Assembly: GCA_000827205.1 (NCBI GenBank)
Contig: KN832557.1
Coordinates: forward strand, 1,583,771-1,647,770
Source of the DNA: Plicaturopsis crispa FD-325 SS-3
Taxonomy: Eukaryota; Basidiomycota; Agaricomycetes; Amylocorticiales; Amylocorticiaceae
Reading direction: 5' to 3'
Length of the DNA stretch: 64,000 nt
Each line of letters begins with the position of its first letter. The stretch's first letter is position 1. Below are positions 1 through 64,000 of the stretch, in pieces. A program made the translations under genes and the position numbers. Under the pieces are notes generated by a model. The model saw only the letters and a program-made list of their open reading frames with translations, was not told where the DNA came from and did no database searches.

Positions 1-112
1 TGCCAAACGCGTCGATCCCCCCTAACGAGGCCTGCAGCTTTACCTGTTTCATTGCAATTGCTCTTCGTTCCTCCGACGTCGATATCGTGCACATCCTGGC
101 TTGCTTGTCGCC

Positions 113-824
113 ATGAGCGCCTACAACCCGCTGGTGCCCCCAAATGAGACCACAGGACAGAAGGCCATACGCAAATTCAAGGAGAATCCCGGCGTCCCCA
201 TCTGTACGCCATTTCCAAATTGCCCACGCTCGTTGTGCACGTTTACGCTCGCCCTGACCTCAATTTTTTGTACAATCAACAGTCTTTGCTGCGACATGTG
301 GTGCCATGGCCGTTGCCTACCGGCGCGCTCGCCAGGGTGACGCGCGGTCGATGAACAATTGGCTACGCATTCGCGTCATCATGCACGGTCTCGCAATAGC
401 TGCTTTCTCCGTCACCGCCTTCCGCCTCGCCCCGAAATCCAAGGCCGAGCCCTCGCACATAGAGACAGAGCGTGCGCTTACACGCGAGAAAGAGCACAAG
501 CAGTGGGAGGCACGTATGCGCGCCGCTGAAGAGAATTACCGCGTCGAAAAGGGTGGTGTCTCTCTGGAGGAGGTAGAGAGTGCACAGGAGCGGCAGCGGA
601 AGGCCGAGGTTGATGCACGGAGGGAGGAGAGGAAAGGTTTCTTCGGGTGGATGGGCAGTGGGGTTGCGTTGCTAAAGGGGGATCTGCCAGACTGGGCGAG
701 GAAAGAGAGGGAGATGGTGAGGAAGGAGGACAGCGTCAGTCTTGCGGACCGAAAAATTGCCAAGGATGCTGCCGCTCTCGAGGAGGCAGCGGGAAAGGAT
801 TCCAGTACAGGGAAGAAAATATAG
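113..824 (+). CDS. RCF1: Respiratory supercomplex factor 1 (HIG1 domain protein)
   Basis: Two exons, 113-203 and 283-824, about 210 aa. The intron 204-282 starts GTACGC and ends CAACAG, and the junction restores a continuous HIG1 domain. Exon 1 carries the family signature QKAIRKFKENPGVPI. Exon 2 carries the second half, with ARQGDARSMNNWLRIRV and a hydrophobic helix HGLAIAAFSVTAF. HIG1 proteins of this type have two membrane helices in the inner mitochondrial membrane and help assemble or tune cytochrome c oxidase in III-IV supercomplexes. The C-terminal half is charged and helical (Glu/Lys/Arg rich), as in fungal Rcf1. The start at 113 is the first ATG before the domain. The family call is firm; the function is taken from yeast Rcf1. 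Confidence 0.9.
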
Positions 825-1250
825 GATTGTCCATAATTGTATGTGTTCCGTTTGACTCCCTGTGTGTTCTCAGGAGCGCCTTTAGGCGGCATAGCAGGCT
901 GTTTCAAGAGTCAAGATAATTCCTCTGCTCTGCTTGTTGTCGCACTCAACTCTTCCGGGCGGCCGTTTCGTAGCTTCAGAGCCATACGGCACTAAATATG
1001 CGGTTATGTGAGTGTTTCTTATAGACTGCAAACTCAAACTACTGAATTTACAATGCGGAACGTCCGACGATTGAGGCTACTGTGATATATTGACTGCACA
1101 TATCGCGTCTGGACACCAGCTTTGACGGTACGCATGCTCTCTGATGCTCGTAACCTGCAGGATAGCGACAAAAAGTGCTCCATTCCATGTATACGTATGA
1201 CTGATACTTCGTCCAGGTCACAGAATGCCAGCAGATATTGAGCAGATATC

Positions 1251-2978
1251 TCAACTCCATGTTTCGTCTTCGTCCGTGGAGCCATCCTCATCCGACGTGT
1301 CTTCGTCTTCATCCGATGTAATCTCAGCGTCATCCGAAATGCCTTCAACTTCATCCGCTGTATCATCATCTTCGCCGGCAGTGTTCGCCACCCACTCCGC
1401 CAGAAGACTGACAACCTTCGCCCATTCCGGCCCGTAAATGCCATGAATATTGTCCCAGTCAACCGTGATCTCGGTCAAGGCAGGGAAAATGTCATGCAGA
1501 AATTCCGCCGCAGACCGGACGTTCTGAGCGTGGATCACTGAGCGGCCAAAGTGGATTTGAATGTTGCTGTTGCTCCGGCTGAACAGGTGGGACCGCCAAA
1601 TCCCCGAGGCGTGGGGGTCGACGCGCCCGTTAATATATACCGACAGGTATTCGAGTTTCTTGCAATTCACGAAGAGCGGAAAGAGGCCGTCGAGGGTGAC
1701 CTGACACTCGGCCCAGTCGTCGTAGGGTGGCTGCCCTAGAATTTCCAGCCACACAAGGTTGGGCCATGCCATGGCCATATCCCTTAGCAAATCGTTGTCA
1801 AGGTCGAGGGTCACCCCATCCAGGGAGATACAAAAGTCGGTAAGATTCAGCGACAGAGGGGGCCGGAACGTGCTAGCTCTCGGGATGAACGTTTCAGCTC
1901 TCGGAATGTACGCCGGGGAATCCTGCGGCACCTTTTCTCTATATATTATCACCAGGGATTCGACGGCTGCCAGTGTATCATGGTCCCGAAATGTCTCAAC
2001 CGTGGCCTGGACGGCAGCCGCCGTCGGGCATTCGCCAAGGCGAGCACAAGCTAAGCGCATCCTGCTCTGAGCCATTCTGAGAACGGATGTGAACTCCGCT
2101 AGCGTGTGCACGCCAATGTTGATATGTCGAAGGACGGGAAACCGTGCTTGAGCGACTGGAAGGGCATCCAAGAATCCGGAAGCGAAATTCACGGTCAAAT
2201 TTGTGAGACTAGGGTAGAGTGAGACAGGACCAAAGGCCGCCCTTGATAAGGGGAGACTGCACTCCTCAGCCGTGAATTGTCGAAGATACCGGAGATCCAT
2301 GGCTAGGTCAGTGAATGCCGCCGCAACGGTCGCGGCACCCTCTGACTGAAACGCCTGTGGCACACTCCGTGAGCCGTGATGAAGGTAGAAAATTTCGATG
2401 TATGGGCACAAATCGCGCAGAGCGCGTATCTGCTCAACGACGTTGTGGAGCTGATCCTGGGTTGTGAAGTCGCCGCGTAATCTCCAGTTGAATTCTACCA
2501 ATGAGGGGCCCAGAAACAAACGGATGTGACGATATGATGTGTTGTCTTGCCATGTGTTATCTTGCCAATCCAGTTGCCGTAGTCGCGGGAAACAGTTTCG
2601 CCCGCGGGAGGACAACACGTCGAGCCAGAGTATGCCTTCGTTGTCAGCCAATCCGGTCTGGAAGTTGCGGTCCAAGCAAAGGCTCCTAACGCGAGCAGCG
2701 TATTCGTCGAAGCGACCCCAATCAATCCTAGATTGATCCTGGAGAAGTGTCAGCTTCGCAAAACAGAAGGTGCACAGATCACTCACATCCTTTGAGATCG
2801 TTTTGAAAAGCGGAACAAGCGAGGATTGGCGGGCCCACAGAACATCCAATGCCGGACTCTTGAAGACCTTGCACGTCAGAGCCAGGCTGGCAGACGTCCG
2901 AAAGACCTCCACATCGCCGCCAACTGCAAACTTGATGATAATTTCGAGGACTTCTTGAATTTGGAGGGCACGATGCAT
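1251..2978 (-). CDS. F-box domain protein with acidic C-terminal tail
   Basis: Single long exon, about 575 aa from the ATG at 2978. The frame is open further upstream to 3212, but the F-box-like segment begins directly after this ATG. Residues 1-60 look like a basidiomycete F-box: IQEVLEIIIKFAVGG, then SLALTCKVFKSPALDVLW. The middle has degenerate leucine-rich spacing as in fungal F-box/LRR proteins. The last 45 or so residues are almost all Asp, Glu, Ser and Thr, an unusually acidic tail. F-box proteins bind Skp1 and present substrates to SCF ubiquitin ligases. No substrate can be inferred. It converges with RCF1 on its left. Confidence 0.8.
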   Translation of the reverse strand: MHRALQIQEVLEIIIKFAVGGDVEVFRTSASLALTCKVFKSPALDVLWARQSSLVPLFKTISKDVSDLCTFCFAKLTLLQDQSRIDWGRFDEYAARVRSLCLDRNFQTGLADNEGILWLDVLSSRGRNCFPRLRQLDWQDNTWQDNTSYRHIRLFLGPSLVEFNWRLRGDFTTQDQLHNVVEQIRALRDLCPYIEIFYLHHGSRSVPQAFQSEGAATVAAAFTDLAMDLRYLRQFTAEECSLPLSRAAFGPVSLYPSLTNLTVNFASGFLDALPVAQARFPVLRHINIGVHTLAEFTSVLRMAQSRMRLACARLGECPTAAAVQATVETFRDHDTLAAVESLVIIYREKVPQDSPAYIPRAETFIPRASTFRPPLSLNLTDFCISLDGVTLDLDNDLLRDMAMAWPNLVWLEILGQPPYDDWAECQVTLDGLFPLFVNCKKLEYLSVYINGRVDPHASGIWRSHLFSRSNSNIQIHFGRSVIHAQNVRSAAEFLHDIFPALTEITVDWDNIHGIYGPEWAKVVSLLAEWVANTAGEDDDTADEVEGISDDAEITSDEDEDTSDEDGSTDEDETWS

Positions 2979-3498
2979 GAGTAAGGGGTTGATATGGGCG
3001 ATGCAGTGTATACGATGTAGAGGGTAGAAGCAGCAATAGTTTTTTCTGGGGGAATATCGTCGGGAGTCAAAATATCCAATTCTCCAGGAAAGGCCACTAG
3101 GGTTACGGACCGTTGCTATCCTTCTGCCGTCGTCGTGACAAACAGCGTGCATGGACCCACGAGACTGTAGCCACAACGCAGTGCTCGGTGTACATGCGAT
3201 GGATTTTGCCACCCAGAAATTCCGTCATATCAAAGGGATAAGCCGATGCTAATGTAGCACAAAGGCGCCCAAATCGAACTATCAGCACATCCGTTCTTTT
3301 AGTCTTTCTGCCAATGAATCAGCATCAAAACATGTTGTGCGTCAAAGACATAAGGATGCTCTCAAGTACTTACGGTTGGGGGAAGAACGTATGGCGTGTG
3401 CAGTCAAGTGACAGCTTTCTGAGAACCGGGCCGGGAGAACCGCATCCAGGATTTCGCATATACACATCCGTGACCCCTTCCTCCCACATTGCACGACA

Positions 3499-4652
3499 AT
3501 GTCGACAGAGACTCTAGTAACGCTCGAGCCAGAGGGCATCTGGCCCGACACGGCACTCGAGGAGGAGATATTCTCCGGTCTCCCCATGCGCGTCGAGCAC
3601 TTGCGTTACGAGCTGGGAACCGCCGGGGAGGGGAGCGTCATGGCCGATATCCCAGACGACGTCGCACAGCGCGTACATGGACTATACATGTTTCGACACT
3701 GGCTCACGGCTGCGGACATAGAACGCTTTCCAAATCTGCGTGTTGTCGTGCGGATGGGCGTGGGGTACGATCGACTCGACAGAGTAGCCCTCGCGAAGAA
3801 GAGGGTGACGGTGTGCAATGTTCCGGGTATGCCGATCGATTTTTGTCCGTGCTGCTGATGCCAACGGGCCGTAAACATCCAGACTACGGGACGACTGAGG
3901 TCGCTGACCATGCTATTACCCTGGCGCTGACTCTCCGCCGAGGGGTACTGCTGTATCACGATGCATGGCTCGATGCGACGCTCCCGCGGTACGCGCACCC
4001 TATCCCGTCAGCACTCGTCCAACGCCCCTCCACGCGCACTTTCGGCATCCTCGGATTGGGACGCATCGGCACCTGCGCTGCGCTCCGAGCGAAAGCCTTT
4101 GGATGGAGGGTTGTGTGCTTCGACCCGTACATCCCAAACGGCGTGGAACGTGCACTGGGAATCGAGCGCGTGCGAACGATCGAGGCGCTCTTCGATGCCG
4201 GAGACACCATAAGTGTGCACGTTCCGCTGAGTCCGGAGACAAAGAACATCGTGAACGAAAAGTTGTTGAGGCGTATGCCGGCGGGCGGGGTGTTGATCAA
4301 TACGAGTCGTGGGGGGACTGTTGATCTCGACGGACTGGAGAAGGTGTTGAGAGATGGAAGTTTGGCGGGGGCTGGGTTGGACGTGATTCCGCAGGAGCCG
4401 CCCGACGAGAATGATCTACATCCCTTGCTGCAAGCGTACAGAAACCGGGAGGACTGGTTGCGAGGAAGGCTGGTGGTCACACCCCATTTGGCGTACTATT
4501 CGCCAGAGGCATGGGGTGACATCCGCACGGGAAGTGCATGGACCATGAGAGTAAGCCTTTTTAGCCCCATTGCTCGAGAGGATGCTTATCACTTGCAGGC
4601 CGTATTGTGCGAGGGAACCCAGACGAATGTTATCAAGCCGGAGGATCCATAA
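3499..4652 (+). CDS. D-isomer specific 2-hydroxyacid dehydrogenase (CtBP-like)
   Basis: Three exons: 3499-3826, 3883-4550 and 4599-4652. The N-terminal half-domain contains RVVVRMGVGYDRLD, a substrate-binding Arg/Gly segment. The nucleotide-binding fold has the Rossmann motif GILGLGRIGTCAALRAKAFG. It is followed by HVPLSPETKNIVN, the conserved INTSRGGTVD, GLDVIPQEPP (catalytic Glu region) and VVTPHLAYYS, whose His is the usual general acid. This pattern is closest to C-terminal-binding-protein-like members that reduce 2-oxoacids with NAD(P)H. Intron 2 is 48 nt, a multiple of three without a stop, so its retention would add 16 residues near the C-terminus. The substrate cannot be told from the sequence. 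Confidence 0.9.
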
Positions 4653-4867
4653 ATCTGGGCATTGAATTTTAGTGTGTCAGCGTCGGAACGAGCAGAATGA
4701 ATTCGATGTTGTAAATTCTGGTGTTGTTGACTATAAGTGTTCACTGGGCAGTCATCGAAGCATCATAGGTTAGAAGATTAGTGGATATCGTACATGGCCC
4801 TCCGGTCCCACACCCTATGCATGTATCGCCTGCCTCTCTCTCGCACACGCCGTCCACCGTCCAACCC

Positions 4868-5214
4868 TCAATTATCGGATCGTATTCTGACCTCGCTCTG
4901 GTTTTCAACAGCGAGCTTGGGGCCCCCGTATAATTGATTTACAATAGCGCTTCGTCGTAGGACAGCCAGTTCTTTGACTGCATCCGCATACATCGCGGAG
5001 ACCTTTGCAGGGTCTTGCTCAGACTACAAAGAGACAGTGAGACATTGTCCTGCTTGAATCGGCAATAAAGCGCACGAACCTGGATGTCTTTGAACGTATC
5101 CTTCGTCTTCCTGACAAAGTATTGGCGGAAGTTATACGAGTCGAAAGAGCGCGATGTGCGTAGCATGTTGGTGTAAAGACTCATGAGAGCCTGGCGTGTT
5201 GGTGGTGCGCTCAT
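4868..5214 (-). CDS. ISD11: ISD11, LYR-motif iron-sulfur assembly factor
   Basis: Two exons on the minus strand, 5080-5214 and 4868-5023, joined in phase 0; 96 aa, the family's usual length. Exon 1 encodes the LYR-type start MSAPPTRQALMSLYTNMLR followed by SYNFRQYFVRKTKDTF, very like Isd11/LYRM4. Exon 2 encodes AMYADAVKELAVLRRSA and VNQLYGGPKLAVE, the second conserved block. The core LYR reads LYT here, as it varies in fungi. Isd11 stabilises cysteine desulfurase Nfs1 in the mitochondrial matrix together with acyl carrier protein. The intron-free tail ends at the TGA at 4868. Confidence 0.95.
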
Positions 5215-5474
5215 CGTGTCTCTGTAGAGAGTGCCGTGTGCGGTGTTTTGAGCAAAGGAAAGTTGCGAGCAGGTTGCGGGAAAGGAGGACCTTGACAGTG
5301 GCCGACGTCAGTCACCGGCATCGGCATCGGAATCCGGAAGCATCCATAGCTGCTCCCAAAAACTTGCAAGAACAAGTTGAAATCCTTTGAAGTTATGTAC
5401 ATACAGTTGATACAATATAATGTTCGTGTCTACCTAGATTATGAGCAGGATCTGAAGACTAGGATGAAAGAAAT

Positions 5475-6915
5475 TTATGTAGTGGAAGAAGAGTCCTCCA
5501 AAATCTGTTTCATGAGGGGAGCCGTAACTTTCCTCGTCGCGTCTGCGTTTCCTTGCTTATAGACCTTCGCCCGCATAGTAGGTGGCACCTTTGTGAGATC
5601 CGCACCGTATGCATCGTGTACGTCGGAAGCGTGTACGTGTTTTACGCTCAGCTCAGAGCTCGCCTTGATGCCCTTCCAAAGTTTTTCCGCGAGCGCGTCG
5701 ACGCTGAGGCTCCCGACATTTTTGGATTCCGAGTCCGCTATCTCCTCCTTTAGCAGCCACACCATCTCCCGCCTGTGTTTCGGCTTTCCATGCTTGTTTG
5801 TGTGCGTCTCGTCCCGGAACGACGTGAGGATCCCGAAGACGGACAGCCGCCGCTCCTCCATCCACTCGCGCGCGGCGCCCCAAAAGTCGTCGCGCCCCAT
5901 CCAGTCTCTGAGTCCGAGCGGAACCGTCGCCAGCCCAGCGTTGATGGCGACTTTCTGGCCCGCCCACGGGACCTCCAGGACATATTGCTTGTAATCCCGG
6001 CGCAGCAAATCCTTCGTCTCGATCTCCGCGACTGCGTCCTTCTTTGACGAAAGCTCCGCGGTGAGCTCCATCAGAGCCGGCGCGGCAGCGACGCTATCGG
6101 CCTGGAGAAAATTTGGCTCGACGGAGGCCGCGAACGTCGATCGCGGGACCAAGAACGCGGCGGCTTCGTAGTCGGCCTGTCGTGCTTTCCCGCCCTCTTT
6201 GAGGCCGTGCGTGTCAAGCAGGATGGCGCACAAAAGCAGGGTCGCAAGCTCGGCCGGAAGGCCACTTGCATGGAATAGACGGGTGACCAAGGAGCAGCAA
6301 CTCCCCACCGGCTCGATGACGCGCGGATTGGCGGTATCGTGGTACTTGCCCTCGTCCACATGGTGGTCTATGACCGCGGTCACCCGCGCATCGTCGTTCT
6401 CGACGAGGAAATGGGGGAGTATGACGTTGTGGTCGACGAGGATGAATTTATTGGAGGGAAATTTTTGGGACGAAAGGAAGAGATCGTCGACGCAGATTAG
6501 CTCTGGGATGTCGAGATCGCTGGTGTCGAGTCCTGCGAGCTGGAACGCATGGATGTTCTCCCCCCGGAGGCGGAAGTCCTTGTGCAGCACCTGCACGAAG
6601 GGTATGGCTGGGTTTTTGTTGATCTCCGACTCGTACCAGGCGAAGGCAATCGAGCTCGCGATGGAGTCGAGATCTAACGAAAGCAGCGGTTAGAAATTCA
6701 TTCAGCGTTATTCGCAGACTGAGGAAACGCGAACCAGCCGCCTCGTTTCCCATCGCGACTGTCCAATCCTTGGCCGACCCCTTCGCTTGGAGGTCGGCCA
6801 TGTATTTCTCTTTGCATGTCCGCAGATATCTCGCGATCGTCGACGAGTCTGGAACGACACTAGGAGTGTAAAGTTTTGGATTAGACAATCCTCTCAAAAG
6901 TGCAGGAGTAGCCAT
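5475..6915 (-). CDS. PPX1: Exopolyphosphatase, DHH/DHHA2 family
   Basis: Exons 6735-6915 and 5475-6673; 459 aa. The intron splits the first catalytic motif, which on joining reads MGNEAADLDSIASS, the Mn-binding motif I of DHH phosphoesterases. Further on come FILVDHNVILPHF and TAVIDHHVDEGKYHD, the DHN and DHH motifs, then GSCCSLVTRLF. The C-terminal half carries a DHHA2-type substrate domain. Yeast Ppx1 removes terminal phosphate from inorganic polyphosphate in the cytosol and mitochondria. The first true ATG in the frame is at 6915. The length matches yeast Ppx1 with a modest extension. Confident. Confidence 0.95.
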
Positions 6916-7201
6916 GGCAGACGCAGGCAAGTGAAGCTAGTGAAGCGGGAGGCGAACGAGCAAGTTGCATCATTGCATTGCCTCTCCATTTAAGTACCGT
7001 ACCGGCCTGCAAAGTTCAAACCTACGCTCAACTTTTACAGACTCCGCGGCACTCGTCATCGAAGCTCGCGTGCCACTAGCAGCCTATGGCAGCAGCCACA
7101 CGAAATGGTTCTGATATCAAAAGGCTTCGAAAACAAAAGAGGATGAATCGACACATCTAAAAGCACAGCAGAATAGTACACAGATGTCAACTTGAAGCAC
7201 C

Positions 7202-9050
7202 TCAAGGTAAGCGCGCGTGCTCTCCGCGGGGATATACACCATAAGGATTGAACTTCAATGCTTTCCTGTTCACGTCTTTGGCAATGGAGGCGTAGCCGGC
7301 AACGGTCATCGTGATATCGAGGTCCTGGAAAACCCAGTGCTTTAGTCGTATTGTTATTTCCCACAACGCCGCAAGACTGACCGCAAGCAGAGACTTCATG
7401 ACGTGCCGGCACCCAGCCTCGCCCTCGTGGGACATGCCCCACACAAACAGACGGCCGACGCCGACACAGTGCGCGCCAAGCGCGAGTGCCTTAAAGGCGT
7501 CCGCGCCCGTTCGAATACCCGAGTCGAAGATGATTGTCATTTCTTTTGCTCAGCATTAGCATTTGACTGAAAAGAACCTCGTGGGGGGCACTTACTGTCG
7601 CCGACGGCCTCTGCGATTTCAGGGAGGACCTCGAGACTGCCCACGGCGCCGTCGACCTGGCGGCCGGCATGGTTCGTCACTACGATGCCCTCGCAGCCAA
7701 CCTCGTACGCCTTCAGCGCATCTTCGACGCTCTGGATGCCCTTGATCACGAACGGCCTGCCGCCGGAGATGCGCTTCCACTAATCAGCACACATGTCAGC
7801 AGCCGGATCAGAGCGGATAGACAGGGCTGGGGGACCGATACGGACCTCCTTGATGAGCCACGGCATCTTCTCCCAGGTGTGCGCTTTGCCGTGCCATACG
7901 GAGGAGTCTATCCACTTGCCCGAGTCCTCCTTGAGGTCCTCCGCGTGCTTGCTCATGAACACGGGGTCCGATTCGCCCGTCTCGTTTCCAACCTTGCCAG
8001 GAGGGTAGTAGAAGCTGTGCGACGAGGTCAGATAACAGCCTGCAATAAAGCAAGCAAGCGCGCAAAGGCGTACACGTAGTTCGCGAGATTGATGTCGGTG
8101 GGCCTCCAGCCGAGCTGCCAAGTGTCGACGGTGAGCATAAGCACGTCGAACCCGCTCTTCCAAGCGCGTTCTAGGAGACTTATAGTCTGTTTGAACCCGC
8201 AGTTAGCTAGAAAACAGAGAATGCTAGGGTTGTAGCTGACAATCTCATCATCGTGCCCCATGTAGAGCTGGAAAAATCGCGGGCCCTGTGCATTTCCGCC
8301 GTTGGGCCCGTCGTAGGAGTGGACACTGTTGCTTTCGTTCTTGATAGACGCACCACGGTCGTTAGCCGCAGCTACATCCTCGATGGGCTGAGTCGACGCC
8401 GTCGATAGACAGTACTATCGAAACAGATGATGATATGAGTGCCAGTGAAATCTTATTTTGACGGTTCAAAACACACCGGGAGACCCAGTTCGCCTGCTAT
8501 CTTCGCTGGCACTAACTCGCCCAACGGATTGTACAGTTTGTTGACACCGATTGGAGAGAACAGAATGGGCGCAGGGATTCGATGCCCAAAAAGCGTAGCT
8601 GCGCAGTGACAAGTCAGCTCCAACGGCTTCATCTGACTTCAGTGGAAGACACCAACTCGTGAGGTCTCTTGTGTTCGTGTCTACCAGCATACGAGGGATG
8701 ATGCGCCAGCTGTAGAACGCCTCCCTGATCCACAGCATGAGTTGGCATAATCATCGTTCGCCCGATTGAATCCATACCTGTTTGCTCGGTCTGTCCAACC
8801 CAAACCAGCATTGGAATTCGCGTAGAAGTATCCACGGTCGTTCAATTTAGTCTTTGTGGACTCCTGCAACTCGTCCGCGTGCACAGAGAAACTTGGAACT
8901 GTGAAGCAGCTGTCAGTACGCGTAGCAGACCGTTCTGACCGCCAACCCCAACAACGCACGACTGCCTTCAACGCCCCCCTTCTTGAATATCTCGCGCTGG
9001 TACAAGGAGTAGTGGGGCGACGGGCCTTGGGGCTTGTTGGTGGGGTCCAT
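7202..9050 (-). CDS. FMN-dependent alpha-hydroxyacid oxidase/dehydrogenase (lactate oxidase-like)
   Basis: Multi-exon gene (about nine exons); exact edges of the first ones are uncertain. Recognisable pieces in order: WRIIPRMLVDTNTRDL; APILFSPIGVNKLYNPLGEL; NGGNAQGPRFFQLYMGHDDE (the Q-x-Y of the FMN site); KSGFDVLMLTVDTWQLGWRP; FVIKGIQSVEDALKAYEVGC; VVTNHAGRQVDGAVGSLEVL, whose His-Ala-Gly-Arg carries the catalytic His and substrate Arg; and DSGIRTGADAFKALALGAHC, the flavin phosphate-binding segment. The order matches glycolate/lactate oxidases and lactate 2-monooxygenase-type fungal enzymes. No cytochrome b5 domain is seen, so it is not flavocytochrome b2. The MDPTNKPQGPSPHY start at 9050 is the best ATG. 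Substrate unknown. Confidence 0.92.
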
Positions 9051-10162
9051 TGCGGATATGTTGCTGTTGTGGTAGGAAGAGAAAGGGATGAAATAGTGAG
9101 GGACATGGTTTGAAGTCAACTGGCTTTTGTAGGTTTCGCAGTCGCGTCCTGCACCACCAAACGCGCGACGTCATGTAAAGGACACGGAGAACCGGCCGGC
9201 GACATGTCCACCTTCCGCTTTCGGAGGCTCCCGGACGGAGAAAAAGTGGCTGCTATACGACGGATCCCCGCAGCGGTCGATGTCCTCGCTGCAATAAACG
9301 TATTTGGGAGCTGCGTGTACAGCACGGGGAGAGCGCAGGGGAGCTCCGTTCTTGCTATCTTGCTAGGGACTCCCTGAGCTACCCGACCCCACGGCGAAAC
9401 ACTTTGACCTCATACACTTTGCCGACTCGGAAAAGGTGTACCGATCGCGTGAAATTCAAGAAACAATGTATATAAACAGTCATACGATGTACATTGCGGG
9501 GTCCAAGACTCCAAGACACGAGCATGACTCCCGAGTAAGCCTCGTTGCAGGCGAGAGGTGAGCGCGCTGCGGAACGCCGAGTCGGAATGGGCTTTTACGA
9601 GCAGCCATAGATCGTACTTGGTGTTCCGACCTTGGGCTCCCGAGAAGGGTCATCGAGTGGGTATCTTGAAACGGAGCCCGTGCAGTGTGCAATGCGCATG
9701 CACTTGAAATTTCTGGCGGAAGTGTCGGAGTATGTACCACATCCATGGGCATCCCCACCTCTCAAGACCAACCAATGGTGCTGAACAAGTTTTGAAAGCT
9801 CGTGAATCCTGCTTCCGACTCCTTTTAGGCGCTGCGGATGCCCGAACATGATCCTGCTAGCGCGTAACATCCTCGAAAGGTCCATGGACAACAGAAAGCC
9901 TTGGTGCCGTGAGGACCAGATATGCACGTCAGGGTCGATTTGCAGCATCCCAAACCCCGCCAACGCTTCGACTGTTGAGCACTCAGAAGAAGCAAGAGGG
10001 ATATTGTTTTTGTCGTACTAGTCTTGTTGCGACGCGTCGCAGCGGCGGAGCCGCGGGAGTCATCGCATGTGGCGTGGGAAAGCGGACTGTAAAAATTCGA
10101 CCATCTGTACAGGACCTCGCCCACGCTTCCCTCCCCGACCACCTCCACCACCTCAAGCAATC
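9051..10162. other. Intergenic region between oxidase and eS30 genes
   Basis: About 1.1 kb between two divergent genes. A minus-strand open frame of about 120 codons (9595-9963) has no ATG at its start and no family resemblance. The part just before 10163 should contain the eS30 promoter. I see nothing else that I can support. Confidence 0.4.
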
Positions 10163-10724
10163 ATGGGTAAAGGTACGCTCGCAAAGTCTTTGGTTTGCAG
10201 TTGACGAGGCGTTTCTAACAATTTTAATGCAAATTAGTTCACGGATCCCTCGCCCGTGCCGGCAAAGTCAAGTCGCAGACACCCAAAGTCGACCCCGTCG
10301 AAAAGAAGAAGACGCCCAAGGGCCGCGCAAAGAAGCGCATTATTTACAACCGTCGGTGAGTAGCTACGTCCAGCTGTCCGAAAAATGTATTTTGACGCGG
10401 TACGGTGTCTAGCTTCGTGAACGTCACAACACTACCAGGCGGAAAGAGGAAAATGTGAGTCGCCATTTCTACATCTGTCGATTACCGTGCCGGATTCTAG
10501 TCCATCCAACACGCGCACCAATGGGTGCTCTTTGCACTTGCGCTGCTCATCTGATGATACCTACCGATCAAGCATAGTTCACACAGAAACTATCATGTTG
10601 ATACACAAGCATCGTCTTTCGCTCCTATCTGATCTATACCTCTCCCTTTTCTTCATCCATCACCCGCCATGTCACTGCATACTGACGCTTTGACGCTTCC
10701 AGGAACCCCAACCCCGAAAAGTAA
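10163..10724 (+). CDS. RPS30: 40S ribosomal protein S30 (eS30)
   Basis: Four small exons: 10163-10172, 10238-10355, 10413-10454 and 10703-10724. They encode about 62 aa: [20 protein letters not shown], then a lysine-rich centre with [16 protein letters not shown], and an end at GGKRKMNPNPEK. This is the complete eS30 of the small ribosomal subunit. The first exon has only 10 coding nucleotides and splits the Val codon, a layout often seen in intron-rich fungal ribosomal protein genes. There is no ubiquitin-like FUBI domain in front, unlike animal FAU. Intron 3, about 250 nt, is long for this window. Confidence 0.97.
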
Positions 10725-11037
10725 ACAAACCCTGTTGTACTTCGGTCTGGACTTTTCTTTCGCGCGGATGTATGAAGAGAGCAGCTGGCGCTGGGTCATT
10801 TCATAATTTCTGGGTTCGGTCTCCATCTCCATGTCTCCATATTTGCACGCACCCCCATACTACACCATACTGCCACGCTCTTATATGCCGAATCTACAGT
10901 CATGAACCAGCGACCAAATATCGTGATCGGGAATCCTCAGTCTGTCTTTTCAATTGCGTTGGTAAGTGTGACAGAATTCATCTATCCGCGAAATTTGGGT
11001 CCCGGCTGCATGTTATCCTCAAAGGTGTTGTCATTTA

Positions 11038-13640
11038 TCAACCTCGTAAGGCAGACGCAATGCGAACAGTATCTCCCAATTCCGCTACATCGTGTACCCT
11101 AATCACTGCAGTCCCCTGCTGAACTGCATGCGCGACAGCCGCAGCAGTCGCCCAGCCTCGCTCCTTCGGTTGTGTCTCCCGACCTTCATAAGCACCATCC
11201 TCGTCCGGCTCCTTGAGAATGGCGCCCAGAAAGGATTTTCGCGACACCCCGATGAGTTGCGGAAATCCTGCCAACGGGTTTCTGGGCGACGAGGAAGGGG
11301 AGATGAAGGATGGCACGCCTCTGAGGGTGTCCAAGTTCCCCTCGACCGTCTTGCTGAATCCGACGCCAGGGTCCGCGATGACGAGCCATCTACGGACCCC
11401 ACCACGTCCCGTCACCACCGCGTCGACTTTCTCGCCAAGCTCCACCTTGACAGCTTCTACGACCCCACCCGCGTACGCCGCGTAATCCTTGTTCGCACCA
11501 GCGTCGCCCCGCGAGTGCATCAGCACGACCGGAACCCCCAGCTCCCGCGCGACGCGCCGCATCGCCATGAGATGCTCAGCCGACGCTTGCGTCAGCGGGA
11601 ACGACGCCGGGCCCGTGAACGCATACACGTCGTTGATGCAGTTCGCCCCAGCGAGCACCGCCGCGCGCGCGACCTCCGCGCGGAACGTATCGACGCTAAT
11701 GAGCGTGCCCGCGGTCCGCGTGTCCTGGCGCAGCGCCGCGATGATGGGGACGACGCGCGAGATCTCCTCCTCGGGCGAGACGTACGCGGCATGTGGGCGC
11801 GTGGAGTACCCGCCGATGTCGATGATGTCCGCGCCGGCGGCGACGGCAGTTGCGGCGTAGCCGAGCGCGGCGGCGACGGTGTTGTGTGCGGACCCGTCGG
11901 AGAACGAGTCTGGGGTCGCGTTGAGAGTGCCCATGATGTACGTTTTCTGCGAGGTGGGTGAAGGACGCGACGGGATAGAGGGAAGCGACCAATGCGTTGC
12001 GGTTGGAGGGATTATTTTGGGGTTGCTAGCGCTGGTGAATGGATACTTGGGGAATGGGATCACTTTTCGCATTGGGGGCGTATCGGCCGGTTGCGATACG
12101 AGTAATTCGTCAAGGAGTGCGCTGATAGTCTTGTGCGACACTGGATGTATATAATCCGGTATCATGCTGGGAGATGGTCAGTATCATTGACGCAGCATTA
12201 GACCGCTACGTACTCGTTCAGTGGCCTCAGCACAAACTCTCGCTCATCCATGCGTGGATGTGGAATAAGCAGTTCTCCAGTAAGGTCGCCTAACTCAGTC
12301 CTTTGTTCAGGTCGCCTCGTATCTAGAACCTGCGAATCGTAGGTTATGATATCCAAGTCGACCGCACGCGGGCCATTCCTAATCGAGGGGACACGGCCGA
12401 CGGTAGTTTCGATCGTTTTTAAAAGCTTTAAAAGCACAGGCGGTGAGACATTTGTCTCAATCTACATGGAGAAAATGGTCAGTGGGCGGCGAGTAGAGAA
12501 TTGGGAAGCGGAGAGAACATACAATACAAGCACAGTTAATAAATTTAGGCTGATCGGTGACATACATCGGTGCGGTCTGGTACATGAAGCTCGTGTTTAA
12601 CACGGCCACTTCAGCGTCGGCGGAGCATTCACTAGCCGGCAGAAAGTCTGAGGGGTTTTCTAACATTCGGAGAGCGGTTTCGATATTTGCAAACGAATCG
12701 CCGAGGTTGGATCCCAGCGCGATTGAAGCGGTCGAATATTGAGATCGGTCGGCAGGCGTCGAGGGGGGTATGAAATCTCGAAGAGAAGGGAGACTCTCCG
12801 TCGCGGTCATGGGTACAATAAGAGATGGCGATGATGTACTGACGAACTCTTTTGGGTAGTGTTTGCGAGTGCGAGTAATCTCTATTTCCGACGAGGCAGC
12901 ATACACAAGGGCGTCAGGTTTCGCCGCACGAACAGTAACCATATCGGATGCGTGCGGGGTGCATCGTAAGGTGACTATGGCCACGAAAGACGCCAAGGCT
13001 TCGAGCGTTTGAAACGAGGTCTTTGCTACGTCCTGCAAACATAGTGCCCTTTTGAGTGTCAAACTATTCAATTAACAACGAAATCACGCACGTCGTATAT
13101 GCAACGTGATGCATGACGGAAATCGAAACATGCTCGTCGGTTGTTGCATATTATGCTGATGTTGAATCGAACGACTTGTTTCTCTATGCGTTCGCAGTCA
13201 TTGACACCTACGATGGTGTGGCATTCTAGGTCCTCGATATCATATCGACAGGGCCGATTTGCATCGGATTGTGACCACGAGCCCTCGTAGCTGACAATCT
13301 TGCAGTGTATCGGGGCCCGGGTCTTCACCACCTTGACAGATAACTCCGTCACGCTGCTGAAGCATGTACGAGCCGCCTGAACAATGTCGTCCCATAAGCT
13401 TTCCAGCGACGGGTACGATTGCGAGGACGCTGCCTCCACAGCGGCTTTGCATAACGTCGAGTAGTTGAGGGAATGATTTAGATCATCGGTAGCAGCAGCT
13501 TCTGCTACATCGTGCACCAGGGCTATGGTCGCAAGGATAGGTTGCAGCTTTGCACCTGGCCATTTCGCGCCATCCTCGAGTAAAACGTTCAAGGCGAGGT
13601 TGTTCACCCGAATTAGATCCTGGGCGTCCTCATTGAACAT
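11038..13640 (-). CDS. FOL1: Trifunctional folate synthesis protein (DHNA-HPPK-DHPS)
   Basis: One gene carries the three domains in the fungal Fol1 order. Dihydroneopterin aldolase-like units lie at 13640 to about 12850, with the N-terminal copy beginning DLIRVNNLALNVLLEDGAKW. Hydroxymethylpterin pyrophosphokinase follows: ASIALGSNLGDSFANIETAL, MYQTAPMYVTDQPKF and NGPRAVDLDIITYDSQ, then IPHPRMDEREFVLRPL. Dihydropteroate synthase is last: YIMGTLNATPDSFSDG, IIDIGGYSTRPHA, VLMHSRGD, VIADPGVGFSKT and GVSRKSFLGA. Short introns separate the exons near 13070, 12500 and 12180. The protein makes 7,8-dihydropteroate for folate, and the DHPS part is the sulfonamide target in fungi. Length and motifs look intact. 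Confidence 0.96.
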
Positions 13641-13799
13641 CTGCGATGCGGTATGACTTTCAGGACTTACGTTTAGGGTAGATTGTAAGACGATTGTGAC
13701 CTGCTCTCACCTCGAAAACTGGGCCATGTTCAGACGTGTTCCAGACCAAAGCTATCCTAGTATGTCACAGGCTTTTCTGTGGAAAGTTAGATGCAAGAG

Positions 13800-13939
13800 A
13801 GACCTCTATGGCGTTCCAGAACGCTTTTTATTATTTCGCGCAAAACTCTCTGAGTTTCACACCTGCAAACTCTCGGCGCCTCGGGCCGTAGCTTGCCGAC
13901 GCCTTCCAATGCTTCTGTGCCGTCCTCCTCCATCGCAAG
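13800..13939 (+). repeat. Inverted repeat, left arm
   Basis: This 140-nt stretch matches the reverse complement of 14686-14828 over its whole length, by eye about 80-85 percent identical. Shared blocks include CTCTATGGCGTTCCAGA and AAAACTCTCTGAGTT. Weaker similarity seems to continue inward to about 14090. The arms are about 0.75 kb apart. Confidence 0.75.
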
Positions 13940-14685
13940 TCCGGTCCTCGTCGGCGTCGGCATCGAGCTCGCGCCTCTCCACCGTCGTTGTCGTTAGCCC
14001 CGCAGTGCGGGAACGTCTGACCGATCCCAGACCTGTCGATTGGACATGTCCAATGGATTGTCCGATGGACATGGTCTAAATTGTGGCGGCATGGCATTGG
14101 TAGGTAACATGAAGATCAAGGTTCGTTTATGTAAATTTAGGTAAGTAAATCGCTACTCAACGCCAACGCGCATCGCGCGTCGGGCTCGGTATTGTAAAGG
14201 GAATGCTTCGTCCGCCACACGTCGTCGTCGCCGTCGATAACAGCGAGCGCGCACTTCTACATAGAGCCTGTATTTCAGATAGATCAAAGTTTTCTGTTAA
14301 AATAAGACAAGTACACTACAGCTTAAGGGATTAAATCGAGTCTCCCAGTGCTTACAGAATACGCTCCAGGACTTAGAGGGGCGGATGCACCGCGCGTCGA
14401 CTCGCGTCGACGACAGTGTCGATGGCGCCGGCACCCACACCGATACATAACTAAAGTTCAATTAATATATTTTTATTGACCATTCTGGGTCAGGCCTGTG
14501 ACCTGTTTGCGGCTTGTCACCCTGCTGTCTATGACAGCGGCAGCGCCCAGTGTGCAGCGTCGAGCGGGCGTCGTCGATAGCGTCGACGACAGTGGAAGGG
14601 CCCCGGGGCCAGGAACTGGCGTGGGAAGCGGCAGCGGCAGTGGCCGAAGATTGCCACGTCGGCACCGATTTGGCAATGGCCGGGG

Positions 14686-14828
14686 CTTGCGATGGACGAG
14701 GAGAGGCCTGGAGAAGCGTTAGAAGGCGTCGGCTAGCTCCGGACCGAAGGCTCCGAGAGTTTGCAGGTGTGAACTCAGAGAGTTTTGTGTGAAATAATAA
14801 AAATCGCTCTGGAACGCCATAGACCTCT
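14686..14828 (-). repeat. Inverted repeat, right arm
   Basis: Reverse-complement partner of 13800-13939. Read on the minus strand it gives TCTATGGCGTTCCAGAG and ends with CGTCCATCGCAAG, as the left arm does. On the plus strand it contains an A-rich AATAATAAAAA block that could act as a polyadenylation signal. No transposase or target-site duplication was recognised. Confidence 0.75.
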
Positions 14829-15353
14829 GTAAGTCTGCGGAGAAGAACGAAAGTTATCGCGCTCGGCAAGATCGGAATTATTTCCTCGACGCGGGCGTTC
14901 CTGAAGGAAGGAAGCTGGGATGTGGTCCAGACAACCAGACAGCGTAATACATATTATATAAGTATGTGCTACAGATATCCCCAGTCCGCGTCGCTATGAA
15001 CAGTCGCTCCTGGAGAAAATCTACCCTGGCCTTCAGATCTGTTCGGTGACCGCGGTCAACGAGTCCAGATCATCCGGAGCTCGAGGAGATGGGGAGAGTC
15101 GACTAGCGGGCAGTTCTTTTGTCGTTTCTGGCCATCGTTGACGTCGACGAGCGTGGTTGTGTTGTCGCAATGGATATTCAATAGAATTTATCGATTTTCA
15201 CAAATCAATGGTGGTGGTATGCGTAGGTGCAGCCGGTGTGCACACGAAGGTAGCGCCTAGCTTGTCAACGAGTTCTTTAATAATGCGAGACGGAACATAG
15301 ATACCTCTTAAGTACTTACTTATTACCAACAAACTTATTCTATGACGAGCCCC

Positions 15354-16361
15354 TCATGCAATCTTCCGCGCGCTCAGCAGCATCCAATGGCATACCCATC
15401 CTTCTCGCCAACCCGCCAAAGCTCTGAAGAATCCTTCGCCCGTTTCGTTCCCTCTCACGACATCCGTGAAATTCCACCCTACCGCTGCCCCGCCAAGTTG
15501 TCCCGTTCCTATCCTCGCACCAATCTCCGCGCCAACCGTACCTTCGAGCGGAGCGTGCACGGCATCGACGAGCTCGCGCACGACGCGCTGTCCCAGTCTA
15601 CGCTTCCTAAACTCGGGGACAACGTGAAGGGTACCGACGCTGCCATCCGAATGCAGCAGAGCCCATGCGACCGCGTCGTCGGGGCCTCCACTCTTCCGGC
15701 GCAAGCACACTGAGGTTCGCGAACGCGAGAGTACATATTCCTCGGAGCGTGGAATTCCCGACGTCGAACGGATGGCAGTCACGTCATGCGGCTGTACCTG
15801 GGAGGAGACGACCTCCTCGTCCAATGGTCCAGGAGGTGGCGGGGGAATTGACGATGATGGCGGGAGCAGGAACTTCCGGCATAGCCCCGTGTAGGACGTG
15901 TATGGAAGTAGACACGACAACCACTTATCGTGGACCGTTCCAACCATAATTTTTTGTTGCACGGCGTCCTCAGGCTCCGCCTCCGACGGCTGGAGTACAT
16001 ACGCTTCCAGAACGCGTACGACATGTGTCTCCTCCTCTTCCGTTGGAGCACTGCTCGAGGACTCTGCGGAGCAGAAAAATCTGCACTGGCCGCCGTCGCG
16101 TTGGGGGAGCTGTACGATCACAGACCAGAGGCTGGGCACCTGAACGTTCTCACCGTTGGATGCAAACGGGAACGACGACCATGCCGTGAGGGGAGACGGC
16201 GATTCTGATTTGAATTGGTCGGGTGTGGCTTGAATGATGCTGCCCAGGACGGGCAAGGAAAGCGGGAGAAAAGATGTGAGCAGCGACACGATGTCGGTAA
16301 GTGTGTCTTGGGAGCTCAAGTCCACAGGGTAGATGGCGAAGTCCTCAGACACTTTGGACAT
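15354..16361 (-). CDS. GNAT/FR47-like N-acetyltransferase
   Basis: Single exon of 335 aa from the ATG at 16361. The C-terminal third has the acetyl-CoA binding core: DDAVAWALLHSDGSVGTLHV, then VVPEFRKRRLGQRVVREL, which fits the motif A pattern (hydrophobic strand, then Arg/Gly-x-x-Gly/Ala loop and helix). Next comes FTDVVRGNETGEGFFRALAG. This layout resembles glycine N-acyltransferase/FR47-like proteins, in which the N-terminal half is poorly conserved. A proline run sits in the middle. The acyl acceptor is unknown. It is divergent from EMC2, with only 162 nt between the two start codons. Confidence 0.75.
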   Translation of the reverse strand: MSKVSEDFAIYPVDLSSQDTLTDIVSLLTSFLPLSLPVLGSIIQATPDQFKSESPSPLTAWSSFPFASNGENVQVPSLWSVIVQLPQRDGGQCRFFCSAESSSSAPTEEEETHVVRVLEAYVLQPSEAEPEDAVQQKIMVGTVHDKWLSCLLPYTSYTGLCRKFLLPPSSSIPPPPPGPLDEEVVSSQVQPHDVTAIRSTSGIPRSEEYVLSRSRTSVCLRRKSGGPDDAVAWALLHSDGSVGTLHVVPEFRKRRLGQRVVRELVDAVHAPLEGTVGAEIGARIGTGQLGGAAVGWNFTDVVRGNETGEGFFRALAGWREGWVCHWMLLSARKIA

Positions 16362-16523
16362 TTTGAATTAGATCGTAGTCGCTGCGCATGTAGAGATTCA
16401 GAAAGATTGTCATGGGTGCCACTATGTAAATCAAAGGGGATGATGAGTTGATGAGTTTGTTGTTTAGCCGCATGAGCCTGAGTCCACGCGCGCGGCTCAG
16501 CTTTCGACACTCATCCTATACTT

Positions 16524-17717
16524 ATGTCTGATCTGGCGGCGGCTCTGCAACGGCTCGCGACATATCGCGTACAAAACTCAAGGGCATCGCAGGAAATATT
16601 CGAGAAGGGGGTCGTAGTCCTCAAGAGCAATGTCGCCAACAAAATGGGAGACGACGGTTAGTTGAACAGCCTACAATACCTCGCCGACGACTCATGGCCA
16701 TTGTCTACAGGCTGGGCTTTCCTCGAGCAACTTGCGTTGGCATCCATAGATATCGGGAGAATAGATATTGCCGATGTACGTTGACGCGGTCTTCTTCTAT
16801 CGCGGTGCTAAACTCACGAATGAAGACGTAGCGCTGTCTCGAGCTGCTCGTCGAGAAGTTCCCCGGGTCTCCACGCGTCGAATGCCTGACCGGTATTCGA
16901 ATGGAGGCTTCTGAGTCCCCAGAGGTCGCTCTGCAATACTACGAGGGTCTGCTAGAGGCGGATTCAGCAAACGCTGTACGCGCGTCCTCGTATGTTATCC
17001 TGTCGAATACCACTTACATCGCCCGATACAGGCGGTCTGGAAACGCCAAATATCGGTCTTTCGGAGGATAGGGAAAATCGACCGCGCAGTTGAAGAGCTC
17101 TCGAAATTCGTCGATACTTTCTACACCGACGTGGAGGGCTGGCTGGAACTTGCTGATATTTATTCTGCCTGTAACCAGTAAGCCCGACTGTTCTACGCTG
17201 CGCTTACGGTTGGTCTTCATATTTGTCATTGTAGGTACACGCACGCCCTCCAATCACTATCACACGTCCTACTTCTTGCCCCCCAGAATCCTTTCTACGT
17301 TCTACAGGCAGGGGAAACCGCATACAGCGCAGGCGACGTCCCCTTGTCCCTCAAGTTCTTCCTTACCGCCGTCGATATGACGGACGGCGACGATGCAGAA
17401 GTGTCTGCAGACTCCGTGCCCGCCGGCATCACTGTGCGTGCATGGTACGGTGTGAAATTGGTGCGTCCGCCGCGGTTCCGAGTCCGCGTCTGAAGATGGT
17501 CGCTGAGTCTCCAATCCAGTGCTCCCGGCGGCTGCTTAGAGAACCTAAACTGGTTGCATCGTCGCCGTCGCATACACCAGGTCCCGATAACCTGGAGCTA
17601 ATCGACGAGCTGGCAACAGATCAGTTACGGGTAGCTTATTCGAGCTCTGTGAAGACCGAGCGCGGCGCAGTGCCACAAGCAAGGGACGAGGTGTTCCGCT
17701 GGGTAGCTCCGAATTGA
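16524..17717 (+). CDS. EMC2: ER membrane protein complex subunit 2 (TPR protein)
   Basis: Six or seven short exons. The reading starts MSDLAAALQRLATYRVQNSR. It continues with GWAFLEQLALASIDIGRIDI, LVEKFPGSPRVECLTGIRME, ALQYYEGLLEADSANA, then AVWKRQISVFRRIGKIDRAV, TFYTDVEGWLELADIYSACN and QNPFYVLQAGETAYSAGD. These are the tandem TPR helices of EMC2, in particular the conserved W-K-R-x-I and W-x-E-L-A-x-I-Y segments. EMC2 is a cytosolic scaffold of the ER membrane protein complex that inserts tail-anchored and multipass proteins. It ends at the TGA at 17715-17717. It shares a short divergent promoter with the GNAT gene. Confidence 0.93.
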
Positions 17718-18029
17718 TATTATCTTTGCATGAACAATAATACCCCGGATATGTTGTGTGAAATGCTGTCGGAGTGGTACAAACGTATTATGCGCATTTA
17801 TTCTCCCAGATCTGACACCTTGACGAGGTTTTAGGCTTTTCAGACGAGGAGAAGATTTGCGAAAGATCCTTATACGAAGTACAGATACAAAATAACAACA
17901 CAGTGACGCTACCAAGACCGGGTAAATAACGAACTCCAAGTTCCGAGACACTTCGGCGGATGTACCCCACGGTCCCCACCTCAAGCAAGGACTACCTCGG
18001 TGATGGAAGCCCAACCCCTGGTAGACATG

Positions 18030-19939
18030 TCAGGAAGTCCGTCGCAGAAGAAAAACAAAACGGCGGTACCTCGTTGTGTTCTGCTTCTTGACCTTCAGTC
18101 CCGCAAGCTGAACCATCTCCTGGAGCTCAGGCAGGGTGCGCTCGAAAGCTAGTATATTGCGCGTCAACGACGGTAAGACTTTTACGGCTACGCAGCCGGC
18201 ACTCACCGTTGCACAGCGCTGTGAGGGCAACATTGACCTGGTGCTGGATCCGGCTGGCGTCACCGAAGTCGGTGGGCACGAAGGGCGGCGGGGTGATGGG
18301 CTGGTAGACGGTCTTGCTAGATCGCGATAGCGAGTCGCTGAGGCTGCGACCCGTAGTGGAGGTCAGTGCCGGCTGAATGACGGTATCGATGATGAGCAGG
18401 GTGCTCTGATTGAGCGGGTCAGGATGGGGGAACGAGGCGATGCGACTTTCTGAGCACCCACGTCTTCGTTGAGAACGTCCTTGATCTGTGTTAACATCTT
18501 TGCGCCATCCTCGGTCGACCAGTCGTGCAGGACTTGGGATATTATGCATTATCAGTAGTTGTATCCAAATCCATCCGTCAAGGCACATACCTCGTTGCAT
18601 GACGAAAACATACTTCCCCTTTCGCTGCTGTGGCTTGAAAAAGTCTTGCCCTTCGAACTTGACACGATCGGAGAGGCCTTTGGAGGCAATGAAGGCCCCA
18701 GCCGCGTCCTTCGTCTCGGGCAGGTCCTGCACAATGAAGTTCTGGATTTCAGGGTATCTAGTCACGCACGCGGTCAGAAACAGAACACGGTTTCAGCTAG
18801 CCGTGATACGAACTTGGCGGCCAACGAGCAGCATAGCGTTCCTTGGCCTCCACCGACATCTACGACGGCGTCCTTGCCTTTCGTGACCTTTACCCATGGG
18901 AAATCTGCGACGACGCCTGGGTCAGAGGTGGGTCCGACCGCGCCCAATCTGAAAACAAGATATCATAGATAGCCACTCACACGGCACCGAGCTAAATAAT
19001 TGTGGCGACTCACGCGAGACCAAAACAGGCGGTTTCCTGAGGATCTTTCGTAACCCAGCCGTTCTCACCGAAGAAAGACATGTCTGTGTTGTGTGACAGC
19101 TGGAACGCGGTGTGCACTTGCTTATTGCTGTGGCGGAATGCAGGATCGGGGTGGTTCAACATGTCCGGGAGTGCTAGAGGGAGAAAAAAATCAGTCGGAG
19201 AGACGGATAGAGGCCTCCGCAGACATACCGACGGTAAGTTTGTTGAAGAGCCCGTTCCTGCGAGAAATTGGTCAGTAGGGCGAGAAATAAAGGATGGTAT
19301 GGGGCATACATGTAAGTCGCAAAATGGAACCCCGGTTCACCCTTCTTGATGATGTTGCTGATACGGCTGTTCGCAAAGAAACTTGGTTTGGTTTCTCTGA
19401 ACCATCCCTGCGTAATCAAGAGGCGAAGGACACGCTCTGTATATCCGGCATAAGCAACCTATGAAGCAAAACATCTGAGAAAAGCGAACCGAGCTTCAGG
19501 CCGTTTACACCAGTTTTCTGCGCAATCTCGTCGATGCTGAGACCTTGCTCGGGGTCTGGCGCGTCGGCCAGAATGTTCGGAAGACCAATCTCCGCTACGA
19601 GCCGGATACTAGCGGCGTCAAGCGTGGCGCTTGTGTTAGCTACCAATCCATCGTAAGGAGATTGGACGAGAGACTTGATCAGTCCCTAGAAAATATAGAA
19701 ACAGAAGTCAGCCGTTGAATCAAAAAACGAAGACAGAGGGCACATACCAGACTCGCCAGCGCAGTCCTGCGGGCTTCATACATCGCCGGTGTCGGGAGAT
19801 ACGTGATCGCATCGATTGGATGTGGTTTGGAGGTGTTGTTCGATGGCTCAGGAAGATTCTGCGCTGCGAGTTCGGCCTTGAAGGCGTCGAGCGCGCTGTT
19901 CAGAGTTTGCTGGAGACTCGTCAATTCAGATAGAGACAT
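18030..19939 (-). CDS. SAM-dependent O-methyltransferase (fungal COMT-like)
   Basis: Multi-exon gene. The N-terminal dimerisation region has LPEPSNNTSKPHPIDAITYL and ANTSATLDAASIRLVAEIGL, followed by a winged-helix-like GLSIDEIAQKTGVNGLKLG. The methyltransferase core has AVVDVGGGQGTLCCSLAAKF (SAM motif I), IQNFIVQDLPET, DRVKFEGQDFFKPQ and a V-L-H-D-W segment. Near the end it reads FERTLPELQEMVQLAGLKVK. The order is that of fungal COMT-type enzymes acting on phenolics, sterigmatocystin-like polyketides or orsellinate derivatives. No other secondary-metabolism gene is nearby, so the substrate is open. The start at 19939 (MSLSELTSLQQTL) is preferred; an in-frame ATG 24 nt upstream is possible. 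Confidence 0.92.
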
Positions 19940-19997
19940 GTTATCGAGTGCAGGAGATAACATAGGATAACGTCCATCATGGGCCTGGTACACATTA

Positions 19998-20309
19998 TCA
20001 AATACCCGGCGACAATGATGAGAACCCTGTATATATCAGTACATCATGCAGCGTGACCTCTAGACGGGAGATCTGTCTCCCGGAGTGAACGAGCGCTACA
20101 TATCGCGCGCGCAATGCTAAGGCAATGCTGCGGTGGTCACAAAAGACATGAAGGGTTGAAATCAACTTCGAGTTGAACTTGAAGTGATAGTTCAGAAACG
20201 ACAGAATCTCGGAAAGCCTCGCGACGGCGGGAGTATTTACCTCAGTAAGTTTGTCCAATTTAGGAAGGTAGAGTTTGGATTGTTGCTTCAACTCCGACGT
20301 CAGAGGCAT
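19998..20309 (-). CDS. Hypothetical small protein (103 aa), doubtful
   Basis: An ATG-started open frame just upstream of the O-methyltransferase gene on the same strand. It begins MPLTSELKQQSKLYLPKLDK and has a plausible helical N-terminus but no domain I recognise. It could be a small gene or the leader region of the O-methyltransferase transcript. Confidence 0.25.
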   Translation of the reverse strand: MPLTSELKQQSKLYLPKLDKLTEVNTPAVARLSEILSFLNYHFKFNSKLISTLHVFCDHRSIALALRARYVALVHSGRQISRLEVTLHDVLIYTGFSSLSPGI

Positions 20310-20601
20310 ATACTAGCGTGATGCAGTCCGCCAGTGGTCACTGGTCAACGTTCAACGTTCAATGTTGAACGATAGTTTTCCAGAGCATCACAGCAATCGA
20401 GGTTAGCACAGATATGAAGATTCAAGAGACAAGAACGGCGCTGGAAAAGATTGCATTCAGTTCGACACGTAGATATTCTCAGGCTATTCGATGTTTCGTT
20501 AAACTATTAACAGGACATCTGGACATCAATTTGCAGAAGGAAAAGGGCATCATAAATACTACGAGAGATAATGGTAAAACAGAAATCCTAAGACTTGAAT
20601 C

Positions 20602-22839
20602 CTAATCAGTCGGCAACCGCGCACGAATGTCAACACCCGCACGCGCCCAGCGGTCTGCCTGGGCCTTGACTTTTTCGGCTCTCCCAGCTATACCTTTGGC
20701 TACGCGGGTCATTTCAAGCGCATATCGGGCATGTTTCTCGCACCCAAGGCGTATGTCGTCCACGGTTCGGTCCCACTCCGTGACCTTCCATAGCAGCTGC
20801 CGTTCGAGGTGAAGGAGTCTCGCGACGTACTCCTCATCGCCGAATGTCCGCGGGCGCCATTTCTGCCACATACAAGAGATAATGACTAAGGCAAGACACC
20901 AATACACGTCCGGGGCGTGGTGCATAGGCGTGAGTTGAATGGTGCTCCAGATCAGGATGCCGAGGGCAACGCACAGATAGTTTTCGTGTTCCTTAGGCGG
21001 CCATTTGCGGCGAATGACCAGCGGAATGTCGAAACAAACGATCGTGAAACTGATCGCCCAGACCAGCCTCAGATTGCTAGTAAGTCCTGCGACAGCCGAA
21101 GGAGGCGGCTGCCCCCGTCGATATCTATGTGGAGCATTCGACGCTGCCTGTCCGTGCTGAGGACCCGCGTCCACCTGTCTGTCGCGAGTGGTCTCACGGG
21201 TCGAGTATAGGCTCATACCACCTTCGGAAAACCGCCCCATCTGTTCTTGGCGAGCAGCTGCCATCGCTAGGGCATCGTCCAGGCTAGCGAGGAGCCCCAG
21301 CACTCCAGCATCGACAGGCGATGGGCGATGTCCATTGGTGTCCACTTCTGATGCAGGCCCGAATGAGGTTTCGCGGTCATGTCCATCAGCAATCCCATTT
21401 ACGCGTGCCTGCAAGTCGTCCAAGGCTTTCCCAGCAGATCCTTCCAGAACTGCGATGCGGCAAAGAAGAGACCCGCTTGAAACTTCGGATGTATCTCTAC
21501 CTTCAGAGGCGTGCGCATGTGAGTGCGCCTCTGCAGTTCCGTCTGCGAGCGCGTTTGTTGATTGATGGGCTGAGCCGTTTGGAGAGACACCGGGTGGCGC
21601 TTTGGGTGCAGCCCATACGCCATCCCCTGCCTCTTCCATTGGTGTAGCTGTAAGCTTGGCCATCAGTCCAGTTCCGGGTGGAACCTCCTCCCCGTACGAA
21701 GATTCGGACGACGGTGTTGTTGTCCCTGACTTGGCGATTTTTGGCGGTTCCAAAACGGCTGGATGGGACGGTCCTTCTATGGCGGTCTGCGCAGGGTCAG
21801 CATCCGCAGGCGCAATTGAGTCTGCGGTGGATGAAGCGTCAACATTCGCGGAGGACGGCCCCGTTGGTGTAGCGGATCTTGATCTTGCGCCTGCATTGGA
21901 TGGTCCCGTTGGCGTAGTGGACGTTGATCTCGCAACAGCATAGACAGAAAGGTCAGTCTCGACATTCGGGAATGGGACTGAATTGACACCCGGTGCAGGA
22001 ACATCATCCGTAGGCGAAGCTGCAGCAGAAGGCAAAGACGATGTTGCAGCTAAACTGGTTGTGGCGACAGCAGTGGAGAACCCTTGAGCGGCTGTCGAAG
22101 ACGGTACCGCTGACGTAGATGCTGGTGGCTCCCCAGCAGGAGTCGTAGGGGAGGTATTATTGACGAACAAGCAGGAAGGCGATGTCGGACTGCTCTTTGA
22201 GTCGGTGCAGTCAGGCATTCCATCGATGCCTTTCAGTTTCAAGACTTGTGGTGATATGCGGGGCATCCGACGCAGGGCGGGGGTCCGGGCGGAGGCGACG
22301 TCCTTCTGTTGATTGCGTGTCGGACTTGTTGCATGTCGGTAATCATCGTTCTTGAATCCATCGTCAAGTTGATCCTCTCGCGGCAATCCTGTTTCAACGT
22401 CCGACGTTACGGTGATCTGAACAGCTAGTGTCTTACCATTCTGTGAAAGATGTGTTTGTGTTGGTCGTGAGCATGTTGTCGGAGTGGGTAGAGCCTGTGC
22501 AGCTGACGTATTCTGGGTGACCTCGATTTCGACGCGTTTTCTGCTCTTGAAGTCCTGGTCGTTGCTCGTCTCGTCACCAATACTGATGTGCATGTTACCC
22601 TTCGGTACTTTCAGAGAGGTCTCCGCAGGCGCGGGGCGAGCTGCGCTCAAGACCGACGAGGGTGTGTCGGTGCCCTCTGTGGTCATGTTCTCCGAAACCG
22701 GAAGAGTTGGGGGACAGTTCGTTGCGGGAGGAAGGGAGAAATCAGGGGAGGAATGGCGGCGAGAGGTCGGGACGCCTGATGGCCCTTGAGCACGGGGAGA
22801 CGGTCCAGCATCTACTCGTAGTCGTGGAGAGATTGGCAT
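20602..22839 (-). CDS. Large low-complexity protein with C-terminal membrane segment, unknown
   Basis: Single exon, 745 aa from the ATG at 22839. Roughly residues 1-560 are rich in Ser, Thr, Pro and Ala and look disordered. They contain near-repeats of the type STTPTGPSNA and SATPTGPSSA. Around residues 595-665 lie hydrophobic stretches: LVWAISFTIVCFDIPLVI, LCVALGILIWSTIQLTPM and VYWCLALVIISCMW, consistent with two or three membrane helices. A charged helical tail of about 80 residues follows (LLHLERQLLWKVTEWDRTVD). No family was recognised. Proteins of this shape are common in basidiomycetes and uncharacterised. The function is unknown; membrane anchoring is the only supported inference. Confidence 0.6.
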   Translation of the reverse strand: MPISPRLRVDAGPSPRAQGPSGVPTSRRHSSPDFSLPPATNCPPTLPVSENMTTEGTDTPSSVLSAARPAPAETSLKVPKGNMHISIGDETSNDQDFKSRKRVEIEVTQNTSAAQALPTPTTCSRPTQTHLSQNGKTLAVQITVTSDVETGLPREDQLDDGFKNDDYRHATSPTRNQQKDVASARTPALRRMPRISPQVLKLKGIDGMPDCTDSKSSPTSPSCLFVNNTSPTTPAGEPPASTSAVPSSTAAQGFSTAVATTSLAATSSLPSAAASPTDDVPAPGVNSVPFPNVETDLSVYAVARSTSTTPTGPSNAGARSRSATPTGPSSANVDASSTADSIAPADADPAQTAIEGPSHPAVLEPPKIAKSGTTTPSSESSYGEEVPPGTGLMAKLTATPMEEAGDGVWAAPKAPPGVSPNGSAHQSTNALADGTAEAHSHAHASEGRDTSEVSSGSLLCRIAVLEGSAGKALDDLQARVNGIADGHDRETSFGPASEVDTNGHRPSPVDAGVLGLLASLDDALAMAAARQEQMGRFSEGGMSLYSTRETTRDRQVDAGPQHGQAASNAPHRYRRGQPPPSAVAGLTSNLRLVWAISFTIVCFDIPLVIRRKWPPKEHENYLCVALGILIWSTIQLTPMHHAPDVYWCLALVIISCMWQKWRPRTFGDEEYVARLLHLERQLLWKVTEWDRTVDDIRLGCEKHARYALEMTRVAKGIAGRAEKVKAQADRWARAGVDIRARLPTD

Positions 22840-24243
22840 TGCAACAAATGTGGGTCGTGTCTTGTGGTTGATTTTGATTGATCGTACTGGACTGAGTGTA
22901 ATTCGTGGCTAGTATCATTTATCGTGTCTATACTATACAGTACACCCAATGAAATCAGTGTAAGAAAATCAAATCAGGGTGTTCACGTACTCGTGTAAGT
23001 TAAATCGTCTGAGCCTAGGACTGCATTTGTCAATAGACAGGATTGCGACGACACCATGATATACATACTGCTCCCTTTATGTGCACCTTGTTGTTTCGTA
23101 CAAGACGCCGCGTCAGCCTTGTGCAAATGGGCGGCATTTTGTCTGCAATTGTTGCCACGCAGCCATCTTGTGGCGAACGTGACCGACGGCGAGTTCAAGT
23201 TGAAGGATGCGCGATGGGTCTGGATACGGTCCGTAGTGCGATTACAAGACCATGGACAATCGCAAGCTCATGACACCTTATCCGCAGGATTCCAAGGGCA
23301 AAACAAGTATATACGCCTGCAATTATGTTGCTCGAGACACCGAACGGCAGCGAATGCAGGTGGAGGACGAGGACTCGGCGGGCGACGTCCGACCAATTGA
23401 GGTCCCTTTTGAAATCATAGCCCCTATTTATGTCCTGCCGCCAGGTCCAAGGGCCCAAGCCCGACTCTTCGTCGACGCTCATGTATGTAGTGCGCTAACC
23501 GGTTATTCCTCATCGGGATCGCTCCGGAAATACTACCTACCTACCTACCTTCGGTGCTCAAGCTTTCAATGAACCTGCAATTTTCCGCAAACAACAATTA
23601 TCATGACATGGACCTGTATGCTGCATATCTGTGCTCGTGTATTAGCAGAACTCGCAATTTCTTGCAGCGCACACTCGTCGCGTGGCGAGCGATGGACTCT
23701 GTGAGTCAGAGGCCGTAAACTGTACTGAGCTTTATATACTGACGGAGAACTGGCAGTACTGGATACACCGTGGCCAAGAATTGGTGTAATTTGATTCGGG
23801 GAATCTGTGCCTGCTCAATGCACAGGCCTCACCCCCTGAGAATCATGAAGTTGACAGACGCAACGAAGCTCAACCATATTTAGGTATGAACATTGCGCAT
23901 GGAGCGCCCGCCAGTCTATGTCAACCTGGCACGGCAGGTCAGAAAACTTCAACCTTTCCCCAATCTTTCCCCCATTTCGTTTGAACAAAGCTATAGCTTC
24001 TACGCTTGACCCGCGTTTTTTTTCGCCCTCCAAGAATCGTGCTCTACTTGTTTCGCCGTCCTACACCAAAGTACGTATCACTCTTGCTCATTCTATGCGG
24101 ATACAGTAAAGATATCGTCCTCTTGTCGTCCAACGCGAACGCTCACTTGTGCCCGACTTCAATTGTCGCTTTGATTTTCGAGGATCTTCTTTTTCTACAG
24201 ACGGTGCTAATACAGGTCGCTCTTATCAGGTACACCGTCACAC
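22840..24243. other. Intergenic region with promoter of Myb-module gene A
   Basis: About 1.4 kb. A minus-strand frame 23195-23482 (starting MSVDEESGLGPW) is open for 95 codons, but its continuation is unclear and it has no recognised domain. A CTAC tetranucleotide run lies at about 23537. The last 300 nt before 24244 are pyrimidine-rich, as in fungal promoters and 5' leaders. Confidence 0.4.
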
Positions 24244-26076
24244 ATGAACCCCGATGGTCTTAAATTCAACGCGCCATGGATGCACGGGAACCCAAGCACC
24301 GTCAACCCCCACCAGCGCGACTTTGGGAATCCGAGCTTCCCGCCGATGATCACATATGGCCAAGCTTACCCTACGTCTGGTGGCCCAATATACCCGTACG
24401 GCCAATGGCAACCGATGGTACCCCCCATGTATGGCGCCTACCACTGTCTCCCGCCAGCATTTTACCCGACCGGCCAACTTCGCCAATTCATGGTCGATGA
24501 AGAACAGACTCTTGTGGGTGCCTTAGCCGACGGTGACGAGTTCAGTGCGTTAGACGGCGTAAGCTCCTTCCCTCCATCTCCGGTACATCGTAGACTGATC
24601 GGACGCCAAATGTAGCTCAACGGGCGTAGTTACCTAGAGTGGGAAAACCACTACTTGAAGCACAAGGTTCGGCTTGACGACATGGTTAAGGCTGCTAAGA
24701 GCAGGTCCTCAGCTACGAGTGTAACACATTGTAGCGACGAGGATATCAGCGCGGAGTCGCATCCGACGTCCTCCGGGCAGAACAAAAAAAGGCCGCTCGA
24801 ATCCGATTCTGGCTCGGATTTGCCCCCTAGATGCTCGCCGCCTCGCGTCTCGGCTGAGAGGCCCAACGAACCCCCTCCTTCATCTACCGCCAGAAGCAGA
24901 AATAACACCCACACCGTTATAGCCCTGTCTGAATCATCGGAACCACGTTCGACGCATGCTCCCGCTCCCAAGAAGAGTCGTACATCTGCTAGCAAGGAGG
25001 ATAGTCACAAACACACTCAAGATCCCAAACTGTTTTTCCCTTTGACACATACCGGGTCCTCAACGTCTTCCCATGGACCTGATTCTGCCCGCCGGCAACA
25101 TAAACCGGTCTCATCTAAGCATGACGGGCAGAGACTGCCGACGTCAAATGTCACTATACGCGCCTACAACGTACAAGGAGCGCCGGATATTACGAGGCTA
25201 CCGCGGGATCGATCACCCAGGCCACCCTCCTCCGTAGTTCGTCGCGGAAGGGGCTACGCGTTCACCGAGGAGGACAAGAAATTCTTCCGTTCGACTTTGC
25301 TCCACGAAATTCATAAGAATAGAAACGTGGGGCGAGACGAGATCATAAGGAAACTGTGTGCCAAGGTGAGCTTTCGCGAGGTCGAGTCCCACTGCCATGC
25401 ATAATCATCTTCTGACTATGTGTGACATAGGCGCCCCACCATACCGTGAACTCATGGAAACATTATTGGGATCGTTTGCCAGGAATCAATGAGCTCGTAG
25501 CCAACTCAAGGAATAACGGAGCGGTCGCCCTAAATGCTGACGTTGACACCGGCATTTTCGAAGAGTCGGCCCACAATGCATCCAGCGACGACGATGCCGA
25601 GCAGCGAGCCAGTTGTGCAAAGACGAGGCAAGAGCCTTGGTCCCAGGATGAGGAGGCAGCACTTGCGAGGCATATTGCATCGCTTCCTTTCAAACAAGCG
25701 GGCAAGATGGAATGGGCTCGATGCCACATCGAGGTAAGCTCACTGGACGTACTTGCTACCATACCCCTTCAAGTTGTGCACATCTTTGGCCTCCGAGTCG
25801 CTCGTGCTTACTACTGTTTCAGATCCCTCACCGAAGTGTATACGCCATCGCGGCGTATTACAAGAGGCATAGTGCCAGTGAGTTCAGATGTCCCAATTCA
25901 TGGGCAGGTCATTGACTGATACTTCTCTGACTATAGAGATTGACAGACTGATACATACGATGGGGCTGGTAACGGGGTCAAGCGCGAGCTCCGCAAAAAT
26001 CTCAGCATCGGACTCAGACCCAGAGGCTGAATGGCCAGCGAGTGTGCATATCTATGGATATGACTCCGATGAGTAG
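24244..26076 (+). CDS. Protein with three Rap1/Myb-like modules, paralog A
   Basis: Five exons: 24244-24558, 24616-25365, 25431-25733, 25823-25877 and 25937-26076; 520 aa. Three helix-turn-helix-like modules are visible. Module 1, about residues 84-133, has DEEQTLVGALAD then NGRSYLEWENHYLKH. Module 2, about 318-382, has YAFTEEDKKFFRSTLLHEI then HHTVNSWKHYWDRLPGINEL. Module 3, about 423-475, has EPWSQDEEAALARHIASL then PHRSVYAIAAYYKRH. Each begins with acidic residues before the first helix and ends with an aromatic/Trp recognition helix, as in Myb_DNA-bind_2 (Rap1-type) domains. A Ser/Pro-rich linker with KKRPLESDSGSD separates modules 1 and 2. Every module is interrupted by a phase-0 intron nine codons before the recognition-helix aromatic position. 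DNA binding is inference. Its paralog lies at 34468. Confidence 0.72.
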
Positions 26077-26458
26077 GTGGGTCCCGTTCTGCACGGCACT
26101 GGCACGCTGTAAGTGCGACATACAATGTACATGGGTTTTCTGGCTTCTCTTGGCTGTCCTACTGTTTCTTGATTACATCTTAGATACATAGCAGATAAAA
26201 TGCCCGAGGGCAAGACAAATATGATACGAGTAACTGTAGATGCTCTATGGGATATTACACGATAACACAGGCATATAAATCTGAAGTCGAGTCCGAATCA
26301 AGAGAAAACATCCCTATCCACATCCAAGCACAGCAACCGATAATCTATGGGGAAAAATCATAAGAGATAAAAAAGACAAGCGCGGCCTGGTCACCGCCAT
26401 AAAGGTACATGGTGCCCGCGGATAAGCAGATAGCCGATAAAGAAATGGAAGGGAGAGA

Positions 26459-29400
26459 TCACGAATAGTAGCCCGAAGTCCAGTACGTAGGGGCGTTGGT
26501 TGTATCAGGAGACTGCTGCGCCCAGCCATCCTGCCTGTCTGACATGGCGGACGAGTACGACTGAGGTGCTCCATCCGTGGGCTTGATGTCGTATGCGGGT
26601 TTCTCCAGCATCGAGGGAGCGTAACCGTACATTCCATTGTACGACATTGTTGGCGCCGCAGGTGGCGCGGACGGTGTGATATCCATGGGATGTGGTGGTT
26701 GCTGCTGCCGTTGTTGCAGCGGCTGTCCGAGCGCATTCAAGCCCAAACCGTTGAGCGAGATAGTAGAGGGCCCCGCGGGCGCGTAGTTCGGGGGCATGTA
26801 CATGTTTTGGGGAGGGTGGCCGCTTGGTGGCGGGGGTGCACCGCTGGAATAGTCCGATTGGGACATGTGGTGCTGGTGGGGCGGCATAGCGTAGGAAGGC
26901 GTGGTTGCCGTGAACGGCGACCCCGATTGCGACGACATGTGTCTCGAGTGGGGACGTGAGAAGCCAGGACTCCGCCCGGCAGAATAGGGACGGTGATCGT
27001 CGTACACGCCCGGCGGCGTGTAGCCGTCGTACGATTGGACCTGCGACTGTTGCGGATAGGGATTCATCTGGGGCTGATGTGGTGGGCGCTCATGGGATAT
27101 TGGCTCCGAATTCGCGTCGATGGTGCCCATCCGCTGAGATGGCATCGACTGTCCATTCATATGCTGGTCGCCGTTCCCGGAGGCGTATGCGACCGAGTAG
27201 TCGGCTGGGGTGCTCTGTACGTCCAATTGCTGCATGGCCTGGAATTGGTGTTGTTGCGGATAGGGCGGTTGCTGCTCCTGCGGTTGAGTCCTCACATCGT
27301 CGAATGGTCCTGGCCTACTAGGTCGATCGCTATTACTTGCCGTCGACAACCGACGTTGACGCCCATTGTCGATGCTTGGCTTGTGCGCTGGCGTATGTGA
27401 TGGCGCGGGGAGTGGGGGCGCAGGCATCGGCGAAGCATTTACGGGAGAGTCCGTTGAGGTTGTCTGCGAGTCGTTGTTCTCCCCGTAGCGCACCCGGATG
27501 CCAGTCCTCGGATATGATGCCTTCTTGGTGACCTTGGCTATCTTTTTGGGTGGCGTTCCTGCTTTCTTTGCCGCAGAATCAGGTGGAGGCTTCGGCTTCG
27601 GCGGGGCCGGAGAGCTGTCAACCTTGGCAACAGGCTGGTTTGAAGGTTCCGGATGAGCATTTGAGAATGGTGGATTCAGGACAGTAGATGTGTTGGGAGT
27701 AGATAAGGCCACGGGGAATTCCGACGCCAAGTTGACGCCACCGCCACTAACGTTCGTCGACGCATCTTCTGGGCTATCAGTGTTGTCCCGCTTGCGCTTC
27801 AAGCTGTTGGCGTCGGTGGGCGCAGGGAGATCAGCCGGTGGCGGCTTGGTGTCGGCGCTTGAGCCAACGTCGACGCTGGCAGCGGCTCCAGCATACGCGC
27901 ACGTTGCCTTCTCCGACATCACGTCGAGGAAACGTAGGACCTCCTTTCCACATTGGCCCCTCCGCAGCAGATCCGCAGCCTTCTTGACATCCTCCACCGC
28001 AGCGCTAGCCCATACCGCTCCTGGGCGCTGGACGACTGCGTAGGCACAAATCGCGGCCGCGTCGAAGAGCGTCCGCCGCTGCGACGTGGTGTGCGGCTTG
28101 GGTGCGCGAGAATCTGCAGGCTGTAAGATTCGGGCAGCGTGTACGATTTCATGTGCGGCCCCAACGCTACCACCGGCCGCCTGCTGCGACCGAGGTCCGT
28201 TGAGGAAGGGTAGATATCCCGAGAGCACGAGTCTGTGCGCAGTGCTGAGAAGCTCGCATCGCTGGGCGACGACGTGGGGTGGGTCGTCGTCGCGGGATAC
28301 GCGGATGGAGGGCGGTATATCGGATAGATACTGGTTGATGTCTCCTTCAAGCGCTGCAGAGTCATCGATAGAGGTGCTGACGGAAGCGCGCTTCTTGAAG
28401 CTATGCACAAGTTGTGCGAGTCTATGACAGCGATAAGGATTGGAAAGCGCACATTACTGTGCGTCAAGGCTTACCGGCACCGTGCACCGAACCAGTCGTT
28501 ATTTGAAGGGATGCGGGTGGTGAACGACGCATCGTTGATGAGTGGGGCATGTGCAAGGGCATCGGATATGAACCTGTAAGGCACGGTGATCAGAGAGGTG
28601 CCACTGTGTTCAGACCGCAGGAGTAGGTGCAACGCACAGGTCACACCAGACAACACCCCACCAAAGTCCTCTTCTCGCCTCCTTCACGTTGTACTCCAGA
28701 TTGCTTCCCCTGTCCAAGTCCGGGTCTTGGTGCAAGCCCAGCGCACGAGCAGCGTTCACCAGTTTGCCAATCTGTCCCGCACATCTTAGCTTCACGATAA
28801 AGAGATCACGCAGAACATCATACTCACCAGCACAAACGCGCTTTCCACCCCCGTCTTCTTGCCCTCCCCATCGTAGCCTTCGACACCGGTCTCTGCAGCA
28901 AGCGTTGCACACATGACATGCACCAGCAGCGCAGTGACGGCGTCGACCTCAAGCCCCGGGCCGCTTGATCCGCCCTGATGTTCGCACACATCCAGGGCCT
29001 GTCGGGAAAGCGCCAAGAGGGTGCGCGGCGAATGGCGCTCATCAGGGATAGCGGCAGCATCAGTACGTTTCCCTTTGCCCTTACGTGCAGCAGGGGCGGA
29101 CTGTGGGAGCGGATTTGACGGTGCTGGAAGAGCCGAAAGCGCAAACAAGGCGGCCATGAGCGCGAAGAACGGCAAGCTTGGTTGAGCAGCTGGCTCCTCG
29201 ATATCCCAGTCGCTATCGAGGCTGTCTGGTGGTTTTTCTTCTGTCTCCGCTCGTCCATCCAGCGGGGCACTCGTAAACAGTGGCGATCCGAAAAACACTT
29301 TCCTCGCCTCCTCGGCCTTCTTCCTCTTCTCCTTCTCAGCGCGAGTCTCGCCGATTATCCCTGCACCTGCCCATGCGAAGACACCTTCGCATCGTGCCCG

Positions 29401-30216
29401 TATGCGCCGCCAATCCACGCCAGGGGTCATCATGCATACCTCCTCTATGCACCCGTAAGCCTCACGGCGGGCAGTGGGGGAGGCGGGGAAGTATGTCTTC
29501 ACGAGCTCAGCGGGGACGGATGGGAGAGGAGTTGCTCCCGAATAGTAGATCGACTGGGCAGGAAGGAGCTTGTGCAGCGGTGTCGGCTCAGGCGGATCGG
29601 CTTCGTACTTGACGTGTCCAGTTGTGAATGAGGAGGGCGTAAGGGACGAGTAGATGTCCAGTGGTGCGAGAAGGATAGACTGTACGTCGGCGAGTGGTAT
29701 TGAGAGGCTGCTCCCGCCCGAAGCGAAGGTCATCATGGACGGCGACGATGATATCGGGCATGTAGATAGTAAGGCGATTTGCGACTCGACGGAGATAAGA
29801 CGATTGTTGAGGGAGTGCAAGTCACTGCCTGCCCCTTTAGTAGAAGCTTGCAGTCAAGCTGGAGAGACGTACACTTTCTCGGCCGCTGCTGGGGAGTATA
29901 CGCAACGCGACACCGTGTCGCGCTTGACGCAGGAGCCGCACGGGCTGCGACGATCGCATCGCAGTTTCAGACGTTTGCACTAAGTAGATGTGGAGCCGTC
30001 AGTAATCCCGAGTTCACATAAGTATGGCACAGAGCGTGACACTCACTTCTGCACAAACGACGGTGACCCGTGAGCGAATTTGACTGCGGGCGACAAGTCA
30101 GCTCGTGTGTGAATATGTAGAAGGCGATATACGCACGGGCCTGTGCTGCTGTTCACTGAAGAACTAGCGGGATTCGCTGCGCCCTGCGTAGACGTCGTCG
30201 TCGCCGGAGCGTCCAT
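26459..30216 (-). CDS. Zn(II)2Cys6 transcription factor with fungal_trans domain
   Basis: Multi-exon gene of about 1100 aa. Exons 30137-30216, 30047-30083 and 29873-29979 join to give the zinc cluster VVCAECKRLKLRCDRRSPC then GSCVKRDTVSRC. Its cysteines sit near residues 37, 40, 47, 53, 56 and 65, the canonical C-x2-C-x6-C-x5-C-x2-C-x8-C. A linker and short coiled coil follow (DLHSLNNRLISVESQIALLS, exon from 29824). The middle homology region has KLVNAARALGLHQDPDLDRG, EARRGLWWGVVWCDL and DINQYLSDIPPSI. The C-terminal third is Pro/Gln/Ser-rich and probably an activation region. The intron at 29980-30046 falls between the first two zinc-ligand cysteines. The target pathway cannot be inferred. 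Confidence 0.92.
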
Positions 30217-30799
30217 CGTATTCGTCGCAAGCGTGACGATGGCGGTTATATGTCCGAAGAAAGCAGAGAACTAGCAAAGAACGGCAAGAAGGCGGTGGTG
30301 GAAGGAAGAGAAGAAGGAGCGATTGCCTCAATCGCGCAACCAAGTTTCCCTCGCTCAATGCTCATTTACGTACACAACTTATGCGAACGCTTGTTGTGTT
30401 TCCTTTCGACCCTGTCCGCATTTTAAAAAGTACATATGTACTTTATCGAGCTGCTCTGCTTCTCTTCTTCATGACCTTGGAGATGGCAGTGGAAAGCGTT
30501 CAAAAATGCGCAAGCTGCAACGAGCACACTGCACACCATGCGTTTTGTGATTACCGGAGGGCGATTGGATCTGTGATCGCACTATACAACGTTCGCGGAG
30601 CTACACCTACCTACCTACAGGCTACCAGTCTCCGGATGGCGAGCAAGAAGCCTGAGATTTCGCCGGTCAAGACTTAAGAAGGCGGCGATGGCGGTGGGTC
30701 TGCTATATGTTGCACTGAGCACCATATGATCCTGTATCCTCGTAGATTTAGAATCAATTATGTTGCTCGTGAAGATACAGGGTGGTCCCAAGTACTCAC

Positions 30800-31230
30800 G
30801 TTCTTCTGGTGGAAGACGGATGCTGGCAAGGATTTCCGGTGCCGTCGCAGCGCGCGTGAAGGCCCGTCGGGTTCGCATCCACGAAATATGTCCTCAAGTA
30901 CTTACTTACGCGCGACGGTGCCCCTGCGGCTCCGGCTCTGCTCTGCAGATCCATACAATCTAGGGCCATGCATATGGCGGCACATGTGACGGTCACCGCT
31001 GTAGTCAAGCCACCCAATGCGTACCCGCTTGCCGTTGCACCCGAAGAGCTTGAGTACTGCCCTGCGTGCTTCAACGCATAACGAAGAAAGAAAACGGGCG
31101 TACTGTCACGCACGTTCACTAGGGAGAACATGGTCTGGTGATACTGGGCTTCTTGCCATTTCGACCTGGCCTTGAGAAAGTCCTGCTCCCTGAGCCAAGG
31201 AAAGCCACTAGAGGGATCTGCGGAGAATCG
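30800..31230 (-). CDS. Hypothetical protein exon, possibly membrane protein
   Basis: An open frame without a usable ATG, so if real it is an internal exon. It contains SGFPWLREQDFLKARSKWQE, TPVFFLRYALKHAGQ and a hydrophobic helix LGGLTTAVTVTCAAICMAL. A strong donor-like GTAAGT sits at its 3' end near 30907. I could not find a consistent first exon or last exon. The composition looks coding, but the gene model and function are unknown. Confidence 0.3.
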
Positions 31231-31688
31231 CACGCGTCAGAGATAGCGGGGTGAGCGGCGGCGCACAGGAGACGAAATTTCTGGGGAACAGGAGCGCCCC
31301 AGCGGCTACCAAGCACGCACTATGGCCTGCATGAGCCAATGAGAGGGGTATTCTGAAATGCAAGCCTTAGTGCGGGGAGTTTCCATATGAAATTAGAGGG
31401 CAGTAGTTTTGCGCTTCCTCGGACATGTTAGAGATGAAGCTCGAAGCTTGAAGGCCAGGCGGATGCGAAGTCGTGCGCCGGGAATTTTAAATGGCGATGT
31501 CTGAGGAAAATGGGACGAGCCCGTCTGCAGATGCAAGGCTTGATTTCACCCATTTAAAATGGTCGTACATGCAACAGAATAAACCGATCATCGCTTGACG
31601 AGGGATCAGTAAAGGGCAAGGGCGAGCCAGGAGCTAAAGGCCACGCACGCAAGGACAGGCGGTTAACGGAGTGCCCACGGCGAGAGGG

Positions 31689-33579
31689 TCAATACTCATC
31701 GTATTCATCCTCCACTGCGTCCTGCTCTGCCGCGATCCTGTCCCGGGCCTCCTGTACATACGTACGCATCAGGCCCACAACTTTCGTCAAGTTCTGGCTA
31801 TGTCGCGCTGACGTCGGCACAACAGCCAGGGCCCGCGCGCCCTCGTCCCCGTCCGATTGCACGCCCATCTCCCGCCGCACAAAGTCCTCCAGCCTCGCTA
31901 GCTTCGCACGCGCCTCCACGACCTCGTCCTCGGTGTTGTCCCCGGCCAGGAGGTCCGCCTTGTTCGCGATGACCATACGCGCCTTCCCACTCATGCCCGG
32001 CTGATACTTCTCCAGCTCTTCCCGCAGAACGCGCAGCTCGTCCCACGGCGCGGGCCCGGAAAGATCGACGACGTACACGAGCGCGAGCGAGCGCTCCATG
32101 GAGCGTAGGAAAGAGTGCCCGAGCCCAACGTTCTCAGACGCGCGCGAGATCAGCCCGGGGTTGTCCGCGATCGTGAAGCGAAAGGCCTCAACGATGTCGA
32201 ACCGGTGCCCCGCGCCGTAGACGTCAGCAGGCGCCTGGTTGCGCGTCAACGCGTCGGCATACGCCCCGCTCGCCATCAGCGCGCGTTCGCGTTCCTGCTC
32301 GAGCACGGTGTCCTCGTAGACCACCGGCCCGTGCACGTTGCCTTCGAACGTGCCGTCCTCGGCAACACGCACAATCCCGACGACGGGGTTGAGCGTCGTG
32401 AATGCGTAGCTCGCGACCTCGCTCTTCACCCTGCCCCCGGTGAGCGCGCGCAGCAGCGTGCTCTTCCCCGCGTTCGGCATGCCAACGAGGCCCACGTCCG
32501 CGAGCAGCTTCAGCTCGAGCTCGAGCGTGACGCGCTCGCCCTCGTGCCCGCGAGTCGCGAACTTGGGCGAGCGGTTGATCTGCGAGAGGAAGTGCGGGTT
32601 GCCGAGGCCGCCAATCCCGCCTGAGGCGACGAGGTGCCCGAGGGGCTCGCGGTGGCCGGTCCCGAGCGGCGCATCGTCCGCGACGGCCGTGTCCTCCGCC
32701 TTGTCCAGGTCGAGGAACAGCGGCGTCTCGGCGCGCTGCCGGCGGTCCCATTTGCGCTCCCGCTCCTGGCGCGCCATGGCCTTCTCCGCGTCCTTGAACG
32801 AGTCTCGCTCCTGGTTCGCCTCCTCGTAGAGCGGGTAGTGCACCCACCGCCGCTCGCGTCGCTTCTTGACCTTGTCTTCCTCAGACAGCTCGGCCAGCGC
32901 CTCCTCCTCTGCCTCCCATTCGTCCTTCGCCCTCCGCGGATCGCCTACCGGTATCTCGCGCACGACCGTGCCGAGGGGTACTCGGATGACGGTTGGAGGG
33001 CCGGCACGGCCATTCTGCCATGTCCCTTGACCGTTTCCGCCTGGGACACCGCGTATACGCTTCGGAACGGAGGACAAGGTTGTCAGATGGGGTGTAGGCA
33101 GTATATGGACTGCACCGCCATGTCCACCGTTACCACCTGAGGGTGGTCCAAAGGGCTTGAACTTTTCACGGTGAAAAGCTACGCAGCCGTCGCCGCCCTT
33201 GCCTGAGAAGCGTGCATGTCCATTAATTCTGTACTGGATGCCTTTGCAGACGAACTCACCTCCCCGAATGTTCACGACGACATGGTCTAGGAAGCTTTGC
33301 CCCTACTCCCAGGTCTCGTTAGCACGTCAGTAGTATCTGTATTCAGGCACGAACCCGCTGTCTTCGTTTCCATTCCGTCTTTCGTTTCCGGCGCTCTGCC
33401 TCCCAGAGTGCGTGCTGGTCTAGTTCCTCTTCATCTTCTGCATCGGCGATGCGCGACACACTAGCTGACGAATATGCGTGTCTGCAGCTGCTGCTGCTAC
33501 CGAGGTTGTTCAAGGGTGCTTGCCTCCGCGGGACCGAGCGCGTAGAATGGGAAAGTTGCGCGATGGCATTTCTGAGCAT
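31689..33579 (-). CDS. MTG2: Mitochondrial Obg-family GTPase
   Basis: Three exons: 33355-33579, 33260-33302 and 31689-33202; 593 aa. The N-terminus MLRNAIAQLSHSTRSVPRRQ is basic and Ser-rich, like a mitochondrial presequence. The Obg fold has FLDHVVVNIRGGKGGDGC, FHREKFKPFGPPSGGNGGHG and TVIRVPLGTVV. The G domain has VGLVGMPNAGKSTLLRALTG (G1), YAFTTLNPVVG (G2), FTIADNPGLI (G3) and VIANKADLL (G4). An acidic insertion of about 90 residues splits the Obg fold. Mtg2 binds the mitochondrial large ribosomal subunit in its late assembly. The 57-nt intron at 33203-33259 is in frame and stop-free; reading through it would break the glycine-rich Obg loop, so I splice it out. Confidence 0.95.
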
Positions 33580-33729
33580 CCGGATGCTGAAGCAACGATG
33601 AAAAGATGCGACCTGTTCGGGTCAGTTAGGGCACCAGAAAGCGTGTAGAAAGCACCTGAGAGAACAGGACTTCGACGGTAGCAAACGGTGGAAATGACAG
33701 TCGCGGATGAAGGAACTGAAAAATATTCG

Positions 33730-34225
33730 ACGCGTCCGCCGCGGCCATCGTCGCGTCGCGTGCGCCGGATCCGACTGTTCCAACTTCCTCTTGTTCTTGT
33801 CGTTGCGTTCTCGTATGGAAAACGTACATGGGCTAGCCTCAATATGCAAACTATCCCGTCATGTGTCGAGTTATTGACAGCGAATTCAATTTGAAAGATC
33901 GCTCTCCCATGTCAGAGCGTAGAAATCCATCATTGCCCCCGCTTCCAGCATGTTGTGGGTTCAAGAACTTGCGGTGAGTGGCATTTTCTGCTACTTTCCA
34001 AACACTTGAGTGCCTCTGATTGCTTCTCCTGAATACAGAGCGTGTTTGAGGACGCCCACATCAGTTGCACGGCGTTGGTGCATCGAGACTGGAGTCGCTG
34101 AGCCCTGCCCGCCGCAAATTGAAATACGTTGACAGAGAAGGTGATTCCCTCCCAATCCAGGTGACAGGTATACTGCGCAGATACCCCTCTGTCCCCGGGA
34201 GTGACTGCTGACTCCACTCGATTCT
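33730..34225 (+). repeat. Decayed direct repeat, copy 1
   Basis: Shares many ordered blocks with 36110-36480 in the same orientation: CCTCTTGTTCTTGTCGTT, GTCAGAGCGTAGAAAT, a GTGAG donor-like site, CTTTCCAAA, TGAATACAG, then CACGGCG/CACGGTG and TGACTGCTGAC/CAACTGCTGAC. The conserved GTGAG...TGAATACAG pair looks like an intron of about 75 nt, so the repeat may be a duplicated gene fragment. No long open frame survives in both copies. Confidence 0.6.
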
Positions 34226-34467
34226 GCCCCCGCGTACTTTTCTTTCGTGAACCCAACATTGACCACATAACATAGGACCGCTGCAGTTCCCGATGGCTCA
34301 GCAGCACTTCTTGCAAGCACATGCAAATTATCCTGGGGTCTTCAATGCTTCTATCCAAGGAAATTCCGGAAATTCGTGCGCTTTTATAACACGCCTAGCT
34401 ACGGTGGAACGACTGCTAATCGTGCTCGTTTTCCACTAGTAGGACCCAGCCCTTCGCTCCCTCAGGC

Positions 34468-35794
34468 ATGCTTGTAATGCAGCCTGTTTCTTTCTTTCCG
34501 CCCGGCGGGATCACCGGAGTGTGTGGTCAGTTTGGTGACGACGACGAGGACCTGCTTGTCGACACGCTCGCGCAAACAGCCGAGCGCTGCGATGAGCTCG
34601 AAGCGCTTCAGAAATTGGCTGGCGTAAGTTAATCCTTCTGCTTGCGCTATGTGCTAGTAGTCCCTGACGGTCACATTTGTTCAAGTGTAATGGACACAGC
34701 TACGAACAGTGGCGAGACTACTGGCTCAGCCACTCAAGGCGCCTTAAGAAAATGGTCAGCGAGCGCGCGCAAATTCGTGGCTCTACGAAGGCAGTTTGGA
34801 TCAAGACTGAAAAAGGTGTCCGCCAGCGAAGCCCGAGCGTTGTCATCGTTGAGTCCACTCCCCGCGACAAATTCTCCTTCGAAGATGCAAAAGCTCTTGT
34901 CAATGCCCTCGCCCATCGCCGTGGAGAAAATAGCCTCAAAGATGTTTTCGAAGGGCTCGCCGGAGCAAGTCTTTTTCTCTACAGCCTACGTGCTATCCGC
35001 TGACATCCGTGTGTCTAGCACAACGGGCACAGCTATGCTCAATGGGTCGACTTCTACCTCACCCATGCCAAAGAGCTCAACGGCATGATGCCCGACTCCG
35101 CAAACGCCAAACAGGCAGGCAGTCAAGACGGCGACAAACATGGAGAAAACAGCTCCGTCGTGCGCGTAGTACGCCCAAAGCGTCCTCTGACCCCACACCC
35201 GTCAGCCGGACCTTCTCGTCACTCTCAGCGGCGCCGTCTTGGCTCTCCGGATGAGGATGATGCCGGGACCGCGTCCTCGGAGATATCTGTCCCACTTTCT
35301 GGCCAGCGTCAGCTGGCGCTCACCGCTCCCAAAAACTTGTCTTCCAACTCCCATCGCAAAGCAGATTCAGACTCGGACGATGGCTCGTCGGAATGGGAAG
35401 ATGATGAAGAGAGTAAATCCCGGCTGGGTAAAAACTACTCTGACGCCGAAAAGGAGGCCCTCGCACGGCATGTCGCCTCGATACCACGCAACTCAAGGCT
35501 TATGAAATGGGGCAAGCTCGAAAGAGCGGTGAGTGTTCAACAGTACCGAGTGCTTCAAAGGTTCGGCTCTAAATCTTCGCGTCGCATACAGTTCAGTACT
35601 CGAACGGCTTCGGCGTGGGGTAAATATTATAGATCGCATGTCCGCGGTACGTGCACACTGATTCATTCTCAAACTACGATAGCATGGTCTTGACAGTACT
35701 GATAACATTTTATCTGTCAGAAGTCGAGGATCACATCGAGTCCCTCGGGTTGATTCGTCCGGACACGGGTCCTTACCTCACCTCAACTGGCTAG
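34468..35794 (+). CDS. Protein with three Rap1/Myb-like modules, paralog B
   Basis: Five exons: 34468-34623, 34686-34964, 35019-35528, 35592-35646 and 35721-35794; 357 aa. Module 1 (residues about 22-76) has DDDEDLLVDTLAQ then NGHSYEQWRDYWLSHSRRL. Module 2 (about 115-170) has FSFEDAKALVNALAHRRGE then NGHSYAQWVDFYLTHAKEL. Module 3 (about 283-333) has YSDAEKEALARHVASIPRNS then TRTASAWGKYYRSH. Modules 1 and 2 are close copies of each other (KLAG/GLAG, then NGHSY-x-Q-W). Intron 2 needs a GC-AG splice (donor GCAAGT) to keep the frame. Exon 4 is 55 nt long, exactly as in paralog A. An acidic Ser-rich linker (DSDDGSSEWEDDEE) precedes module 3. A telomeric or other DNA-binding role is only suggested by the Rap1-like fold. 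Confidence 0.74.
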
Positions 35795-36109
35795 TCCTCC
35801 TCCTCACCGTCAACTTCATTGCACAAACCCACCAAAAACGCATCAAATACTTAGACTCGCGCTGGTCACGCCTCTCGACGTCTACGAGTCCCATGCCTCA
35901 TAGTTTTCTTGGTTATCATGTTTCAGCTTGGCTCTGCCTTTTCCATCCCTACTACTATCTTATACCAGTGATGACATATCTGTAATTGAATCCCATCGTT
36001 CTACAAAGTATGCATCCACAGCGCAGTCGTGTCGAGAGATTCCACCAGCAAAGTGGAAAATGACTGTCGACAAGATAATATCTAATATGTCGGAAGCTTG
36101 AAGCTTGAA

Positions 36110-36480
36110 GTCCGACGCGGGGCATCCGAGTCCGCCGCCGCCGTCGCGCTTCGTCGCGTGCGCCTTTCCCTCTTGTTCTTGTCGTTCTACCTACGCCGAC
36201 GTATCCAACTTGCGGCCCGCTTGCATCGATATACATATTGTCTCTGCAAGTGCCAAAACAGCCTTTGAAGGATGCCCTGCACACCGCGTCAGAGCGTAGA
36301 AATTAAAAAAGTGAGCACATAGATTATATCACTTTCCAAAGTATCTGGATGACTTTGATTGTGCTCTGTTCCTCGTGAATACAGGCCGTGTATAAGTACA
36401 CCCACACCAGGCGCACGGTGCCGGTGGATGGTACTACGAAACCCACGAACTCCGGGAGCAACTGCTGACACTACTCAGCT
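36110..36480 (+). repeat. Decayed direct repeat, copy 2
   Basis: Second copy of the repeat at 33730-34225, about 2.3 kb downstream and on the other side of Myb-module gene B. It keeps the donor-like GTGAG and the acceptor-like TGAATACAG with the same neighbours. It ends next to the poly-C run and assembly gap, so its true right border is not visible. Confidence 0.6.
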
Positions 36481-36484
36481 TCCA

Positions 36485-36517
36485 CCCCCCCCCCCCCCCC
36501 CCCCCCCNNNNNNNNNN
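36485..36517. other. Poly-C run (23) followed by assembly gap of 10 N
   Basis: Twenty-three C residues at 36485-36507 run into ten N at 36508-36517. The gap is a placeholder of unknown true length, and homopolymer collapse is likely. It removes the 3' end of the WOPR gene. Confidence 0.95.
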
Positions 36518-37975
36518 GGTATACCGAAGCCCGAAGCGTCGTACTGCTGTTGAGGCTGACCGGGCGCCTGCATGTAGGCGCTCTGAGTAGACGCATTCAT
36601 ATCGCCCGCCATTCGCAGGTCGAATCTCAAGCTCGCCTGTGAACCGCATCCAAACGAATAGGAAGGCGACGCTTCTATATTGTCGCAAGGCTGAGAAAAG
36701 GATGGCGAGGAGGCTTCAGCTGCAAGGCCGCTCTGCGGAAAGGACTGGCGATGTATGTTGTACAGCTCGGACGCAGGCTGCGAGGATATCGAGGAGGACG
36801 GTAAACCCGAAGGTTGGGTTCCGTTGAAGCGCGGTGAAGCAGTTTTCCAGGAAATCATCTCGCCATCCTCGACGTCGACGTCGTGGCCGCCACCATTATA
36901 TCCTTGCTCTAGCTCCATCCATCCAAGTCTTTGGTTTGTAGTTCGCATGGCAGAAATTTGGTGTCGTTCCGCTAATCTTTCGCCTCCGCCCACCCATGAT
37001 GGTCTATCTTCTCCAACTGCCACACGGGGATCTCTCGTCGAAATTTTGCCGCACCTGTCTCCAGCATAGTAGGAAAATTCGGTCACCGGGGATTGACTCT
37101 GCTCGTTTCTGTTGTTGCCGTCAGGTCTATGCAAGTATACAGCATGAGGATGGGTGGTCGACTTTGTTTTCGATGTTGCACTCACGCAAAGCGACTCCTG
37201 CCATCTGATCCAGCGACGAGCTTTGGCGGCGCACGAAACTTCGTCAAATCGAACAGACCAGGTACGAGATCCAGCCGCATAATATCAGGATAGGCTGAGA
37301 CATGTTGCAGCCTTCCGGCCATGATGTCCTCCGCGGTGTAGTAGAATATGACATGCATACTGGATCCTACTAACTCCACGGTTATCGTCTGCAGACCCAA
37401 GTGTCAGATGGTTGGAGTTGGAGAGAGCAGCTAAGCAACTGGTAGTGCACCTTCTTCATCAGGCCACCCTTCCTCACGGCTCCCTGATGATCTCCTTCAA
37501 TCAGACTGCGCGAGGGCCGCCCAGGTTCAGGACCAAGTCGACCCATGCCGCTAGGTGATGGGCCCAGCTTGGAATAATTACTGTGGCTTCCGCGACTATT
37601 GGTACGGTCATTGACCTGAGTTCACCGTTACATTTTTTGACGTCCAGAAACGCGTATGCTCTTGACACGCGCACTAACCTCTCGGTAAACCTATATCATT
37701 TTTTTCTCTCAGGCTTTTGACTTTGCAGGACTGGGGTCACCCTGGCTTACCAGGAAATTCCCAACGATACGAGAGGGCGACCAGACCAGCCCATCGGTCC
37801 AACGTTTTATACCGCTCTCTACGGGGTCAAAAATGAACACAGCTCCACTTCGTATCGCCCTGCGCTCGGTCTCATTGAGGCGCCTGGTCACATGTGAGAC
37901 AATTCCCTGGCGCGCGGCGATAACCAGGTGTAACGCCTCCAATGTCGTCTCTACGTGACCAGAGAAAGAGTACAT
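36518..37975 (-). CDS. WOPR-domain transcription regulator (Gti1/Pac2 family), 3' end lost in gap
   Basis: The N-terminal WOPR half reads SGHVETTLEALHLVIAARQG, VTRRLNETERRAIRSGAVFI, ESGIKRWTDGLVWSPSRIVG, NFLV: an almost textbook Gti1/Pac2 block. After introns the second half reads RKGGLMKK, then TITVELVGSSMHVIFYYTAE and DIMAGRLQHVSAYPDIMRLD. A long Ser/Gln/Gly-rich C-terminal region follows and runs into the assembly gap. The family (Wor1, Ryp1, Sge1, Gti1, Pac2) binds DNA and switches morphology, effector expression or sporulation. The ATG at 37975 sits just before the domain; the frame is open to another ATG at 38119. The family is certain; which paralog it is, is not. Confidence 0.92.
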
Positions 37976-38689
37976 CGAGGGACCGTTCACTAGCCGACAG
38001 GAGATTCTGGAGGTGCGGGATAGGAACGCTTGCCCAGCGTAAAGCTCGCTTGTTATCGTGCCGTTTTCCTGAGGCTGGACCACTGCTTTACGTCCCCAAT
38101 TCTGCTTTCCGAGGATCATGACAAGGCGTGACGACGATTCCCCGGGCTGTGGACTTCTGTGGGCTAGGAATACGCCATATAAGCGCTCGACACGTCTCGA
38201 TGGACTTTATACGATACCATACCAAGGAGCACCGTGCACAAAGAGCCGAATGCGTGGACGACTTTGCGCTCTTTCCCAACTCGTGTTGTACAACTCGGAA
38301 CGAAATTCTGCGGCAGGCCTAGTGCTAGGCCAGCATCGAAGGAGCTCCTACCGTGTACTCTGAAAGACCTAGCCAAGAGCTTGCAATCGCCGCCGACTCC
38401 TTCAGTAGAAAAGCTTTCGAATACGTCGCGCAGATGCTCCGGAACTCAGCGCAGCAGCCTGGATATCTCACAGAGCTCATTTCGCAACCAACATCATGGC
38501 ACAGGCACCGCCGCAGTCTCACTTACCGCTGGCGATTGATTATCTTTGACATAGCAGCGCGGAGGAATCGCTCGGATGGGCTACACACCTTGTGCATGTC
38601 GTGCGCCAGGTCAAGCAACAGTAAGTCATCATATTACCTTCCCATCGACCCAGTAATGGTCGAAGCTCAACGTGTGTATGGTTTTGCAG

Positions 38690-39118
38690 ATGGTGTACTC
38701 GAAAATGTATATCTGCACACTGGAACCGCTAGATCTAGCAGACACCTCCAGCCACCACACTGTGCTAGTTAGCAGAGAATTCGCAATCTGGCATCACGTA
38801 GATGCTTCCAAGGCCTGGTCCGTAATAGACGAGTTCTATGCATGGTCACCCTCCTCATTGGCGAGATTTCAAACGTCGTTTCAGCGCGCGGTCTTGATTT
38901 ATCCAATCCCTGATTCCGATACGATACATGCGTGGCCATCGCATGCCCTCGGGCTCGATTTGAGCATTCCAACGATCATATGCACTTTGCAGCGCTCGAA
39001 ATTGTGTTCACGCCGTGAAACAAGAAGTCCGTTATTCAAATCTACACAGAGCCGGAAATTTGAACGTCGACTGAAAGAGCTGAGTGCATACACAAGCCCG
39101 CGGAGAATGGCCGTATGA
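38690..39118 (+). CDS. Hypothetical protein, 3' exon
   Basis: An open frame of 142 codons preceded by an acceptor-like TTTTGCAG. It contains FAIWHHVDASKAWSVIDEFY and WSPSSLARFQTSFQRAVLIY. A donor-like GTAAGT lies at about 38622, so an upstream exon in 38100-38620 is likely, but I could not join the frames convincingly. No domain was recognised. It may be a lineage-specific or decaying gene. Confidence 0.35.
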   Translation: MVYSKMYICTLEPLDLADTSSHHTVLVSREFAIWHHVDASKAWSVIDEFYAWSPSSLARFQTSFQRAVLIYPIPDSDTIHAWPSHALGLDLSIPTIICTLQRSKLCSRRETRSPLFKSTQSRKFERRLKELSAYTSPRRMAV

Positions 39119-39189
39119 GCGAAACGATCGCCGTGTCAAAGATGGTAAGCTGTCCATAATCCGCGGACGAAAGAGAACGTCGGTAGAAA

Positions 39190-40501
39190 TCAACGCGAAG
39201 ATCCGGATAGGTATTCGCTAACAATGCTACCAAGCTTCGGCGTCGTCTTCGACAATATCTCGATAGTCTCGTCCTATCAAACAGTCAGTGTCAAGTTCGA
39301 GCACGCACAGAGGCGACGCGAAATCCTCACCCATACGCGATTCTGCGACTCGATTCCCTCCGGACTGAGCGCGAAGTCGCTGACTTCCTGGATCTTGGAA
39401 AGGGCTATATACGCGCCGCGCATCGCCGCGTCCTCCCCGCCGATGGCGCCGTACACGAGCTGCCGGCTGCCCTCCTCCGCCGAGTGCGCGAGGAGCCACT
39501 CCATGAGCGTGTTGAAAATCGACGTGGAAAATTCGCGTCGGAGCTCCGAGTAGACAAAGCCCGGGTCCACAGCGTCTACGACGACGGCGGACGAGGCGCC
39601 GAGACGCTCGTTCAGGGCACGGACGAAGAAGACGTCGAGCACTGTAATACATGGGGTCAACTTTATTTCTTAATGGACCGGACAGAGAAGTTCACGTTTC
39701 GTCAGCGCATAACGATCTCCGAAGGCACTGCGAAAAGTATACTGGGTCAGTACTTTGGCTACATACACTGATGAGGTAATCAATTACCTCGTGCTGCAGT
39801 AGTCCTTTTCACTAAGCTTTTCCAGGATCTTGGGGGACCTCAAGACGTCGTCGGGGACGCGCGTCCAGTAGTGAGCCCCGCTAGCTACAACGGTTAAACG
39901 AGGCGTTGTGGAGTGATCTTTGGCGGTGCGCTCAAGAATGGGTAGAAGCAATAGTGAGAGCAAGGCGATCGAGAGGAGGTTAACTTGAAGCCTGCATTTA
40001 TGGTCATCGGTTATGGCAATTGAAGTACAAGTCTGGGCTAGCAGCCAACTTACATATTTTCCCAGCCGTCTGAGGAGACTCCGTACTTTTGAGTGGCTAG
40101 AGCAGCATTGGCGACGACTATATCCAGTCGTCCGCCGTCCTCTTCGAAGGCCGTCACAAACTGGACGACCGACGAGGACTTGTCGAGGTCGACGAGGCGG
40201 ACTTCCGCATTCTTGTACCCAGTCGCCGCTTGTACTTCTGCAAAGCGATCCGTATAAGCTATAGGTACAAAAAATGGGCGAAAGAAAACATACTAGCTAT
40301 AGCAGCCTCCCCCTTCTCTAGACTCCTGCACGCCATGATGATTCTCGCGGGTTTCATCTTCGCGAAATGGATGGTCGCTTCGAGGCCAATCCCAGTGTTA
40401 GCACCGATGAGCATGACGGTCTTGCCTGTGAGATCAGCTTGGACAACTTCAGGCCATTTCCTAAACGAATCGGCCAAGAAAGAGGTGAACGGGTATTTCA
40501 T
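39190..40501 (-). CDS. Short-chain dehydrogenase/reductase (retinol dehydrogenase/WWOX-like)
   Basis: Six to seven exons. The start MKYPFTSFLADSFRKWP at 40501 is followed by the cofactor motif LTGKTVMLIGANTGIGLEAT and ARIIMACRSLEKGEAA. Next come AEVRLVDLDKSSSVVQFVTA, LDIVVANAALAT (NAG-like motif), VNLLSIALLSLLLLPIL and LTVVASGAHYW (catalytic Ser region). Splicing out a small intron gives RYALTKLLDVFFVRALNERL, which holds the catalytic Y-x-x-x-K. The end reads DPGFVYSELRREF and, in the last exon, a TGA at 39190-39192. The family oxidises or reduces hydroxyl or keto groups on lipophilic substrates with NADP(H). The substrate is unknown. Confidence 0.93.
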
Positions 40502-41359
40502 GACAGGGATGCGTTGGGATGATGGGGGTTGGAAAGTTGAATTCCAAACCATCCTGGAGGGTCTTTATAGTCTCCAGAATGCTTACGAAGATGCCCAGCT
40601 GATCGTATCGTCTCTACGTCGGCCTGAGGCTTGCGTATGCGCAAGACATGGACCAGTAGAAACCGCCATGTCCTACTGAACGGTCTCGGAGAGCGGTGTG
40701 GGGCATGCGTGCAGGCTGAGGGACCCACACATGCTCCGAGAGCCTGAAAAGGTAGGCATGCGATATTGAGATTCGAGAAGGTGTATATGATTTCCGTAGA
40801 TTTCCCAGTCGAGATCTGGGGAGTTTCACGAGAGCGAACGAACGGGTTTTGTGGTAGGAAAGCGGCTAGGATTTGAGGAACTTGACAACTTGGCATCGCA
40901 GCCTCGTTCATTTCCGCGATCGCGATCGGGACGCCGGGAGCCACGTGGAGATTTTGGCCGCCTGCATTCGCGCAAGTTGCGCGGCGGCGAATAGCGGCGA
41001 ATGCCTGCAACTCGATACTTGTGAGACGTGAAATGTAAGGCACTCCAGAGAGGCCTGAAGCTCCTGCGATCCGCGTTGGCGAGTCGCGACAACGATGAGA
41101 TACAACGATAGTATAAGTCCTCAGTCGCATTTTGAGGCGCAGACCGCTCCATTGAACTTAGAATGATCAAGATTCAAAGGTACAGAGCATCTCCGAGGTA
41201 CACAGATAGTAGCATAAATGTGAAATCTAGTACAAATACGCTGGGTTGCATCGAGTCGTTGGTCCGAGTCATGGCGGGTGGGGGAGGGCTAGCTTGAGAA
41301 GAAAGAGGCACTCTGAGGCGCCATAGAGCAGCCATGCAAAATTGGCCTGATAAAACGAT
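40502..41359. other. Intergenic region upstream of the SDR gene
   Basis: Holds a minus-strand ATG-started frame of 210 codons (40498-41130), overlapping the SDR start codon. Its composition is mixed, it has no domain, and its position fits the SDR promoter and leader, so I do not call it a gene. Nothing else is supported here. Confidence 0.4.
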
Positions 41360-42235
41360 TCAACGAATAGACACGCCCGTTGTTGATTTGTAAATCGCTG
41401 AGGCAGCAGACTTTTTACAAGTCTGCTTGTGTGCCGTCCAATCTGCCTTTTGGCATACTTCTCCACAATCTGCGTAAAATGAGTTGTCAAGGTTTTCCGA
41501 CCCATAAGTGCGCGACTACTCACAGGAAACCTCCTTGCATCCGCTGCATTTCCTGAGCTTGGCGCTTCGTTCGGAACACCTCCTGCACGCGTCGGTCGCA
41601 ACGATGATGTCGTAGACCTCCCTCAACCTTCCATCGGCCTCCATACGGATCTGCGGCACGCCCCTCACCACATCCTTCCTCTTCACTCCGTCTGCGCCCT
41701 CATACGCCGCGTCGTTCATAGTAAGGATGCCCAGGTTTGTGCGCGTCTGTTGTATATCTTGGGAGACGTACCGTTCAAGGCCGATGAGAGCATTGGATTG
41801 CATAAAAGGCGCGTGTGTGGCAGCGAGCACGAGTCCCTCCTCGTAGCGCTTGGCGGCGGTTGCGCGATCTCGCTTGTCCCACGCCATGAGCCCCAATGTG
41901 AGCGAAGCGGTGATCTGCATGCCCTTGAGGAGAACCTTCGCCCGCGGGCTCTTGAACTCCGGGTGTGTACCCTTCGCGGACGGACGGAAGCTGTGCAGGA
42001 GCTTGTATTCGTCGGGGTTGGTCTCCTGTGTAAGGCGGAGGTTGGCGTCCCTGAAAAAGCCGACGAAGTTGCGCCAGACAGTGCCGAGGACTTCATGTGG
42101 CGAGTCGGGCGGAAGCATGCTCAGAGGGATGGACGCGGGGAATTTGGCGGCGACATCCTCTGAGCGGATTATCTTCCGAATGGACTGCGCATAGAGAGAG
42201 AACGTGAGTTTCGTGTCTCCATTGTACACCACCAT
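41360..42235 (-). CDS. MYND-type zinc finger protein
   Basis: Main exon plus a last exon after a short intron at about 41473-41520. The body begins MVVYNGDTKLTFSLYAQSIR and has a helical, TPR-like stretch (AAAKRYEEGLVLAATHAPFM). The C-terminus is a MYND finger: CRRCSERSAKLRKCSGCKEV, then, after the intron, YCGEVCQKADWTAHKQTC. All expected Cys and the final His/Cys are present. MYND fingers bind proline-rich partners; in Agaricomycetes they occur in large, mostly uncharacterised families. The frame stays open upstream to an ATG at 42487, so the N-terminus may be longer or begin with another exon. Confidence 0.83.
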
Positions 42236-42657
42236 TTTGCCCCGATGTAGAAAAAATATCCGGGCTTGGACCTTCTTTTGATGTTTGGCACCGGAGGGCC
42301 GGTTAAGATCACTAAGAGGCCGATTTGATATCCACGCTCCGCAATGTCGGCGGCGCATCATCGAGATATCAAGCTGACGTTTCCTCTCATAAATGTCGCT
42401 CAGATGTCTGGGACTTGAGGTCAAAAGTAGACACTGGATTTCAGAAAAATAAAAAATTGCTTTTATCTGTGCCAGACACTTGTGCATGACATTGGTGTGT
42501 TTTCTAGTGAAGAAAGCGGCCTTCAATGTCGTTGAAGCAGCTCAGAGAAGCAAATGAGGTGGGATTGCTGAGGACTCAAATTTCTCTAAGTTCGAAATTT
42601 TGCGTCTCCCTTGGGGAAGCCGCGGTATATAGCTTTTGGTTGGGAAGAAAATAATGT

Positions 42658-42749
42658 GGTCGAATGGCTCAGCGGTAAAGCGCGGCTTGTGTTCGGATCG
42701 GTTGTCGGAGAACTTGCGCGAGGTCGTGAGTTCGAATCTCTTTGGTGCA
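42658..42749 (+). tRNA. tRNA-like sequence, probably pseudogene or tRNA-derived
   Basis: An A-box-like TGGCTCAGCGG at 42665 and a B-box-like GTTCGAATC at 42730 are spaced as in a tRNA with an extra arm or intron. A possible acceptor pairing (GGTCGAA with TTGGTGC) holds at only four of seven positions. The T stem has a mismatch, and I could not place an anticodon stem. It is most likely a decayed tRNA gene or a tRNA-derived repeat. Confidence 0.35.
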
Positions 42750-43184
42750 CTTTCCAAAAAGCCTTTTAAAATGCAATTTCCGTCGCGACATCGCGCTGAG
42801 GCCATCTTTTGAGGTCAGAAAATAGGCCTCTCAACTAACATCGGTCAACTTATTATTTGATGCTGGCGCGATATACGCCTCACATTTCACGACGTCAGCG
42901 GGAACCTCAGGTGACATCAGGTAAAAAATCTTCCATTGACCTCACAAAAAAACGGTGGTGTAATATGCGGTTTCTGCTCGCTGGAATAACTGGAAGCCAG
43001 ACATCGATAGTCGCGGTTTGTGGTCAAGATTGGTGCAAGGGCGCGCGCACGTGGATGTAAGATAAATACATGAAGTATCAGGAAATATTCCAAGAAATAT
43101 ACAGGCGCTGGGGCTCCTGGATCCTACGGATCTACTACGTACATAGTCTCCAATATTATGCATCACACTATGACTAGTATCTAC

Positions 43185-45452
43185 TTACAATCCCTTGCAG
43201 AACATCTTCCCTCTGCGCACCTGGGCTTTACACAGCTCTATCTCCGTAGGCACCGCTAGGATGGACGCGCTCAAGATACCCAGCGAGTCCGAGAACCCAA
43301 TTGACCCGATCTTGAACTCCCGCTCCTGCTTCGCTCGTTCGCTGTCTGCCGTAGGATCTGGCCGCTCTTGGTTGATGCGATAAAACACATTCACACTATG
43401 CGAGGTTAGACCAAGAGTCCGTAAGCATAGGCAGTAAAATCAGTACTCACTATGCGAGGCCGCCGCATATTCCCTCAATGCTAATGAGTATGAACACGGT
43501 AGCGATACTCAGCGCCTCTGACTCCGCACCGAGAAATCCTACGCTCGACTCGAATGCCAAGCAAAGTAGGATGACCGCCTGAACGATGGCTGGGAGGGGG
43601 AGGAGACGTTCCGGGAGAGCTGGTATGCCCACGGAGATGGAGGAGCGGGATAGAAAGACGGTGAACTGGTAGACGAGCTGCCAGAGGGGGTAGTAGTCCC
43701 TAATCGAGTGGATTATTTTGCTGAGGAAGGGGTAAGTAGTGGGCGATGGTACAGCGTATAAAAGCGTCGGCGCGATTCCCTAGACAAAATGACCTTGAGC
43801 ATAAGACGCATAACAAAGACTCGTATAATTACTTGATTGATAGTATACTCAAGCTAAGGACGCATGGGTGTCAGTGAAGATCTTATGAGGACCGAGCTGG
43901 CAGCTTACTAGATAGACACAAACTAGTTCACGCGATGACTATCAGCGATACGAAGTAAACGACATAGAGACTCAGACTCACATAGCGGCAACATGTATTT
44001 AAGAAAGAGTGGTTGCACCAGATGCAATTTGTCGCTCAAAGACAGAGTAGGCCCGCTTTTTGAGCTAGCGACCACCTCCTCGCCGTCTTCCTCAACGTCA
44101 ACGGGGAGTGCTACATACGCCGATGCCACGACAGTGCTATCGTCGTCCGCTTCAAATGAGGAAAATGCAGCCGGGTGTGGGAGCAGGAAGAAATATGTTA
44201 ATGGAGTGACGAAAGGCAAGATCTATGCGGAAGTATGATTAGAGTCGATGTTATGTTCACGTAGACGAGCTCACTGATGACATGCCCACACCCGTGCGCA
44301 CTCCGAATCCCCTGACTTCCCACCAAAGGGCAGCGCCTACTACTCCAGCAGCACCTGTCCCAGAAGCAAAATAGCTATGGATATCATGATAAACTCAAAA
44401 TAAGTTGCACGTTCTCCTCCATGTCACAGGAAAAGTGGATGAACATACCCGACGCTACGGCCCCCGATAGAGGATGGTGTATATGTTGTAGACAGCTGTA
44501 AAAAGGTAAGCTCGCCAAGACCTATAGGTGCGGCGTATGTCATGAGCACTTTGTGGCAGAAGTAGTAGATCTGGGGTCATACCTGACGAAAGCGACGCTA
44601 CGCCAATGCCTAGTAGCCTCATGAACAAGCTATCAAACAGCGCAACAAGCTTCCCAGCATGTCAACGATTGAAGGTGGTAATCTCACGTGTAGTGTCGAC
44701 GACTCACCGCCATGCCAAGGACGCTGAGCGTGCAGCACCCTACCACACGCCTCACGTACCGTATGCGCCCCTTGAGAATGTACGGCCACACCACTTTCGC
44801 GACGATTGCGGGGAAGATGTTGCAAAATGCAATTATGCCCTTCGGCGTCGATGGCGGCACAAGGTCGAGGGCCGCGGAAAGAATTACGACATATAATACT
44901 GGTGCGGTTTGATGCATGGTAAGCGAAAAAACATGTACAGCGCAGATATTCGTGGGCAGTACCATTATTTATTAGCCCAAATAAGAAGAACGAGATTGAT
45001 AAGTTTCGGAGGAGTCGACGTTCGTCACCTACATAGGGAGTAGGTTAGCATAGAGGAGCATTTCTAAGTCCAAGCCGCAAGCCGGAATATTTGAAGAACA
45101 TCGACGGTCTTAGGAGACTTGGGGGGGGGAGGTAAGTCACAGTGGACTTTGAAACCATAATGAACATAAATCATTGCAAGTCCTGGATGCAGGTATCCAA
45201 GAACAGCTCCAAGCACAGCTCCTCCTTGAAGAGCGGTGTAAGGACAGACTACTCACCTGGCTGAGCGGCTATAGGCACATCGACCTCGGGATCCTCTGAA
45301 TCTCTACCGCTGAAGTCTCTACGCGTTTCCTGCGGATCAGGGTTCATGGTATATTCAAACGCAGGAGCGAGTGGGGTATGTGTATCGTGCTGATTTAGAT
45401 TGCTTAGTTCAAGATATGCGTGGTGAGAAGTGGATGGCGGCGAAGCTAGCAT
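43185..45452 (-). CDS. BTN1: CLN3/battenin family lysosomal/vacuolar membrane protein
   Basis: About nine exons. The N-terminal cytosolic segment starts MLASPPSTSHHAYLELSN. The membrane region follows: RNLSISFFLFGLINN, then VLYVVILSAALDLVPPSTPK, GIIAFCNIFPAIVAKVVWPY, IRYVRRVVGCCTLSVLGM, STTYTPSSIGG and WWEVRGFGVR. The end has FLSRSSISVGIPALPERLLP and YVNVFYRINQERPD, the conserved CLN3 C-terminal signature. Around ten membrane helices are expected. Yeast Btn1 acts in vacuolar pH and arginine balance; human CLN3 is mutated in Batten disease. A cytosolic loop rich in Asp, Glu and Val sits in the middle, as in other fungi. It shares a 283-nt divergent promoter with DBP4. Confidence 0.93.
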
Positions 45453-45735
45453 CCAGAACTTTGTAGCAATCTGGGCAACGTCTTGTCACTGCTCCACGGC
45501 GCTAACAAGCAAGCAGCGCGTGCAGACGGCGTGCACTGGTACGTAGACGGAGACAATCTGGATGGGGAAGTCGGAAGGTGGTAAGAGGCAAGAGGCATGC
45601 CAGTCCGTGACGCCCAGCACCATTGAGCCCATAGATAGATAGGGGCGTTCGGTGTTCGGAACCTGCAAAACATAGCAGTTTCTCTCCGATGCACCTTGTA
45701 ACCGATCTCTGCTTTCAACCGTTCCAATTACCGCG

Positions 45736-48551
45736 ATGACCGCCGGACAAGCGCACGCTGGGCCCTCCAAACTACCGCGCACGAAGGCGCAGAAGGGGGC
45801 CAAAAAACCTGCAAAAAATGTGGTCAAATCATCAAAGGCCAAGAAGCTGTCGGAAAAGCAGAGGATAGATGCGCTTGAGCAGGCGGCCACAAACTACGTG
45901 AGTTCTGACCTGTGTTGTCTCGGTGGGATCTGACCAAGGTATTTCGGTCATGTATAGGAGGCCCCCGATGATCTGAAGGCTTTTTCAGACTTGCCCATAT
46001 CGGATTACACGAAACGAGGTGAATGCAGTTTGCGTACGGCCAGGAAGCCTTGTCTCATCTCTTCACACGATACCTTTAGGTTTAAAGAAGGCGTTCTTTG
46101 TGAGCATGACGGATATACAAGCCAAGAGTATACCCGTGTCTCTCAAAGGGAAGGACGTCTTGGGCGCCGCACGCACAGGTAGCGGCAAGACGCTCGCTTT
46201 CCTAATACCAGTTCTAGAAATTTTATATCGTCGGAAATGGGGACCCCAGGACGGACTGGGTGCTCTCATAATATCGCCTACCCGTGAGCTCGTGAGCAAT
46301 CCCATCCTTACCTCGTCTTAGCCGATCGACTAATACACGGTCTGGCGCGTAGGCAGTGCAAATATTCGACGTCCTGAGATCTATAGGTGGACATCATAGC
46401 TTTTCTGCGGGGCTGGTTATCGGAGGTAAAAACTTAAAGGACGAACGTGATCGTCTCTCGAGGATGAACATACTCGTTGCGACGCCTGGGCGACTGCTTC
46501 AGCACATGGACCAGACCGTCGGATTCGAATCGGACAATTTACAAGTACTTGGTGAGGGATTTGCAGAAGCCACAAGGAATATTTCTCATCCGTAATCTTA
46601 GTTCTCGACGAGGCCGACCGCATTCTGGACATGGGATTCCAACGTACTCTAACAGCTCTACTCACACATCTACCCAAAGGCCGGCAAACCCTCCTCTTTT
46701 CCGCTACCCAGACCCAATCCGTCACCGATCTCGCCCGCCTCAGTCTCAAAGACCCGGTGTACGTCGGTGTCCAGGAGACCGGCGCAGGTGCAGGCGCGAC
46801 GCCGAAAAGCCTCGAGCAGCACTACGTCGTCTGCGAACTTGACAAAAAGCTCGACATCCTCTGGAGCTTTATCAAGAGCCACCTGCAGTCCAAAGTGCTC
46901 GTCTTCTTGTCGAGCGGAAAACAAGTCCGTTTCGTCTTCGAGACGTTCTGCAAGATGCACCCTGGTATCCCCCTGCTACATCTACACGGCAAGCAAAAGC
47001 AGACGGCGCGTCTGGAAATGTACACCCGCTTCACGTCCTCTTCCCACTCCGTTCTCTTCGCGACGGACATCGCGGCTCGCGGCTTGGATTTTCCCTCCGT
47101 CGACTGGGTCGTCCAGGTCGATGCCCCCGAAGATGCCGATACGTACATACACAGGGTTGGCCGGACAGCACGCTATGAGAGCAAAGGGAAAGGATTGTTG
47201 CTTCTACTGCCCAGCGAGGAGGAGGGAATGCTCAAAGCACTTGCTGCAAAGGGCGTCGAGGTGGCGAAAATCAAGATTAAGGGAAGTAAAACGCAAAGTA
47301 TACAGAACCAGCTCCAGAACTTGGCGTTCCAGGAGCCAGAGATCAAATATCTGGGTCAACGTGTACGCGCATTTTATGTACCTCCTCCGACTGTCACTGA
47401 TTTACTCGTTTCGTCTAGGCGTTTGTGTCGTACATGCGCTCTATACATCTCCACAAGGATAAATCGATATTCAAGCTTGCTGAGCTTCCCGCCGAGCGAT
47501 TTGCGGACTCGCTGGGTCTTCCCGGTGCGCCCAAAATCAAGTTTCTAAACAAAGAGGTCGCAAAGCAGAAGAAGAACGCGTCTCGTGCTGCTGCGGAGGC
47601 AAAGGCTGAGGCTGCGAAGGAACAGGCAGCCGCGACCGACGAGGAGAGTGATGACGATGATGATGACGATGACGACGGGAGCGCAGATGGTCTCTCGTCG
47701 AGTGAAGAGGAGGAGACCCAGACTACAGAACAAAACCCTTCTAAATCATCAAAGGTACATTGCGTCGCATCCGTTCTTCTGTCCCCGATAGCTAATGCTC
47801 GACCTCAGCCTGCGGTCCGGACGAAGTACGATCGCATGTTCGAACGTAAAAATCAAAGCATCCTATCCGAACACTACACCAAGCTCGTCGACCATAGCGT
47901 TGACGGCGATGACAGCGACGGTGACGATTTCATCACACTAAAGCGTGCGGACCACACTCTTGCCGGAGACGACGGTCTTGCCGAAACCGAAAATATGTCG
48001 AAGCGGAGGCTGAAGATGGGGAGAGCCAAACGGACTATACTCAAGAACAAGGGGATGAGCAAAAAGCTCATATTCGACGAGGAAGGCAACCCGCACGAGC
48101 TGTACGAGATGGCAGATGCGGAAGAGTTTTTCAAAGATGGTATAGAGGGTGCCCGGGAAGCTGGGAAGATATTTGCGGAAGGCGAACGGGGCCGACTCAA
48201 GGAGGCTGATGTCATCGATAAAGAAGAGGCTAAGGACAAGAAGAAGGAGAAAAAGCGGAAACGCAAGGAGCGCGAAAAAGGCGTAAGTAGTTCATCCGTT
48301 CAACTTCATCGGCCTAGTGCTAATTTCATCCTCAGTTGAACGATGACACTGGTGCTGTCTTGGCTCCGCTCTCAGACGATGATGGCTATGTCTCTCCAGA
48401 GTTTGATCTCCCTTCTGGCAGCGACGATGACGCCGACGAGTTCGTACCGCCACCCTCCAAGCGGCACAAAGTCTCGGAGTCGAAGCGACCGTCTGCCCCG
48501 ACAATCGAAGACGACGAGGAGCTGGCTTTATCCCTGTTGCGCAAAAGATGA
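45736..48551 (+). CDS. DBP4: DEAD-box RNA helicase Dbp4 (ribosome biogenesis)
   Basis: About nine exons. Q-motif region: [20 protein letters not shown], then [19 protein letters not shown]. Walker A is AARTGSGKT; motif Ia is SPTRELVSN; Ib is [11 protein letters not shown]. Motif II is [16 protein letters not shown] is [12 protein letters not shown] is [13 protein letters not shown] and VI is [15 protein letters not shown]. After the core come [20 protein letters not shown] and [17 protein letters not shown], the DBP4 C-terminal signature. A tail of acidic runs (eight or more Asp) and Lys-rich helices follows. Yeast Dbp4/Hca4 unwinds U14 snoRNA from pre-18S rRNA in the nucleolus. Introns interrupt the helicase core, and several are under 70 nt. 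Confidence 0.97.
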
Positions 48552-48727
48552 ACCATATACAATCGATCTGGATATATGTATCATTTGCCTTTTTCGCTTT
48601 CGTATCAGCATCGTCCGGTGAACTAGTGATGCGTTGACGAGAAAGCATTATCTGAACATGCGAGCTACGTACACCTACAAGAATTTGCATTCGTAGTGTC
48701 CACGCTATCCACACGGAAGCGCACGGG

Positions 48728-50387
48728 TCAAGGGATCCAGTTCTTTGCTTTGGTTGGAAGCCACGCCGCCTCTATCCCTTCGTCCTTCTCCAGCTGCGCT
48801 AGGCGCTCTGCGTCTGCAACGTGATTGCGATTCTCTTTTGCGACATCCCGACCACGCGACCGAGAAAACCTGATAAATCGAGGCCGAGCGCAGACGCGTT
48901 TGAGCCGTGCAGGACGCTCGGTGCCGTCGAGCTCCACGTTTCGCCTGCACCGCGACATTACCATGTCGGCGAGCACGCCATCAGTGGAGGCGACGCAGCC
49001 GTCTAATATGATCTCCTCCAGGTTAGATGCAAAGTAACCCGCCTGCGGAGTCGGCTGGTCGGAGTACGTGAGCAGGTGAAGTACCTCGTCCGTGATGAAT
49101 CGATCTGCTTTCACGCATAACCTGATGCCTAGGTAGGCAAGGGAGCGCGATATACGGGGGTCTTGAAGGAATTCAATGAGCTGTTCCGGCGTGACGACGA
49201 TATTGCTTAGAGTGAGTCGCACAAGGTAGCATTGAGACCGGCTTAATAGTGATCTAAACTCTGCCATCGCGGCGGGCCACATGTCGCTAAGCGCATTGTG
49301 GAAGCCTAAATGGCCAAAAACACAGCTGGGCAGAGCGGGAACATTCAGACACTGCCAGACGCGTACGAGATCCCGACCGGCGGCATTGACACTGATGTGT
49401 GTGAGCTCGGGGAGGTCAATTTGAAGGGGCCGCGGAGATGAGATTTGATTAGAAGGCTCGAGCGATAGACGGCACTCCCGCAGTTTGACGCATTGTGCGA
49501 GGATGCTGAAAACAATGTCGATGCGGTATGCAGTGTGTAGAGTAAGACAGGTGAGCTGCGCCCACGGGACCATGCCTATGAAATCACGGAAGGAGAGGTG
49601 TAGATCGGAAGATTCGGGCGGACGGGGATAATCCCTTAGCACAAAGCTATTCAGTTGCGTCGCTGCGTGGACCATGGGATAAAACCAATGCAGAATATGA
49701 CATCCACTACGATTTATGATGCTGATATGCTCAAGGAGAGGCACATCTCGAGGAACGACAAAGGGCGGAGGAGAGTCTGTGATATTGAGCACGTCCACGG
49801 AGAGTCGCTTCCAACGTTGGCTATGAGGGAGGACGAGCGTGAAGAAATCTTGCAAAAGTGGTTTTACGGGCTCGATGTCTACCTCCAGTAATCCTCTTTC
49901 AGGCCTAGGCGTCACCTTTCGGACCTCGACCACTGTGGCGATAGTAAGAGGGCAGGCGCCGGAGCGATCGAGCCACGACTGAATCCAGCCTTTTCGGATG
50001 CCCCAGGTGTGTCCTTCATATTCTGTGTCGTCTATAGACGACCAGAGAGATGGTGTCGAAAGAGCGATCACCCGCCAAAGTCTGCATACGTGACAAAGAA
50101 GCACAGGTGCATTGTTCGGATTCGGGTTGCGGGCGAGGGTTGAGTCAAGGCAACAAACAAATATTGCACTCCATATTTCCACTGGAACCATCTCCAAAAG
50201 GGAGATGTCGTCTGGTAAATTCCAGTCCACTGTCACGGTAGACGATCTGATCGAGTTGGCATTGCAAGAAATGACAGGAGGGTTCAATTCTATTCAGACG
50301 TCATCCGATTAGTCAGAAGGCGTGGAGATGAGGACCACCGAAGAGCTATAACTTACCTTCTAAGCTGATGGTTACTTGCGTAGACAT
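48728..50387 (-). CDS. F-box-like domain protein
   Basis: Two exons, 50357-50387 and 48728-50289, 530 aa. The long frame has no ATG at its own start. A short first exon, MSTQVTISLE, with a GTAAG donor supplies one in the right phase. Residues about 40-95 form the F-box-like segment: LLEMVPVEIWSAIFVCCLDS, APVLLCHVCRLWRVIALSTP, SLWSSI. The rest has leucine-rich spacing (LTCLTLHTAYRIDIVF, LPELTHISVNAAGRDL, EEIILDGCVASTDGVL). This is the common Agaricomycete F-box/LRR layout; it probably links to Skp1. No target can be inferred. Confidence 0.86.
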
Positions 50388-51330
50388 GTTGCAAACGCAT
50401 GTATTCAAGGCTGCGCGCCTGGCCTTAAATGAAAACCTAGGGATTGCAAGAATGAGCGCTGTTTGACCGATATCTCGAGCTTTTTGGGAAATACTTCAAG
50501 CTGTACTCAGTCCGTACAATGCCTAGATATCTTGAATGCTAGTCAGTAACTGTAAACGCTAAATCGGACTCATGATCAGATTGGACAGACAGACAGGTCC
50601 CTCCAGTCGCACCCTACCGCGCCTCCATTCAAATCTTCTCCTGCAGTTGGAAGCACACGAATCAGCAGAAGTTTCTCGTCTCCTGAGTATGACGCAGGTG
50701 CTACGAAGATTGACAAAGTGGGACAGAGTGTTGGCAGAAATGTGAATCGTAGCCGCTGCATTCCGGCGCCACTGTCGGAATTCGGACTCAACGAAGCCAG
50801 TACTTGCGAGCCTCGTGTCCTTCAATTTTCGAGTCTTCTTCGGTTTATAGGTTGCATGTAGGTCCCGTCATGTTAAAGTTCGAAGTTGCTCGTGCTCTGA
50901 GCACTTTCACCCATCAACGTTCGAACCGTAATCTGCGCAGCAATACAGGTCTTCGTGAGTACCAAACTATGAAACTTGCGAAAACAGAGTTTACTTACTA
51001 CTTATCAGTCAAAATGTTTTATTTGGCTTCCGAGTCAGCGGTGCTGATACCGCTGAGGAGCGTAGCCTTGCTGGTTTGATCGGAGCCGCACACCTGGCCC
51101 TTTTGCTCATAGATCGCCTCCGGACGTGGTTGATTGAGTCCCAAGATGCCTCCGACGACGTCAACGACCGAAAACAAACATTTCAATTCAGCCTACCGCC
51201 TGGACCCGCGACAAATCGGAGCTCGGACATAAGCAAATACGAATATGGTGCCCTGTCGTCATGGGCTCTCTCTTTTTTCTGTTGGTGTGTCCGCAGGTAA
51301 GTCCTTTAAACCTGTACCCTCGATGTATCC
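50388..51330. other. Intergenic region between F-box gene and membrane protein gene
   Basis: Short open frames only. A segment at 51261-51296 encodes MGSLFFLLVCPQ followed by a GTAAG donor. It could be a signal-peptide exon of the downstream gene, but the phases I tried do not join. Otherwise I see nothing. Confidence 0.35.
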
Positions 51331-52397
51331 ATGAGATTCAACAGGAACAAAGGACATGGCACGATTCCCCACTATGTTCTCTCAAAGAAGAGCAATCGAC
51401 CCAGAGACCTCACACACGATGCATCAGGGAGGCATCATCGGCACCGAAGCAGTGTTCTGGACATGTACGTAGTATTTGCAGACACCCGCCATTTCAGTTG
51501 GTTCGAACGGGTTGATATGACGGCTGCGGAAGTGTGCGTGACCGCAATAGAGCATACATTTTCAGCTCCCAAAATCCTTTGGTCAGGGGGTATATACGTA
51601 GGCGGCGGAACCGTTCGAACACCCGGTATTCAATGTCTCCCTAAGTCTTGGCGCTATGTGTTTTACAGTCTCGCCCCAGTCAGTCCTAGTTCCGGGACGT
51701 GGCAACTGAATGTGAGCATCATTCTATTCATTCACGAGGACAGATGGTCGTCGAACGTTGCAGAGAAACACATTATAATGGGCTAGGTCGAAGCGAATGG
51801 CGGCCCCACATAATCATGTCTCTCACATTCGCACCCCCTCTGCCAATGTCGGTCCCTGCGCCACCCACTACGCCTTACCCCACTTCGCCACAAGACAGTA
51901 GGATGAGTGTGGTAAGCTCAATAACATATCACTGTGTGCTATGCTAAGATTTTCTACGCGTATGTAGGGCACAATTTCTGGCATATTACTTGGTACAATT
52001 TTAGCCGTGGTCATCCTGCTTTTGATTATATGGAGGTGAGGTTCATACTCTAACTTTCTCGGACTCGTATATCAATAGATTGCTTCCCAGAACGCACGCT
52101 CTGAGAAGGTTAAAGCGCCAGCCCACGCACGCTGTTTTTATTGGGGAGGACAAAGTCCATGTCCGGGACGTCCCCGAGTACGACGCGAAGTCACGCCAGC
52201 CCAGGCCGTCGGGCTGTGGCCAACGTTCATCGTCATCGTCAAACTCACCACCCCCTTACTTCTACTGCCACGAGTGGCCTGAGCCGACTGCGCCTTATGA
52301 AACACAACGGTTCCATCCCCCTTGCCTCTCACCTCCCAACCCGACCCACTCCCGCGGATACTGCGTGTATTACGATGACAGTGCTACGACAGTGTAA
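51331..52397 (+). CDS. Probable single-pass membrane protein, unknown
   Basis: Exon pieces in order: an N-terminal segment with VCVTAIEHTFSAPKILWSGG and VRTPGIQCLPKSWRYVFYSL (possibly extracellular); a Pro/Thr-rich stalk FAPPLPMSVPAPPTTPYP; the exon GTISGILLGTILAVVILLLI, which is a clear membrane helix; and then LLPRTHALRRLKRQPTHAVF with a Ser/Pro-rich cytosolic tail ending at 52397. The last two introns (before and after the membrane exon) are well supported. The joint between the first segment and the stalk is not. This overall shape (domain, stalk, one helix, basic stop-transfer) is frequent in Agaricomycete families of unknown role. Confidence 0.42.
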
Positions 52398-52526
52398 CCT
52401 TTGTAAACCTTTATTCTGTATGTACCTCGTAGCGTGACAGGCTGCTCGACGAAAAATAGTTATAAAGCATTCTCGTACAAATACACAAGATACAGGTTCC
52501 ACCTAGCTGAGCTCGAGTCGCTATCC

Positions 52527-53891
52527 TCAGATCGGCCCCCCACACTCAGGACATAAGAACGGCGTCCCCTTTGAAGCTGCCTTACGGCGTGCTAGCACCC
52601 GCTTGATATCCAGTTCCTCCTCCCACCCATCCTCTACCTCCCCGCCGGCAGCAAGAGCCGCGTACACCATTCGTCGCGCTTTCACGACGCTGGCGACATT
52701 TCCGGCTATGCTACCGCCGTGTCCACCCCGGGTAATGGGAAGCTGTGCGACCTTGACGAGCGGACCGGGGAGAGACGAGAGGTCGACAAGAGGGGGCTTG
52801 GCCTTGGAAGGCCGCCCTCGTTTCTTTTCTCTCGGCTTTGGAGCAGATATGGCGGACAGGTCGACAACCTCGTCGGTATCCGGTGATGTGGCAAGCAGGC
52901 GGAGGTCACGATCGGAGGGAGCGGATGTCTTCTCCCATGAGCCTGATGCGAACAGACATAATGCGTGATAAGACCTTCGACAACTTGGTCGCGGACAAAA
53001 GTGCATGGGGTCTGTGTCGTCTGGGTTGTAAGGGTCATTGCAGGTACAAGTGCTCATACCCGCGGGTTCTGCCTAGAGTCAGAATGAGCGCGCTGGACGT
53101 ATTGCACATATATGGAGGAACGTACGATCACTTGCCGTTTGACGTGGTCATACCGGTATCTGCAGTAAAATTCGTTCGCATTTATGCTCGGCTGGTCGAC
53201 ATCGGTTTCAGAGAATGGCTTGACAGAGGTCACTTCTTCTCAGAGACGCGCATGAAAAGACTTCTGCACTACTGGACGAGAATTGATGCCAGCGTACCGT
53301 TAAAAGAAAACGAAGACACAAAATTGCGCTGATCAGAGTATATTCGCTCATATTTTCCGCAGTGCGACGCGTCGCTGTTAGATAGTATAGAGAGAATAAG
53401 TACTTAGCATGGAGAGAACTGGCAATGATCACGAACAAGCTCTTGTCATGTTGAGCGACCTCATCGGGAGACCAATACCACTGAACATTCGCTACAACCT
53501 ATTGCACGGGCGTCAAACCAAATAGAAAGCTGACATGGACTAGTAGCGTACCTCCTGGTCTGCACGCTGCCGTATGTCCTTTATCTTTCCCACCCAGTAT
53601 TCATGTTCCTCCATAGGCTCCTCCGGAGACTTGCCCTCGGGCAGGATCAGCGCACTGAAAAGCCCATGTAGTCAACTTCAACAGGAAAGAGATCGAGAAA
53701 AGTATAACGCACGTGTCGCCGACCTTAAAAGGCACCTGCACTCCGTCGTTGTCGATTTCAAACACGCCGAACTTCACCATTTTGTCCCACTCAGCTTGCG
53801 AGGGTAAATCAGAGAGTTGGTCGACCGCAGCGCGACCGGTATTCGTGCGGCGTCGTTTCCTGTGGGTCAAGTGAGATTTCGCGCGCGGCAT
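52527..53891 (-). CDS. BAH and PHD finger chromatin protein
   Basis: Five exons or so, starting MPRAKSHLTHRKRRRTN (basic, nuclear-signal-like). The BAH domain is spread over exons: VPFKVGDT, then SPEEPMEEHEYWVGKIKDIR, VQWYWSPDEVAQHDKS, GKYERIYSDQRNFVSSFSFN and NEFYCRYRYDHVKRQ. The PHD-type finger follows: AEPAGMSTCTCNDPYNPDDT, MHFCPRPSCRRSYHALCL. A Lys/Arg segment PREKKRGRPSKAKPP resembles an AT-hook. The C-terminus ends FLCPECGGPI. BAH-PHD proteins of fungi read histone marks and are tied to silencing. That role is inferred. It is divergent from the REEP gene with 237 nt between starts. Confidence 0.92.
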
Positions 53892-54128
53892 CCTAGGTTC
53901 TGCTTGATCGTAGTCTTTCGAGAGCCCGCTGAGGGGTAAGTACTGGCGCTCTTGCGCGTTATGGGAGAGAGGCGGTGGGCGTCGGTGGGCGCGCCGCTAA
54001 GCAGATATCGCAATAAATGGAACATTTAGCCCCTGAGCCGCTACATACGCCCGGAGGATGCAGCATGTCTCCTTTCATCAGTTAACCATCATCTGAAGCC
54101 TCCTTTCATCGATTTCCACCCTCCGGAC

Positions 54129-55203
54129 ATGTTCTATATAGCGTCGAGGGCCGTCACGTACGTTGTTCAGCAGTATCTCTAACATTGCGGAGGCTCACAC
54201 GCTTTGTAGGGCGGTCTCCGCGTTTCTCTACCCCGGATACTCGTCGTACAAGACTCTTTCGCAGCGCCCTGCGTCCGAAGAAGATTTGGAACGATGGCTC
54301 ATGTATTGGTCTGTCCTGGGATGCATAGTCAGTGTTGAGTATGTTGCAGAATGGCTCATCTCGTGGTGCGTGCACTCTAAATATTTATCGGTTGGAATCG
54401 CGCTAACAGCTTACGACACCAGGATCCCATTATATTACCCCCTAAAGACCCTCTTCCTACTCTACCTTGCGCTTCCGCAAACCAAAGGCGCATCATACAT
54501 CTACGTCTACCACCTACAGCCCTTCTTCCACTCGCACGAATCCGAAATCGATGCGACCCTCGCGTCCTTCAAAGTGCGCATATACACGTTCGTGCAGGAC
54601 CGGCTCCGCGCGCTGTGGGCCCAGGTCGCCGCGTCTATTGGCCAGCCTACCCAGCAACCCGTTGAGTCCGCCGGCGCGCCGCCGTCTCTCGGCGACCCTG
54701 TCTCGGGTCCCGTCCAGCTCGTATCGGGATTGTGGCGATCATACGGCCCGAGCATCATTGCAGGCGGCGCTGCGTTGCTCCAGCAGTCGCGCACGGCGGC
54801 AGCCGCTAACGCCACCAACACCAGGCAGGCGCTCAACTCGCCGCCCCTCCCACCGCAGCGGCAGGGCTCCGAAACGGAGTCCGTACTCGAGCGGCGGCGG
54901 CGGCTAGAGGCGGAACTGGCTGCGCTCGCGTCGCCGCAGGGTGCGGTGCCCCCGCTGCCCATCCCCCCCGCGTCGGCGTCGTACAACGCCGCGCCCTCGC
55001 GCACGTCTTCGTCCTCCGACCTCCGCGACCGCTCGCACAGCTTCGGCGGGGCGTACGCGTATGAGGAGGTAGAGGTGCCGAGTGATGCGGAGGGCGAGCT
55101 GTCTGAGCCGGAGAGGCCTGCGCTGGCGGGGAGAAACTCGGGCTGGTTTAGTGGGTGGGGAGGCCCCGGGAAAGGCGATTATGAGAAGGTGAAAAGCGAG
55201 TGA
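54129..55203 (+). CDS. REEP/TB2-DP1/HVA22 family ER-shaping protein (Yop1-like)
   Basis: Three exons: 54129-54157, 54210-54365 and 54423-55203; 321 aa. The conserved core covers roughly residues 10-110: AVSAFLYPGYSSYKTLSQRP, EDLERWLMYWSVLGCIVSVE, LISWIPLYYPLKTLFLLYLA and LPQTKGASYIYVYHLQPFF. This is the DP1/HVA22 hairpin that wedges into the ER membrane. The spacing is closer to REEP1-4 than to the short Yop1. The remaining 200 residues are Ala/Pro/Ser-rich, with one charged helix (ETESVLERRRRLEAELAALA). Role: shaping tubular ER or linking it to microtubules, from the family. The small first exon is supported by the exact joining of the core. Confidence 0.93.
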
Positions 55204-58200
55204 CCCGGGCGCTTTCTACCTCTGTACATACACCCTAAGTTCATAGTGATCATATGTGCATTCTGGCCCAATATGTTGTTTATTATTGCAAGACTCGGAA
55301 GCGCTCGGCGGCTGTCGGTGTGATATTTATGTTCGAACCTTGCGCACAATTCAGCGAAGGCCTAGTAAATATATGGCTATGGGAACGCCACCAAGGCACG
55401 TACCCCTCGCGCAGCTCTGCGGGAAGCAGAACCCGCTCTCACCGTAGGTAGACGTACACAAATACCCGTATCAAACGCCGAATCTTGGCTGTGCGTCAGT
55501 TTTTCGCAGCCCGGAATCTCGAGCGGCATGCACCATGGTCTGCTCCAATACCTGTGTTCTTGGCACCGTAGACGTTAGGCAGATGCACCGAGCGCTCCGA
55601 TGGCAGGTGACCAGTGACTGGTGGAAATTGCCTCAGCCCAGAGCAACAAATGAGAATCGGACGGAGAAGCGTACCTTTCTAAATCACCCAGAAATCACCT
55701 ATCCACACCTTCAGGGTGCGAGCCCCACGATGCATTGGACGATGGTCTTCTCTTACAACTTGTTTCCTTTTCCTGTTCCGGTCCCCGGCTCCTGTTCATA
55801 TGTGCCGAGCGGTACACGCTGGCACAGCGGCTAGGTGAAGGCCAGGTCTCAAGCATATGCCTTCAAAGGCCATTGCTGTCCGATACCTTCGGTACGGTTT
55901 AGCTTTCAGTATCTCTGCTGCGTGATGAAAAGGGTCTTTGTGTCATACCTCTTGATCCTGATTGAGTATATCCCAAGCACGATAAGTGATGGGGAGCGCT
56001 GGCAGGCAACAACGGCGTTCAGAATCCTGGGATCCCTTCGACAGGTGCGCAGACGGAGTCCGCCTGCAGAGGGTGAATTTGATAACACGGGTGAGTCGGG
56101 GACGCATGATAACGGCTAAAAGCACGCACTCGAGTGAAGCTCACCGTGACGGTGGTGTCTGTCGAGCGTGCAACAGCACAGTTCTTTGCACACCGCACTG
56201 TCGCGGTCTACATATATTCCGCCGCTTGTAGTCCACGCTTTCGACGGCGTATCCCCCGGTGCAATCAAATTTTTTCTGCAGCTGTATGGGGGCTAGCACC
56301 CGCAATTTGCCCTCCGTTATCGCATGGGAACTTTCAGTCCCTGAGGAAAGCTGCAAGTGTCATTATGTCCTCAAGCAAACGGTCTTGCACCCGCCGAGTG
56401 TTCCCATGCTATTGGAGCCGCTGCCGATCGGATTAGCGAGGGACTGGGTCGCTGGACGCACAGTGGCGTTGAACGTACTTACTCGACTTCCCTGTTGCCA
56501 CGCCGCCATGGAGTTAAAGTAGTACGTTGATGGTCAGCGCAATTGTGGGCGCCATGTACCGAGGGCGGAGCATCGCACAAGCGGCCACAGTAGGAGCATT
56601 GGCGCGATAGCGGGGTTTATACTATACAGTATAGAACAAAAGTCACCGAGTTCCCGGATATCACTGCATATCCGAGGAGTAGGTCCTACTGGGCGCTGCC
56701 CCGCTGGGTTTGGACAAGACCTGCTTGGCAAACGGGGAAACTTCAGACAGATGATAGCGAGTACCCGGAATTAGATTTCGCGGGGCACGCAAGTTCGCAG
56801 AGCCAGCGCACTATCGATAACGCAACGGTGACGTGAACGGTGAACGGGCATTAGAACCATCGACAACACAAAAGGCGGTAATAATGAGAGGAAGACGCCT
56901 TGAAGTTGGAGCAAGGAAGTACACGACATACTCACCAATACATACATGCGAACGCCGCACCGCTCGCTGTGATGCATCAGTAGACGGTGCGCATACTTGA
57001 CAGACGGGCTGCCGCAGCAAAAAGCCTAAAGAACGGGCACATACACTTCATAGGCCTTGATGATTGATCGCCGTCGAGAGCCCACCGTACGAACTCGACG
57101 TGCGCTGAGGGAGGACTTGGCGAGATGAACCCCGACACACCCAGAATGTCTCATTAACCTTTGACGACACGTTCGTCAGATGGGTGCAAAACGGGGTATG
57201 AATCAGCCTATCCAACTTGCGAGCTTCGATCCTGGTTGGACCACATACCGTGATACGTCTGTTCCATTGGTATTTCAACGAAGGTAGATCCCAGGAAAGC
57301 GAGACACTTGAAGTCTACGCCAGGGCTGGAGGAGACAGTGAGTGACGTAGGCAGAAAGCTTGAAGGGCGCCAAACGGAGGTCGAAAACCCGCATCGGTAG
57401 TGGTCACTTCCCAGCAGTGTGAAAGGTGCGCGTCTAGACATCCACAGCGCACCATACAAATCCGCGCGATCGTAAAAGAAACCTGATTACGATCGATTTT
57501 GAGACAGAGCCAGAACGCAGTGAGGCACAGGACGAGCAAGGCGCGCACATGGAGTGCAAAGAAATCGTCAGTATGGGATCCGGGAACCGAGTACAAGACT
57601 CCGTTGCAAGGAGGAGTGAGAACCGGGATGGTGGCCCGCATCCGTGATAGTGAAGGGCTTCGATATACCACGATGACGGGTGCAGGCGACCCCCCCTGGA
57701 CGGATGGAAGTGTGTCTTGGAGCAGTGGGAGACCACGAGACGTGCACCGGGGAGGAGGGCCGCTGAAAAATGGAGACCCACAGCGGAACGACAGGACGGC
57801 CGCGTGTTCGATAGGCGCGTGGGGAGGGGAAAACCCATGATCGAGGCGTAGCCCAGAGAACGGACTGTGCGACAGAAGTCTGAGGGCGACTTGCTATGAA
57901 AAGTGTTGATTGGTTCCGGGAGGTGGAAATACATTCGAGGGCGTCACGGCTCGTAGTACACCCGCGTCATCTGTTGCCGCGAGAACCGCAAAGATTGGCG
58001 AGTGATGTATGTCATTTCGTCGCATCTAGGTGCAGCACGGTCGAGATTCAGGGTCTTGCTATCAAATGAGTCAAGTTCGTTGTATGGGTGGCGGGTAAGA
58101 TGGAGAACGGCAGCGAAGCATCTGGAGTGTGCATATCAAAGGAGCTCGCCGTGTTTCGTTTATGTCCAAGGACCACAGGAGTGAACACGCTAGGCGGAAA

Positions 58201-59141
58201 AGACCTAGAATTGACATCGTGTCAAGATACAACCCGGTTGAGAGAAAACCTGTACACCGCTCACTGCCGTGCGAAGGTGTTCTGTAAGACCGGGTGGCTC
58301 CTGCGCGCATATGGAGCAACAGCGCTGTCAGCGGGCACTGACTCAGGACTCGGCGGCCCCCGCCGTCTGCCCCTCTGTCGGGAGCATAATATATATATTT
58401 CTGGGAAAAGACGAGTGAAGCTTTACAGCCCTTGCAGTAAGCTTTTGACTGGTAGAACGACGTACCGTGAACACTCCGCGCTACCCCCTCCGGATCGAAC
58501 GATCTCCAACGCAGATTTGCGGCGATTACCATTCTGGGGGGCCCCAGCTCGTCTAATACCACTCTGAGTCTCTGCGCTTCAGAGTGCCTCCGCGGGAGAA
58601 TCCGACACGAGGATATCGTGCGCCTGCGGGCGTGTCAACATAGTGCCGCCGTGTATTTTCCCCCGGGTAAACTACGAAGAAAACGAGAAAGACAATCAGC
58701 AACTGGCCAGTGCCTTAGACGGCGTTCATAGCTGGCCAGGGATGCCGCCCAAATACGAGCAAAAGGAGAGTGAAAAGTGAGCGGAAAGAGAAATATCGAG
58801 ATTTGAGGAACCCGAGTGGCTGGCCATTGGTTGATCGTTGATCATTTCCCGGGCTGCTTCTTACCCACAGCAGTCCTGGAATTGTTTATAACTTTCAGTA
58901 AGACACTCGCCCATTACTTGGACTTTGGCTCACTTTTCAGTTGCTTTCCGTCTTTGCGTTTCCTTAAACTTTCGACGTCACTGTCTTGTTTTCTACCAAC
59001 CCCCACACGCCACCTTTCCCCGTGTTTCCTCACGCGCGTCTACTAGCCTCGCGGCACACACACACACGATACTACCACTCCCGTCTCTTTTGAAACCTCT
59101 ATTGCACTCGGAATCCTCACTCTACCCTGAGTCAGGAGTAG
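55204..59141. other. Gene-poor interval upstream of the velvet gene
   Basis: Nearly 4 kb without a recognised domain, which is rare in this dense window. Two places have long overlapping frames on opposite strands (57434-57934 minus, 57499-57840 plus; 58071-58562 minus, 58088-58567 plus), but none resembles a family. A small palindrome around TATACTATACAGTATAG sits at about 56621. The last 300 nt are pyrimidine-rich with a short CA repeat at about 59057. This is most simply a long regulatory region and leader for the velvet gene, or it hides a fast-evolving or noncoding gene. Confidence 0.45.
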
Positions 59142-60502
59142 ATGGCTGAAACGCCTACAGCGCGCCGTCCAGCTTTGTCTACGATCGGTCGACCCATACA
59201 CTTTGTGACGGGCCAATTCGCAGGTCATACCGTGCGTACAGAGCTCATCGAGGTCCAGAAGGCCGATTTGGGCAGAAAGTGCGTACCCCGTCTACCGAAA
59301 TTCCTGGCTCACATCGCTTGTACTGACCGATAATGCACGTTATCAAGATACGCCCGAGTCGACCGGAGGCCTCTCGACCCGCCTCCAGCAGTCCTTCTCC
59401 GTCTGTACTTCGTGTTCAACGAAGGCACCGATCATGAGACAGAGAGAGAGGTAGACAATTACGAGTACGTATTTCTCGATTTTTTTCGCCGTGCATTTTA
59501 TCTCCACATATTCATCCATCTTCCCAGCGAGATCCAAAACCTCGGCATATGCTGCAACGTCGACCTCTTCCCCGTTCCGAGCACGGAGACAACGGAAACG
59601 GGTCGGAAGGGCGAGCCGTGGAAGCCGGAGCCCTCTGCGCCGCAGTACGATCTCTACCCGCAGAGCCAATCCTCCCGCCCAGCCGAGTCCTCGCTCGTCT
59701 ATCCTGGCCTAAACCCGAATATTTACCCCGTGGGGCGGCCCCATGCCTCGTCCTCGGGCGCAAGCGCATACGCCGGCGGCCCCTCGTCGTGGCCCGGTCC
59801 GTCGTCGAGCGCGCACCCACCCCCCAGCGTGCACGGATACTCGCACAGCCAGTCCGCGCAGCCCGCGATCCCGGGGTACCTCCCGCCATCCCCGGCGGAC
59901 CCAGACGTCGTCGCGCGCATCGGGAAATTCCCGATCCTCGAGCACTCCAAGTGCACGTCCGCGCTCGTCGGCGCGACGTTCGTGCAGCCCGCGAACGTTG
60001 ACTATCGCGGCAAGAAGTCGCTTATGTTCGTCTTCGCTGTGCGTGTCCCCCCTCATCTGCTGCGTGTGCGGCGCGATCTGATGTTATTCATGTAGGATTT
60101 GGCGGTGAAGACCGAGGGGACATTCATCCTTCGTTATCGCGCCTTTGACATATTTTCCAAGTGCGCGGGCACGCAGGATCTGGCCGTACAAGCTGAATGC
60201 TACGGCGGCCCCTTCCGCGTGTACTCCACCAAGGAATTCCCCGGCCTGCACGCATCCACCGATCTCACCAAGGTGCGCTCTTATCGTTTCCTTTCACGCA
60301 TGCACACCGCTCACTGACTAAACGTCTACAGCAACTCGCACGCTGGGGCGTCCGCCTGAACATCCGCGAGACGGAGCGAAAGCGGCGCAAGAAGGACGAC
60401 CGGCGCAGCATGAGCCCCGCGCGCTCGCCAGCGAGCCGCAAGGGCAAGGGCAAGCGGCCCCGCGACCACGACTCGAACCACGGCTACCGCAGCGACGACT
60501 GA
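59142..60502 (+). CDS. velB: Velvet-domain developmental regulator, VelB type
   Basis: Five exons: 59142-59278, 59348-59464, 59528-60038, 60096-60272 and 60332-60502; 370 aa. The velvet domain begins GRPIHFVTGQFAGHTVRTEL and continues YARVDRRPLDPPPAVLLRLY. It then reads EIQNLGICCNVDLFPVP, IGKFPILEHSKCTSALVGAT, GTFILRYRAFDIFSKC and VYSTKEFPGLHASTDLTKQL. A Pro/Ser-rich insertion of about 120 residues splits the domain, as in VelB but not VosA. The C-terminus is very basic (ETERKRRKKDDRR, SRKGKGKRPRDHD), a likely nuclear signal. Velvet proteins form dimers (VelB-VeA, VelB-VosA) that bind DNA and control sexual development, sporulation and secondary metabolism in response to light. In basidiomycetes they act in fruiting and dimorphism. 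Confidence 0.93.
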
Positions 60503-61256
60503 ACCGAGCACGCAAGGTGAGGCGCCTTCTTCAGTGTGTTAGATACAGCAAGCGGCCGATTTGGACGGCTCGCGCGGACTTCGATGGTGGGAGGTGCCCG
60601 TGACGAAGGAGAGAGCGCGCGACGCGAGGGCGCGCAGGTGAGGCACCCCAGGGCACGACGACGGCGAGCGGCAGCATGCGCTCGCCGCTACATATTTGCA
60701 TTATTTGCCTTGCAGCCTGTACACATATACACGACTGGTACTGACTTTCACTTGGATACGGACGCGATGTGCAGGGCATGCCATTGACCCATCACCTGTG
60801 ACACTCATTGCTGCGACGAGGTGGTCCAGAAATTGCGGGGCAATATGTACATATTTATGTGGCTTGTTTGGATTGCTGTCATGTACACAAATGTCATACT
60901 GAATGGATCGTTGTCGAACGCTTTACATTGAACATTGCACATTATCGTCGAGCTCGAATGCGATGGGGCCATTTTTCGAGGGCGCGACATGGTTGTGCCG
61001 GACTTCGGAATATCTCTGGACCGCAACGAGCGGAAGGCTAATAGCTAAAGAGCGCAAGGCACTTCCGCGTCGTCCGTGCGTTTGGAACACCGGTGACTAT
61101 CACGATCGATCTGACTGCGTTTTCAACTCGGGTAAACACAGGAACTTTCAAGCAGAAAATTGGTAGAAACTCACGGATTTGTTGGCGTTGTATTCGGGTA
61201 GAAGTACACCCTTTCCCAATTAGCGGCGTCGCATACCATCGTCCAGCCCCAACTCC
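60503..61256. other. Intergenic region between convergent genes
   Basis: Contains the 3' ends of the velvet gene and of the minus-strand gene that follows. Only short frames are present and I see no domain, repeat or RNA gene. Confidence 0.45.
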
Positions 61257-61961
61257 CTAGTACCACGTAACCTGACGATGTATCCACGCTATCTCCCTCT
61301 CCACCCACCCCTCATCCTCAAGATCCAAATCGCACACCCGCGCGGTGCCATCCCCCGGCTCGGGAACATACCCCGCGCCCGCGCCGTCGCTCGTCGGGTT
61401 CGCGTGCGCGTGCCGCGGGTTCTGCAGCCACGTGTGCAGGAGCGGCGGGAGGGTGTCCACGTCCATGCGGATGACGTGGTGCGGGAGGGCGCAGCGCAGG
61501 CTTGCGAGCATCGCGTCGTGCATCCGGCTCAGGGCTTCGTCGTCGGCGTTCTCGATCTGCCCGCCCTTCCCGCCCGCTGGTGCATCGAACAGCCACTCGT
61601 CGTCGATGCTCCACAACGAGGTGGAGGGGGTGGTGGGGTTGGAGCGGCGCTGTTTCGGAGGCGCGGCGTAGGCGGTGCGGGGTGCGTCGTTGGCTTTGTG
61701 GGGCGTGATGTTCGCTTTGGGGGACGACTGCGGCGGAGGAGGCTCGTATGGCCTAGTCTTCCCAATGTATTTCGCAAGCCCTGCGTTGGGCGCGACCGTA
61801 TATATAGATGCGGATGCCACGGGTCTTTTGCTCGCAGTTCTGCGATGTGCTATCTGTCGAGAAGCTGATGACACTATGGACGAAGCTGAGGACACGAAAG
61901 ACGACGCAGCTGCATAGTAGGACGATAGTCGTGGGGCGAGACACTGGCAGGTGCAAAGCAT
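61257..61961 (-). CDS. Hypothetical protein, 234 aa
   Basis: Single exon from the first ATG of the frame at 61961. The N-terminus MLCTCQCLAPRLSSYYAAAS is Cys/Ser/Ala-rich. The middle is a Pro/Lys/Thr-rich, probably disordered stretch with TPSTSLWSIDDEWLFDAPAG. The C-terminal third is better ordered: DDEALSRMHDAMLASLRCAL, LPPLLHTWLQNPRHAHAN, and it ends EREIAWIHRQVTWY. The composition of the end and the lack of stops support coding. No family was recognised. The opposite strand also has a long frame here because of the high GC content. Confidence 0.5.
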   Translation of the reverse strand: MLCTCQCLAPRLSSYYAAASSFVSSASSIVSSASRQIAHRRTASKRPVASASIYTVAPNAGLAKYIGKTRPYEPPPPQSSPKANITPHKANDAPRTAYAAPPKQRRSNPTTPSTSLWSIDDEWLFDAPAGGKGGQIENADDEALSRMHDAMLASLRCALPHHVIRMDVDTLPPLLHTWLQNPRHAHANPTSDGAGAGYVPEPGDGTARVCDLDLEDEGWVEREIAWIHRQVTWY

Positions 61962-62418
61962 TGCATCGATGGAAATTGGACGATGCTTGGGTGTCGTCGA
62001 GCCGCCGAGGAGAAAACCTAGTACTGCCAATTTAGGATACCATACCCCTGAGTTTCCCTCGTGGAGGACACTCTGCGCGAGTTCGACTATTTGAAAAAGT
62101 AGATACAAAGTCTATATAGAGCGGAGATAGCAGTCCAGGTGCGCCCAAGAAAAAGAAGAGGATATAGAGCTAGGTAGATTATGCATATGTATGTAGTGAA
62201 AAATCTAGTATCGTAAACCCAAGAAAAGCATAGCAAAGCAAGAAAGACAGCGACAGAATACACCACAGCAGCGACGAAAACTATGAGAGATATATGCAGT
62301 ACAATGAGGTCTATACCGTGCGCAAGTTCGTATGATATAAAATGTTGAATGATGCGGGAATTATGATGGGCAATACACATGTCCAATGCGATGCAGATGG
62401 TGCCCTGGCAGGGCTTGC

Positions 62419-62540
62419 TTACCGACTCGGAGGGATGCCCTGGAACGGCGCGACCTGATACATGAGCCGCGTCCACGTATCCTGTATGTTGCTCCCGTCC
62501 GTCGCCAGCCCAGGATACGGCGGCTGCGCCAGCTGAGGAG

Positions 62541-62572
<32 letters not shown>

Positions 62573-64000
62573 GGGGGCGCATACGCATGCATCTGCTCAG
62601 CCTGATACGGCGGGTCCGGCGTCCACGGCTGGTACCCCTGAAGACTCGGCTCCGCATACTGCACAGTGGGCAGCGTCCCGTAGTGGGGCGCAGAGTTCGC
62701 AGGATCGTGGATCTCGTGGTGGTGGTGGTGCAGATGCTGGTGGTACATTTGCGCCGGCGCGGGCGCGGGGGTGGGCGCGGGGGGCGACGCGTGGAACGGC
62801 GGCGCGGCGGGGTAGTTTGGCTGGTGCTGGTACTGCGCCAGAGGGTGCGTGACGACGTGCAGCTGCGAGCGCGGGTTCGGGTGCGGGTGCGGGTGTTGCT
62901 GCGGCTGGGCGCCCGGCCGGATGGTGGGGGGAATAGCGGGCTGGCGGTGGTCGTCGGTGTAGCGCCTGTCGTAGTGCATCTGCGCGTCCTCGATCTGGGT
63001 GTTCAGGCGGCCGTCGAACTCGTGCAGCTGCTCGACGAGGTAGGGGTGCACGTCCTGGAAGGCCGGTGGGAGGGGAGGAGATGATTCGTCGACAGAGGAC
63101 GTTGGCTCGGATACAGAGCCGTCGGAGTGGATGCCAGGCGAGCGGTGCGATCCGCTGCGGGGGATGGCTTTCATGGAGACAGTGTTCGTGCGGCCACTGA
63201 ATATGGATAGCTCGTCCTTCTCCTCTGCCCTGGAGGGCGCGAAGATATCGTTGGGGTTGAGAGGAATGACCCCTTGGTACCCATCTGTAAGAGCCTTCTC
63301 GGCCTTTTCCAGCAGGCGTTGGACGATGGGCTAGGGAGCGCGGCATTTACGTTAACTTAGGAAATTGTGCAATCACTAGTTAGCTTACCAGAAATTTGAC
63401 AGCCCGACCGCCGTAGTGCGCTGCTTGCCGGAAAAGATCTGCTGCGTCTTGTAGTCGAACGAGAGCAGCTGAGGAGACCTTGGACGTGGGGCCGTGGGTG
63501 ATAACCGAGGACAACATGACCTATGGAAGCTCGTCAGAGGATGTGTAAGATATACAGAGGAAGGCCTACCGCCGACGAGAACGCATGCGTCCACAGAACC
63601 CAGAACCTGGCTATCTGGACGGGAAACATCTCGAATTGGGTCCTCAAAGACTGGATCAGTGTGCAGGCACTATTATAGCCAGATAGGAACGAGGGCGCAT
63701 AGGGACTCTTCAGCGGGTCCCGCGGGAAGTTGGACACGGCGTGCGCAAAGAAGCAACGATGCACATAGAGAAGAGCTAGATGTTCACGACTCGTAAGATC
63801 GTCAAGGGGCGCAGGTCGAGAATTGCTCACTGAGCTCGCGGTAGTTTGTCGGCATAAAATGCGACATTGTCTGCGCCAGACCAGCACCTGTTGGCGGACG
63901 TCCTTGCGCGTAGAGTGGGAGGTCCATATCACGGATCTTGCGGTCGAGCTGGAGGATCTTCGAGTACTTGGGAGCTTGAGAAGTCAGGGTATCCCGCACA
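62419..64000 (-). CDS. Fungal-specific transcription factor, C-terminal part (runs off the window)
   Basis: The 5' part lies beyond 64000. Exons from the right: APKYSKILQLDRKIRDMDLP and TMSHFMPTNYRE; then REHLALLYVHRCFFAHAVSN; TQFEMFPVQIARFWVLWTHA, FSSAV; a segment SAALVRLQDAADLFRQAAHY; and PIVQRLLEKAEKALTDGYQG. This helical pattern is that of the fungal_trans middle homology region of basidiomycete Zn2Cys6 factors; the zinc cluster itself would lie outside. The tail has His, Gln and Pro runs (a Gln tract from CAG repeats at 62549-62573) and ends IPPSR with a TAA at 62419. A donor-like GTAAGC overlaps that stop, so one more exon is possible. Confidence 0.75.

Follow-up and report, generated by a model that had tools for sequence, protein, structure and literature searches.

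The window, i.e. the whole stretch of 64,000 nucleotides of Plicaturopsis crispa FD-325 SS-3 DNA that was analysed, contains on its forward strand two genes, named here G1 and G2. G1 (24244-26076) is made up of exons 24244-24558, 24616-25365, 25431-25733, 25823-25877 and 25937-26076; G2 (34468-35794) is made up of exons 34468-34623, 34686-34964, 35019-35528, 35592-35646 and 35721-35794. Splicing of these exons yields open frames of 520 and 357 amino acids, with intron phases 0,0,0,1 and a fourth exon of 55 nt in both genes, as the original prediction of five coding exons with matching phases had stated; the pattern of G1 is also common to the family models described below. Introns measure 57, 65, 89 and 59 nt in G1 and 62, 54, 63 and 74 nt in G2. 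Seven of the eight are of the GT-AG type, and intron 2 of G2 is GC-AG (GCAAGT).

Three Myb-like modules are encoded by each gene. In G1, module 1 (24478-24699) is acidic, with a net charge of -4, and is cut by the phase-0 intron 24559-24615. Module 2 (25246-25511), basic (+5) and cut by the phase-0 intron 25366-25430, weakly matches the Pfam model Myb_Rap1 (E 0.002, 18.9 bits, cut-off 27.1). Module 3 (25626-25968), also basic (+3), is cut by introns 25734-25822 (phase 0) and 25878-25936 (phase 1) and weakly matches Myb_DNA-binding (E 0.012, 16.1 bits, cut-off 24.4). The last 20 codons (26014-26073) encode a conserved C-terminal motif, EWPASVHIYGYDSDE. In G2, module 1 (34522-34769; net charge -5) is cut by the phase-0 intron 34624-34685, module 2 (34863-35102; -2) by the phase-0 GC-AG intron 34965-35018, and module 3 (35424-35752; +4) by introns 35529-35591 (phase 0) and 35647-35720 (phase 1); the first two are acidic, the third basic.

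Modules were scored against profiles of their class (M1, M2 or M3), each built without the scored module, and for G1 module 1 and the three G2 modules the scores were compared with those of 2,000 shuffled sequences. G1 module 1 reached 56.7 bits against the module-1 profile (top shuffle 9.4); G2 modules 1 and 3 reached 78.7 and 80.2 bits against the profiles of their own classes (top shuffles 13.5 and 8.5), and G2 module 2 reached 56.3 bits against the module-1 profile (top shuffle 14.0). When C4b, a near sister of G2, was also left out of the profiles, G2 modules 1 and 3 still scored 58.6 and 66.9 bits. The likeness of the scored modules is more than chance, in line with the three Myb-like modules originally predicted for each gene.

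The middle modules do not look like counterparts. Against the M1 profile the middle module of G2 reaches 56.3 bits and that of C4b 61.3, versus -0.3 and 7.3 bits against the M2 profile, and G2 is read as probably M1-M1'-M3 on these scores; AU tests on the module tree, placing the G2 middle module with M1 or with M2, do not decide between the two (p 0.367 and 0.344). The two genes agree in the number of modules, three in each, and probably differ in the type of the middle one. The low-complexity linkers said to be common to both genes are alike at least in make-up, the overall identity of G1 and G2 being 30% over 261 aligned codons.

A gene family with a fixed exon signature

Both proteins were searched against the source genome (33.2 Mb in 49 contigs) and the further copies were turned into spliced models. 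Nine more models were built, named C29, C10, C36, C47, C1, C31, C2, C4b (C4:1676k) and C4c (C4:1295k). The family that includes G1 and G2 thus counts at least 11 genes, a number to be taken as a lower bound, and the multi-gene family that had been suspected is supported. Ten of the 11 models run from ATG to stop, while that of C4c has no start codon. Genome searches with C2, C4c and C29 as queries detected no further members of this kind and led to two genes on contigs C3 and C7, whose models rest on queries assembled by eye; the start codon is missing in the C3 and C7 models as well as in that of the RAP1 gene of this genome (C2:588k). Two weak candidate places on contig C1 were discarded, since no convincing module was recognized there (best match E 0.007 in a two-locus database, among the best 8 of 366 matches at E up to 10). 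A six-frame search of the genome with Myb_Rap1 matched RAP1 alone, in our opinion because introns split each module of the family.

Seven genes have the make-up M1-M2-M3, G2 and C4b carry M1-M1'-M3, and C1 and C31 are reduced to M1-M3. The C-terminal motif is common to seven of the 11 genes (G1, C29, C10, C36, C47, C1 and C31).

In these homology-based models, whose intron places could lean to those of the seed genes though the aligner permits any phase, the first intron within the module is in phase 0 in all 31 modules of the eleven genes, and the ninth residue past it is always the key third-helix residue, Trp in 24 cases and Ile in 7. The penultimate exon measures 55 nt in 11/11 models, and each gene has four introns (three in C1 and C31) with constant phases. 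The first models of C2 and C4c were built with G1 and G2 as the only queries, and already displayed the pattern in the majority of the modules; recovering the middle module of C4c took a later query, and the extra small introns of the first C2 and C4c models were gone in the later ones. Phase and spacing are identical in the C3 gene, at all three modules, and in the C7 gene, at both; in the C3 gene, module 1 has another intron four residues on and module 2 has one inside its first part. The genome's RAP1 is likewise interrupted in phase 0 in the loop leading to the third helix, its Trp occupying position 17. We read this signature as the probable result of entire units, intron included, having been multiplied. 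In the three-module genes, exons 2 and 3 both start and end in phase 0, and modules could therefore be gained or lost with the frame kept.

In a tree built from modules 1 and 3 of all eleven members, where C2 has a long branch, G2 groups with C4b (support 97/97) and G1 with C29, C10, C36 and C47 (91/93). By identity, the closest relatives are C29 for G1 (48%) and C4b, located about 57 kb away, for G2 (51%). A sister relationship of G1 and G2, i.e. a recent tandem pair, was rejected (AU p 0.000126). Since they are not sisters and the middle module of G2 scores as module-1 type, the two genes do not appear to derive from a simple local duplication. The local expansion originally proposed is thus not supported for the pair itself; in a wider sense some local growth on contig C4 is possible, as four of the 11 genes lie there (binomial p 0.0036, on the assumption of independent copies, which does not hold).

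Relation to Rap1

Rap1 is a BRCT-Myb-RCT protein of yeasts and human, whose Myb domain defines the Pfam model Myb_Rap1 (PF08914). Saccharomyces cerevisiae Rap1 has two DNA-binding domains, represented by Myb_Rap1 and Rap1-DNA-bind (PF09197). The profile comparison suggested in the original prediction (PF08914 and Myb families) was positive only in part: G1 modules 2 and 3 match weakly, as reported above, while as proteins G1 and G2 reach none of the Pfam cut-offs, G2 having no match to any Myb family. As whole proteins, set against the Myb_Rap1 cut-off of 27.1 bits, G1 scores 13.9 and G2 gives no match, so that neither belongs to the Pfam family by score.

The relation of G1 and G2 to Rap1-type Myb domains, which had also been predicted, is supported via relatives. 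C4c passes Myb_Rap1 with 36.8 bits (E 5.3e-9), and it is the only one of the eleven proteins to exceed any Myb cut-off in whole-protein scans; it just passes Rap1-DNA-bind too (22.8 bits, cut-off 22.4). Each of its three modules aligns to most of the Myb_Rap1 profile, none exceeding the cut-off alone. Against family profiles built without C4c, its modules 1, 2 and 3 score 74.8, 42.5 and 50.9 bits, the top of 2,000 shuffles being 13.5 for module 2 and 11.9 for module 3; the G1/G2 family is thus homologous to a protein that passes Myb_Rap1. The nine family proteins other than C4c and G2 have a Myb_Rap1 or Myb_DNA-binding match at E < 1, and G2 has neither; for C10, C36, C47, C1 and C31 the sole Myb match is to the general Myb_DNA-binding model, under its cut-off.

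The C3 gene combines a BRCT_2 domain (33.3 bits) with three Myb_Rap1 modules scoring 41.5 bits in all: the last alone reaches 29.9 bits, the other two 19.1 and 20.5. A 96-residue stretch of its protein, including the first module, matches C2 at E 5e-6. The C7 gene has BRCT_2 and two modules, neither of which is named by Pfam at E 0.1, and the genome's RAP1 has BRCT_2 and one Myb_Rap1 domain (42.6 bits). Since C4c and the BRCT-bearing C3 gene pass Myb_Rap1, G1 and G2 are best regarded as Rap1-type Myb relatives by homology, rather than as direct Pfam matches.

Profile-profile comparison links M1 to M3 (E 2.7e-6) and M2 to M3 (8e-5), and more weakly M1 to M2 (0.0074). The RAP1 module profile is linked to M1 (9e-6 over 25 columns) and weakly to M3 (0.0014), the value for M2 (0.038) not being useful; the module tree does not fix the place of the RAP1 module. 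BRCT is absent from all 11 family proteins in Pfam scans, the C4c model being scanned without its start. The Rap1 C-terminal domain (Rap1_C or RCT, PF11626) was matched in none of the scanned family proteins and nowhere in a six-frame search of the genome, where the control gave no match either. Full-module profiles, compared with PDB, matched no Rap1 chain, the best Myb chain being found at E 0.006 (M1); a half-module profile gave chance-like matches and was set aside. Comparison of the module-2 alignment with viral contigs revealed no relative, which says little for a fungal gene.

Constraint, charge and possible roles

Whole-gene dN/dS values are 0.32 for C10/C36, 0.24 for C10/C47, 0.26 for C36/C47 and 0.52 for C1/C31; the values for G2/C4b (0.16) and G1/C29 (0.32) are less sure, dS being over 1. 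In the C10, C36 and C47 pairs, modules show values of 0.12-0.23 where computable (for module 1, in one of three pairs), versus 0.35-0.51 in linkers and 0.36-0.51 in the N-terminal part; the last 20 codons are again constrained (0.15-0.28), the short stretch ahead of them less so (0.63-0.83). For C1/C31 the values are 0.21 and 0.33 in modules and 0.48 in the linker, with 1.89 (46 codons) in the stretch that precedes the last 20 codons. For G1/C29 the constraint of modules over linkers is slight (0.34 and 0.36 for modules 2 and 3, 0.43 for the linker).

The net charge of M1-type modules ranges from -7 to +1 and is negative in 12 of 13, while that of M2 and M3 ranges from +3 to +7 and is positive in 18/18; all seven M2 and all eleven M3 modules are basic, with pI > 9. 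Among the relatives, the C7 modules have charges of +6 and -7, the C3 modules +2 to +4 and the RAP1 module +2. Net charge predicts DNA binding poorly.

Given that the frames are open, that the genes form a family with a common exon signature and a Rap1-type relation via relatives, that the modules split by charge and that they are constrained in some pairs, we favor the following reading, with a probability of roughly 0.6. G1 and G2 would be divergent members of a BRCT-less, Rap1-type multi-Myb family of at least 11 genes, most likely descended from a BRCT-plus-Myb, Rap1-like gene. The Myb unit of the ancestral gene would have been multiplied with its intron included, and single genes would later have been copied to scattered places. 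The proteins are predicted to be nuclear; the basic M2 and M3 modules may contact DNA, as both DNA-binding domains do in the Rap1 of budding yeast, the acidic M1 modules may serve to dock partner proteins, and the C-terminal peptide conserved in the G1 branch may recruit a cofactor.

The assignment of DNA reading to M2 and M3 and of docking to M1 draws on charge and homology, and the competing view is that all modules serve protein-protein docking and none binds DNA. Whereas two DNA-binding domains are present in the Rap1 of budding yeast, that of fission yeast reportedly does not bind DNA and that of mammals does so weakly (PMC4839565), and in one study direct DNA binding by human Rap1 was not seen up to a 40:1 ratio (PMC4357705). 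This range among yeasts and mammals suggests that basic M2 and M3 might read DNA and acidic M1 dock a partner. The acidity of M1-type modules also suits docking alone; the uniformly basic M2 and M3 speak against it, and six of the 11 M3 modules show likeness to the general Myb_DNA-binding family (best E 9.1e-5), the whole C10 protein lying just 0.3 bits under the cut-off of that model. For these reasons docking alone is considered unlikely.

It could also be supposed that the family comprises telomere or subtelomere factors binding chromosome-end DNA, like Rap1 in budding yeast. The Rap1 relation via C4c and the C3 gene would fit, and some copies lie near contig ends: C47 at 6.9-8.5 kb from a contig start carrying TTAGGG repeats, the one copy of the eleven known to lie near such repeats, C36 at 0.5-2.1 kb and C31 at 0.3-1.3 kb from contig ends where the repeat was found at neither. 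Seven of the 11 copies, on the contrary, lie inside contigs larger than 1.3 Mb, over 300 kb from an end (for G1 and G2, judged by their location on C4), and no Rap1_C domain was found, though the control of that search matched nowhere either. TTAGGG ends are kept in this genome, and a main telomere role for the family is less likely because Ustilago maydis, a basidiomycete with such ends too, reportedly employs Tay1 and Trf2 at its telomeres (PMC7952879 and PMC7744550). We therefore hold this explanation to be improbable. The scattered single-gene copies would, finally, be explained if the genes belonged to, or had been tamed from, a mobile element, such as a transposon Myb protein. The stretches of likeness between C10 and C36 (2.2 kb at 84%) and between C1 and C31 (1.26 kb at 92%) hardly extend beyond the gene, a diverged repeat (108-152 bp) adjoins the C10 and C36 copies and recurs in opposite direction in the C10 locus, and two of seven module-2 sequences weakly match HTH_48 (Mos1 transposase). 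Searches of other retrieved loci did not turn up this repeat again, however, and inspection by eye of four pairs of duplication ends (C10/C36, C1/C31) revealed no terminal repeats; genes of four introns (three in C1 and C31) with constant phases, purifying selection and BRCT-bearing relatives also argue against a mobile origin, which we deem very remote.

Comparison with known systems

If the preferred reading of a BRCT-less, Rap1-type family holds, a genome carrying RAP1 alongside two BRCT-plus-multi-Myb genes and no fewer than 11 BRCT-less multi-Myb genes would record the multiplication and reuse of the DNA-reading unit of one telomere protein, and the fixed intron position would be a marker to trace the multiplication of the Myb unit. 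Rap1 is known to move between telomere protection and gene regulation. More tentatively, the family might be a radiation of Rap1-derived regulators, in which an intron-split Myb unit was added, lost or swapped in frame, acidic docking modules were combined with basic DNA-reading ones, and each copy reads a different DNA site while recruiting the same partner. Routine surveys could miss the family, because introns interrupt its modules and ten of the 11 proteins do not reach the Pfam Myb cut-offs.

The MYB genes counted in Ganoderma, for which PF08914 was one of the models used, likewise come from basidiomycetes and include noted GC-AG introns; compared by description, the available text of the two reports (PMC7407476, PMC8955403) differs in describing neither a triple Rap1-type family nor a 55-nt/phase-0 exon signature. 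A literature search, covering a minority of subscription journals, gave no account of a triple Rap1-type family among the papers listed. Tay1/TayL2 resemble the family in carrying several Myb motifs (two, perhaps three) per fungal protein, but their motifs are of the TRF-like type, a comparison by description based on PMC7952879. With S. cerevisiae Rap1, again compared by description, the family shares the presence of more than one Rap1-type module per protein, C4c passing both models; it differs in the lack of BRCT, in the long inter-module linkers and in the acidic first module. With respect to Rap1 in general, the family has two or three modules rather than one or two, no BRCT match in any of the 11 proteins and many copies, while it shares the module type, as seen via C4c and the C3 gene, and the phase-0 intron, which lies in the same loop in the genome's own RAP1.

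Introns of G2 and genes around the G1/G2 pair

Two introns of G2 (window 34468-35794, plus strand) stand out. The one at window 35529-35591, its third, is 63 nt long, stop-free and in frame, and its retention would lengthen module 3 by 21 residues, inserted after the second helix and before the third. The intron at window 34965-35018 is of the GC-AG type, with the donor GCAAGT.

An Obg-type GTPase is encoded on the minus strand (window 31692-33275) between G1 and G2. In Pfam searches at a threshold of 0.001, no match was obtained for three other reading frames near the pair, 342-744 aa in length, nor for a nearby frame of 78 aa.

A BRCT-bearing relative

The gene on contig C7 (locus L036, G000:C7:552000-557000, at about 303-2880), which is not counted among the at least eleven members of the family, combines a BRCT_2 domain with two Rap1-like modules, the latter left unnamed by Pfam. 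By eye, a possible second BRCT can be made out in an N-terminal stretch of the protein, a candidate domain which Pfam does not report.

Repeated sequences beside the gene copies

A diverged repeat, whose copies are 74-77% alike, adjoins the gene copies on contigs C36 and C10, with one further copy within the C10 locus (locus L019, 2670-2820; locus L020, 659-809 and 3114-3221). Separately, low-complexity, minisatellite-like sequence, seen by eye in the reading frames, adjoins the two-module gene copy at the end of contig C31 (locus L022). On contig C29, positions 1-4730 (G000:C29:1-4730) are given as N.

Contig C36 also carries a long reading frame in two diverged copies (loci L042 and L043; about 68% over 2.4 kb), which we take to be a candidate KDZ-type transposase.
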